In this document: in pieces, positions 1-64,000 of the stretch
Layout: each line of letters begins with the position of its first letter
Position numbering within the stretch: position 1 is the stretch's first letter
Assembly (NCBI RefSeq): GCF_000699445.3
Contig: NC_067198.1
Span: 29,701,536-29,765,535, forward strand
From: Schistosoma haematobium
Lineage: Eukaryota; Platyhelminthes; Trematoda; Strigeidida; Schistosomatidae
Direction: 5' to 3'
DNA length: 64,000 bases
Position numbers and translations under genes: made by a program
Notes under the pieces: model-generated
What the model saw: the letters and a program-made list of their open reading frames with translations, nothing else
Database searches by the model: none
What the model was told of the DNA's origin: nothing

Positions 1-589
1 ACTGAGAAGAATCGTTTATATAACTGCACTAATTTTAATACATATTGTAATGAGACGTTTACTTCAATATACATAAAATCCATTATTTTTTGAGATCAAA
101 CCAGTTTTAATTATCGAAAGATAAAGTTTCAACTATAGAAACATACTTTCTAAATGATGGCCATTAAATTTAGAAAGCTTCATATTACACACTCATACAC
201 ACAGGAATACTAAATACAGTTTCTAGTAATATTGATTTCTGCACACATATTTATCGCTACAATAACATGAAACTGGTTTTCTTGTATTGAACAAGCAGTA
301 AACGTGATAGACATTTCTCATACATAAAAAAAGTACTCAGAACAATATTGATAATAAAAATAATAATAATAACAATAAGTTTCTCATAGTCAGAGTACAG
401 CTTGGTACAAATACACGTTAGCCCGAGTTACCGTATCATAAAACCACAAGAAGATGAACAGCAAAGGAAATGAAATAATTGTAGTGATAATGATAATGAG
501 GAAAATCAAACTTTGAGAATATGCTTCAAAAAGACAATGAAATGTATGTGTGAACTATAATTAATAATAATGTTAATAAATTAACCAAC
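1..589 (-). other. Intron of the Msx-class gene (partial), no exon seen
   Basis: This is the intron that follows homeobox exon 2 on the minus strand. It begins with a GT donor at 589-588 and runs off the left edge. I looked here for the third homeodomain helix (the WFQNRR region read on the minus strand) and did not find it, so the last coding exon lies outside the window. The sequence is AT-rich with a short TAA-type tract near 350-375 and nothing else I can name. Confidence 0.7.
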
Positions 590-721
590 CTGCAATAGAT
601 AAATATTGCTTTTGACGAAATTTCCTTTCTAATGCTAATAATTGTTGAGTTGTAAATGGAGTTCTTGGTCGACGATTTGGTTTATGCTTACGTAATGTAC
701 ACTTTTGTGGAATAGGTCGAG
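590..721 (-). CDS. msx: Msx-class homeobox gene, exon 2 (N-terminal half of homeodomain)
   Basis: This exon encodes the start of an Msx/muscle-segment homeodomain transcription factor, a nuclear DNA-binding protein. Translated from the minus strand it contains the hallmark pre-homeodomain block [18 protein letters not shown], then [17 protein letters not shown], which is the N-terminal arm, helix 1 and the loop of the homeodomain (residues about 1-29). Position 3 is Arg where many Msx proteins have Lys. The acceptor is TTTTTAG just above 721 and the donor is GT at 589-588. One base carried over from exon 1 completes the first codon (Ser), and the exon ends on the first base of codon 30, expected to be Glu. 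The intron therefore interrupts the homeodomain after helix 1. Helices 2 and 3 are not in the window. Family assignment is firm; orthology to a particular Msx paralogue was not tested. Confidence 0.93.
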
Positions 722-3209
722 CTAAAAATAGAAATTTAGGGAAAAACAACTTGTTTTATTAAATAAATAAGTATATGAGTGAAGAACTAATTTGTAAAAA
801 TATATTCAACGTAAAACAAGCGGTGATCGCACATCAATTATTAGTGTTGTGTTAATCAACTTTTTTAATCAAATCCCGATGTGGCTAGTAGTCTCTAAGA
901 CACTAAATATCGTGATATACTTCATTTGATATCGTTGATGTTAATCAAGACAAGGGCTCGGAAATATATATCATGCTATTTGGAACATTTTGATGAAAAA
1001 TGATGTTCCTCATGAAACTTAACCAGCCAAAGATATCATCGTTGAGCAATATGAGGGGTGAGTGACTATTTATAATACAAACAACTTGACATTACAACAC
1101 AAAACTATTCAATGATCGATTAGCGTCTTAATCTTTTTGAATGTCAGTTTACTTCTATAGTGTTATTCAATGTAGGATTTATGAGTAGCTATTGAGTTGA
1201 TATTCGTGTCGTATGTCTTGTTCGCCTCAGTTTACGGACTTTCATGAGAATACGTTCAGGAAATTTGTGATAATCTACTATCAACCCATAAATTATATAA
1301 GCCAATGTGTAGGGAATTTATATTTTGCGTGTACCTATTAAATGTCTCATCTATCCGCTCTTTTATAAAAAAATAGGCTGGAAATAGACAAAATATAAAA
1401 TCTCAAATAGTTCCCTAATAATATGCAAAACTGTGAATGAAATATTGTAAAGAATCACAAGTGAATGCCTTTCATTCCTTTAGTTCAATCTATTCATCTA
1501 TCTCCCGATAATATTTCCGTCTGTTTTCGGAGCTGACAAACTGGATATGAGGTCAGATGATTAAATTGTCAACACTTGAATAACATGTCGTAAAGAACTG
1601 TCGCAACCTTGGATCTTTCCTGAATATTAGAGATGTATTCACTAAAGCGTATTAAACATCATGAAAATTAAGTTGGCAATAACTTGTCTAGTGTTTTTAC
1701 CCATATATTATTAAGAAAGTAAACTGTAATGTTAAATCAATTAACGCACTAGTTACAATCGACTAATACTGAGAGCTAAATGATAGAACTTTAGTTAATA
1801 CCCAATGAACACAGGTTGCGTGCAAGTTGTATTTATGTTCATATGAGATTTATAAATGACTTTAAGTTTTGTTTACTCAAGCACAACATACAAGATGTGT
1901 ATGGGAACTTGTGATACTACTCAACCACCAGTGGATAAAATTAATCCGAATTCACTATATATTAATAACAAATCGATCAATTAAGATGTAATTTATTAAC
2001 TAATTATGGGTTTTTACGCTTAGCTTTGAATAAAACGTTAAGTATGACAATTAGTTATATGATCCGTTTACTTAAAACAGGACTAGTTAAAGCAATGGTT
2101 GAGCTCACAACCAAATGAGTGAAATTTGGATGCGCTGAACACTAAACAATCGATCCATAATCTTAAGATCAACTAACAATTACTTCATAAATTATGTTAA
2201 TAAAAATATCATCTTCACGATATTCACTAAGGCGTAATTACTATTTTCTAAATAAGCAGTAGTTTACTGTACGAAGAAATAATTTCTTCTAAGGAAAGAT
2301 TGCGAATTTAAACGTTTCTTTCTTATTTATACGTATGCAGTAAAAACCAAATCTACTGAGTTAACTAAACACATACCTAATTGGATTACTGAGTATGTAA
2401 AATCAACTGATAATAATTAAAATTTAACCCCCCCTCGATTTGTCTGACAGAAAACAAAACTGAATGTATGCGAGTAGAGTAGATCTCAACACAAAGGGAC
2501 CAACACAACCTAGTTTGTTTCAAGATATTCCTCATATGAAAAGGAAAACAAATGGAACATAACTATTTGATTTTTAATTAAAGAAAGATTTTTTTAGTGA
2601 CCATTTTAATTTGTGGGTATTACTCATCACAGATTAATTGAAGTAACAATGAAAACTAGAGAGCACTAGATAACTGTTTCGTTTTAATACAATGTATATC
2701 TTCATTTTTCTCAATGATCCTTCTATATATTGTCATGACGAACTGAAAATTTAAAATATTTAATTATGATGACAAGTGTATTAGAAATTCACCACTCTCC
2801 TCAAAAATGAATCAATTCTTTATGCAAGCTGAACTGAATTCAGTTCATATTGTTTATTTGTGTGAAACAACAATTCAATGAAAGTCATCAATTATATATA
2901 AATATGAAACTAAGCGGAATAACTTACAATAATCAAAGAGATTATATATACATATGTATATATATACCGGAAAGTAGGATGTTTAATTACATAGTTAATC
3001 AACACATAAACTCATTATTACTATTCACAGTAATTAATTTAATAAACATATTCAGTAAAGTTTTGATTTCTTATATAACAATAAAATTGTTATAATTTGA
3101 ACTCATTCACAGGTCAGTAATTATTTTAATCACACTAGTAATATATTTATTAATTAATAATTACGATAAACAATATTGTCACAGGAACGATTGAATGTAT
3201 TTCATAAAA

Positions 3210-3211
<2 letters not shown>

Positions 3212-3243
<32 letters not shown>
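3212..3243. repeat. (TA)n microsatellite
   Basis: About 16 perfect TA units in the Msx intron. Confidence 0.97.
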
Positions 3244-3246
<3 letters not shown>

Positions 3247-4334
3247 AAACATCTTCATAAACTACAATGAAGTATTGATAAATGATAAGATGGATGTGGC
3301 GATGAGGGTATGGCGAAATTCTTCACAAGTCTGATTGTGAAACCGTAATTTCTAGAGTTATTCGAATTGGGAATAAATCATCAGATCTATCCATAAAATT
3401 AGTATAAAGACCAATTAGCTGAGGTTAAGGTTACGAACTAATAAAATGTGATCATGTATTTGAAAGATGACGACAATAGTAGAATTCTTTCTATTACGTC
3501 ATCTTGGTTATTCGTGTTCATATTTCCTCATGGAATTAGTACTTTAACAAAAAAATTTCATATATATATACGATTGTACAGCTTGATAATAAATTCGTTG
3601 AAAAGAGATCCCTTCGCTGAACTTCCTGTTTTAATTTATAGTGTTTAAATGGGAATTATCTATCAATTCACCAAAAGACTTTTAAAATTCATGGGTCATA
3701 TGATCATATGTGTGTGAGGTTGTAGACTGACATTGCTGAGATGCTTTAATTTAAAATAAAAATAGATATCCAATGTTCTCTGTTTTTACGGAATCCTGAT
3801 TTGCTATTATTTTGTAGCGGAAACCATTTACTCAGTAAAGTCTAGTTATCATAAAACATGATACGAATGTGTACTGGTTCAAATTAACATAAATCATTTC
3901 AGGACAGAGTGATAAGAAATTAAAAGATGCAAAACATAGAAGGAAAAGTATCAGCTGAAGAGGTATATATTTATTTCATATTGATAGTAGGCACATCCAA
4001 GATAATCCAACCGTTTAGAGAGCTGCAAGTTCAAAGTGCACTACAATAAATCGAGTCGATAATTAACCGCGTACTCTCATCTATGTTAATTCATTAAAAT
4101 CTGTGTGATCAAAGCCATATATTGAATACATATTCATCTATTAATTTTGGGACTAAATTTACTATGTAATGGAAGGAATATTTCAACATCATGATTACGT
4201 AGCATCATGCTTGGAATTACTTTAAAAGATTGACATTACTGGAAAACCCTAGTCGGTGGCTTATGATTCATGAGGAGTAACAGGAGTAACATAGATAAAT
4301 AACACAGTTACTATTGAAGATCAGAAAGCCCTGT

Positions 4335-4560
4335 AGAACTGTTTCGCCTTAGTATGGAACGCCTCTGAATTTTCATCAACGAATCCAACAACGATTGAAG
4401 GTACAACCTGAAGTCTCGTAGCTAATGCTGCGTGTCCAATAGTATGATCTCAACTCCAGTCAATTGGTGACATAGATGGTCGACCGTCCAATGCTATTAA
4501 TGATATCATTATCTATTTCGACTTCAGTAGTGAAAATCTCGTACAAAGAGAGCATGACTA
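4335..4560 (-). repeat. Decayed family-2 SINE (tRNA-headed, hammerhead type)
   Basis: The order of blocks follows the family-2 SINE seen intact elsewhere. A run like TGTTTCGCCTTAGTATGGA (the hammerhead region on the minus strand) is followed by an eroded B-box region and a CTGAAGTCTCG block, and then by a stretch like the tail of the tRNA-like head. Many substitutions; the ribozyme cannot fold. Confidence 0.45.
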
Positions 4561-6189
4561 CATCATACGAACAAACGTACTGTTGATTGACTACTAAACA
4601 GTAACCAATGCTATATTTGTCTAGTCATTGGTGCTAATCGAATTTTATATTACAATTTGGCCACTATTCTAAGTAATTCTATATCGCCTACACTATGTTG
4701 AAATTATAGGCGGTTGGAGGCAATTAGCAGAAAATCCTGGACATATGTACCGTGCTAGTTGGTACTCATTGGCAAGATGTATCTGTAGTATTACGTGAAC
4801 TAATGCTTCTTTTGGGATTCAAATCCGAGTCACTTAGTTTCATAGTTTGAGATGTTAATACTGAACTAATCGATCAATGGATGGTGTAACAAATGTGTGT
4901 CTGTTTGCTAAACCATAATCTCAAAAGTTAGCAAAATAGGTTTCAATGAAGAAGAAGAAACATGTGGATAAAATATTTTACATATTAAAATTTCTACATT
5001 TGCACATCAGTTGTAAGGATACAGTGACATTGTATACACTTTATATTTTAAGTTTAACAAAATAAGCAAAAAAACGCATTTTAAGAATGGATCTGTTGTG
5101 GATTTTAGGAGATTTGTTTCGTCCTGTTGATAACTCATAAGATGGATGTGACTACTGATGTTCGAACTCAGTAACTTTCACTTCAAATGACTACTTATCT
5201 GTACATTGAGCTGAAAATTAAAAACGACACAGTTCAAACCCATATTAATAACGATATGAAAAATACCCACAGTTGATGTAAAGTAAAACACTATAGTCTA
5301 CACTGCGGCCCGTTCTGATGAACTTATAAGATTAAATATGTGTTGTATGGCAAATAATTTTCATAATATGTAAACTACATTACATTCCTAAACATTTTTA
5401 ATATCATTAAAATAAATAATTGGAAGTTTGTTCTTTTATTAATTACACAGGATTATTTATTCAATTGGTTGTTCGAACTAGAAGATGAATGTGCAAGATT
5501 CTGGCCTTAAAAGTTGTCTAATTAAAAACTATACACTATGGAAATGATAGTCATCATTTACGTCTACGAATGGATGCCATTGGTGGTGCTGTATTCTCTT
5601 AGTTATGCGGTTTAATTTGAGAGCTTTCATTGTCATTCTGGACATATTTTTGAAGATTACTTCATGTAGAAGAGCACTTTCCAGCTATTCCACGATGGTT
5701 ACATCAGTTCGTTCCTATGGTCTTCTTTGTGGTTAGTTGTCTTAGTGGATTTCGTCGTCTTCGTTTGTCTTTGTATTCATGTTGACTGTCTTTGCTAGTT
5801 GACCTCTAGTCTTTTAGTGGTGCGGTATCTTTGGGTCATGTCGTTTAATTGTTGATTGATTGATTTATTTATTTGAGCACATTAATATTTGTACAAAGGG
5901 GTACAGAATATCTATGCGCCACATAAGTCACTTGTTGAGGTCGGCCGGAAATAATGGTCAGCATGAATACGAGGAAAAATGAAGAAGACAAAATCCACTA
6001 AGGCAGCCAATTGCAAGCAAGACCATTGGGATGGACTGGCGTAACTATTGTGGAATAACTGGAAAGTGTATGTCTGCATAAAGTAAGATTTGAAGATGTG
6101 TGTCCAGAATAACAATGAAAGCTGTCAAATTAAACTGTATAATTTAGAATATAAAACACAACCGAAAACCGTATGTTGTATGTTGAAAA

Positions 6190-6350
6190 GTGACTCACTG
6201 GTTAAGACGTTCAAATTTTAGCCACTGAGTCACAGGTCTGAACCTCGTTCAATCTGCTTCTGCTTGGGCAATCGGATAATATCATTAGCTGTCACATTTG
6301 GAGTATTACTTGGAGCCAAACACACAAATCTTTACTTGGCAAATAAATTA
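6190..6350 (+). repeat. tRNA-headed repeat, family 4
   Basis: It carries an A-box-like GTGACTCACTGGTTAAG and, about 45 bases on, a B-box-like GGTCTGAACCTCG, followed by a CTTGGGCAATCGGATAATAT block. The same layout recurs at 49330-49510, which argues for a dispersed Pol III-type SINE and not a tRNA gene. The acceptor stem of a true tRNA is absent. Confidence 0.5.
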
Positions 6351-6929
6351 ATACTAGTATGTTGTGATCACCAAACTATCACCGATAAAATTATTAAATT
6401 ATCAACTACTTTTAGGTCCAAAACAGTCATAGACAATCTAATGATATTTACATTCCAAGCAATTGCATTTATACAATTTAACATTCAGCAAATACACATA
6501 AATTATATTCTAACAGAAAAGTTTATTGATTTTTCTCACAACTATTTATTTCTATTCTGTTAAGTATCTATTTTTATTAAGACCAAACTTACTGAATCGA
6601 ACCAACTTTACATAACTTATTTACTAAGGATAGATTAATATACTTGGCTTGAAGTTACATTTCCTGTGAAGATGGTTTAACGACACTAACCCACTATTCA
6701 AGCTGAAGTAGATGAAGCTAAGTCGTAAGGCATGATTTGATTGTTGAAAACCAATTACTTCGATCGTTAATAAACCGCCTGTTACAATTTTGCTGATCAC
6801 TCAAGAATTTAATAATGGATTAATCAGAACTAAACTTGAAGATAATGAATTTCATACTAGAAATTTTCATTAAACTAAAGTGAATTCACTATTTTCATAA
6901 CCAATCAAGGAGAAAATGACTGATTAAAT

Positions 6930-7110
6930 TTTTTCATGCAGTGTGATAGTAACTAGCAGCGGAATAAATACCATGTTTCGTCCTATTTGGGACTCGTCAG
7001 CTGGAACTACCTACAATTCAGTGTTAATGTTCACATATATATTCAAATCCAGTACCTTCCACTTCAAATATCCAGGCACATTTTCCACAAACCTATTGAA
7101 TTTAAATCGC
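6930..7110 (-). mobile_element. Sm-alpha-type SINE fragment with hammerhead core, in the Msx intron
   Basis: On the minus strand the segment around 6975-7002 reads CTGACGA, then a four-pair stem II (GTCC/GGAC) closed by loop CAAATA, then GAAA. That is the conserved hammerhead catalytic core in the exact Sm-alpha arrangement. The flanks match Sm-alpha as well, with a decayed tRNA-like head upstream (7020-7100) and a GCTAGTTACTATC tail similar to GCTAGCCACCATC of other copies. The stem I partner after the cleavage triplet is eroded and the triplet reads GTA, so efficient cleavage is doubtful. It lies on the same strand as the Msx pre-mRNA. Confidence 0.8.
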
Positions 7111-7365
7111 TGCATGCTTGAAAACTGAAATAAATAGTTACTCTTTTGGCTAAAAACAGTATTCCATTTAGTGTTAAATGGATATTTGACGATGTATCCT
7201 AAGATCGTTAATCCGAATATCACTCCGTATGGCCTGCCAAGATGAAATTAAATTCTGAAAATGTTATCATTAGATTACTACAATAAGATATCTTAGTTTC
7301 CTGTATATATTATGATTAAAATTGGGGGAAAATAAAAATAGGAAGGGTAAATTTCACTGACTTAC

Positions 7366-8179
7366 ATCCAATTGCACTATTACCAAATGTTAAATAATCA
7401 TTAAATGATAATTCGTGTAATGAATTAAAAAAGTTATGCTTCTTAAAATAAGACATTTGATTATGATTTATTTCATTATCAATATGATTACTATTATTCA
7501 TATTATTGTCAGTAGTATCTTTGCTTGAATAATTATAGAATGGTGAACTTGTAGAAATCTTATTATTTTGATTTATTCTTGATGATTTAACGTCATGATG
7601 TTTTTTAAGCTTATTGGTAAACTTTTCTTCACTTCCATTATTATGATTAGCTTTACCATGCGATTTTTTACTATTGACTTTAGTTTCATTGAATAACGAG
7701 GTGGTTCTGTTGAAATGGTGGTTGTTATTATTATCGCTGTTACTACTGTTACAATTATTACCGTCGATTTCTGGATGAATAGAATTCTTGAGCCCTAAGT
7801 TATTTTCGTCAGAATTAACCAGATTGCGACAATGATTGCAACTGTCATTGTCGATATTTTCGTTATCCCCATCATTGTCGTCATCATCATCATCATTAGC
7901 ATTATCATCATCATTGTCACCACTTTCATCATTAGCATTGCCATCAATATCGTCATCATCTAGCAAGGCATCTATTGAAAAATGTAATTGTTTTGATGCT
8001 TTTGTCATGACTGTATTCTCATTGTCTGTTTGAATATTTCTCAAATTACTGTCATGAGTTTTTATATCCACATGCTGGTTACAATATGAAAAATAATTTG
8101 ATGTGTTCGGTAAGATATCTTCCATATTCTCATAATCCATTGAGTTATTCAACATTTTGTTGAAAATAATAATGATCAC
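7366..8179 (-). CDS. msx: Msx-class homeobox gene, exon 1 (EH1 motif, Asp/Asn-rich)
   Basis: This is the N-terminal region of the same protein as exon 2. From the ATG at 8179 the exon gives 271 codons plus one base, and joined to exon 2 the frame runs straight into the Msx homeodomain. Residues 67-73 read FSIDALL, matching the N-terminal EH1 motif of Msx proteins, which recruits Groucho-type corepressors. Immediately after it comes an acidic tract (about residues 74-112) built of Asp, Asn and Gly, then a Ser/Asn/His/Lys-rich region of low complexity. The donor is GGAT then GTAAGT. The true start is uncertain: in-frame ATGs at residues 1, 9, 14 and 19 all precede conserved sequence. No promoter could be recognised upstream. 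Confidence 0.87.
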
Positions 8180-10239
8180 TATGAATTTTATGATTATTTA
8201 TTAATCAACGTGTAATTTTTGATTTTACAATTAAATAATTTTCGTTTTCTAATTCAATAAACAAAAGAACGCTAGTTGTTGAATAGGCGACCAATCAAAA
8301 TAAAATAATATGATGTAAATAAAAAATTAAGCGCTTCATGTCAACCAATAATAATTGAGTAAAATTTTTATCCATCTAGTAAATGTAGCCAATGAAATTT
8401 CTTACAGTAAGTAGAAGAAGGTTTAGGTACATTAGAGCGGAATTTAGAAAATAAACTGTTTGTTGACAGTTTTCACAGATGCTACGGTAAAGAAAGATTT
8501 GAATAGCGAATATTTGGTATATGATTTATTACATCATGAAATCAGAAATTATAATTACCAGAATCTACTCATTAATTTTAAGTCTCACAGACCCAAATTA
8601 TAAGTGAAATTATTTAGTTAGTAATAAATCTTTTACATGTTACTGAATAAACATTTAGATCTTCATTTACCCGGTTAATTACTATTACGATTTAGTGTAC
8701 AGAGTAAGTTACGTAGAATCTATGACTGAAAATAGTTCAGATTAATAAGTTTTTCTGACTGCGTATTAGCGATAAATGGAGTTTGAACTCAATAAATTGG
8801 AATTAGGGTTCCCTGGTCGATTCTCACGATCACTGTAAATGAATCAGTGTAAATGAATTCATAATGGAGTCTCTAATTTCATGAGTCGATTAACTGATAA
8901 TATAAGTAGTTGAAAATTATGATAATGAGTAATGTACCAAAAATATAATACTGAATAAACCCACTAATAATTATAATAATATATAATAATCATTATGACG
9001 AAAATAATTATTTGAAGTCTATATATTTGAAATTAAGCTGGAATTAATAAGTGCATTGGTACTATAATGTTAAGCATAGAACAATGAAATGAAAGGGATA
9101 GATTTCGTGATTAACCAATATCTAAATTATTATCACTCTGACAATCTGGGTAATGTCATACATTCAAGTAATTCATATACCAATAGTGACTTATCACTTC
9201 AGTCCTGAACAATGACAAACGAAATGTTTAAATGTTTACAATAAATAATGAATACCATACAAGTAAAAAATGTTGACGGCTATAGTGAGATACTAACCAG
9301 TTGACTTTTAGCTTGGAAATCTATTACCAATGGATAACAAATATAATTGCTTGGACAGTAAATGATGCTGACTAAAACATTTCATCGATTGCTGTACATC
9401 AGTTGTTTTGATCCCAAAGTAAAAAAATATCATGATCAGTGGTACTACTTATTTTACTAATGAAATAACCCACATAATTTTAGACATTTAAAGGGAATTC
9501 ACTAGGAATGGTAGAGCTATATTTCGTCTTTGCTGAGACTCGTTAATGAGATATGTTTGTATTATCGAATGGACTTTTAGTCTTGGAAAGATTTAGGTCA
9601 GTTAACGTCAATATCATTGTCAGAGACTCTGCCACTTGGTCATTCAGGTAGATTACCGTCAATGGTCTAAAATCTATACTAAGTATATGGCAGTATCAAA
9701 TCATCTGACCTAATAGTCATATTCAAGCCATTATGGAAAAAATTTTCAACTATTATTGAAGATTAGACGCTATAATGTTTATTGACTGAGTGATGACCGG
9801 TATCGTATTTGGCCAGTCCTTAGTTTTGATCGAATTATGTTGACTGGGGTGTAGTGTGGTCACTAATCTAAGTAAATTAGCATCACCTAAACTCAGATTT
9901 TAAGACTGGGCGGTCGGATTTATTCGAACCCATATTTCTTACTGGTAGACAGTGGTCAGTAAGGTGAACCTGCAATAGTGAGGGCACTGAAAGTTCTTTG
10001 CTTAGGTCCCTTCTTGTCGATAAGCCGATGTAAATACCTCAATAATACAGGAAGTTATTCGCAGCTAGAATAATACAGCGATGGCATCGAATACTGTAAG
10101 ACTTAGAAACGTTAGTTGGATTCATTGTAAAAACCCTTTCTATCAACATTAAATGTGTAAGGAACATAGACTTGGTTAAAATGAACCAATTTATTGTACT
10201 GAGCAAAATTACACACTACATTCGTGAAATTTGTAAACA
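8180..10239. other. Upstream flank of the Msx gene, no gene seen
   Basis: AT-rich DNA with no recognisable exon. It should contain the 5'-UTR and promoter of the Msx gene, but I see no clear TATA or initiator I would defend. Around 9515-9560 the minus strand keeps a hammerhead-like stem II (GTCT/AGAC) and a GAAA, with the CTGANGA box lost: a very old Sm-alpha remnant. The block 9620-9960 has higher GC and looks like an old repeat. Confidence 0.5.
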
Positions 10240-10392
10240 ATATATTTAGTACATTGTTTGCGTGTCTTCCTTAAATAAGCTCAATCGTTCTTTACATCTT
10301 GTTGTCACGTTTCTCTTCCGTCAGTAAGAGTCCTACTTCCAGTTTTGATACACACTACTTATATCTGTCCATATAAGTAGCATACCCCACAC
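10240..10392 (-). repeat. LTR-like repeat copy with terminal hairpin (copy C)
   Basis: Read on the minus strand it begins near TGTGGGGTATGCTACTTATA and carries the conserved palindrome CTACTTAT ... ATAAGTAG. The same terminal block occurs at 18.97, 20.36, 42.2, 45.9, 47.4 and 49.97 kb. The 5' TG and the position of the hairpin suggest the start of an LTR. Confidence 0.5.
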
Positions 10393-10394
10393 AC

Positions 10395-10460
10395 ATGCAC
10401 CTTGTTGAAAATTGCCAAGTAGGACGAAACCTAGATTCAGTGTGTCCTGGCAACTACTCT
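10395..10460 (+). repeat. Family-3 hammerhead-like SINE fragment
   Basis: The segment CACCTTG ... TTGCCAAGTAGGACGAAAC followed by TGTCCTGGCAACTAC lines up block by block with the better preserved copy at 54390-54450. The CTGACGA box is eroded here to TTGAAAA. Confidence 0.5.
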
Positions 10461-10854
10461 TAAGAGCCTAACACCAAATACCGGATATTATTTGTTTTTA
10501 TTCAGGAATTGATTAATGTATTCATTTAATATTTATGAGCTATTTACAAAGACTAAATGGATATTTTTCATATAAAATGATCGAGACTTTTCTCATAAGT
10601 CTAACATTGTTTCAATAACACTTCCCTTCATTCTCAAAATTTCATGGTAAAGTTTTGATTATCTTTAGCAAGATTACCAATACCTGAATTTTTCATAAAT
10701 TAATAGATGAAAGGAATATCTAGTGGAATGAATATTAATTGGATATAAATCTTCCCTCGTAAATATTTATTATAATAGTTAGAAAAGTTTCGTCGAAATT
10801 AATTTAATCTGTAGGTTGTATTCATCATAGACAAATACATCACAGAAAATCAGG

Positions 10855-10945
10855 AAGCACTCATCCTAGAATGAGACTGCTCAGTCATATGCACCCACAA
10901 TCCCACCAGTTATCGAACCCAGGATGTTCAGGTCTTGTTGGAAAT
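10855..10945 (-). repeat. Decayed family-2 SINE fragment
   Basis: On the minus strand it retains a B-box-like GGTTCGATAACTGG, a stem I-like GTGCATATGACTG and a weak GAGCAGTC block, in the order of the family-2 SINE. The ribozyme core is not intact. Confidence 0.45.
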
Positions 10946-12166
10946 ATTCGACGAATTTCTTTCTAATATTAATCAGATAATTAATACTGTCTTGGTGAAT
11001 ACACAGTGATAAGTAAAAGATCTTATATCAATTATCATCATGGGCTTAAATAAGCAATAATTGGTAAATATGATAAACTTATGAAGTTACAGAATATTAC
11101 AATATAATGTTTAAATTATGTGTACATGTTTGTGAGTGTGAATAATTGTTGCATGGAAAAAAAGTGACCAATTCAAATCCGAGCCGAATACATATATTGA
11201 TATCGAAAACTAATAAACGTTCAAGTGTCTTATTTTTTTTCTACAGTACATCAATTGACATTACACACATGCACTTATCACAAAGTTTCATGTTCGAACC
11301 AGACAACAATATTAGTCTGTTTTTTCTTCACTAACTATAGTTGTCACCAGATTCATGTAATATGTATTTCTTTTCTTTTTTTAAAGAAACATCTAATTAA
11401 AACTACATAAAATAGCCTAATTACTTATTGTAATTGCATTAATATGTAAATTTGCGAAAGCATTAATTTCGTGTCAAAAATTTAGTAAAATTTCGTTTTG
11501 CTGACATTATATATATACATATATAAATATTAAATGAAAGTACACAAGCATACAGGACAAGGTATAACTTGTAAGAAAAGTGGAATAACTCATCTTTTCA
11601 ACTAACTTTGATTTCATCTTTTACAAACCTCATCAGAAGCATCTTATATGTGCATAAATACTTGTTATCTCATTACATTCAATACTTTTATCACGAATAT
11701 CATCATTAATAATTTTTCCTGTCTTTTTCTTTTTAAAAATGTAACACTATAACCAAATTCATTTATTTAAGCAATATATATATGCACCATTGTATGTATA
11801 TACATATGTATAAGCATATAATTCATGTTAATAATTAACAATTTTCAAAATTATTTATATTAATGGAATATTTTGTTAACAAGATCATCATCTGGTTAGT
11901 ATGAAATTAGCGAAATTGATTTTTTTTTTTAAAAGTAAAAAGAAGAAACAAATAACAAAGTCAACGCCAACAACAAGGAATGGTATTAGGATAACGGTAA
12001 CAACAGGATAGGAAGAAATAATCAAAGTAGGTATGTTGGGAAACGGACCAGTGTACACCATCACCACTGTCATTATCTCGTAAGACTTTAAACAAACTAT
12101 ATATGTATATATACTATCATTATTTATTCCTTTGCATAAGAAAGAATCTGTCTAGACCAAAAACTG

Positions 12167-12169
<3 letters not shown>

Positions 12170-12203
<34 letters not shown>
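12170..12203. repeat. (TA)n microsatellite
   Basis: About 17 TA units. Confidence 0.97.
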
Positions 12204-12205
<2 letters not shown>

Positions 12206-12391
12206 CTCTCTAATGTAATATTATATATTTTAGTTAAATAATTTGATGTGTATATCGTCAACGTTACTAGAAAGTGAATACACTATTGTCAATAAAAAAT
12301 TAGTGATGCTAGTCGTTGACGCTGGAATTGTATGACAATCGTAGCACGTATCTATGTGTGTATGTGCATATGTCGATATGTTTATTTATTT

Positions 12392-12427
12392 GTCTGTCTA
12401 TCTATCTATCTATCTATTTATCTATCT
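12392..12427. repeat. (TCTA)n microsatellite
   Basis: About eight TCTA-type units with one TTTA interruption. Confidence 0.93.
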
Positions 12428-12537
12428 CTGTACATGCGCGTATAATGTTTGCATGTACAATGCAAAATTTACAGACACCTTTTCCTACTAGAATAAGCGA
12501 AATTTATGGTAAAATCTTGTCACACCTATAAATTTAT

Positions 12538-12571
<34 letters not shown>
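12538..12571. repeat. (TAA)n microsatellite
   Basis: About eleven TAA units. Confidence 0.95.
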
Positions 12572-15089
12572 GATATATTAATCTATATAATTATAAAGTG
12601 AGAGAGGAATAGGACACAAATAACAATACTAATAATGAAGTGAATAATAATAATTGTTATCCCCTTGTTGTTATAATTATATAAACTAAGTATATTTTTT
12701 TCCCCTTTTTTCCCTTCAATAAAAGAATATACAATAATGACTTGATTGACTTTAGTTAGAAAGGAAAAAATATATAAATATATTTGTTAAATATAAAGTT
12801 TTCACCTGTTAAATTATTGTTAATTTACATGTTCATTATCTGTTTTTACTGTTTGTTTATTTTTTTAAAAAAAATTCTGTTAAAAGGTTCATCTTAATTA
12901 AATATTACACTTTAGGAAAAAAAAGTGTTAAACATTTGAAATTAGTCAATGTAATGCTTTTCATTTTTAAATTTCATCTACACTGAATGTGTATGAGAAT
13001 AATCATGAAAGCTCCACGACCAAACTATTCAGCTCAGAGAACAAAACTCCACCGAAATCATCAACCTGAGCTACAAATCTTCTCCACCCTCTCAGTCATA
13101 CTTTATTTTTTTCTATATCTAAGCATTTTTAATATAACAGTATAATTTTCATTGGAGATTTCATTTCCTATAATCTTATGATATCTAGATACGTCTTCAA
13201 TGAATAGAACATTGTAGGACATCTGAAATTGCCAGATAAGAAAAGAAAGATTAATTCAGTGAAGAATTCTCTTTTCGGCGAATTCATCAAAGAATTCATT
13301 TTCAAAGTTGTACATTTCACTCTCTGATGTAAGTTATCTTCAATTTAAACAATCTCTAAAAATCTTCTATCTTAATTTGATAGCTATAAAAGTGAATTTA
13401 TTCTTTGAAAATACGAAAATATAAGTGATATTGATTTAATTACAAAGGAAATTTATCTAATGAATAGTAAACCTTTGCTACTGAACCACTGTTATTATTC
13501 GTTTTGTTTGTTTTGTAGATGTGATACTATTTAACCAAAGTATTTTAATGAAGACATCTGTTAACCAATTGTAATTGAATCCAACTTTTTCTCATAATTA
13601 TACTTTTTAAGGGTAGATATTATATTTGAGAATAAAGTTCAGAAAATTTTACCGACATTCTTTAAACGGGGTGTTGGTGGACAGAGCTATAAGAAAGGAA
13701 TGACTGATAGGAACGATCTTTTCTTCTAGAATAGACTAATTGACATATTCACTGAAATAAGCTAGACAGTTTTTCATATTTGATAAAGTTATTCATTATA
13801 ATATGACATTGTTTACAATTTTTTAAAAAAGCATTCACTGTGCTATTTGTATTTGAATAGTCGTAGTGGTTTTATTGTTGTTATCATCTTTACTAAATAA
13901 GGGAACCAATACATTGTATTTTTTTGTATAAAAATATAAAAGTAAATTGTTAATCGAGCAATATGTTACTGAGGTAATTTTTTTCAGGAACAATAGTTAG
14001 AGGACTACTGAGAACTCCAAAACACCCAATAAATCTTCGTTGATAACTCATCGGCAGAATGAATACCTTACATACCAGTTCGGGCTTATAAACTCTAGGT
14101 TGCTTAGCGAATATTACATTAATTTTATTGGGCTATGTTACTGAATAGTGAAGCTTTTATTATATTTCTAGATAGTTCCATTAGCACAAACTTCTGATAG
14201 AAATGAACGATAAGAATTTTTCTCCACGTAACTAACAGCCTGTTCTGTTATCGTTGAATATGATAAATTACTGTTGAAATTTATTCTATCATTGTCGCCA
14301 TATTTATTTCGATTTTCTTTCCCTATGAATATCCACCTAATGACTCGAAACATAACGATTTATACATCATCCAATTCTTATTCAGTCTCCTTAATAGGTT
14401 ATCACTTTATTCCCAACATTGTTGGCACAGAAAAGTCAAATTCTCCTACCAGAACTATGGAATATACATCTTCAAATCGAGTCACCAGTTAGTAGAACAA
14501 GACAATTATTATTAAAAATTGTTTTTTGTGAAAACTTTGGATAACTCGAATGCCGTCTAGATCAGTGGTTGGATAGGGGTCGAATAGGTGTATTAATTTC
14601 AATTGGTTAGTTCATATGACCAACTTTTGTAAGGCAAGAGTAATATATACATGTGAATGATTTAAATTTGTTTCATTTATCTTTCTCTGAAGTCTTTACG
14701 AAGAGTTAATTCTAGATATTTTTAATCATTTGGTAAAACAACATTATTTACTTATGGATTACTTCTAGTGAGTGTTAGAAAACTAAAAACAGTTATTTAA
14801 AAATGCAGTATAATATACACTGTTGTTTGAGGGTAAAGATATATTAATCAACCAATGCTCACTCACTAGAAAATGAAAGCAGGATCATCAAGTCTCTCAG
14901 TGAACACCGGAACTTTAAAATCACTGAGATAGTGTTCAGTAGTATTTCAATAATGTTAGATTTCAGTGGAACATTAGCTAATTCCTTTCGAAGATTCTGA
15001 TAATTTTAGAAGTAAGATGAAGTGATCATACCTTAAATTACTTACCTTAGCAAAATTAACTTATTTTTAAATATTTGTACATATTTCAA

Positions 15090-15230
15090 TGGCTGAGATC
15101 ATGAGTCAATTGAAGCTAGACCACCATGGAAAACCTGGGAGCACTGGACGGCCGTTTCGTCCTATTTTGGGACTCCTCAGCAGTGCGCATCCACGACCTC
15201 GCCTCTCGAAATTCGAATATACACATTATT
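15090..15230 (-). mobile_element. Family-2 SINE, 3' portion, with an intact hammerhead
   Basis: Minus-strand copy of the tRNA-headed SINE family whose fullest copies are at 24.7-25.5 kb. Only the ribozyme and 3' tail remain: after the hammerhead come the CCATGGTGGTCTAGCTTCAA block and the ATGATCTCA tail. The tRNA-like head is cut off near 15225. Confidence 0.85.
15141..15186 (-). ncRNA. Hammerhead ribozyme, family-2 type, all core elements present
   Basis: Read on the minus strand: stem I 5' strand GCACTG, core CTGAGGA, stem II GTCC/GGAC with loop CAAAATA, core GAAA, a short self-complementary stem III (CGGCCG with the flanking A and U) ending in the cleavage triplet GTC, then stem I 3' strand CAGTGC. 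Stem I is a perfect six pairs and every conserved core base is present. Known hammerheads cleave after the C of such a GTC triplet. The minimal stem III suggests it may work best as a dimer, as reported for the Sm-alpha ribozyme. Activity is inferred. Confidence 0.82.
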
Positions 15231-18021
15231 AATTATATCAGAAGGTATGGAATGTATGATTAGGACTTCTTATCTACCCACACACACTTTTCGACCAGTT
15301 TGTATTGAATTTATTCATGATAAAATAATTAACCTGACAAAGTTACCGAAATGATGGATATGTTACAAATAGATAGTACGTCTAAACAAAACCAAAAAAA
15401 TAAATTTTTTCTCCTTTAAACAGATCTTAAATAGCACGGAACCATCTTGTTAACATCCTTATTGTTCAATGAGTAGAAAACTAAATTTGTTATTGCTATA
15501 TTTCAAATATCATAACAAAAGTGTCACAAATCAAATAAACTAAAATAAACAATGATCATTAACTAATAATATTTCATTTCTGTATCAAGATTCTATCATA
15601 AGTAGTATAATGAAGCAAACGATTACAGATTATTTTCTGTAAATTATGAATTAACATTATTTATTTATAATGATGATAATAAAGCCTGGAATTTACGATT
15701 TGTAAGATTTCATTTATACATAGTCATATTTAACTATGACAGGACAACTATATGCTATGAAAATTTTCTAATTTATATATGTAGTACGTGGACTTAAAAG
15801 GAATGGCTTTATGTTTCATACCAAGTATGGAAAGGAAGAAGAAATAAACGTCATTTAATTAGGCATCATCTTATAGACCCATATATATATATATCCGTTG
15901 AAGTGTACACAAACTTCTATTTACAAAACTATCGACAAACAACTATAAAGCTTATTCTGATTTATTTGTTGAACATGGAAGCACGAATAAGTGTTAATTT
16001 GAGCTGAATAAACAGATATTATAGAATGGAATGAAATAATTCTTAATGATTTATAAAATATAATCAAATTTAATTGGGAAATATAAATAGTTTATAACAA
16101 TGTCTAATACTTTAATACTGGTTACTGAATTACTTGTAACTTTCTTTTCATGCCTGCATCTATGTTCTATATAAACATACATTAAGATAAAAGATGATAT
16201 ATTCATCATCCTAAAAAAACAAAACCATGTGTATATATATATTCATGTGTTGATAACTCTTAACACTCATTTCCGCTTAATTAATGCTATAACTAACTAT
16301 TTAATGAATAGAAACAAATTCAAGGGTATTAAGCTATTGTTTTAAATGATATACGATTACTAAACAGTTTTTCTTTCAAACTAGGAAAATGTTTAAATGA
16401 ATCCATAGATAAACCATGGATAGAAAGTATGTCTATTTAAATAGGTATAAATTACTAAGTTATATATAGATAAATGTACAGCATATCATATTTAATTACA
16501 AAGAATAGAAAATAACCAATAATTCATATGAATATGTTTCCATTTCTGGTCAAGAATTTTACATTTTTACATTGATAGTTTAAAATGTAAGCAAATTGGC
16601 GCCAGCATTAAAGTGACTATAACGAATACTACTACAATGACATTCAAAAAGAGTTGTTCATTTTAATATGTTTGAAATTTTTGCATTTTACGAAGATAAT
16701 TCTTTAAATTGATAAACCACTTGAAGTTACAGAAATAGATTGTTAGACTGATTACAAGAGAATATATATATATATACAGAGAGGGAGAGAGAGAGAGGCG
16801 GGATGAAGTGAAGTGGGAAAATGAAATTGCGAGAAAAATTAAGATATATAACATTTATTTGACTAAGAAGACACCGGAAAACGCCAGAAAATCGTCGAAA
16901 TGTCGGCAAGTAGAAAAAAACACAAATCCGAATGGAATCGCAGTGTATATCTTACAGGACTACTGCAAATTTCTAGTTATTATCGAAAATGTTACTGATA
17001 ACTAAAGGAATTAAGATTAGTATAGTATTTGAGTTGACAGAAATTCTGCATTCAATTTATGTACTTAAACTAATAACCACATAGATCATATGGAATTGAA
17101 TAGATTTTAATATTTCGCCTTAATTTTCGCTAGTGAACAAAAAGAAACATAAGTAACAATAATTTCAAAAATAAATTAATGATAACTTTACACTTTCGAC
17201 GATTTATTTCATGGGTAATTTTAAATACTCAGTGCTTAAAAGTGCTGCTTTGTAAGAATGAAACAAATAGTAATCACACAGGATTAAAGTGATTATGGGG
17301 GTTGGGCGGTAATCTACAAAAAGTGAACGCGTTGAAAGATACATTAATTTGTATATATGTGTATATATATGTATACACCGCCGAGAAAGAGAATGTATAG
17401 AAGTACCGTGTGGAACCTACAAGATTTGGCGCCACGATATACTTGTTATTAGGTTTTTCAACAAACTGTCTTCTTTACTTCGTATACATTTTTTTTTTGG
17501 TTTACCAACTTGAATGTTTAAAGTCCTTATTATTATTTTTTCTTAAAGACAATCAGTATTTTTATGGACAAATAGTCAATAAAGGTTGGCAGGCGCCAGT
17601 TACTTAAAAAAATATTTTAAATTATTCGTCCTTTGTGATGGTTATTTCGTTCTGTAAAACAAATGAAACAAGATTTCAAAAAAAGAAGTTGACATATATG
17701 TATTTACGTATCTTTTAAAAAGTGTGGTAGATCAGAAAACAAGGCAAGAACTTAATTATCCCTTGAATTCTACTTTTAAAATCTTATTTCTTTTTCTCCA
17801 TTTAAAGAAAATTATTAGAACAATTGTGTTAATTATCATTAAGTAGAATAGACATGTACCATTTTTTGTTGAAAAATATACATATTACTATATTTTCATT
17901 AAAAGAAAAAAATATTATCACTATTTGCTCGTTATACTACATATAAGTCACGAAATTATATGCTATTACAACACATAGCATTTGTCAGATGGAAGAAGAA
18001 GAAGAAGAATAAGAAGAATAA

Positions 18022-18066
<45 letters not shown>

Positions 18067-18344
18067 AGTATAAGTGAAACAAGACAACAGAAACAAACAC
18101 AACAATTCATTTGATTCTGATTTGTCTAATAGATATGTTAATAATACTTGTAAATAATACAGAAATGACAAATTAAGTTGGAAAGTTTACTGATAAAAAT
18201 GTCAATAAATATTAAGTTTATTTTATTGTGTTTTCAATAAATTTGAAGTTTTTAAAAAAAAACTTAAACTTTCAGTAGATTTTGGTTTTGTGGTAAATAG
18301 TCAAATATAGAAAGAGTATATATTTCATACTCTTTGGAACTAGT
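15231..18344. other. No gene seen; simple repeats
   Basis: AT-rich DNA with a TA plus GA tract at about 16768-16798 and a GAA/GAT tract at about 17993-18064. Short open frames around 16660-17005 and 17410-17607 lack splice context or similarity that I recognise. Confidence 0.5.
17993..18064. repeat. GAA/GAT trinucleotide tract
   Basis: GAA units passing into a run of about 14 GAT units. Confidence 0.95.
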
Positions 18345-18670
18345 CAGGTTGTGGTGGTCGGTATTCAATATAATCCTTAAACTTCGTATACAATTCGTCT
18401 TGATAACTGTCACTAGATAACGCCTCAACGGTGTATTAATCAGAAGGCGAATACAAAGTGTTGATTACGTTTATTATGGAACCACACATAGATATCCAAA
18501 ACTACAGGTGCGTTAAACAAGCATGAAAGAGTTGTGCCGAAAGGCAAGCGAGTGAGTCAGCAAATATAAGTACGAGTAAGCGAGCACAATTAGGCGAGAG
18601 AAAGCAGCGAATATGAACTAATATGGACATATATATACCTAGTGAAATGAATGAATCATCAAATCAATTT
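18345..18670. repeat. Dispersed repeat, unnamed (copy 1)
   Basis: Shares an ordered set of blocks with 45380-45640: a GATAACTGTCACTAGATAAC-type block, a CAGAAGGCGAATACAAAG-type block, a segment rich in GCGA/AGCGAG, and an ending like CAATTTAGGG. Two copies about 27 kb apart with the same order indicate a mobile repeat, possibly an LTR. I cannot name it. Confidence 0.55.
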
Positions 18671-18966
18671 AGGGGTTAGTAGCAAAGTAACCATACTTTT
18701 ATATACCAGTGTTGATTTTTATAATGAGATTCGGATATTTTTAATATTTTAAATGTTAATATATTATCCACTAATTTACTGAGTTCAAATATCCATCATT
18801 TTACTTAACGAATTTTGAAGTTATGTGCTATAGTCCTTATTTTCTTATAGTTGATATTATGAACTAAAATAAATCTATTTGTTTATGCACATTCTAAGTT
18901 GTTTGTCTCGATATTACGTCTAAATTATAAGTTTTAAAAAGATACTGTTAAGTATGCTACTTATGT

Positions 18967-19225
18967 TCACTGATGTAAGTAGTGTGTAATAGCAATCGTA
19001 AGTGGAATGTTTGTCAAAAGAAGATTAATAAAATTGAACTCAAGAGAACAGAAAGGAATAATAATAAAAGCAGAGTTGAAAGAATCATGAAGGATATGAA
19101 GGACAACTGTAAAATGTGCGAATGGTGTATTTGATGTATGATTTTCACATTTTACTAAATCACTGTGAGATTGTACGTTAAACAATAAATTGGTCTTTCT
19201 CACTTGAATGATCGTTCACTACAAC
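18967..19225 (+). repeat. LTR-like repeat with terminal hairpin (copy G)
   Basis: It starts inside the conserved hairpin (ATGTAAGTAGTGTGTAATAG), continues with the AAGTGGAATG block and ends with a polyadenylation-like ACAATAAATTGGTCTTTCTC, then TTCACTACAACA. The order matches the copies at 45.9 and 47.4 kb. The outer half of the hairpin is missing. Confidence 0.55.
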
Positions 19226-22200
19226 ACTAGGTTTCAGCTTCGGTATGAACATTATCAATAGGGAAAAGATACATTCAACCGATGAGTTACAAATAAAGTG
19301 TAACATGAATCCTGAATCCTACTACTAGACACATTTAAAGTCTACTAAAAGTCTATTAATGAAGAGCACTATCTATAGAATCTAATCAGCCTCTGTACAT
19401 AACGATAGACAACGTTTAATTGCAGTTCTGAACATTAACAATTAGAAAATATCAACATTTACAAATTAAATCTGTTAATAACGTCAGGCTTTGGGGTACT
19501 CGATTCAAATACTGATAAACAAACTTCCTTTTCTCGAGCCAAACCTGATAATTGAGAGATAGAGTGAGTGAATGAGGAGAAAGCATTTTATTTGCCAACT
19601 GACTTGAAGAATAACTCTATAGTTACACATTTACACACAAATATGTTCATCCCTTAGAAATTTAGTAATATTTTCCACCAATGAGGTGTGTCGCATTTAT
19701 GAGAAAAGAAAGTCACATCTTGTCCCATTTCGTGGGCTTGTCATTTGACTAATGTCTAACTGGCTCACTATACCGGGATACGATCCTGATTAAATGATTT
19801 CGAAAAAGAAATTAAACTATGATTTAACTAACCATAAGATCTATCTCTTCAGCACCCAATTTGGGTAGGATCAAAACGCTTAAAAACGATCATTTCAAAT
19901 GTGGTACGAAACGACTTCTCCTTCTTTCTTTTTTTGTTCCCTGGAATATAACGCTTGAGTCTTTGATAATTAATAAAATGTTATACATGATTGTGATTTT
20001 ACTTCTACAATTATTAGATATTTTACGATAATGGAAATTTACTCATTACAAAGATTTAATGGTTATAATCCCTTTGCTGAATTTAACATTAACTGTGTAG
20101 CAAACTAAAAAGTCAGGTGGGGGAAGACCAGTTTATTATTAAAAGCAAAATTACAGAATCCTTTCGTAAAACATGAAAACCATACACTGAATGCATAATT
20201 TGTACATCCTCCGTCAGTTGTCCTTTACATGCTTCTTGATTCTTTTAATTCTGTTGTCATTACAATTACTTTCTGTTTCCCTTTCTGTTAAATTGAATCT
20301 TCCGTTGGCAGGCATTCCACTCTCGACTGGTGCTACACACTACCTACGTCTGCCAACATATGTGGCATACACCACAACTGCAATAATGACTGTAGTGAGT
20401 TTTAAAAAGTAATCCTAAATAATTTTATAGTTCACAGCCATGTATATAACCATACAAAATTAATTGGCAAGTTATTCGGATCATTGAACACATTGAAACA
20501 AATCTTGTGAATTGAAAAAGATAATTTTTGAGATTATTGACTAAAACATGAATGACATTAAAGCAACTATGGTTTAAGTCTACTATTTAGAGCCGACCCT
20601 GCTGTTAATAAACCACTTTCCACACCGCTGTTATTTAGTCTTCTCAAACATGTTAGACAATAACACAAACACTACTACAAATGATATAATCGTTTATAAC
20701 TGTTTTAAGATGGATATGAAAACCAGTAATTTATGCTGCAATTGCCTTTTTAATGACAATAAACCCTGGTAATCAGGCTATCACTAATTTAACTTTAAGT
20801 CTGAATATGTTTACAACATGAGTTAATCTGTTTTGCAGCATAGACTATCTTTAAACATATATTCAGGTGGAAAAAGTGTACACCAAGACATATGAAACAC
20901 ATATTTCGATAAAGAGAACTAGACATATCACTATTCTTTATTATTTATGGTCATACCGTCAAAATTTATCGTCTGAGGTATGGAAAAGAAAACCACTGTC
21001 GTTTAAATGTCGGCCGTATATACATAATGACGAGTTTCCAGGTGGGCTGGGAAATTGAAATAACTGTTTTATTTGGAGGATTACTGTACCTACTGTTTTA
21101 TAATCATGATTAATTTTGCATCGAGTCAGCGTGTAATAATAGGAGCTTTTTAGAGCTTTTGGCACTTTCAGAAGAATAGTTTTCCTTAAGTTTTTTAGAT
21201 AGTAACTGTCATAATTGAGAGACGAGCAAGAATACCTTCGATTGTCATTTTGTTCATCTATATGTACTCTTCACTTATTGTTTGGTATATTAAATCTTGC
21301 TTGTTATATCTTAAGTAAGAGCTTTAGGCTGTACAAAGGCAACTATTCCGTTTTCTGCTTTTTAAGGTAGAAATTGGTCATGAAATATCATACCGGATTG
21401 TCTGGATCAATTCAGAGACTGTTTCAAGTAATTTGAAAGTAAGGGACCATCATACGTCTTTCATTTTCACCGTACCTCATAGGCATGTACTTCTAAATGT
21501 AAATGGTTAATTTTCTAGATTGAGTCAAACATTCATTTTTTTAAAGGAAGGTTTAGAATCCACTGTAGAACACAAATTTTAACAGATTTTGAGATGCTTA
21601 CATTCCCTGATAAATGTGTTTGTTTAGAAAGTCTAGCGGATAGTAGTGAATATAATATGTAAACAATTTATAGGGTACAAACTGAATGATTTCTATGGCT
21701 TTCTATAACCATCAGCAGCTTTCAAATATAAATAAAAACACGTGTCCTTTTTCTATTTATACAAAGTTTTCAGTTCATTTCGGATGCATTTCAATAATCT
21801 TCCGGTGTTTGTTCACTTGATTCCTTACATGACTTGCATGATGGCATAACTTCTTATGAACAGATAGACGGGTAAAAATAATATACGTCGTCACCCTCGG
21901 ATTATCTTGTATGCTTCACAGAGGTAGTTAACTACTTTTAGAAATAACGACATTTGATACCCATTAAATGACGATTTGAATGGATTTTGGTATAAACGAC
22001 TAGTTTTATTAACTGTAACTTATCAGCGGCCAAACTAAGTTGCTTCTTTTCAAAAGCGTTCTGAATGTTGAAATACAACTTTTATTTTGCTACACTTACA
22101 AGCAACCTTGTGAAGCAGATTGGCTCGAAAGGTGGAATAAAAATTGGTTTCTAAATTTAGAGAACCCTCACAAGGTTTTCAGTAAACTACAAATATCCAG

Positions 22201-22582
22201 ATTTCCATTTAGCTTGTGTTGGGTGTGGTGCTCGATAACCGATAATTACTTTATACGCTTTTTGACAGTTTTTTTCTAATCTACTTAATCTCCGTTTGCA
22301 TCTACGGCCTTTAATTGTCAGGCGACTATCGGTTTGTAGTTACTAAAGTAAGTTTTGGGTAGCTCCAGGAATTTATATGTTTTACAGTACACTTGATACT
22401 GTTACTTATCTTACGAAGAAACTTGAAATTTTCGTAACATAAGTTCTGATAGAGCTGTTACTCTTTATTTATCTGAAGATTCCTCGATGCCCTGCTATGG
22501 TTCGCACGATTAAAATAGCTGTTTTCTTCCTACTCACGTTACATTTCATGACTCAAATTTCAGTACTTATTTTTTAAAATGA
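19226..22582. other. No gene seen; one LTR-like copy inside
   Basis: Apart from the LTR-like copy at 20185-20385 I recognise nothing here. The region 21700-22500 has slightly higher GC but no supported exon. Confidence 0.45.
20185..20385 (-). repeat. LTR-like repeat with hairpin (copy D)
   Basis: On the minus strand it begins TGTGGTGTATGCCACATATG, the same terminal block as the other copies, and runs through the GAGTGGAATGCCTG block. The short open frame across it is a by-product. Confidence 0.5.
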
Positions 22583-22765
22583 GATCATGAGCCGATTGAT
22601 ATTAAACCACTGTTGGAAGCCTGGAAACACTGGACGGCCGTTTCGTTCTATTGTGGGACTCCTCAGAAGTGAGCATCCACAGTTCTGCTCTCAGGATTCG
22701 AACCCAGGGCCTTCAGCCTCGCGCGCGAGACCTGAAGAGGCGGCTTAATAGGCTCCCAATTTTTT
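22583..22765 (-). mobile_element. Family-2 SINE with degraded hammerhead
   Basis: Minus-strand copy with a B-box-like GGTTCGAATCC and the ribozyme region at about 22627-22672. The core CTGAGGA and GAAA are intact, but stem II has an internal mismatch (GTCC against GAAC) and stem I has lost end pairs. The tail matches the family (AATCGGCTCATGATCTCA). Confidence 0.8.
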
Positions 22766-24716
22766 AATAAAGTCAGATGCGACTACTCCATGACTTCCTT
22801 AAGGTAGATGGTAGGCATAGTAGTTCCTTTGTCTGGTCAGGAGACGATTGGTCATCTCAGAGGAGTGCGGACTTTTGACAACATTTTTCAACAATCGAAA
22901 GTCCCACTAAGAAACTTGATGTGTAATCACATTAATGACAGTGGAGTTTCTTGCGAACTATGGCTTCAGTGGTTACTGGAAAACAGCTGCAGAAACTGGC
23001 ATTTGGAATTAGAAGAATAATTGTCGACAGAATATCGGAGATTGCCAGCCACATGGACAAGCGCTTTAAGTACCATACACGACCATCTCATAAGCCCAGG
23101 GTCTTGGATATTACGTGAGGCGAACTAATGGCTGTCAGTATGAACAAAAGTAACCTAGGCAACAGGCATCGACATTTGTCTGTTGAATAGAATGCTTCCA
23201 CTACCGATCGGTATCATCGAACTTGTAGCAATGAAACTGAACACTATCTCTTGATGTAAGATTTTTTGATAAACTGTTATTATCTGTGTAGACAACATTG
23301 TTGTCCCGAACAAACCTACTGTTTTCATTAGATACTTAAACATATAATGATGTGATTTCAGGAACACCAAGGAAAGATAACGTTACAGCAGAGTAGAAGT
23401 ATTGGGTGCCACTGCATCTCAAATTAGAATTTGTCGACTGTGATTTTAAGTGCTAAGCTCTGTTTCACTCAAAAATTCAAATACTATTAGCGTGGCAGAT
23501 AATTCTGTATTATTAAACTGTCTGTAGCAACCTAAATACCAATATTCTGTCTGAACGAAGAACTAACGAATCAAAGTTTAATTCAATTAGACCAGACTAT
23601 GTTCTTCTGTATGGCACATGAATCATTTTTAAGTGACTTGTATTAAATTATATGAAAACATATACTCTGTGTTTAATCCAAACGGTTCCAATTTGATGAA
23701 TAGTAAATTATATAAAATGTACAAAATACCTCAACTGGTACAGCCCGTGCTATACAATCAGGGGTTTCTCTAACACAAGCTGACGTGCTAATAACAAAAG
23801 GAATAGTTAATAAACAAAAGTTCGATACCTGAGAATCAATAAAAATATTCCCAACGAGATGGCATGATATATCTATCGTAAAGGATTACGGCAACCTTTC
23901 CAAGCGGACAGTCAGATGATAAGAGTCATAAACCGAACCACGCTATGAACTTGAGTTTGGTCTAATATAATCTTATTGTCAATAGTCCGGCAACATACAA
24001 GAGTAAGAATAAGTAACAAAAGGTAAGTTTTTAACCAAGATCACATAATAAAAGCTTAGATGAGGATAAATAAAGAACATAAAGTGAGGTTAACACAGAA
24101 CTAAATGAGAATTAAAATACAGGATAGGGAGAAAAAACAAACAAATGACAACGCAGTCCAATAAAATGATCTAGAGGGGTCTTCAGTGTTTTATTTCTGC
24201 TACACTGACCATATAATTCCACAAATACTTGGTATTTCATTGTTCAAGAGGCCACTAGGTGTTTATCACAAGCACTTCTCACAGTTTGTAGAAGTTCGCC
24301 TGTCACGTTCTTGAACCTTGAAGATTTTTAGGCTGATAAAAGCTCTAGCTATCGAGTCCGTTGTTATTCTGAAGCCAATAAAGTATACTCTATGGTGATG
24401 GGTTATTCTGCAACATTAGTTAGCCTGAATATCGAATTATTCGAAGTCGTTTTTACTTTTAACCTAGAACTCAAGTGAAAAAAACGGCATCATATTACCG
24501 TACCTTAAAAAGGATATCTCGCTATTGAAACGAGTTTAGTGGAGAGCCGCTAAAATGTAGTTTAACTAAAAAGTAAACCAGACTCAGCCCTTCTAGTGGC
24601 TTGAACTTTGCAAATTGTACAGTGTGGAAGAATTAGGGAAGATATGATCACACATCGTTTCATTCAGAACCCTGTTTACTCGGATGGATCGTCCACATGC
24701 TTCATTACTAAATAAC
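22766..24716. other. No gene seen
   Basis: There are moderate-GC blocks at 22800-23400 and 23740-24220 that look like old mobile DNA, but no motif, repeat pairing within the window or splice-bounded exon lets me name them. Confidence 0.4.
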
Positions 24717-24733
24717 ACCTAAGAAGTTTTGAT

Positions 24734-25056
24734 TGAGATCATGAACCGATTGATGTTAGACCACCGTTGGAAACCTGGAAGCACTGGACGGCCGTTTCGT
24801 CCTATTGTGGGACTACTCAGCAGTGCGCATTCACGATCCCACTTGCGGGATTCGAACCCAGGGCCTTCGGTCTCGCGAGCGAACGCTTAACCTACTGGAC
24901 CACTGAGCCGGCATCGAATGGTGATAGTGTCTAACATCAACCAATCCAAGAAGTTGCGCGACCATCTTCCATTGTACTGAGGCAGATACCTGTCTCTACC
25001 CGACATGGATTAGCTCCATTGGTCACGGCTTCTCACTAGAACTCCGAGAATTCCCT
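24734..25056 (-). mobile_element. Family-2 SINE, full length, left arm of the inverted dimer
   Basis: Read on the minus strand it has a tRNA-like head with A-box GGCTCAGTGGTCCAGTAGG and B-box GGTTCGAATCC, typical internal Pol III promoter elements, then the hammerhead and a TCAATCGGTTCATGATCTCA tail. About 140 bp of non-tRNA sequence precede the A-box on the 5' side. Compared with the right arm it has one change in the GCGAGCG stretch and one near the tail. Confidence 0.9.
24781..24826 (-). ncRNA. Hammerhead ribozyme copy, core mutation G8 to U
   Basis: Stem I GCACTG/CAGTGC, stem II GTCC/GGAC with loop CACAATA, GAAA and the CGGCCGTC stem III plus cleavage triplet are all present. The core box reads CTGAGTA instead of CTGAGGA, which changes the invariant G8. 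Loss of activity is expected from known hammerhead mutagenesis. Confidence 0.8.
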
Positions 25057-25152
25057 GACGTCAATCGGTTTATGATCTGAATCAAAGACCTAATAATCTC
25101 CACAACCCCTATACTAGTAATTAATATGTGCTCACTAGTGAACAGCTTCCTA
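25057..25152. other. Spacer of the inverted dimer, contains a third SINE tail
   Basis: The first 60 bases repeat, in plus orientation, the SINE 3' end (TCAATCGGTTTATGATCTGA) and then the CCTAATAATCTCCACAA trailer that also follows the right arm at 25483-25500. The remaining 36 bases are unassigned. Confidence 0.75.
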
Positions 25153-25475
25153 AGGGAATTCTCGGAGTTCTAGTGAGAAGCCGTGACCAATGGAGCTAAT
25201 CCATGTCGGGTAGAGACAGGTATCTGCCTCAGTACAATGGAAGATGGTCGCGCAACTTCTTGGATTGGTTGATGTTAGACACTATCACCATTCGATGCCG
25301 GCTCAGTGGTCCAGTAGGTTAAGCGTTCGCGCGCGAGACCGAAGGCCCTGGGTTCGAATCCCGCAAGTGGGATCGTGAATGCGCACTGCTGAGTAGTCCC
25401 ACAATAGGACGAAACGGCCGTCCAGTGCTTCCAGGTTTCCAGCGGTGGTCTAACATCAATCGGTTCATGATCTCA
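25153..25475 (+). mobile_element. Family-2 SINE, full length, right arm of the inverted dimer
   Basis: Plus-strand copy with A-box (GGCTCAGTGGTCCAGTAGG), B-box (GGTTCGAATCC), hammerhead and tail. After the tail comes a trailer with CCTAATAATCTCCACAA before the duplication at 25514, probably part of the family's 3' end, which may be recognised by a partner LINE. Confidence 0.9.
25383..25428 (+). ncRNA. Hammerhead ribozyme copy, core mutation G8 to U
   Basis: Same structure and same CTGAGTA core defect as the copy in the left arm. The shared defect shows that both arms descend from one source copy or have been homogenised. Confidence 0.8.
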
Positions 25476-25525
25476 AACGAAAACCTAATAATCTCCACAA
25501 TCTATATACCAGTACCTAAGAAGTT

Positions 25526-26819
25526 ATCCATTTAAGATAGAAAATGGATGTGACTGCAGAAAAATTCCAAAAGATATTTTTTGAGGTAAGGATGAGTAGA
25601 CTGCATAAATTCCTGATCAAACCAATAATTATGACATCTCCAACCGAATCTACCAAAAGAAGACCATATTTTTACATCATTTAAGTAAATTTCGCGATGA
25701 ATGATCCTAGGAATTATTTCTCAGTCACTTCTATCAAAGTATTTCGCCCTCAGGTTCAAAGGACAGGTAAAAAGAACAATGACTTTGTGACCAAATCCGC
25801 TTTTGAATTATCCATATTAAAGATCTTGGAAGAAAAATTCTGACCAACAATGTCCAATGTTTGAAAAGGAGGAGAAATCTCTAAAATATATAAAACACGT
25901 AATAAGAGGGTGTAGTGTGGCGTCGAGTCGTGGTTGACTATGATCACCACTACAAGAAGGTTGCGTACCAGATATCAAAAGGTGACTGGAAGTTGTAGCG
26001 AGATATATTTGTTGGCGATCTCGTGATATCGAAAGAATACCGAGATCGTGCCAAAACGTACAAGCGGAATCACTGAGCAAACGTAAGTGCGTGCAAAGTC
26101 ACAATCAACGGAAAAAGGTATGTATTTTGGTACAGTTAAACAAACAAGTACGGTAAAACAATCCCTGGTACAATTGGTTATAATAATAATTGTTTTCATT
26201 AAACCAATAGCGTTCTCTTGATAAAAGTAGATCACTACAAGGGTTTCAGAGCTGTTTCATAAATTAAGCTCTATATTACTAAACAGAAAAGACGGTGTCA
26301 CTCCAAATTACAGCCAATCAAGTAACTTAGATTAACCAAGCGAAACTGTCTTACCTGAGGGTCACCATGGTTATTATTTGAAGAATATCAGCTCGATAAC
26401 TCACCAAAGACATAACTTTCCGATGATATCTCAGTTTCTATACTAGAATGTCCTACCAGGTTGTTAGATTATCAGTCGTAGCACTCGTTAAGTCCCCTCC
26501 CTTCCGAATAACTTCATTTAACTTCATTTAAAAAGGACAGTGGTATTTTTCCTCGCTGAGTAAATTTGTTTGTTTTGATCGTTTATTACGTATCAAGACT
26601 ACTATTTTCACTTTAATTGAATTTATTTCAGTTAAAGCATTCGACTAGAGTATCGTTTTTACTGTTCTCTCAATTAGTTTTGTCGTTGGTACTCTTGAGT
26701 ACCTCTTTTTTCAACTGTATCTGCTGTACTTTTGGTCCTAGCAATCTATAGTCCTCCACTTTTTTGGTCATTGATTATTTTTTTGTTTCTGAGTATCATC
26801 ACATCTTGAAAAAGAACCC
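25526..26819. other. No gene seen; may include the 5'-UTR of the CR1-like LINE
   Basis: Unassigned DNA. The part after about 26450 has LINE-5'-UTR-like composition and leads into the PHD-finger frame, but I cannot place the 5' end or a target-site duplication. Confidence 0.4.
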
Positions 26820-26826
26820 CTCCTAA

Positions 26827-27951
26827 ATGACCGGACAGTGTAAAAAAGCAGTTGCCAACGTCCGGGTTGTCGTTATCCCGTTGAAAGCGGCGTGCAGTGC
26901 GACGAGTGCAAAAGCTGGTACCACGAAGTTTGCACGAACTTAACGCCTGCGGCTTTCAGACGGTTCAGTAAGAAGGGTTGCGTATGGCTTTGTCGACAGT
27001 GCTGTTCGGATGCAAACAGCCTGTTAACCGAGGCCATCCCACTGGTTGATGCTGCAAAGAAGTGTTTTAGCAAGCGTAGTCGGAACACGTCAAACAGCAC
27101 TCGATCTGTCGACACGCAAATCGACATGAAGCAAACTAACGTTAATCCGATAACAGATGACTCACGCCGGTCAAAGAAGGAAAGGCAGTCTCCAAAGAAA
27201 CCTGCCTTAAACAAAAGCTCAAGGAAAGTAGGTTCTTCTGTTCCCCGTCTCCCAGATGGGACCCAACGGGAAACGCCTAGAAGCCGCAATCGCAAGGCTC
27301 GATCGGTTTCAAGCGGTAAACATAACCTGACCTCTCTGGTCGTCGACATCCCCCCAAAATCCAACACTAGGTTTGATGCAACTGTTTTTGCTTCTCCCAG
27401 CACCGTTGACGAATGGGTACAGGTTTTAGGGAAGAAAAAATAGCGATATAAAAGGTAATCCTACCCCCGCGAATGTAGTCGTAAAATCGAAAGCTGATCA
27501 TAGCGACAGGTCAGCTACTTTTCATAGAATCAAGGAGAGCGAGAGCTCTGAACCTAAAGCTCGTTTTGAGCATGACATTGTGCTGACTAAGCAGCTGCTT
27601 AGTCAACTCATGCCTCAAAATATCACCGGGGTCACCTTGCTAAAGGTGTACAGACTAGGGAGGCTAGCAGACTTGAAACCAAATCATTCCAGACTGCTTA
27701 AAGTAGTATCCAACTCTTCGAACGAACGTGACCTAATTGTACAGAATGAACACAAATTAAAGGGTTCAGGACTCTTTATACGAAAAGACTTACCGTTGGC
27801 AGACCGTGTAAAAGGACGGGAAGCCGAAAAATAACTACAACTTAGGTTAGACGCTGGCGAAAAGGACCTAAAAATTGTAAACTTTCGAGTTGTAAGGCTT
27901 CGACAGAGAATGATGCAGAAGCCACTCTGGGTGAAGCACGAAGGCACTTAA
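26827..27951 (+). pseudogene. CR1-like ORF1 (PHD finger protein), frameshifted
   Basis: ORF1 proteins of CR1 elements bind RNA and often carry a PHD zinc finger. Here the finger reads C-x4-C, then C-x2-C (CDEC), then H-x2-C (HEVC) and W-x-C-x2-C (WLCRQC), about codons 8-52 from an ATG at 26827. A basic Ser/Lys/Arg-rich linker follows, and then a conserved C-terminal block that includes KGSGLFIRKDLPLADRVK. The frame changes at two A6 runs, 26842-26847 and 27435-27440, so the PHD part sits in one frame and both ends in another. A TAA at 27835 interrupts the C-terminal block. The stop at 27949-27951 overlaps the start of ORF2 by one base. Confidence 0.82.
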
Positions 27952-29120
27952 ACAGGCTTCGGATCTGTTACACCAATGCACGAAGCTTACTTAATAAGCG
28001 ATCGGAACTAGGTGTACAGATTGACTCTACAAAGCCAGACATAATTGCAGTTACAAAAACCTGGCTGACACAGGCTATAGATAGTATGGAACTTGATTTC
28101 GAGGGTTTTACTTTAGTAAGGGCCGACAGAATACAAAAGCGTAAAGGAGGGGGAGTAGATCTATTCATTAGGAATTCTATCCCATTGGCCATTATCAACA
28201 GTGTATCCCATGAGAGTGGGACGTGTGAATTAGTTAGTCTCCGCTTGAAATGCAAGGGACAAGAGCTGCTGATTGGTTTGGTCTACCGTAGTCCAAGCTG
28301 TGAGGTAAATGAAGTCCTGCTGAGCAGTCTCAATACTTGGTCACAAAGTGGTCGATGTCTAATCCTAGGGGACTTTAATGCACCTATGGTAGACTGGGAA
28401 AATCTGCAAACTGAATCGTCAGAAAATTCCTTCGAGCAGGAACTAGTTGATGCGGTTATCACATGTGCCCTAGTGCAACATGTGAAAGAAGCGACTAGGT
28501 ACGACCCGGACACCGAATTATCCTTACTAGATCTTGTACTGACTCACTATGAGGATGACGTTGCGAACCTCCATCATATGCTACCCCTAGGTAAAAGTGG
28601 TCACGCAGTTTTTATTTTCGACTTCCATATAACTGTCAGTCACGAGCACGCGTCAGCCCAATCCAGACCTAACGTCTGGAAAGCAAATATACCAGATATC
28701 ATGCACTCAGTATCGTTAGTAGATTGGACAATAGACCCAGAATCCTCAGTTGAAACGGCCTGGGACGCATTTCGAAATTCATACTTAAAAGTTAACACAC
28801 CCCACATCCCTTGGACTATACCAAGGGGGCCGAGAAACTCCCCGCCATGGTTCAGTAGGGAGGTCCGCATCCTTCTCCGTAAGAGAAGAAAAATGTGGGA
28901 TAGATTTAGGTCACTGGGGTCTGATGAAACTAAAGCCCAGTATCGAAAAGTCCGGAATACCCGTGCCTCGACCCTCCGTAAGTCTAGAAAGTTGTACGAA
29001 GAAAAGATTGTTAAGGAATCCATAGAATGTCCTAAACGCTTGTATTCTTATATAAACCAAAGGACGAAGAGAAGAGGAAATATTCCTGCTCTGTGGGAGG
29101 CAGCACTGCCGCGTCACTAG
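27951..29120 (+). pseudogene. CR1-like ORF2, endonuclease half
   Basis: This is the apurinic/apyrimidinic endonuclease domain that nicks the target in LINE retrotransposition. The frame opens at NRLRICYTNARSLLNKRSEL and shows PDIIAVTKTWL (where the family has a catalytic Glu at 'TETWL', here Lys), YRSP, GDFNAPMVDW and a final LPLGKSGHAVFIFDF, where the usual SDH motif reads SGH. A linker rich in Arg/Lys leads toward the RT. The frame breaks near 29085, after which the coding continues in another frame. Two catalytic positions are therefore altered in addition to the frameshift. Confidence 0.85.
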
Positions 29121-30752
29121 TGGAGGACGACTTTAGTAAGGCTCAAGTGTTCTCAAACTACCTTAGCAATGTATACATCATAGAAGCACCCTTCCCATCA
29201 GCGCATACAGATCCCCCCGCACATACACTGGATAGCGTAACCATTAAAGGACTCGATGTCTTTGGTCTACTAAATAAGCTTGACATAGGTAAATCCACGG
29301 GGCCCGATGAATTACATCCTAGGCTACTGAAGGAATTATCTAACTTCGTTGCGGACCCTTTAAGTATATGCTTTAACCTACCCGTAACGCAGGGTCGTTT
29401 ACCCAAAGACTGGAAAAACGCCATAGTAAGTCCTGTCTTCAAAACAGGTACGAAACACAAACCTGAGAATTACCGCCCCGTTAGCCTAACTAGTGTGGTT
29501 GTTAAAATCTTAGAAAAGATTATTCGGAAGGAGCTGTTTAAGTATCTCCATAAAAACCGGATCCTTTCGGAGAAGCAGCACGGTTTCAGAATAGGTTACT
29601 AACTAATAGGCCACTAACTTATTAGTGGCTCGTGAAAGCTGGTGCGCTCTTAAGGACCAAAAGTTACCTGTAGACGTAGGCTTCATTGATTTCAGCAATG
29701 CTTTTGACAAAGTTTCACACAACCGGCTGTTATATAAGTTAAGAAAAGTCGGGATTGGAGGCAATTTATTGATGTGGATAAAAGACTTCTTAGTTGGGCG
29801 TCAACAAAGAGTAAGGGTGAACTCAAAGTTATCTAGCTGGGAAACTGTGCTTAGTGGAGTGCTCCAGGGTACAGTATTGGGGCCAGTGCTATTCCTCTTG
29901 TATGTAAATGACCTTCCTTGTCTCCTATCATCATCGGTCTTGCTATATGCTGACCATGTCAAGATATGGAGAACGATACGATGTAAGAGTGATAGCTTAG
30001 AACTTCAAAATGACCTGAAGAAGTTATCTGAATGGTCTCAGACATGGCAGTTGCCGATAAATACTTCCAAGTGTGTTGTGATGCATATCGGTCATCAAGG
30101 CACAGATACATACACGATGAATAACACTGAGCTACCTGTCGTCCAAACATATAGTGACTTAGGAGCCATTGTTAGCCAAGAGTTAATGACTACTGCACAC
30201 TGCCGTGCAATAGCCGCCAAAGGTTTTAGAACGCCATGGTCAATACGTAGGGCTTTTAGTCATGTCGACGCTAAGACGTTTTTGACTTCGTATACAGTGT
30301 TCATACGTCCTAAACTTGAGTACTGAATACAAGCGGCCAGCCCCTGTTTAAAAAAAGAGAGTGAGGTTCTGGAAAACGTTCAGAGAACGGCAACTAAGCT
30401 AATTCCCGGAATAGCGAAGCTTCCGTATGAGGCTCGACTGGCCAAGCTGAACCTTTTCCCGTTGTCATATCGCAGAACTAGAGGCGACTTGATTGCAGTT
30501 TTCAAACTGCTTAGTGATAAATGTGCACCTGATATGCCCTCATTTTTCTTGTCTTCCAAAACAGAGAATTTACAAGGACACTCCAAAAAAGTTTACAAGC
30601 CAAGAACAAATTACTTGTCAGCTGACTATTGACTTTCCCATCGAATCATCAACGAGTGGAACTCATTACCTCAGCACGTGGTTGAGGCTCCATCCGTCGA
30701 TTCTTTCAAAAGAAAGTTGGATGAACTGAGGGAGCACCATTGCCAGGACTAA
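29085..30752 (+). pseudogene. CR1-like ORF2, reverse transcriptase half, active site YADH
   Basis: The RT domain continues from the endonuclease. Recognisable blocks are STGPDELHPRLLKEL, then PVFKTGTKHKPENYRPVSLT, HGFRIGY, FIDFSNAFDKVSHNRLL, SGVLQGTVLGPVLF (usually SGVPQG) and LLYADHVKIWR, where the second catalytic Asp of YADD is replaced by His. There is an indel near 29600-29620, and TGA codons at about 30325 and 30630 replace Cys and Trp-type positions. The C-terminal block SHRIINEWNSLP ends at a stop at 30750-30752. Clearly inactive. Confidence 0.87.
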
Positions 30753-31244
30753 CACAGGCCATCAGGCCTCCTGTCCTTCCCAAACTGAAACTGAAAATGA
30801 TGTGTAACATGACTTGCTCTAAAAAATAAAAAAAATAAAGTGGCATATTTTAGGACCAAGGGTCACTTTTTAATGTATAAAATGATGCGATTTGATTATT
30901 TCGATTTGTACTGCTTTGAATTCTTTGAATGTACACTAACCTTGAGTGTTACTATAGACGACTTCTCAAATATGTAAGCAGATGGGGAAAAAATCTGCAA
31001 AAGACAAATCTCCAAAAGTTGGGGATCTCCATATTATTTCAGATCCAAGTAAACAATAGTAAACCGTCTTGTTTGTTTCATAGAGGATTATGTTGTGACT
31101 GGTATTTTGGAAAATGATTTTCCCGGATTATGTAGACAAATTGGTGTCACTCATTGTCCTGTTGTGTCCACAAAACACTCCCAAGCCATAATTACACAGA
31201 CAGTGTGTTCAGAAGTTTAGTGATTTGAATATCTTTCCATCTAG

Positions 31245-31332
31245 GTGTCTTCTTTACCATCGTCGAAACGCTCAAAAGAAGACAAGAAAAGTCCTCAGTC
31301 TCAACATTCATCAGTTACTAAATATTCTGACG
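31245..31332 (+). CDS. LRRC71-like gene, N-terminal Ser/Lys-rich exon
   Basis: Candidate exon with acceptor TTTCCATCTAG and donor GGTTAGT at 31332/31333. It encodes 29 codons (VSSLPSSKRSKEDKKSPQSQ onward), rich in Ser, Lys and Gln, then ends with one base. That base joins the next exon to make Glu, so the phase fits. Basic, low-complexity N-termini are usual in LRRC71 proteins. The upstream exon with the start codon was not found. Support comes from splice sites, phase and composition only. Confidence 0.6.
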
Positions 31333-33363
31333 GTTAGTCTCATATTTCAACTCCAGCTTTTTAATACAGTGTTTATCTATTTTTGTCGAGTAAAAATTGC
31401 GTTATTTTTACTGCAACTACACCCATTGGTTCGCATTTATGCATTGTTACATATTTCTATATTCAAAATGTTTTTTGACACAAAAATTTTCCGAAGCTAG
31501 CCGTGAAGCGACAAATTCATCACGAGTGACGGGAAATTTAGTACCATTTAGACTGTGATTTTAGTCGCAGATTCTACTCAGAGAATTTAAGATACTCAGT
31601 ATTCGTAAATGTATTGAGGTATTGCAGTTGGTCATTTGTCATTTTTTAACGTTTGCTGAACGACACATCATAGTGTTCTTAAACGGAGAGTTCCTGAAAC
31701 TGCAAATAAGTTATGGAGTCCTACAAATGGCAACAAATTTGTTTTAAGCATATTTTTTCTTAGTCTTCCGAAAGGATCCTTTTTACGAAAAAGGTCAAAA
31801 GTGAAAGTACATAAAATATCGCATTATTTTTATGACTTTACTAAAAGTTTACACTTAAACAGTTTTGGAACATTTTATTTGACAAGAAGAATAAAGTTGC
31901 TTCAACTCTTTTTTATCCGATATCAAATTAGACTTTGAAAACTGTTTCTTTCTTGCCTTTTAGCAAGCATTTTTCATAGTAACATCCCATTTTGTAGAAA
32001 TGACTAGTACTCTAGATACAATCCATAAACTTTGGACAGACTTATACCATATGCAGTTTTATCAGTGCCATGAATGATTCTCATTGTTCTTTAAAATAGT
32101 TTTCAGACACTGCTAGATAATGTGCTATGGGTTTTATGTATTGGATAATAGTAATCATCAGACTGCTGTGCACATTCAACAATTTAATGCCACTAACCAA
32201 ACTTTCTCAACCCCGACAGTCACCGTATAAATTACCAATGTTATTTGACGAAATGTTCTAAATGGAGGTTGATGTTAAAATACAGATTGCTGCTTGTGAC
32301 TCAGTGATATAGTCGTACTATGTACTTAGAGAAATATGCACGTCTTTGGTTCGATCTTTCATGAGATCATGAATGCAGCCAGTTACTCATAGTTAACATG
32401 AAGCCTGAAGTAAATATGCATTAGTCTAGGTTGCCTTAACATACCAAATGAACGAGATGAAATTAGCGTAATAAGACGTGAAGGAGCCAATATGACAGTA
32501 GTATAAAGGACAGTAAAGATGAATGATCACTGATAGATATATTTTCCAAGAAGTCGTTGATTCGAGGAATTAAAGATGATGAATTGTAATGAAGCTGAAG
32601 GCTCATTGGAAAATAAAGAGTTAACTTTACTGAGGCATTGTGACAGATTCTGAGCCACGTCACCCAACTTCAACTAGTGATCACTAATTATCTCAAGAAC
32701 CTCAATCAGGTGCTTTCCATCGACTAATATGGATTATTCAAGTGTCAACTACTTCATAGATAAATTTTATATCTTAGTTTTGCCACTAATAGTTTACTTC
32801 CAACCTACTGTTAATGAAACAATCATTAAAGGTTGGGATAAGCGGTGAGCAGGCAAAGGAACACATATCCCAGCTTCCTCAGTAAAATAAGATTCACAGC
32901 TCAACCAGCCAATTTCCGGTATGTCCGCAATACTCTACTCGCAACCCTTGTATTGTTCATTACAATTTTTTTCATTTACAAGAACTGGTTCCAGGATCGT
33001 CTAAACGCGCACTAAGAGAGTCCTAATATAGAATGAATGGGTTATCAGATGCCTTCCAGTTTCTGGCGAAAATGCTTATGGAGTTTCAAGATTTGATCAT
33101 CGATTTTTCAGATTTCTCACCATAATGACTGACTTGTTGGTAGAATTTTTGTATTTACTGCCAAAATTTAAATTTTTACGGAAAACTCAATCCTTATCAA
33201 AATATAAACTCGTGAAAATTCGAAATACCGTACCGCGTAAGAGTGTATTTATCTGTCATGTTTACAAGTAGGATTAAAAATGTGTAACATACTATCAGGT
33301 GTTATTTTCGGAACAGAAATAAAGCCCAATAGCTCATTTGTTTTCTTTCCTATCACAATTTAG
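31333..33363 (+). other. Intron of the LRRC71-like gene
   Basis: Bounded by the splice sites of the two flanking exons. It contains a repeat segment at 32280-32770 with tRNA-like boxes and a block shared with 34050-34160. No other exon recognised. Confidence 0.6.
32620..32770 (+). repeat. Dispersed repeat, copy 1
   Basis: The GATTCTGAGCCACGTCACCC block and the following TCACTAATTATC ... CCTCAATCAGG ... ACTAATATGG order recur at 34055-34155, with the same spacing. Confidence 0.6.
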
Positions 33364-33498
33364 AAATACAACCACCATTAGGATTTAATCCTACAACATT
33401 CAAATTATGTAAAACATTGGAATATTTGAAACCGAAAATAATTGTTCAGCAGGAAAATCCTGATAAACCGGAAACAGTTAATGAAGTTTCTATAAAAG
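33364..33498 (+). CDS. LRRC71-like gene, exon before the LRR domain
   Basis: Open between a CACAATTTAG acceptor and an AAAG/GTACG donor. It encodes IQPPLGFNPTTFKLCKTLEY and then LKPKIIVQQENPDKPETVNE, ending VSIKG. In LRRC71 proteins a similar segment (an FxPxIxVE-like stretch, then an acidic turn and a strand ending IRGW) sits directly before the leucine-rich repeats. The exon leaves one base over. The next exon should begin with the conserved Trp region of the family, but was not found. Confidence 0.72.
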
Positions 33499-33839
33499 GT
33501 ACGCTTTGACAGCGTAGAGATTTTATGGAGCGAAAATGTAAAAAATAGGTTGGAAAATAAGTAATAATCAATTGGATGTATTAATCAAATGTTTTTCTGC
33601 TGCAAACAAGCTTTCCAAACTTGTGTGAGTACAATTATTTGTGATTATAATCGCTTAATTTAGTAACTTGATATTTAATGAATAATATGATATTTTTGCA
33701 GATAATCTTAAACCGAAACACAATTTTCTACGTAAATTGATACGGCATCAATATATACCCTACCATTTCAGTAAAATATCATGAAATTCATTCTTATATT
33801 GAGTTGACCAGTCGTACACAACGTAAAACCTGGTACATA

Positions 33840-34240
33840 TGCGAGTCGGTTTAAGGTACTGCATCACAATAATACAAGGAGATGCAGTTATGGAGAAAAA
33901 TCCCGAGGTAACAGAAGCGGTAACAGTATCAGTAGTATCTGTAGTAAAAGAGACTAGGCATGAATGATATGATTTGCGAGGAACAAATTTGTGGAATGAA
34001 TTTAATTTTGAAACTCGGAGTTTAAGCGAAGGCTGAGAGTTAATGTTAATGCTCCATTACAACCGATTCTGAGCCGTGTCATTCAACGTCTTAAATCACT
34101 AATTACGGTAATCATTTGAACCTCGACCAAGTAGTCTGAACTTACTTATATGGCTAAGTTTGACCGTCATTGGCATCATGGATTGATTCCAAGCTTCAGT
34201 TTGACCGCCTGTTGTACTTTTCTAATATACCCCTGTCGGA
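33840..34240 (+). repeat. Dispersed repeat, copy 2
   Basis: Contains GATTCTGAGCCGTGTCATTC, TCACTAATTACGGTAATCA, CCTCGACCAAGTAGTCTGAA and ACTTATATGG in the same order as copy 1. The front part, with GAGACTAGGCATGAATGATA, looks like part of the same element. It lies within the LRRC71-like gene. Confidence 0.6.
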
Positions 34241-34631
34241 CCAGCAATATGGACTGAGGCAGCTTCACTGAATCAATAGAAAGGTATCTCATTGCCTATC
34301 CGTCAACAAATCACGCTAAAAACGGCTCTATAGATCAACAGTGGCGTTAAGCTATCATTCTATAAGATACGATTCAAACGATAAAAGAAAAAAGCTTGAT
34401 CGATGGAAATTACTTCATTGCATTTCATTCTCGAGAACGGGATCTTTATCATTGGTCGGAGTTTATTTTAACTTACTAGAAATAAAAAATATAGTGATAT
34501 CACTAGCTACTTTAACAACTCAAAACTAATCTCTTATAGAGTCTACTAGCCATTCTAAATGCCTAAGTCATAATATTTTAGCTAACGTTTATTTGTATCA
34601 GAAGGGGTTTTGTGGAGATTGTAGTAATTTC

Positions 34632-34785
34632 AACAGTTGAGATCATGAGTTAATTAAAGCTAGACCACCACTGGATGGCCGTTTCGTCCCAGTATGGGAC
34701 TCTTCAACAGTGCTCATCCACGACCCCGCCTCGCGGGATTCGAACCCAGAACCTATCAGTCTCGTGCATTTAGTTGGTAATTTTT
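34632..34785 (-). mobile_element. Family-2 SINE, internally deleted
   Basis: Minus-strand copy with B-box GGTTCGAATCC and a hammerhead region whose core reads TTGAAGA instead of CTGAGGA. Just downstream in element orientation (upstream on the plus strand, 34600-34640) is the trailer TTGAAATTACTACAATCTCC, which also follows the copy at 62.7 kb. The invariant C3 is lost. Confidence 0.8.
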
Positions 34786-36599
34786 ACACCTTATTGCAGA
34801 GCCTCAAGGCTTACTAGTTTCTGCAACATAACATAACATACAAATGTGAGTACTGATGTACATAATGCTGAACAGTAACCTGATACATCTGAGGGACTGA
34901 ACACTCCTAAAACACATAACAAGAAAAAGAAGCATTAATTTTGAGGATCGCTGCTCATAATTATCAATTATGGTCCAAAAGGCAAACATAAATAGTCTTG
35001 ATAGACATACTGCGGCGATGTGTGAAATAAAAACATAAATTTTAGAGTAAGATTACCCAAGAGTGTAATAGATATATTATTACATGTACCAAATAAATCA
35101 GACAGGATGGGTTTTTAATAGTTATAAATAAAAAATATGACTGATTTTACAAAGTTTTCACGTTAATTCACTATAATTTATTTTAGATGATTTCAGAAAA
35201 ACCTAAATAAAACCAAGTTGCCAGAAGCCTTTTTAGATACAGAGAGTCTTCTCATCTAGTAGGGGGACTTAACACACAAAGACTAAAATTAACTTGGGTC
35301 GGAATTAATCTCTGTGAAATATAGCGGAAAGTGAATTTTTATGCTTGTCTACATGTTTAGCGAGAATGAACTGTCATATTCCTGGTTTATCAGTAAACTT
35401 CTTGATGACTGTTAACTAGGGCTCATGTTATTATATATTCCATCACATGGATATCAGTCTTTGAATCGTGGTTGCCTTAACGTATTTAACGACTCATCTA
35501 TCTTTTTATTTGTTCCAGTTCTATTGAGTTGGATTTACATTTAAGTTGAAAAGGCGGTGTAGAGAATACTGTCACATACATGATATTCACATAATCATGA
35601 AGTAAAATTCTATGGTAGATCTGAAGTTTAAAACTGATCAAAAGATTATTTTTATGATCCGACAGTTTATTTAACTTAAATTATGATTTCTGAGTTTAAA
35701 CAAGCTAATCAACTACTATCGTAAATCACCTGGCTAATCAAATATTATACTGGAGTTATTATTATAAACATTCTTAATAATAATTGTGGTCTAAGGATCC
35801 TATTCTAAATTGATAAAGAGCAGGAGTCGCAATTCACACAAAATTCTTTCTAGTTACTGACTAATTTCCGGAAAATATCAACTAGAAATGACTACAGTTT
35901 ATTGAAAAAATTGCCATGACAAATCACTGTTAAAAAAGTTTGAGATTCAGTTTGAACTACTCACAAGTAACTTAAAATGATCCACACAAGTTATTTAATC
36001 CCATTGCATGACAACCGTTTAACCTGTCTTGATTAATTTAATATTCTTCATCTGAATATGTTAGAGTAAAGTCTAATGAGGATCTAGCTGAAATAATTCT
36101 CTCCGTTAATGTGTTACCCTGATTTGCTTGTTCTACCATTTAATTATATTTATAGTTACGACAAACAATTCAATAGGTGCATCGTAGTAATTCAGTAATG
36201 TTTTCATATTCTCATTACCTTTTTCATACAAAAAAGATTTTGGAGAGTCGGATTCACAACTGAACAAATAACTCAATTAACTTCATTCTTATCTACAAAT
36301 AATACTATAAAGTGAGTTGAATTTTTTCGTAGTTAACCTCAAAGCAAGGCTAATATCACGGCTATTCAAAAATAAAAGCTAAATAAACTGATTTTTAAAC
36401 TTGTATAAAATAAAGAGTGGTGTTATGCATAAAATATCTAACAATTAGAGATATTTGGGCTTCCAGAGAGAAATATGACATTGAACTATATGAATAATTG
36501 TGAATATAAATATAATTATATATTTTATAACTCAAGTGGTTATATAGGCAAACTGTAGACTGAATCGTATCAAAAACATTAGACTTCAATAGGACATTG

Positions 36600-36900
36600 C
36601 TGATACAAAGTAGAATAATAGATTTATATTCATTTGGTGTTGTTTGCTTGTAACTTCCCATCCTATGCGGACTGCCACGATATAGCGTTAAGTCACAAGC
36701 ATTCTAAGCAAATATAGATGGTGGCTAGCTGTGGAATCCGGGACCCGTGTTTTGTCACATTCGGGACTCGTCAGCTGAATGTACCTACATCTCAGAGTTG
36801 ATGTCCACTCCGGGACTCAAACCCGGAACCGTCCGCTTCAAATGCCATCGTGTTATTCACTTAGTTACTGAATCCTTTACCCGATTGCACAAGCAGGTGC
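36600..36900 (-). mobile_element. Sm-alpha SINE, minus copy of an inverted pair
   Basis: On the minus strand: tRNA-like head with an A-box-like AACTAAGTGAATAACACG and B-box GGTTTGAGTCCC, then the hammerhead at 36736-36780, then GCTAGCCACC and a tail with ACAAGCAAACAACACCAAATG. It faces the plus copy at 36905-37080 head to head. Confidence 0.85.
36736..36780 (-). ncRNA. Sm-alpha hammerhead copy, GAAA changed to AAAA
   Basis: The core box CTGACGA and most of stem II are intact, but the invariant G12 is A and stem I has mismatches. The change equals a CpG-type C-to-T on the other strand. Probably inactive. Confidence 0.75.
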
Positions 36901-36904
36901 CTAT

Positions 36905-37080
36905 CAAGACTCAGTAGCTAAGTGGATAACGCGATGGCGTTTGGAGCAAATGGTACTGGTTTCGAGTCCCAGAGTGAACATTAACTCTGGGATGCAGGTA
37001 CATCTATCTGACGATTCCAAAAGAGAACGAAACCCACGTCCTGGATTCCACTGCTAGCCACCATCCATCTTTGTTTAATA
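36905..37080 (+). mobile_element. Sm-alpha SINE, plus copy of an inverted pair
   Basis: Contains A-box TAGCTAAGTGGATAACG, B-box GGTTTCGAGTCCC and the hammerhead region at 37002-37046 (core CTGACGA and GAAA intact, stem II GTCC/GGAC reduced to TTCC/GAAC). The GCTAGCCACCATCCATC tail follows. The 3'-most part of the element is absent. Confidence 0.85.
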
Positions 37081-37505
37081 TATTTATAGTTAATTAATCA
37101 TAATTTATGGAAGATAAAAAATATTGCAAAAGTCAATGAATACAAAGATAGATTACATCTAGGATGGTATAAAAAATCTCATAAAATAATTGAATAATCA
37201 ATAACTATATTACTAAAATATTGATCGATTTATAAGATAATATCTACTAGCATTTTATACGTCACTTTCTCCCATCTACTCTATCTAACATATACTATAT
37301 TGAACATTGAATGAAAAGTAATAAACTATTGTTTGTTTGTAAGAAAATCTCATCTTGGAATAGTATATATGTTAATAAATTTCATATGATATTAATATAT
37401 ATATATTTCATAAAAAGGGTAAACGCATTAAGGTGTTCTTTATCATTTGTTCTTTTAAATCATTTTTTTCGTGATTACTTATTTATTTGTTGTACTTATC
37501 TTCAG

Positions 37506-37577
37506 GTCATTAACAATAGATGCTAATGAAGCATTAGAAATTGGTTCATATGCTCAATTAATTGATGAATCCAATAA
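37506..37577 (+). CDS. LRRC71-like gene, leucine-rich-repeat exon
   Basis: A short exon after a TTATCTTCAG acceptor. It encodes SLTIDANEALEIGSYAQLID followed by ESN, which parallels the LRRC71 segment of the type VSLEGNPLPEQSYHKLM. The phase works only with a donor AATAA/GTTCGT at 37577/37578, a weak but valid GT. The two leftover bases plus the T that opens the next exon give Asn. Other GT choices nearby break the frame. Confidence 0.68.
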
Positions 37578-37751
37578 GTTCGTAGTAATATATATATATG
37601 ATTTCTACTTATTTTATTTATATATAGATTCCGCTTCTTTTAGTCCATTCATGAATAAAGAAATTTAAAAAATGTCAAAGAAATGAGTTTATATTAATCT
37701 TATCCAAACTAATCTAAAGATATAAATAAATAATATATTTGTGATATCCCA

Positions 37752-37782
37752 TTGTAATATCCCACTCATTGGGATATTACAA
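37752..37782. other. Perfect 13-bp hairpin
   Basis: TTGTAATATCCCA, five-base loop CTCAT, then the exact complement. It sits in the intron after the exon at 37506-37577. No known role. Confidence 0.85.
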
Positions 37783-38309
37783 ATCTATTATTTATATTTA
37801 TAACAAACTACCCAATGCTCAATTTATTCGAAATTATCAAATCAAACCTTGGTAATGATACCTATAATCTATAGATAGTTGAGAATTCCATAATGAAGGA
37901 TATAAACTGGAAATCAGTTGATTGAATGAAAAAAGAATTGTAGGCGAATTCACTTAGAAAAATTTCTAGGTAATTGTTAAGTCTAATACTAACAATGATA
38001 CTTCATCCATGTCCTAGTTAATTAATTACCCAATTATTTGATACTTAAACTATTGACTATTTCGTAAGTCAACAAGAACAGAATTGCTCGAAAGAGTGAT
38101 AACTATAAAAAGAAATTCATTTTTCAGAGCTGCAATAAAACCAACAAGATTCATTAGTAAACTTTAAAAAAGCTGTATATGAATACTTACAGTCGGAGAG
38201 TTAATAGTTTAACATCTATGTTCGTTTATATCTTAAGTTTTACTATTAAAAATATGCTCATCTAATTCTCCTGGATTATTGTGAATTATATTTATGTGTT
38301 CTGATTGAG

Positions 38310-38410
38310 GCTGATTGTATTTTTGGATCGTAGCTAGTATTAGCATCTTGGACCTCAGTTTTATACTTTTCAAGACTCATCAGCTAGATATAACTGCATC
38401 TTATTGCTAG
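38310..38410 (-). repeat. Decayed Sm-alpha copy
   Basis: On the minus strand CTGATGAGTC is preserved, but the GAAA box reads like TAAAA and the later blocks are diverged. It abuts the RTE-like scrap on the plus strand. Confidence 0.6.
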
Positions 38411-38680
38411 TGTCCACAGTAAGCACAGAAAGCACCAACCCAATTGCACTTAATGGAGAAACTCTGGGCGAGTTGAAAACTTTCAAATATCCGGGGAGCA
38501 TTATCGGCAAACAAGGAGGATCTGATAAAGATGTAAATGAGAGGATTGGCAAAGAGAGAGAAGTACTCCTACAGTTGAACAACATATGGAACTCAAAACG
38601 ACTGTCAACCAACACCAAAGTCAGGATCTTCAATACGAAAGTCAGGATAGTTCTACTGTACGGAGCGAAATGACGCGCGG
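38404..38680 (+). pseudogene. RTE-like LINE fragment (C-terminal RT region)
   Basis: The translation includes NPIALNGETLGELKTFKYPG, GGSDKDVNERIGKERE and [20 protein letters not shown] ending LLYGAK. The same blocks occur in the RTE-like copy at 55.2-56.0 kb, so this is an internal scrap of that family (SR2-type). A TGA right after LLYGAK ends it. It is unrelated to the LRRC71-like gene in whose intron it sits. Confidence 0.85.
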
Positions 38681-39473
38681 TGGAGAAGGCATATAAGCTA
38701 ACTCTATTTAACCAAGCATTAATCGATATTTATAGTTACATAAAAATAACTTACAGAGATGTAATGAATAAGATAGGAAATGCAATTGCATACGCCTACA
38801 TAAAAACAGTCAAGGTCAATGAGCGAATAGTTATCATGGTCAAAATGTAACTCAAAAAGAATGGATAAATTGGCCTGTCCAGGAGTTAGAATAAGTTATA
38901 TGGGCTTAAATAGTATCTCACATTACATTCTCAATCTTGAATCTTTCATAATATCATTTTGACTCTTACCATTCGTTCTGTAGACTTAATCTTACCGTTT
39001 TAGTTCCGTATCGTAACTTAGACAAACTCATATTTGTACCAGATTCTGGGTTTATTATGACAGAGTAAATTTGTTTTCAACTACACCATTACCAAGCTGG
39101 CACTAAGCCTTCTACATCTTATTACAACCCCTCGAAATTAAAAATGGAAAATATAAATCAATATATGATGTTATGAATAGGTAACAGTTAGATGCTTCTA
39201 TTTTCCTTGCCATCCAGATATATACTAACTATTTGGAGTTAAAATAAATTTTACTAGAACACTGAAATGATAGTTCAGAGTAACCATTTCAATTTAATTG
39301 CTTTAGTACAGAATCATAATAACAATCTATTCATGTTTAAGTTGATTTGCTTTAATTTTACACTATAATATCGTTAACTTATCAATTTTAGTGAGTTTTA
39401 ACCAAGTTAATTTCTTCTCTTCACTTCCAAATAAGTTTGATTATTTAATATTGTTCACTCTTATTTAAATTAG

Positions 39474-39633
39474 TTTAACAAAATTACGATTAAGATATTG
39501 TGAAATTGGACCAATGGAAGCAAAATTGATTAGTGAACGATTAGGAACAACACAATCTGTCAATAAAAAATTAATAAGTCTTGATCTATCGGGCAATCGG
39601 TTAGGAGATGAAGGAATCATTTATTTGGCTCAG
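39474..39633 (+). CDS. LRRC71-like gene, two leucine-rich repeats
   Basis: Acceptor TTTAAATTAG, donor CAG/GTAACA. One base completes the previous codon, then 53 codons run LTKLRLRYCEIGPMEAKLIS ... NKKLISLDLSGNRLGDEG and IIYLAQ. These are ribonuclease-inhibitor-type LRRs (LxxLxLxxNxIxDxG). The order matches LRRC71, with an SLRNNNI-like repeat followed by an NRTLVSLNL-FNHIGDEGA-like repeat. LRRs of this kind make protein contacts; the function of LRRC71 is not well established. Confidence 0.88.
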
Positions 39634-41094
39634 GTAACATATTATACAGAAAATATGGATTATTTAATATCTGATTATGTAATGTTTGTTTTGTTTTAAA
39701 AGTTATTTTGTCTTTATTGTAGTTCTTGTTTGTAATAATCAACATTTATGATGATCAACTTTTCGGAAGTACGAATTAGTATTGAGTAAACAATACAAAA
39801 AAAACTAAAACCGGAAAAATACACGTGACTGATCAAAACACGGAATGACCTTGGATCAATATAAAAAATTTGAATGTACCAATCAAAATGTATCAACTAA
39901 TTGTACATTGAACATTAAACTCAACAATCTTTTAGCTGAAAAATAATTCAGTTACATTTGTTTTAAGTTTGTGATCAGTATAGTGAACAAGTGTGGTCAT
40001 TTTTTTATGTCAAACTTGTAATAGGATAATGTTAAACGTTGACATTTTTACCATCAAAATAAATCCATTTTAAATGTTTTTTTAATAGCTAACATTGGCT
40101 TTAGTATTCCATTATTATACAGAAGTGGTTTTTTGTAGAGTTCCATTGTATTATCTTCGTAGGGGGTATCAGAGTAATATTTTTTCTGAAGAACACTAAA
40201 GTTTATATTTCCCAAGGTATATATATGCAAAAAAGTGAAGTACAACAAGCAGAATGATTGATTATAACTGAAAAAGGAAAAAAAGTACATGGTTTGTTAG
40301 TCAAAATATGTTTCGTAAAAAATAATTTATAATATTATATCACTTGTTAGGTCGGTTGATAAGCGTACAAAAATATCTTTAAGACATCATGTTCACATCA
40401 CATCTGCCTACCTACTAAAAGGTGAATAAACCGTTCCGCTTCTCACTATGTTAGTTTATGATTAGATCTGATTATTTCGAATGAAAGTGACGTTTTCACA
40501 GAAATTTAAATAAAGAATATTTTTAGACATCTTTTTTGCGTGGAAGCACCTTTAAGAGATTGATATTAGAGTGAAGCGTTAACCAGTCAATCAGGCTGGA
40601 CACATGGGACCCATGAAAGTTCGTAGCATGGATTTTTGATAGATTTTAATAAACATTAGAATAAATTAAGCTCTAAGTGATGCGGACAAAACGTTAAACG
40701 CGTTTATCAAAGTTAATGATTGATAATCTAAGACATTTTATTATTCCCTTACTAATGCTAAGTGTTTCTGTTTTTCCAAGTGTTAAGGATTCATGTAGCA
40801 GATTTTCAAAAATATTCTGTTTTCACATACTTATTACTTGTTAAACACAATAAAAAAATATTTTAATTTGTTAAAGATTAGTTTCTAACATCCTAATCAA
40901 TGTAGTTTTACATTCTATTTATCTTGCTCATACAGAAAAATGAATGTAATCTTTGTTTATATACTATTTAATTTGACTTTTAATACTATTATTACTATGG
41001 TAAACTAAATATTCAAATCTAACTTGGTATCCACCAACTAATCATCAAATATCAGTAGAATCGAAATATAAATCATTATATTCTAATTGCACAA

Positions 41095-41420
41095 GCAGAT
41101 GGATATCAGGACTCAATAGCTAAGTGGATAACGCGATAGCGTTTGAAGCGAACGGTATTGGGTTCGAGTACCAGAATGGACATCAACTCTGAGATGAAGA
41201 TACATCCAGCCGATGAGTCCCAAATAGGACGAAACGCACGTCCTGGATTCCACAGCTAGCCACTATCCATCTTTGCTTAAAAAGCTTGTGACTTAACGCT
41301 TTATCGAGGCGTCCGCACAGGATGCACATATACCACATATGCCAACATGATACTGATCGATTGCAGTCCTAAATAACAATGGGAAGATACAAGTAAAACA
41401 ACACCAAGTGAATTTAAAGG
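41095..41420 (+). mobile_element. Sm-alpha SINE, best preserved copy in the window
   Basis: Has A-box TAGCTAAGTGGATAACG, B-box GGTTCGAGTACC, the hammerhead at 41204-41248, the GCTAGCCACTATCCATC block and a long tail that includes ACAAGTAAAACAACACCAAG. The tail contains about 60 extra bases (around 41330-41390) that the 36.6-kb copy lacks. Confidence 0.88.
41204..41248 (+). ncRNA. Sm-alpha hammerhead, single core change U4 to C
   Basis: Stem I ATCCAG/CTGGAT is perfect, stem II GTCC/GGAC with loop CAAATA is perfect, and GAAA and the GTC cleavage triplet are intact. The only defect is CCGATGA in place of CTGATGA. Activity is expected to be reduced, not necessarily absent. Confidence 0.85.
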
Positions 41421-42009
41421 ATTGTAGTGTTTTATAAAAGATGAATATAATTCACATCTGCTATTACTTTACAACTTCTTCCTTATATCATCTAAATCTC
41501 AGTTATCCCTTGTTCGAAGTCCAGTTTACTACAACAATAACACAAATACTCATTTTAGCTTAACTTTTGTTTATTAAACTCATTTAGATAACTTACCCGA
41601 ATTTCCCTAATTTTTGTCTAATAATCTGATCAACTCCACTAGTTAGAAGAAAAAAGAAAAATCCGTTAATTATATCTAATAAAAACTGTTATCCCAACTA
41701 TTATCCACTTTGAAATCTTTTTTTTAGATTTTGACCTTCATTTCAAGTCCTTATATATACTTTTGTTGTGAACCATACATCACTTGATCCTTATCAATAT
41801 AAGGACAAAAATAAAATGTTATCGAAAATCAATACTTCAGTTAGAGTTAATTCTAAAAAAAAACTAGTTATGAAATAGTTGAGTAAAAATTTCATTTTCT
41901 TGTCATTTATAGATCATTTTAGATGGTTATTATTTCAGTAGATATTAGTGATAGTGTAGTGTACAGAACACGAGTGGGGACAATTGAATGTATTGAACAC
42001 AAAACTACA

Positions 42010-42234
42010 GGACTTGTTAACAAAATCTAACAATCATAAAGTAAATGCCTAATTTGCAAAATGTCCACCAATTGTCTCAAAATGACTCGGACTTCACTGT
42101 TCTTGCATTTTCATACAAATTGCATTCTGTTTCGATTCTTTACTGTTCGATCCTCTTGCCTCTCTGCTACAAGACCTTCTGTCCACCACTAACATCATAT
42201 ACTACTTATGTCAATATAAGTAGCACACACCACA
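42010..42234 (-). repeat. LTR-like repeat with hairpin (copy A)
   Basis: On the minus strand it begins TGTGGTGTGTGCTACTTATA with the perfect palindrome ATAAGTAG/CTACTTAT-type stem (42203-42224) and extends to a CATTTTGCAAATTAGGCAT-like end. Very similar to copy B at 49.8-50.0 kb. The 72-codon open frame across it is incidental. Confidence 0.6.
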
Positions 42235-42481
42235 ATAGTCCTGTTAATTCTGTTAATTCTTAGTCTAGAGATGGTTGTATTAATTCAGAGAGTATTCTCG
42301 TTTAAGTATTAGTTTAATGTTTAGACATTTTATTAGTTTGACTTATTCAACACTGTAGTAAACAATGAAGCAAATGATAATACGTATTTTTAAAAAAATA
42401 TTAGATTCCATTATTCCATTATCAATACTATAAATTTATACATAAACAGTATGAGTTTTTAGGTTGTTCAGACTAGTATGT

Positions 42482-42800
42482 TTCAATGAAATCATGAACC
42501 GACATAAGTTAGACAACCACTAAGAAACCGCCATCACTAAACGTACTAGTATGATACCCCTCAGTAGTCCATACACACGATATCGTAACCCGAGATCCAA
42601 TCCCGTACCTTCGGTCATAGATGCGAACACTTAATCTCTAGATCACTGACCTGGTGTTCATTGATGTGAAAGTCTAACTTCAGTCAGTCCACGTCATTGT
42701 GAGACCGTCTTTCATTGTCTTTGATGACTACCTCCCTCATACCCAACACCGTTATCTCCACTGACCACGGCCTTCTCACTAGAAATCTAGAATTTCTTCA
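42482..42800 (-). repeat. Decayed full-length family-2 SINE
   Basis: Follows the family order from tail (AAATCATGAACCGA) through the ribozyme region (no core left) and the tRNA-like head (TCTAGAGATTAAGTGTTCGC on the minus strand) to the CTTCTCACTAGAAATC 5' block. Strongly diverged, so an old insertion. Confidence 0.7.
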
Positions 42801-44342
42801 CGAAACTAATGAAAACATAAAATTGTCGTTATTATGACTAATATTTCTACGGCAATCGGCCGTGTAGTAATAAATACTGTTATTCCAACTAGTGCGTGGT
42901 ACTGAATGAGTTCTATCAATAAAGTTGGAACGAAGCAACTAGAAAATGTAACTCAGCATTGTAGATCAATTTGTTTTTTGATAAATGGGTGGAGTCAGCC
43001 AGTCAGCGGGAAGCTCTGGAAATTGATATCGTTCTAATTGTCCTATATCACCAAAGGATATTTACAAAATGGACAGAATCAATACTCCGTGTCAAATTAG
43101 AACCCGTCTCACTTAGAGTTATACATTTACTGTGCCGGTCTAATTAATTTATTAACTAAAAGCTGATGATTTAATAACTTATTAGTATTATTAAATGTAA
43201 TAGGTTTTGAAACCACAATTATTGGATACATTATTCTGATTAATTTTTAAATAATTCAGAATGAATTAAAACATACTTTCTAATATTGTTACCAAAAGGG
43301 AATTACTTATATTCTGATTCATATTTTTTGAATTAACTATTCATATGAACTATATTAAAATGAAGAAACAAGAGACTATTTCGTTTAATTCTGAATTTAT
43401 TGTCTTAAGAATGTTTGTATTATGGAGAATAATGTATTGAGCATTAATTGTATCTAATCATACAGCTATTCAGATTTATTTGCAACTCTATCAAATGTTC
43501 CACTCTAGATACATTAACCTGGCAACAAATCTAGGGATGCTGTTGGTCCATTTATATCTGTTTATGCTGTAATAATTTTTAAGATGAACCAATTAATGAG
43601 TATGGAAACCGATATGCATACCAATACCTTGTATGTTTGTAAAATTTACATACACAAGTACTTAACACTTGAAGATCAAAAGGTATAATCGTGTTGAAAT
43701 TATGGGGAGAACAAGAAGAATATCCATAATTTTCTTCTCCAAATTAACTATGCATTTTTTTCTTTTAGTTAGGTATATTGATTGTATCTGGTTTGTTTTT
43801 TAAAAAAAAAACTATTAAAATGACTGCGATTCTGCTTGGTTTAAATCTCCCAATCTTTCACTATCTTCAAAATTAACATATCTGTCCAATTTCCTTTCGA
43901 TTAGATTTCAGCTATGCGAAATATACGATATGTATTTTTATTAAATCCTAACTAAGTTGATATTTTTGATTTATCGAGTGAACAACGGATTTTCCGTATT
44001 GATTGATACTAGTTCTAACAACAATAGTAGCTAAGTAAACAAGTTAGAAATTCATCTTTAGTCAGCTTTAAGGTTAAGAAGAACAAGTGCCTAAGGTTTC
44101 ATCATGAAAATAAGACGAAATATGTGTTTAGTACTCTTTATCTTCCTTGGTTGTTTTTCCATTAAATAACTATTGTAATTTGGTTTCTTATTCTTGAATG
44201 TAAACTAAAAATCGACTGTTAGTCATAGTATGATTCACATACTGTCATAAATCTATATTACAATTCTATTTACACCAACCACCATATTCTACAAGTGAAT
44301 TTTTATTTTTAAATTGTTTGTTTGTTTGTTTTTGTAATAAAG

Positions 44343-44426
44343 GCACTAAGAACAAACCGTACTCTACTTACATTATCAGTTAGCAACAATAAAATTACAG
44401 ACGTTGGTTGTATAGCACTAGCAAAA
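44343..44426 (+). CDS. LRRC71-like gene, next leucine-rich repeat
   Basis: Acceptor TTGTAATAAAG, donor AAA/GTAAGT, exactly 28 codons in phase 0. The translation ALRTNRTLLTLSVSNNKITD then VGCIALAK is one full LRR and follows directly from the YLAQ end of the previous exon. The LRRC71 counterpart has an LRLNRSLLWLSLAHNRI-like sequence at this place. Confidence 0.9.
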
Positions 44427-45369
44427 GTAAGTGTTCCACTTTGTTTTCAATTATTTTTCTTATATCATGTAATTTTTATGAAAATATTTATTAACAACTA
44501 AATTCATAAATTAAGAATTTCCATTGACAATAATGCACCTGAGTAAAAATTAAGAACTAAACTGTTAGTTGCTGCATAGCACTTCACAATTTCCTGAATG
44601 CAATTGCGTATTGGGACTATGAGTGCTCTATGGTAAGGATTCCTAAACTAGGGTGAAACAGACATTCATTGTCCATACGCATTCAGTGGTTCTTTATTTA
44701 ATGTTGGCTGGTAATTAAAATAACCCTTTAAAATGATGAAAGGGAAGTTTGGATTAGAAATAAGATCTGAGTTGGTTGTAAAATTGGTCTTGTTCTATTT
44801 TAATGTCAGTATTGATAGTTGTTCTAGTAAGTTTACATTTAAAATAAATGTTGGTAAAATATGGTTTCTAAAAGTAAAGAATTAATCGAACAGGAAGATG
44901 AGTGACTTAAAAGAATTGTCTATTATTCAGTCGTTAGTATTCAAATGAATTACATAAAACAGTTATTGTATCCACATCTTTCCAATGAATCTCGCAAATA
45001 CATTTTCAAAAAACCAAAGCTATTCAGTAAAGTAATTCTTCATTCCAGTCATATCATTTACTGAGACTTTACAGTAATAATTATACTAACGTGTATAGTC
45101 TACTAGACAACAAGTTGAGATTGTGTCACAAATTATCTAGAAATATCGAATATCAAATGGAAGTTGTGTATTGATCTAAAGGTTGGTGACAAACGATAAA
45201 ATGATGACAATTTATAGATGAGAGAAAATTATTACAATGATCAATATAAAGGATATAATAATTAAATATTAATTTATTAGCAAGTTAATTACTATGAGGA
45301 GAATTAGGAAGAAGTAACAACAACTGATCAATAATTAAAGAAAATGGCAATAGGTCAGGATCATAGTAT

Positions 45370-45640
45370 AATAGAATTTCTTCGAACTTATTCCTATGCT
45401 TCGTATATCTATCGTTCTGATAACCGTTACTAGATAACTCCCAATGATGTATAAATTTCAGAAGACAATACGAAGCGTTGACTATAGTGTATTATTGTAT
45501 TGTATAGATTGAAAAGCCGCGAGCGCTCGAAGCGAATACGAACGAATGCGGGTGAGTGAACTATTGAGATTTGAGATTCACATACATATTAAGCAAGTGA
45601 ATGAGTCGTCGAGCAATTTAGGGAATTGACATTAAAACTA
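45370..45640. repeat. Dispersed repeat, unnamed (copy 2)
   Basis: Same order of blocks as 18345-18670: CTGATAACCGTTACTAGATA, CAGAAGACAATACGAAG, a CGAGCG/GCGAATACG-rich middle and GCAATTTAGGG at the end. Confidence 0.55.
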
Positions 45641-45878
45641 TCATGATATATCTGTGTTTAGGCTGTAATATGTGATCAAGTATGCATACTCGTACAAACA
45701 AGATAGTAATAACACAAAGATATTAATAAATTGTTACTAGCCTAATGACACCATCTGTTAAAAAAGTTATTTGAAGGGCGTGTGAAAATTAAACTGAACA
45801 AACTAAAGTGTAGGTGAGGTGCTACAATAGTGAAATGAGAAACTGAACATGTTAGTCATAACCATCAAACACTGATAA

Positions 45879-46115
45879 TGTGGTGTATGCTACTTGTGTC
45901 TGTCGACATAAGTAGTATGTGATATCAATCAGAAGTGGAGTGCCTGACAACAGAAGGTTGAGAATATTGAATCAAAAAGAATGGGAGTGTAAACAGATAG
46001 TATTTGCAATAACAACAGGAACGAAGGAATGATGAAGTTAAAAACAATTGAAGGAAGATTTACAAATGAAGTATTTAGTGTGTGATTTTCCACATTTTAC
46101 GAAAGAACTCGGTAA
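45879..46115 (+). repeat. LTR-like repeat with hairpin (copy E)
   Basis: Begins TGTGGTGTATGCTACTTGTG, with a long hairpin (TGCTACTTGTGTC against GACATAAGTAGTA), then GAAGTGGAGTGCCTGACA and a TGATTTTCCACATTTTACGA block. TG at the start is typical of LTRs. The end is approximate. Confidence 0.6.
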
Positions 46116-47084
46116 TTTTGACAATGATTCTCTGTCTTCTGAAACTTATTAGGTTGAAATTTAAAGATCAGTTATGTTGGAAAACATCCGTTCGTCTACC
46201 TCTTCAAATTTAGTAGTTTTGTTCAATGGATTGTTTCATTACTATAAATGTAGTCGGACTAACTTTCAAAATTAGCTTGATTGTACATAGTCGTCCTAAA
46301 AATAAGCGTAAATAATGATGTAATACTTGAAGATCACAATGGTGAAGTAATCGACTGTTCTATTCAAATCTAAGGTAATATTTAATGACATTATCAGTGG
46401 GAACTTTCGTTGGGTTTGAGCGTGGTCGAACTAAGCTTTCAAACCACTAATACATACCTACTCTTAGAAAAGTCCTTGAATTTTATAGTGTATGTTTAGT
46501 TTTGTCTGATATTCACTGTTTTCTCTCATGATATTTGACTAAAGTGATTGCTATTATAACAGGTTAAGTCTTCTGGATATATGCGAAAATATAAGTATGA
46601 AGTGACTACTTCTACACAAAATATTCATAGAAATTGGTAAACTTATTTATTTAGAAAATATTAAATGCCTAAACAAAGATAGCAATGTAATCTCATATAC
46701 TAGCTAATGACGATTCACCCCATCTTTACACTAAAAAATACTATAACCACCTTCATTCAGTCAAGAATGAAAGGTAATGTGTACATCTTAAGACTAAGTT
46801 TATTCTGACTTTTGATCAGTCATCTATTATTTTACACAAATTAGATTGTCTGAATTTCTGCGTTTTTAATGAACACCACTGGAAATCTACATTTTTAAAT
46901 ATGAAGTTAGTCAGGTCTATGATGACCTATTCTGTGGGAGATTAATTTGAGGACCAAACGTCTACTTTGAGTCATTGAATAGTGTTTAAATTTAATAATA
47001 TTTAGAATGAAAGGCTTGTGGATATTGTTCATTTTGGAGTCACTTTATATTAGTCGTTGACTAGCTAGACAATCAATAAAGACT

Positions 47085-47165
47085 AAAGGAATTCGGACAC
47101 CTAACTATCTTAGTATGGAACTTTACAACAGTGCACACCCACGATTCCGTCAGAGACTGAAATTA
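47085..47165 (-). repeat. Family-2 SINE scrap
   Basis: The plus-strand run ACTATCTTAGTATGGAACTT followed by CAGTGCACACCCACGATTCC matches the ribozyme and flank of the family, strongly decayed. Confidence 0.45.
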
Positions 47166-47354
47166 GGGCCCTTAAACCACACATACAGATATGTAATTCT
47201 ATATAACTTTCATTATTATCAATTAATACTAATATAACTGCTTAACCCAAATTGCTTTGTTCATAAATCCGTGAGTAAAGTTGATATAATAATAGGGGGA
47301 AATAATGTGCTCATGTAGAAATATACTATCTACTCCTCGGAATGATATTAGCAA

Positions 47355-47633
47355 TATGGTGTGTGCTGCTTAAACGGACACATATAAGTAGTATGTATCA
47401 ACAGTTGAAAGAAGGATTCTTACTGACAGAAGAGGAACATAAGGGAGAAGAAGTAGAAGCTGTTCAAGTAGCATCAGGAATGAAAGAACGATGGAGCATG
47501 TGAGAGACAATTCAAGGAACATGTGAAAATGATTTATTCAATGTATTGTTTTCATATTTTAAAAAAATGTAGTGTGTGATGTTACTTCGTACAATAAATT
47601 GGTTTGCTCCTAGCCACGTCTTCATTCATCACA
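47355..47633 (+). repeat. LTR-like repeat with hairpin (copy F)
   Basis: Begins TATGGTGTGTGCTGCTTAAA and ends ACAATAAATTGGTTTGCTCC ... CATTCATCACA. The AATAAA near the end fits a retroviral-type LTR. About 279 bp, the most complete copy. No protein-coding LTR-element parts lie next to it, so it would be a solo LTR. Confidence 0.6.
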
Positions 47634-47976
47634 GTAGTAGGATCACTGAGCCCTGGCTACTCACGAAAATCAAATCATTGACTCAATCCTTGCAGAGGGA
47701 AGGATATATCCGAAGATCGAATAAGTGATTTACAAAGAATAGTCATATTTCTGATAAAATGACACATTTGTATGCAAATCAGTAACCACAAACCATAATC
47801 CCGATTAAAGTCATTAAAAAATATAAGTAACTGTAGAATATAAGGTTATGTGAACAACTAATTAATCAATGAAATTATGATCTGACTTGATTGAGGTGCA
47901 CATAATTAGTTTCCATGTATTCATTCGTATCAATCATTTCAAAAATTACTTTTAAAACTTTTTTCTTAATTATTAG

Positions 47977-48072
47977 GTTATATCTCAATTTTTCTTAACC
48001 CATGAAGAAATTGTTTACAGACGATTATGTCATTCAGAGAAAAGCAAATCTGAATCTATTCCACCAATTTCT
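47977..48072 (+). CDS. LRRC71-like gene, post-LRR exon with LTHEE-RR motif
   Basis: Acceptor CTTAATTATTAG, donor TCT/GTAAGT, 32 codons in phase 0. It encodes VISQFFLTHEEIVYRRLCHS then EKSKSESIPPIS. The FxLTHxEVVxRRxLLxEK signature directly after the last repeat is what made me choose LRRC71 over other LRR families. Later exons (a basic linker and a C-terminal repeat in the family) were not located and may lie beyond the right edge. Confidence 0.88.
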
Positions 48073-48199
48073 GTAAGTCTATGTTCTGTTATATTTATAA
48101 AGTAGAAGTATATTTTAAAATTAATATATTTTAAACTAATTATATAAGTAAGAAATGAATTGATTGGATAAAAATAATTTATTCCAATCAACTTATCAT

Positions 48200-49125
48200 T
48201 ATGATATTATGGTGTTTCAGCTAGATTGGTTGGTACAGCCTTTTCTGAGGGAGCCTGTGTAGATCCTTCTGGAATGAATTCCGTATATTTAAGGCCCACA
48301 AACTCACCGCACGGATGTGATTTTGTGTGTAACCGCCGTCCCGCAGGTCGTTGTATATATATTTGTATCGTAAAAAGATCAAGTTAAGAATTTTTGAAGG
48401 TTTTAATTACCTTGGATAGGTATAGTCTATATACATACTAGGTAACACACGGACTTTCATCCAAGTACTCCTTGGTATACACACAGGTATACCTACCATG
48501 TGAGCAAATACATCATATATGGACACTAGTAACACACATGTTTTATCCCATGCATCTCATAGCAGATATATAGGTGTATTCATCCACTTGGGAGGGTAGA
48601 TGTTCACCACTTCCATTAGAAACGTATTTATTACACAGACTATCTCTTACATATTACATGCATGTCATTCAACCCATGGCTACCACCCCAGTACTTCCTA
48701 ACACACACATAAACATAAGCATTCTCTCGAGAGGGAGGTTGTTGATAGCCTCTCCTATCATATCTTTTTATAATTTTTTTGACCTGATAGATTAGGCCGC
48801 TGGTTTTATTGGACATAGGGTAGATAATATTTCAGCTAACGTTTCCTTTGTACGACACCGCACGCACACCCTTTGCATACACCTACATACTTGAACTACA
48901 TAAGCCCGAGGACATCTGCAATTCTTATACATGAGATACATATCAGGTTGCCCGGTGCAGTTAAGTGAGCTTCGAGTAGGGACCCGAGCTGATTAAGGAC
49001 ACAACAGAGGTGGTGATCAGTTTGATCTCCGTCGATCGCCTAAGTTGGCTAGTAAGGTTGCTCCTACTATTCAACGGCGCCGTGAGGAGGTTTTAGGTCA
49101 GATTTTGCTGCCAATATGATATTAT
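48200..49125. mobile_element. Uncharacterised 904-bp insertion with 11-bp target-site duplication
   Basis: The direct repeat TATGATATTAT lies at 48200-48210 and 49115-49125. The sequence between (48211-49114) has distinctly higher GC than its surroundings, starts GGTGTTTCAGCTAGATTGG and ends GATTTTGCTGCCAA. I see no obvious terminal inverted repeat, no poly-A tail, no tRNA boxes and no recognisable protein; a 73-codon open frame at 48574-48795 resembles nothing I know. The duplication length fits either a LINE-mobilised element or a Mutator-like transposon. It begins 128 bp after an LRRC71-like exon. Confidence 0.65.
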
Positions 49126-49718
49126 ATTAATGCATATTTGTTAAATTCTGCTAACGAGACCAGTCACAGCACTTTTGAATTCTCTTAATGGATTTTATGT
49201 AACTCGGTAATTTATTTATTCAGTGAGAATTTTTATTATTCAAACTATTTTATCTTCATCCACTGTGAAGTTATGTTGCAGACCATTCTTCAGTATTTTC
49301 ATAGATAAATATTTAAATTTGAAATACTGTTAGTTAGGGTGTTTGACTTTTAGGTCATGAGTCGTAAGTTCGAATCAAGCTCCATCTGTTTCAGTTTGAG
49401 TAACCGGTTAATATCGTTAACCTTCATGCTTGGAGTACTACACAAATCCAAGTACGAAAATTCATATCTGGTGAATGAGTCGGTAAATATAGTTCACCAC
49501 CACTCACTTGTGAATGGTTTTCATCTTAGTTATGAAGCATGACTAAATTAGTGTAGTCCTGTAATGAAGAAGAACACAGGCGAGGACAACCGAATTGTAC
49601 TTAACACAACATTACAGAGTTACTTGGTAAAATAGAAAAACCATACTATAATAAATAAGAACTCTCGTCTAAATTTGAACGAATAGTTTCACAATATTTG
49701 GGCACCGAGTTAATGTGA
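49126..49718 (+). repeat. Family-4 tRNA-headed repeat within an otherwise unassigned stretch
   Basis: At 49330-49510 an A-box-like GGTGTTTGACTTTTAGGTCA and B-box-like AGTTCGAATC are followed by TCTGTTTCAGTTTGAGTAAC and a TTGGAGTACTACACAAATCC block that matches the copy at 6.2-6.35 kb. The rest of the stretch holds nothing I can name. Confidence 0.5.
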
Positions 49719-49801
49719 GTCATTAAAGAGGAAGAATGTATTTGTAAAATCTCAGCGAAAGAGTTTGAGATTTTACAAATACATTCTTTCTCTTTAATGA
49801 C
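49719..49801. other. 36-bp inverted repeat (hairpin) with one mismatch
   Basis: Left arm 49719-49754, 11-base loop, right arm 49766-49801. It begins GTCATTAAAGAGG and the arms meet at AAATCTCA/TGAGATTT. One G/A difference. It lies exactly at the inner edge of LTR-like copy B. Confidence 0.9.
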
Positions 49802-49989
49802 ATACTATAATACCTAATTTGCAAAATGTTTAATAATCGTCTCGGACTTCATTGTCCTTGCATTTCTATACTAATTGCTTTTTATCCCCGTTCTTCCTTT
49901 CTTGCTCTTCCCAATTTACTGCTGCCAGACATTGCATTCATGACTCGCGTTATATACTACTTATGTCAATATAAGTAGCACGCATCACA
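49802..49989 (-). repeat. LTR-like repeat with hairpin (copy B)
   Basis: On the minus strand it begins TGTGATGCGTGCTACTTATA, has the conserved palindrome, and runs to a CATTTTGCAAATTAGG block. It closely parallels copy A at 42.0-42.2 kb. Confidence 0.6.
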
Positions 49990-52985
49990 GTTCTATGGTA
50001 AAAGTCTAACTGAAAAATTAGCGTCTATCATTTCATTTCTTTCTTTTAAATGTCTAAATGGAAGTACTTCGTAACTTTCGGAAATTATTTTTCCGTAATT
50101 TCTTATGGTCAGTGTTTAGAAAGAACAATTAGACAGTAAGCCATAAGATTAAATAGAGGATTACTTAATTATTTCCTAAGATAATTTCAAGAAACAAAAA
50201 TGACGAGCTTCTTTTGTTCCGTAAAATCTAAGCAATGATGCTTTACTTGTGGTCAATACATTACATTATCAATACTAATCAAATCATAGTTAAAAGTCAC
50301 TTTTAAAAGGTTTGAGTCCGCTAAACATAAATTAAGAAACTTTTTTATACGTGTTGATAAATTTTTATCAGGAAAGTCTTCCCATTTCAGTCCAGTAATT
50401 ATATAAATGTGTTTCTGGAAGCAGATCATGAGATTCTACAGTTTGAAAGTCATTGATAATATGTTTGTTCTTACTTATTTAGCAAAAAGAATATTCTTCT
50501 CAATAAATTCTTACCAGATTCTAGCAATTATGTATTCCAGTTTAATAATTTAAAGGTAGAATCAAGTTTTCTGCCTATGTATATGTATATAATTGTAAGT
50601 GAAATTAGTTTGTTAGACTTAGTAATTGTTGAAATGCCTATTAAAAAAGTATTTAGATTGAGTCTGTTTATAAATATAATAAAGTTATAAGAATAATAAT
50701 CGAAGTGAGTAAAGGTGGCACTGATTAAGGCATGATCAAATTCATATTTAGAAATTAGATAGATTAGATTAGATCTTGATTTAACTGTGCTAAACAATTC
50801 ACCATATTGACTGAAAATTGGTGAAAACGATGAGATAGAAGTCCTTCAAATGACACAGTCAGTTCGTTTGAACAGGAATCGAAGATCTTGAATGTTATAT
50901 GTAAAAGATTCGAAGTTTCATTTCTTTTTCTATGTTTACCAGTCTCAGAGCCTAGTAAGTTAATATTCATTTTAATTATAAAGTAGTTTAACATATCAAA
51001 CATATATCTAAACGTCATATTATTTCTGTGACTCAAATTTATCTAGTTTGATTACATTGTCTTAATGTATTTCAATGATCTATTTATGACTCACCTTGTT
51101 TTTAATACATTATTATTTGAATTAGATCATTTCATACATTAAATATATTTATCTTAAGGTTAAATAACGATTAAAATTTTTCAAACTTACGATCCTCCAA
51201 GAGTCACTTGATAGATGAAGTGACAACAAAAATTATGCAGCCTTTAGTGATTCCCTGAACTCTAAACTTATGGAACTGATTGAGCTGTTTATACATACAT
51301 TGCATCAACTCTGATGAACAGTTAAGCTAATGTGTACTGCTCTATGGTTGTGAAGCTTGAATATTAATGCTTGTTTAGGGGAAATAACATTAAGTATTTA
51401 TTTAAAATCTCTGTTTTCAGAGTGTAGATTTTCATTTGTTGATTTGGTAAAGATATTTGCTACCAATGTGTAATAATCGGCTATTTTGAGGTGTAATTTG
51501 CAAAGAAATATGATTTAGATAGGCTAGTCATCTGGTGTATGAAAGTAAAACATCCAATTGTTTTAATAGTTAGGTGAGTTAATTATGTTTATTTTAAAAT
51601 CATTTGAATATAGAAGCGATATATATGCAGACATATTTTTGATAATGTTTATTTCACCAAGTTTTAACAATATGTAGCAAAACACCAGTAACTAAGGCTC
51701 TTATCGATAGTTTCATTTGACTTAAGCCTCATTATACATGCATTACTATTATGCTAAATAAGTATGATCATGTGAACTATGATCCGAGAATGGAACAACT
51801 GAGTCTATCAATACTGTAATTTACCTTTCCAGTGAAAGTTGTTTCATGAATCTCAGTAATTCAAATAACAACTAATCCACAAGATGTATCATCAATGAAA
51901 GATTCTAAGATAATTTTCTCATTTTTGATAAAGTTGGATTTTATGATCAACGAGAAAAACGTTATCATCTTGAGACACATATCTTCTTTATCATTTCAAT
52001 GGTGTTTTAAGTCGATTACTTCTAAATGATTGATTATTGATTCGTATAAAGTGTTATCAGGCTTATTTTTCAAATTAAATAAAGAATATGATCTTCCGTA
52101 GCTAAAACATTTAGATTGTTTTTAGAAACTATTCACTATCTATAAATTAAATAATGCGTTGAATCAGCTGCGATTATCATTATTATTATTATTAAATCAG
52201 TCTTATAGAGTACAACATATAATAAATGAGGTATGTATATAAAAGCACTTTTCCTAAGGGAAACAATGTACTTGCATTTGTCTGTATTTTTTTAATACGT
52301 ACACTAATTAGAAGAAAAAATTCACAAACACTATGCAAAATAGACTCAAGAGATTAATCTATGTATTGTACGCTCAGAAACGATAGTACATAATACTAGT
52401 TGTTTACTCAATGCTTAACAACAATTCTAACCATGAATAATATATTTGTATATGGAAACAAATATACATTTGTGTGAATAATTAAAAGAAGAAATAATGT
52501 CATACTGTATATGAAAAAAAATGAAAAGTCCGGAAAAACTGAGTATCCTTTTTATTCTTGTCAATAAATATTAAACGAATTAAATTTAACGGGGGGAAAT
52601 CAATGCAAACTGTATAGAAAAACACTGGTTTTTGCCGCACAAGCAGTTATTTTTTTTAAAAAGGTAAACGATTTTTCTTATTAAAAATGAACAGTTCTGC
52701 TGTATTCTGATCAACATGGAAAGGAAGTTCGTTAGGAATGAAACAAATAGTTTCATAGATGAAACAAGTTAGAGAAGGAGAGAGAGGAATGACAAACAGG
52801 AAGTCATGAAATTGATTAAAGTTTGTAGCAAAAGAAAATGAATAAATGGCTTATTAATTTAATTTTGTATTTTGTTATGAATTTAAATGTTGTTAAATTC
52901 ATTAAACATTGAGATGTTTTGTTTTAATGATAAAATATGTAAAGTATATAAATCATAGGTTAAAATAATTCTTATGTTTAAACTT
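49990..52985. other. No gene seen
   Basis: AT-rich. Around 51335-51365 a CTGCTCTATGGTTGTGAAGC run resembles the LLYGCE segment of LINE reverse transcriptases, but the surrounding frame is gone. Nothing else recognised. Confidence 0.45.
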
Positions 52986-53345
52986 GTTATAACTGTGACT
53001 GTGGATTAGAGCGCAGTGTATTATCGATCGGACCAAAGACGCACAAACACGTAAGAACGGCATAGAGTCCTGATTGGTCCCGCTTCCCTGTCTAGCCTAG
53101 CCAGTTGAGTCCAGAATGCAAGCCTCAGCCTCTGAGATATGAATCATTATATTTCAAGCATACTGAGTTTATATACCAATCAAACCGACCACAACGTACC
53201 AATAAAATATGAAACAACATTTGTACAAGAATTAGCCAGATGTGGCTGTGAATGAGGGAGGTAGCGATTAACAGACAGGGAATAATTCATGAATGGTAAA
53301 TCGTATAACAATAGTTCATAGGTCAAAATGAAACTCATAATAAGA
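52986..53345. repeat. Dispersed repeat with LTR-like features
   Basis: Sharply higher GC than its flanks, with a TATATACC and AATAAAATATG in the second half. It resembles a schistosome LTR-retrotransposon repeat I believe I recognise, but there is no second copy in the window to prove it. Confidence 0.4.
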
Positions 53346-54284
53346 GGGACATGAATATGAATAGTTTAGTTACATAACAATTCTACGATAAAAATATACT
53401 CATAGTATTGGTCCATAAATGGATCCCAAAAATATCATTCATTATTCTTATCGTGATACAACAAAACTAACCAGTTTAACGATATTTCACTAGGAATAAG
53501 CGTCCTATATTTCTAATTTTCAATAAGGACAAGTGAAGTGTTGCATTAAGATTAAAAAAAGTTTAGAAAATTTGATTTTTTAAAAATTAAGGTTCTTTAG
53601 GGTCTGATATCACCAAGCAAATCATTGAAATATACGTAACACAGGAGAGCCATTTTATTCTAGTTTAAAATTTAGGAGAGCACATCTACTTACAAAAGAA
53701 TTAACTTAGTATCTTTGAGTTTAACAATGAACACAATATTTCTAAAAATGAAAATTTCAATTGAATAGTCATTTATTCTAATTCTATTCAACCTATGATG
53801 TACTACGATTACACTAAATCATGAAATGAATGAATTTAGAAAGATGAGCTAACATATTCCGAACTGGTGGTAACGCGGTAGCAGTCATATTTAGTGATTT
53901 TTATTCGACCCCACATTGAGATTTGGATAAATACTGGTAATGAACTTCAAATGAGAAGAAAACACTGTTAAATATTTTTTGGTTTTCAGTGGTTTTTCAG
54001 CTGATATCTTCTCCTTAAGTAAATTGATTTCTCAATATATCTTACAAATGGTAGACTTCAAAGATATCATAAACATATCTTGGGTTTTAATCAGTAATAT
54101 TTTATATACTTGACACTTTTTTATATGCCTGATTCACACAAAACCACATATAAACAAATCTATCTATAAGAAATACAATTCTTAAAACTTATAATTACAC
54201 TAATAATAAGCACTTGACACACATGAAATTGGTCATCACTCAGTGATCAATCAATTGTGATTACATCTCAGTCCTACAGGAAGT
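53346..54284. other. No gene seen
   Basis: AT-rich DNA without recognisable exon or repeat. Confidence 0.5.
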
Positions 54285-54475
54285 TGGTTGCGGCACGGAT
54301 AGCTCAGTGGTAACGTCTCTGACTGTGAAGCCTGGTGACACGGGATCGAATCCGTCAGGGAGCACCAGTCCCCTCAAGATTTCAGGTGCACCTTGCTGAC
54401 GAGTGCCAAGTAGCTCGAAACAAGGACAGGGTTTCCTGTCGACTACCTCCAACCACCATCTAACATTGACAAGTA
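54285..54475 (+). mobile_element. Family-3 SINE: tRNA-like head plus hammerhead-like core
   Basis: A well preserved tRNA-like head (A-box GATAGCTCAGTGGTAACGTC, B-box GGGATCGAATCC, a loop resembling a GTG anticodon and a terminal CACCA) is followed by a CTTGCTGACGAG block, a stem II-like GTGC/GCTC with loop CAAGTA, GAAA and a GTC about 20 bases on. The core is hammerhead-like, stem II has one mismatch, and I cannot find a convincing stem I. A diverged relative lies at 10.4 kb, which supports a SINE over a true tRNA gene. Confidence 0.7.
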
Positions 54476-55219
54476 TATTTATTTGAAATTATGCGAAGAA
54501 GGTTTCAGTCTTGTTCTTAATAAATTGAAGTTCTTATAAAAATATGTATGAATCATTTTATAAGAGACAAGGATTTATTCATACAGATTAACTTTATGCA
54601 TCTGGCAATATCAATATAGATATAGTTTGATGAAAAATATTCTCAATTTCTACACAAAAATTGATTGATTAAATGTCAAGAGTTTTGTTTCATTCTATTA
54701 TACATTGTACTAGATAAATTATTATACATCAGTGTACTTTTAGTTTAATTTAGTAATTGTGTGCTACTGGTTATCATTTGATAGAAACACTGTCTACACA
54801 ATGTCATCGGTTATTAACATTTGATTAAAGAAGATACATATTTCTGAAAGTTATAATTTACAATATCAAACTATCAGTTTGCTTACATTATGGATAATCA
54901 TGAATTATGAGATGATTAAGTATAAAAATGAGACATTAGATTGTAATAAATGACGAAATTAGATTAATAATATTTTAGTATGAATTGAAGGTTTTATATT
55001 ATAATTCTCTTTTTATAATTTACACATTATTGAGTTTTTTATTCTAATCACTGAAAACTTACAATATAATGAATATTATTATTGATATAAAATAAGCTAA
55101 GTATACATTCAATTTCTGTAAAACACATTGAGAAGCTTGTATAGATTTTGTTTTCATTGGATAACTATTCAAGTAGAATTTTCTCTTTAGTTGTATGCTA
55201 GTAATTATTTATTGTAAAT
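54476..55219. other. No gene seen
   Basis: Very AT-rich DNA, nothing recognised. Confidence 0.5.
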
Positions 55220-56104
55220 ATATGATCAAATTACTTACTTACGCCTGTTACTCCCAATGGAGCATAGGCCGCTGACCAGCATTCTCCAACCCACTCTATC
55301 CTGGGCCTTCTTTTCTAGTTCCATCCAATTCTTGTTCATTTCTCTCATGTCTATCTCCATTTCCCGGCGTAATGTGTTCTTTGGTCTTCCTCTTTTCCTT
55401 TGACCTTCAGGATTCCATGTGAGGGCTTGTCTTGTGACGCATTCGGGTGCTTTCTTCATTGTGTGTCCTATCCACTTCCAGCGCTTCTTCCTGATTTCTT
55501 CCTCCACTGGGATCTGGTTTGTTCTCCCCCACAAAAGGTAGTTGCTAATAGTGTCCGGCCAACAGATCCGAAGTATTTTACGTAGACAACTGTTGATAAA
55601 CACTGGTATTTTCTGGATGATGGCTTTTGTAGTTCTCCAGGTTTCTGCCCCATACAGTAGAATTGTCTTGATATTTGTATTGAAAATTCTGACTTTGGTG
55701 TTGGTTGAGAGTTGTTTTGAATTCCAGATGTTCCTCAGTTGTAGATATGCTGCTCTTGCTTTGCCGATCCGCGACTTCACATCTGTATCAGATCCACCAT
55801 GTTCATTAATGATACTGCCCAGATATGTAAAGGTTTTTACATCTTCCAAATCTTCTCCGTCAATTTTGATTGGATTGGTGCATTCTGTGTTGTATCGGAG
55901 AATCTGGCTTTTCCGTTTGTTTATGTTGAGACCTACTTTTGCTGAGGCTGCTGCTACACTGTTCGTCTTTTCCTGCATTTGTTGTTGCGTGTGCGATAGA
56001 AGAGCCGGATTATATGCGAAGTCTAGATCGTCCAACTGCATCATAGATGTCCACTGTATCCTATGATCCCCCCAGATGTTGATTTCTTCATGATATGATC
56101 AAAT
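55220..56104 (-). mobile_element. RTE-like (SR2-type) LINE, 5'-truncated, with 12-bp target-site duplication
   Basis: The direct repeat ATATGATCAAAT lies at 55220-55231 and 56093-56104. The insertion between is on the minus strand and ends 3' in a short GTAAGTAAGTAA tail, as RTE elements commonly do. It is 5'-truncated inside the RT domain. Clean duplications suggest a fairly recent insertion. Confidence 0.9.
55235..56092 (-). pseudogene. RTE-like ORF2 fragment, RT palm to C-terminus
   Basis: The open frame starts within the RT palm at [20 protein letters not shown] and continues [18 protein letters not shown]. The family has ADDLAL at this place, so both catalytic Asp residues are replaced (Tyr-Asn). 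It goes on through [26 protein letters not shown], the RWKWIGH motif and [12 protein letters not shown], and ends at a stop near 55235. About 285 codons remain open. N-terminal endonuclease and most of the RT are absent. Inactive, but almost undamaged downstream. Confidence 0.9.
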
Positions 56105-57390
56105 AGTTTACAAATATTTTCAGTAGTATAGTTGATTTAATGATTTTTCATCATTTATGTTCACTTAAACTACTTCACTCAAATTGTGATTGGGAATGAA
56201 TTGTTTTTTTTTTTTTGTTTTTTTTTGATTGTGCAAAGTTGGAATCTGATTACATTATTCTTAAAATAAATTAAATAAATATGCTAATATTTTGAAACAG
56301 TAATTAATTTTTAATTATATCTATGGCCTGGTTACTACGTAATTAACAGACACTGTGACAGTATTATCATGAATGTAAATAAAAAAGGGAAATTCTACAT
56401 AGACATGTACAGTATATGTATTTATTTCCACAGTTGACTCAACAAGTAAGTAAAAATTATTGGTTCAACTAAAAAGTTATTTTTTGTTGAATTTTCCTTT
56501 GAATCAATGTTTTTTTTTAAAAAAAAGTTTTTACATCTCAATGATCTCAATCTATGGATATAAAAATAAGCATCGGAACTAAGATGATTTATGTGATCGA
56601 CATAATGTAAATTATTGGGGCATTAAATGAATATTTAGAGTTTGTATTTGAATCCAAGTTCGAAAACAGGAAGTAGGTCAAATACATGGAAAAATACAGA
56701 TATTGATGAAACGGTTTGATTTGCTAGTATATAAACTGCGTATGTTTGAGATACATGATTCATATATCAAAGGCTGATATTGGTGTTCTGGACTGAACCA
56801 GCTGGGTTAGGCGAAATACCACTATCATCGAGGTCCAACAAGAACTCAGAGTTAACTCTAGGCTGCTCGCACTGGTTTATGCGTCACTGGTCTGGTTAAT
56901 AACTCGGTGTTTTAATTGCCGATCTTATCACGTGATAATTAGCAGTTCCATAAGCCATATCAGAAGTAGGTCAAATACATGGAAAAAAAAACAGACATTG
57001 ATTAAATAGTCATTCCCTAAAAAATATTGAAATTGCATGGTACGAAGTGAAGAGTATATTCGGAAAAGGATGAAGAAGAAGAATAAACGTATATAGGGCA
57101 TAGAAAACAATGAGTAAAATCGTTATCTATGCCTAATTCGGTCAAGAATGGTAATCAGTGTTACAAATTTCTTATGAACACAAAGACTTGGGTTGTTAAC
57201 TCGATTCTTTATAACTTTTATTGTGTATAGGAAATGAGATCGAACTTTATAGGGAAAAGTAGTTGGTATGTAATAAATTACTCTAAATGATTTGTCTTTA
57301 TCAACTACATAATCCCTATCAACCAAGTATTGTAGAACGGAGCTAGTTATTGGTTTAGTCATATGCTTTCCAACCGCGAATCGGAGGACT
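56105..57390. repeat. Unassigned stretch with a 41-bp direct repeat around a higher-GC block
   Basis: GAAGTAGGTCAAATACATGG with its next 20 bases occurs at 56670-56709 and again at 56963-57003 with few differences. The block between (about 56785-56935) has higher GC and looks like a repeat insertion. No gene is recognised here. Confidence 0.5.
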
Positions 57391-59149
57391 TATTAAGTTA
57401 TTCGCTTCGATGTCTGGTTGTACGCTCGTCATAGATTTTTTTTACAGAAGTAACTGACATTGTAGACATACATCGATATGGCAAAACGTATGATATATAG
57501 TTATGTAATCTAGTTTGTTGTTATCATTGACGTATGAATTGCTCTGATTAGATTAATATTTTCATACATACATTTAATTATTACTGTATATATTAGAGTA
57601 AGGCCTGACTGAAAACCAAATTGTTTACTTTTATATATATTATTCTAATTTATAATATGGGAATTTTTAATAACTGGGTTTAGTTCGAATTTCATATCGT
57701 AAAGGCTTGTTCCGAATTTATCAATTTGATTTACTGACACATTTCCAGTTATGTGGACTTAATGATACAAGGATGATGCAGTCGCTTCGTATACTCTAAA
57801 AATTACCTAATTATTTATGCATATTTAAATGTCTAGCTTTATACTTAATAGAAAGTTGATGAGACAAAGAGACTTAGAGTTTATGATTTTGGATTGTTTT
57901 TTTGCATTTACATAAAAAGTCATTGATCGTCGAAAAAGGTAATCGATAGTAATATATTGATTTTAAGTTTTCTGCTTATTTTTTCAAAGCGGTCTATGTC
58001 ATTTATATACGAAGTGGTCCATTTCCTAAAAGTTTTGGTGTTTTCCCCATGTTACTCATAAGTAGAAAGATTATATCAGTATTTTCGTTTAAATTGTCAT
58101 TCGACTCATTTCCAAGATAGGTAATCATATATTAGAATTATCTAAAGCTTGAAGATGGGGATTTGAAACGAAAAAAATGATTTTGAAATGTGCGTTGGAC
58201 GGATTTATCTTAACATCTGTCACATTAGAATTAGAAAGATGTTTAGTGAACGACCAGTTCTTACATAAACAATACAGTAATCTGATGTTTCAATTTATTA
58301 GGTTGTATGAGGACTCAATGTCTCATTGACTTTCCTGTTCCATCATTCGGTTCAAAAATAATTACTGTTTATTCGACTACATTTCTTTGCCTTATGGATA
58401 TACCCTCGAAACATTTCCTTCAGGTGAGTCTAGAAAGCCAGATTAATTTTTCAAGAAGAAAAATATAATACACTAGGCCAACGAGACATACCAGTTCAAG
58501 GTCAAGTATTAAGTAACAGACACCGATATTTGCTCTCTAATGGTCACTACTCGATGTAAGTGTTTCCATCATATCTTTCATATCACATCTTGAAAATATA
58601 TTTCTTATCTATAATTTCATCTGATTGTGCTCAATGGGTGTAACAACTTGAACCGATGTACACATATCCCAGATTCCACGTTGCGTATGATTAGCCGATG
58701 ATATATAAACAAACTAATCCATTCTCTCCTAAAAAAAATTCTATTTTTATCTGAACGATTCTCTCAATCTTGTCACTTTGATCATATCTAAAACTACTGG
58801 TCAACTCTGTTCTTTTTTTCTTTTATGAAAATGACCATAAAATAATTTGATTTGAAGTAAACCCACCTAGAAGAAATAAAAGCAGATATTTTTGAAAACA
58901 AACAAACTATCATATGACTACTTTACACAAGAAACCTCACTTTAAATATTCATAATTTGAGAATAAGATCATTTGAAAGATTAGAAAAACAAGTTTGTTT
59001 TTATCGCTTACTTTTAAGGTTATTGGTTATTAAAAATGAGATTTATGTGAATTTTTATTTTTTTATTTCCTTCAGTTCAAATTGAACTATAGTTCAGTAA
59101 CAATATTCTTTAAGTAAATTGTCTTTCTTTTTTCAACTTTTTTTAACTA
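57391..59149 (+). repeat. Unassigned stretch with a LINE 3'-UTR scrap
   Basis: At 58640-58712 the order AACTTGAACCGATGTACACA, CCAGATTCCACGTTGCG and GATTAGCCGATGATATATA parallels the 3'-UTR of the LINE at 59.9-61.1 kb (61050-61115). The remainder shows nothing I recognise. Confidence 0.55.
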
Positions 59150-59871
59150 TATGAAATATTAAAACACAATTATATGAACGAAGAATATTCTCTTCGAAAA
59201 TTTCTCATTAGGGTACTACAATTATATATCTAAATTAATAATTCATAAAATTGGCCAGATTTAAGACAGAGTACATCATTTAATTCCGTCAGATTGTGAA
59301 TCTTGCAAACGGCTGCTATTCGGATCGAAAAGCTAGAGCTTCGCACCCAAAAGAAATATGTTCAACCGCTCCTTTTACCATGGCCAACTTCGGGCCCAAC
59401 TAGTTACTAATCTATTTTATAGTATGGTGACGTAATTTGATTATTGTTTATTTATACACTTTAAACATATCTCATCCACACATCTTACTATTGACATTAT
59501 TATTAATACACTTGCTAACCTTTTGCGGAAATTTATTTAGCATCCACCCCTATCTACTATATCTGACCTAACTCATATCACTCTGCATATTACGTAATCT
59601 TCGATTTTTTAATTACATTATCCTCTCTCTCTCATCCCATGTTGACCATATTTATTCTGAACATTTATCTTATAATTTCATTTCACTTATAACAATTCAT
59701 ATTAGTCAGCCCCAACATTAACGATTTGATTTGATACGACAAACAATTCTTGATTCACATGTTAAACCTGGCCAATTTTATGGATTATTAATTTGGATAT
59801 GATAATTGTAGAACCTGATAAGAAATTCATCGAAAAGAATATTCTTCGTTCATATAATTATGTATGAAATA
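59150..59871. mobile_element. 0.7-kb element with about 100-bp terminal inverted repeats
   Basis: 59165-59264 and 59762-59862 are inverted copies, roughly 85-90% alike by eye (CAATTATATGAACGAAGAAT at the outer ends, AAATTGGCCAG at the inner ends). The 9-bp direct repeat TATGAAATA at 59150-59158 and 59863-59871 could be its target duplication. The interior has no transposase frame, so it would be non-autonomous. A 9-bp duplication would suit a Mutator-like family, but the family is not identified. Confidence 0.65.
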
Positions 59872-60917
59872 AAATCACTACCAGTCAAGTAAGAGCTTAT
59901 GGCGAACTGTCATCTGCTTTTGCAACCTCAAGTGGTGTCCGTCAAGGCCGTCCACTTTCCCCATTTTTGTTTAACTTCATCATAGACCTATTGATGGAAA
60001 TAACATTCTCGTCGACGGAATTCTCGGGTATTGATCTCCTTCCAGGAGGTTCACTTATCGACTTAGAATACTCAGATGACATAGTCCTGTTTGGTGAAGA
60101 CACTGGTAAAATGCAGAGTCTTCTGGTAGCACTAAACAACAATGCCAGAATGTTTGGAATGCGCTTCTCTCCCTCGAAATGCAAGTTGTTGCTTCAGGGC
60201 TGGTCTGCGTCAACACCTGAACTAAGGATAGGGAGTGAAGTAGTCGAACGCGTTGACAACTTCACTTATCTTGGAAGTCTGATCAGCCCTAATGGGTTGG
60301 TACCGGACGAAATCTCATCACGGATTCGAAAAGCTCGTTTGGCTTTTGCCAACTTACGTCACCTATGGCGAAGGCGAGATATCCGTCTATCAATAAAAGG
60401 ACGAGTATACTGCACGGCAGTCCGTTCTGTTTTACTTTACGGCAGCGAAACATGGCCTATAAGAGTAGAAGACACTCGTAAGCTACTAGTATTTGACCAC
60501 AGATGCCTTAGAAATATTGTTGGCGTCTGCTGGGATCACCGGATAAGTAATAGTGTTGTTCGACACAGGGTATTAGGGAATGATGGTAAATCAGTTGATG
60601 AGGTTGTGAATCTTCATCAACTGAGATGGTTGGGCCACGTGTTACGTATGCCCAAACACCGATTACCACGACGCGCAATGCTATCCGGTGTTGGGGATGG
60701 TTGGAAGAAAATCAGGGGCGGCCAAACCAAAACGTGGCATCAGTGCTTGGATTCACTAACTTCTAGTCTGAGCCATGTTGGTAGATGCAGACTACTTGGT
60801 TGGGGTCCGCGTGACTATCGTAACCCATGGTTAGAGACTCTTGGTGACATGGCTCAGAATCGGTCACAATGTCGTCGGTGTATACACTCTCTATCTTCCC
60901 TTAAACTAAGAGATTAA
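59872..60917 (+). pseudogene. LINE reverse transcriptase fragment, active-site motif YSDD retained
   Basis: Open without interruption from TTSQVRAYGELSSAFATSSG through GVRQGRPLSPFLFNFIIDLL, the active-site block LEYSDDIVLFGED (YADD in most relatives), NFTYLGSLISPNGLV, VLLYGSETWPIR, LRWLGHVLRMPKHRLPRR and LLGWGPRDYRNPWL to a stop at 60915-60917. Endonuclease and RT fingers are missing, so it cannot work alone, but the frame and both Asp residues are intact over nearly 350 codons, which suggests a young insertion. Confidence 0.9.
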
Positions 60918-61115
60918 AATCGTTTCATATCTTTCTTTCTACGAACTAATTATTTCTTCCTGTACTATGTCCTTAAATGCAATCTTTCTTACCACCTCTG
61001 AATTAACTACTTTTATGAATCTGGTGTCCATCTTGTGTTAATGAGGTACGGTAACTTGGATCGATGCGTATATGTGCCTGGTCCTACGTTGTAGCTGACT
61101 GACTGATGAAATATA
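59872..61115 (+). mobile_element. Non-LTR retrotransposon, 5'-truncated (RT tail plus 3'-UTR)
   Basis: Contains the RT C-terminal half and about 200 bp of 3'-UTR ending near GCTGACTGACTGATGAAATA. The start coincides with the end of the TIR element. Different in sequence from the RTE-like copies at 38.4 and 55.2 kb, though the DNLTYLGSLI- and LLYGSETW-type blocks show that it is a related LINE group. Confidence 0.85.
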
Positions 61116-62671
61116 ATGTACATATATATTTATCTTGGAATGAAACACAATTCAATTTTTATTATCTGTATATTACTTTCCTTATTATATGCGTAATTTT
61201 ACAGTTGTTTTGTAAAATGTAGAATAAAAAAAGACTTGATTCAAGATCAAGATCAAACTTACTTTAATTAAAATGTATTTCGAAATAATCTTGTTTTGTA
61301 AATAAAAATTTTAGGTAAATAATATATTGATCAACATCTGATTACACAGAAGGGGCTTTTATAACTTCAGGGAAATAATATTGAATTTTGGTGATCTTAT
61401 AAGAATTTGTTAAATTTAAAAATAGTTTGTAACCAATGGTTATAATCAAAAGGAACCCCTACTACCGCCTACATATGAACTGACATATACACGTGGATGT
61501 CAAAATTGTTGGGATGTACAACTAGTGTGTTATCTTGTTTAATTATATGGGAGAATAGTGTCGAACATATACAGAAATATTCTGAAGTACAATTACTTTC
61601 AACTAAACGTTTGTACATAACACTAAATGATCATAACGTTTTTAAATTACAGTCATAATCTTATTTGATCAATGTTTGGTTAACTTTAGGCATAAATATT
61701 TACACAATGATTAATGAGAGGTGATTTCAGATTGCAATCCTTCTTTTCACTCCATAGATTAAGGAAATTGATTCACATTATCGGAAACTCGTTTATATTT
61801 GAGTTAAAATAATCATGTCAGAAGATATAACTAAATGATATTTTATTTCGCATAGATCATGTTTCAGTTGACACATGATTATCAGTCGTTTCTGTGACCG
61901 TCATAGTTTTAATAACAATAACAATAATTTAGCTTATCAGACACAAGCTAAGATACTGATCTTTGAGCTACGCACTAGTTGTGACGACTAAACACTACTA
62001 CTCAATTACCAGAACCTTGTAGCAGCTGGTACTATATCAAGCCCACATAAGTTATTCTAGGATCTGGACAAATCAATTTATTCATTCTTCTCAAGCTACA
62101 TTTTGACCTTGTTAATTATTAGCTTATTAACATTGACTGGTTTTATGTAAGTTTGTGGTGTACATTTCTTATTTTACTCATCGCATGTCTGTAACTTATT
62201 TTTGCCTGACTATAAATATCGATCCACGCTTGGTTAGATCAAGTTAGCTTATATGTCTTCTCCATTGCGCGTCATTTCGCTTCACTCCCTTCCCTTCACT
62301 TTCTTTGCTTCGTTTCTTCGATCGCTTGTCTGGATCAATGACTATGAAAAATATGTATTCGAAATTCATTCTCGTATTTGACTTATTTAATCTCATTATT
62401 CACCAACACGAGTTAAGTCGATAATTGTTTACGAGGATTGACGATATGTATATTTCGATAACACGCAGCAAATGATCTACCTGAAGTCAGATCTCGGATC
62501 ACAAAAACCTGAGTAGATGAAATGTCATTTGAATTTGTATCCTATAGGTAGAAAGGCAAGTATTATAACTGGTAATTCATTTCACTCATTGTCGAATCCA
62601 GCCTTATATCAATTATTTTCTTGTCGCTAAATAAACTATCTCTACGTTCTATATGGTATGTTAGTTTAAAT
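61116..62671. other. No gene seen; possible LTR-like block at 62200-62430
   Basis: Mostly AT-rich. The 62200-62430 block has TATAAATA, a C/T-rich run (CACTCCCTTCCCTTCACTTT) and higher GC, as in some LTRs, but no second copy was found to confirm it. Confidence 0.4.
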
Positions 62672-63169
62672 ACTTAGATAGATCAGAAGGGGTTTTGTGG
62701 AGATTGTAGCAATTTCAACAGTTGAGATCATGAGTCAATTGAAGTTAGACCATTATGGAAAACCTGGATGCACTGGACGGTCGTTCCGTCTTATTGTGGG
62801 GCTACTCAGGAGTGCGTATCCACGATCCTACCTCCCGAAATTCAAACTCAGGACCTATCAGTCTCGCGCGCGAGCGCTTAACCTCTAGAACACTGAGCTG
62901 TCCGACATCCACTGGTGTCAATGTCTAACTTCAACTAATCCACGAAATTGAGTGACACATCCATCATTGTCTTCAGTGAGTTCCCATCTCACAACAGACC
63001 TGGTTGAACTCCACTGATCACTGCTTCTCACTAGGACTCCAGGATCGTGGATGCGCACTGCTGAGGAGTCCCATACTAGGACGAAACGGCCATCCATTGC
63101 TTCCAGGTTTTCCATGGTGGTCTAGCTTCAATTGACTCATGATCTCAACTGTTGAACTTAGATAGATCA
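62672..63169. mobile_element. Inverted SINE pair inside one 14-bp target-site duplication
   Basis: ACTTAGATAGATCA occurs at 62672-62685 and 63156-63169. Inside are a full-length family-2 copy on the minus strand (62686-63041) and a 5'-truncated plus-strand copy (63042-63155) that starts at the ribozyme. Tails point outward, as in the dimer at 24.7-25.5 kb, and the ribozyme-to-tail region is present in both orientations. The single duplication argues for one insertion event. Confidence 0.82.
63055..63100 (+). ncRNA. Hammerhead ribozyme, family-2 type, near intact
   Basis: Stem I GCACTG against CATTGC (one mismatch), core CTGAGGA, stem II GTCC/GGAC with loop CATACTA, GAAA, and a triplet ATC, which obeys the NUH rule. 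Stem III has one C-A mismatch. Every invariant core base is present. Confidence 0.75.
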
Positions 63170-64000
63170 TTTAAAGTTCTTAAATTATTCTAGGAAGCTA
63201 TTATCTGAAATGATGTAAACATTACTTAACCTAGATAATTTATTCATTTAATAGTTATCAAAAGTTTGTTCAAATAATACTAACCGAATAAATGAAAACT
63301 CGAATTTTTTCCATAAAATATAAATTAAAATCTTTTATTTATCACGTGAAGAGTGTTTTGTAATCTGCTTCTTTTTTTTTCTTTTCCCATAATCTTTCAA
63401 GGTTAACAACTATTGATTCTATTTCTTCATTGTAAATAAACAACAAAGTCACATTTATTAAACGATATACCTATATCTATATCCATCATCTTTCCCCCCT
63501 CAGTATAGATGTGTATTGTATGAAGAAAATTATTTGGTTCTTTCCCAATTTCACTGTCCTTATTATATAGTAATATGTACTTCAATTTCAGTTGATATTT
63601 TACATCAGATCAAGTGATATAAATATGATATTACTTTTCAGGCTAAAGAATTTGATATGAATCTACGGAAATGTTATTTAGTTTTAATTAAAGAAAATTT
63701 CTGTATCGAAAGTGATTTCTTCTATGAATGAAGGATTAATATAATAATAGATTGGGACACTAATTACAATAAAATTCATTAATTTGTGTAACATTTGAAA
63801 GATAAAGAAAAAGTCAACATAAAAGACAGAAGAAACAAAAGATGAACTTTTAAGAATCTACATTTTATTTTCGGTGGTTTAGTAGCTTAGTCTAACAAGA
63901 AATGAATTATTTCCTAATGAAAACAAAAACGATCTTAATATTTCTAATTAAATTATTCATTTTTCATTAGCTAAATGATTCAGTATATTTAAACCTGTAG
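63170..64000. other. No gene seen
   Basis: AT-rich. A CTTTTCAG acceptor at 63641 followed by about 28 open codons was considered as an LRRC71-like exon, but shows no family similarity. Confidence 0.45.

Follow-up and report, generated by a model that had tools for sequence, protein, structure and literature searches.

A head-to-head hammerhead SINE pair of Schistosoma haematobium, probably inserted by Penelope-like machinery

The locus at positions 24717-25525 of the stretch analysed here (the window, 64,000 nt of Schistosoma haematobium contig NC_067198.1) probably represents a non-autonomous, tRNA-like hammerhead SINE inserted by machinery of the Penelope-like element (PLE) type, with both target strands priming reverse transcription at two start sites. 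Two SINE copies stand head-to-head inside one target site duplication, one ending in a long and the other in a short tail, and the PLEs of the same genome carry the same signature. The initial annotation had already proposed that both target strands primed, an idea that was right in substance; it had not considered that the pair structure belongs to the Penelope-like insertion pattern, here borne by a SINE. This link between a SINE and PLE-type insertion appears to be new, as does the count of one long and one short end in pairs: neither a SINE with a Penelope-style signature nor such a one-of-each count was found in the open-licence literature. For a purified PLE, extension of both strands from two start sites has been reported before (PMC11167929).

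The two arms, antisense in copy A (24727-25056, minus strand, with its 5' end at about 25056) and sense in copy B (25153-25482), are 330 nt each, lie 96 nt apart and differ at 4 of 330 sites, two of them within the first 323, in agreement with the near-identical 5'-to-5' arms originally reported. Both tails point outward, and ACCTAAGAAGTT at 24717-24728 and 25514-25525 forms the single 12-bp duplication that had been described around the pair; a shared word of at least 12 nt is found at such ends in 0.08% of mismatched flank pairings (n = 3,540). In the comparison of outer ends, whose pairing criteria were slightly unlike those of the 60-locus pair count given below, 1-2 nt at each outer end are compatible with both target and element, and the limits of the duplication could shift by as much. 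Internal duplications around each arm had been named as the sign that would speak against a single event, and the repeat search of the locus gave no further direct-repeat family around single arms among those listed.

The equal-armed symmetry that was first described does not hold for the pair as a whole. Copy B is a full SINE unit on the plus strand (25153-25513) whose outward end, at the right, carries some 30 nt of additional 3' sequence (25485-25513), while copy A ends at the left in a short tail; by eye, AAGTT at the left target end extends the family consensus past the end of A. Between the arms and ahead of B lies a 65-nt direct copy of the B tail (25055-25119, plus strand), a 5'-truncated fragment in partial tandem that is 83% identical to 25450-25514, followed by a plus-strand spacer of 33 nt (25120-25152) with the near-palindrome TGCTCACTAGTGAACA, which belongs to the family unit. 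Each arm contains a type I hammerhead (RF00163, 46.8 bits in both; 24781-24826 on the minus strand in A and 25383-25428 on the plus strand in B) with the core CTGAGTA, where 45 of the 60 main copies of the family sample described below have CTGAGGA, a difference that we take to concern core position G8. Copy B also includes GGTTCGAATCC (25351-25361, plus strand), which we recognise by its motif as a tRNA-like B-box; ARAGORN reported zero tRNAs within the window. There is no long reading frame within 24717-25525, so that the unit is devoid of reverse transcriptase and GIY-YIG endonuclease.

Two queries were used to survey the family in the genome. Arm A gave 9,242 candidates and the spacer 1,085; the best 40 of each were scored, 39 loci being taken from the former and 20 further loci from the latter, which with the window makes a sample of 60 loci (a first sample of 40, window included, and a second of 20). 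As they come from the best 40 scored places, the sampled copies are biased to long ones that resemble the window's. A consensus built from the 39 loci of the first list has the unit order tail fragment, spacer, SINE, tail, with the partial tandem visible as identity between its positions 1-65 and 396-460. These 39 loci diverge from the consensus by about 3-4%, evenly across all parts. In the window, the single-copy parts (25055-25152 and 25477-25514) differ at 19 of 138 positions versus 12 of 322 in the arms (p = 2e-4), and the best identity to its spacer is at most 91% among the scored places (best 40 of 1,085). Such uneven divergence possibly results from arm-to-arm repair or from a diverged source.

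The layout, first regarded as exceptional, is in fact common: 34 of the 60 loci have a head-to-head partner at the 5' end of the main copy, and none has a tail-to-tail one. Partners range from 34 to 411 nt, that of the window (334 nt) ranking third longest. The search of the assembly for outward-tailed SINE pairs within one duplication, suggested in the initial annotation, thus yielded many: a direct repeat of at least 10 bp flanks 22 of the 34 pairs, versus 3 of 26 unpaired copies (p = 5e-5) and 0.73% of the 3,540 mismatched flank pairings. The target sites are 82.5% AT across 25 duplications, and their flanks 67.0%. An empty-site query for the window locus across the genome matched its own flanks only.

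Both arms of a pair share a common origin. Of the 21 pairs that overlap sufficiently, 20 have a partner that is nearer to its mate than to other main copies on average (mean distance 0.042 to the mate versus 0.079 to other main copies). Element and target overlap, in the 22 pairs with a duplication, by 2.6 nt at the long end and 4.6 nt at the short end, compared with 1.0 and 1.9 in simulated blunt insertions. The central junctions of the 34 pairs have a median microhomology of 3, versus 0 in simulation. Excess overlap at ends and junction is what two annealed primers plus a microhomology join would leave and, together with the single duplication and the closeness of partners to their own mates, it bears out the earlier proposal of one event primed from both target strands. 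Four of 33 inverted partners (L073 omitted) have their 5' ends at U303-304 in family coordinates, displaced by one base to the 3' side of the tRNA-like A58 (about 25357 in the window), as if reverse transcription had stopped there; a methylated base halting the enzyme is one idea for this cluster, which was noticed post hoc and for which the chance of any such cluster is 0.0097.

Both halves had also been said to end in the same 3' sequence, and here the description has to be corrected, since one tail is long and the other short. With the long/short cut placed at U446, a value chosen after viewing the first 40 loci, 31 of the 34 SINE pairs have mixed ends. A strict count, from which L073, L074, L075 and L091 are dropped because one of their ends does not reach U422, gives mixed ends in 29 of 30 pairs with readable ends, and the tail of the sole mismatch, L043, aligns poorly. 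The first sample contributes 24 strict pairs, of which 14 are long-short, 9 short-long, 1 long-long and 0 short-short (Fisher p = 8e-6). All six strict pairs of the second sample combine a short main copy with a long partner; they agree with the rule yet cannot test the tail association, as they do not vary. Main copies are long-ended at 27 of 40 loci in the first sample and at 3 of 20 in the second.

PLEs in this genome carry the signature too. Relaxing the GIY-YIG search produced 138 mostly weak matches; the single match of a strict search was read as what is presumably the host SLX1 gene rather than a PLE. In L069 and L055, reading frames contain motifs that we assign to reverse transcriptase and endonuclease, and the 3' regions have, by eye, a hammerhead-like core. 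Where two endonuclease matches lie no more than 5 kb apart, they are arranged head-to-head in nine cases, in tandem in three and tail-to-tail in none, and one tail-to-tail neighbour lies 9.8 kb away. Of the nine head-to-head PLE pairs, eight combine a long with a short end and seven carry a 13-14-bp duplication, the mismatched flank-pairing control covering SINE pairs only. When only same-subfamily pairs are counted, all eight have mixed ends and seven of them the duplication. The exception in tails joins two subfamilies and is without a duplication, as is one of the mixed pairs.

Head-to-head inverted copies within one duplication are thus shared by the SINE pair and PLEs (the Perere-10 group in schistosomes), and the SINE unit likewise has the partial tandem, the optional tail on one end and the type I hammerhead. 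It differs from PLEs in being without reverse transcriptase or endonuclease and in the sequence and length of its tail, which at about 30 nt is unlike the tails of about 66 nt in the two PLE subfamilies compared. At L031, a SINE copy adjoins 17 nt that match perfectly, in reversed orientation, the end of the PLE long tail, as if it had inserted beside a PLE end. The purified PLE of Anolis cleaves the two target strands and extends each of them, starting at two adjacent internal sites that bound an optional tail, and hammerhead mutants of this element still insert (PMC11167929). For rotifer PLEs, one report describes adjacent inverted pLTRs with one duplication and a tail on one inverted pLTR (PMC3846280), and PLEs are named, in a study of metazoan retrozymes, as strong candidates for moving them (PMC7229834).

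Our reading of the locus can be put as a series of steps. An AT-rich target would be cut on both strands about 12 bp apart, and each free 3' end would anneal by a few bases to the SINE RNA and prime reverse transcription. Synthesis from one strand would begin at the outer site and yield the long tail of B; from the other it would begin at an A-rich site some 30 nt farther inside and yield the short tail of A. Both cDNAs, truncated at their 5' ends, would then be joined head-to-head through a short microhomology, leaving a single duplication outside the pair. The extra tail fragment before B would be accounted for if B was read from a partial-tandem RNA. We infer the PLE enzyme as the actor and the order of the steps, and one or two template RNAs may have served; the assignment of the enzyme is putative, the SINE tail being unlike the PLE tails compared.

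Several observations stand against PLE-type insertion of the SINE from both strands. Besides the tail difference (about 30 versus about 66 nt), 26 of the 60 copies have no partner, only 3 of them have a duplication of at least 10 bp, and with both samples pooled 14 end in a long and 12 in a short tail. A duplication of at least 10 bp is absent from 12 of the 34 pairs, the six strict pairs of the second sample do not vary, another locus shares the junction of the window, and the in vitro work on the Anolis PLE detected no strand difference in the start site (PMC11167929).

The shared junction also concerns whether the window dimer descends from an older head-to-head dimer, whose read-through RNA was reverse transcribed and inserted whole. 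We regard this as unlikely. L091 (C1:53740400-53742000) has the same junction as the window and shares with it the variants U17 T and U340 T, which are absent from the other main copies sampled (at least two exclusive variants are shared by 6 of 1,770 locus pairs), and it is flanked by a separate 11-12-bp duplication, bears a long tail at the right and is cut at U380 on the left. When a query spanning the junction was aligned, L091 was the only place besides the window to match it over its full length at 91%, ungapped, and nine further places did so at 77-86%, most of these alignments being gapped (best 40 of 1,901). On the strength of these shared features, the window dimer or its parent has probably been copied whole at least once, and the window dimer may itself be such a copy. 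In the window pair, however, the left end coincides with the short start site commonly used and overlaps the target, like the ends of primary pairs, whereas L091 appears truncated at its 5' end; had a read-through RNA been the source, its start would have had to fall precisely on that site. We therefore take the window locus as a primary event and not as a copy of an older dimer. Elsewhere the junctions differ, three locus pairs agreeing in position within 3 nt against 0.86 expected. The earlier claim that the dimer was mobilised as one unit is accordingly borne out in part by L091 and does not extend to the family, for all but one of the other 32 sampled pairs are without a junction twin of this kind and look formed at insertion.

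Two-strand priming could also be the work of LINE-type machinery (CR1 or RTE) instead of PLEs, which we consider rather improbable. Reading frames that we assign as LINE-like are plentiful in the window, and the SINE tail has no match in the PLE tails compared; yet it is the PLEs of this genome that show head-to-head pairing, mixed ends and 13-14-bp duplications, in a comparison that covered PLEs alone. Twin priming (5' inversion) by LINEs resembles the SINE pair in its two primers, inversion and single duplication. There, the two halves are different parts of one RNA, whereas both SINE copies hold the 3' region.

Very unlikely is a fold-back, in which the cDNA of B would have snapped back and copied its own arm. 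Self-priming of this kind is proposed for rotifer PLEs in PMC3846280, and the arms, with just 2 differences in 323 nt, and the near-palindrome in the spacer would suit it. The end of A, however, is not a copy of the B tail: the long tail is absent there, and the terminal sequence is A's own. Differing ends are likewise seen in 29 of the 30 strict pairs, short ends overlap the target above chance, and junction positions are scattered, not pinned to a palindrome. That two independent insertions came to abut by chance is highly improbable: the family is numerous (9,242 candidates), but there is one outer duplication, the arms differ at 2 of 323 sites when the nearest other sampled main copy is 5.1% away, and the 34 pairs are head-to-head without exception. 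An assembly artefact of a single copy is scarcely credible, for although palindromes are difficult to assemble and the locus is known from the assembly alone, pairs occur at scattered loci with locus-specific junctions and shared duplications, and the window's arms bear different tails.

In its features the unit resembles the schistosome SMalpha/Sjalpha hammerhead SINE-like retroposons, which are short and dispersed and have a tRNA-like B box and a type I hammerhead; the likeness drawn here concerns these features. Metazoan non-LTR retrozymes are also small non-autonomous retroelements with type I hammerheads (PMC7229834). Retrozymes are characterised by circular RNA made by hammerhead cleavage and by long tandems; the SINE unit, analysed here as DNA, differs from them in having a tRNA-like part. 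A pattern scan of viral contigs gave only short tRNA-like matches in 8 contigs, and in plasmids zero matches.

Other features of the window deserve mention. A second head-to-head pair at 62672-63169 lies within a 14-bp duplication, ACTTAGATAGATCA (62672-62685 and 63156-63169), and consists of an antisense full copy, its long tail outward at the left, joined to a sense hammerhead-tail piece with a short tail. Good alignments cross its junction in 38 of the best 40 genome places, and among six aligned copies inspected by eye the long tail is at the left in four and at the right in two; this composite may be an amplified unit. Hammerheads at 37002-37046 and 41204-41248 belong to a clearly different tRNA-like SINE subfamily, the 41204 copy being the strongest of the window (65.2 bits). 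An Rfam match to mir-3492 (60258-60335, minus strand, 59 bits) falls within a plus-strand reverse-transcriptase-like frame (59868-60917); given this position, the microRNA family may derive from a retrotransposon.

PLEs form a third class of eukaryotic retroelements, and the signature described here bears on how their integration is completed, a step that is called open in PMC11167929 and PMC3846280. It implies that an insertion draws on both strands of the target and that the start sites are, nearly always, used once each. We tentatively suggest, as a broader and still doubtful generalisation, that each start site is used once, one per strand, the simplest cause being that the two subunits of a dimeric enzyme work on a common template RNA and keep one another from the same site, that hammerhead SINEs use this machinery, and that some of the resulting palindromes are recopied as units. 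The SINE pairs provide structural evidence for the idea that PLEs move hammerhead retroelements, which is in print as a likelihood only (PMC7229834). Thousands of short copies in one genome make the rules of insertion countable and, if each start site is indeed used once, those of schistosomes would constitute a natural record of PLE integration.
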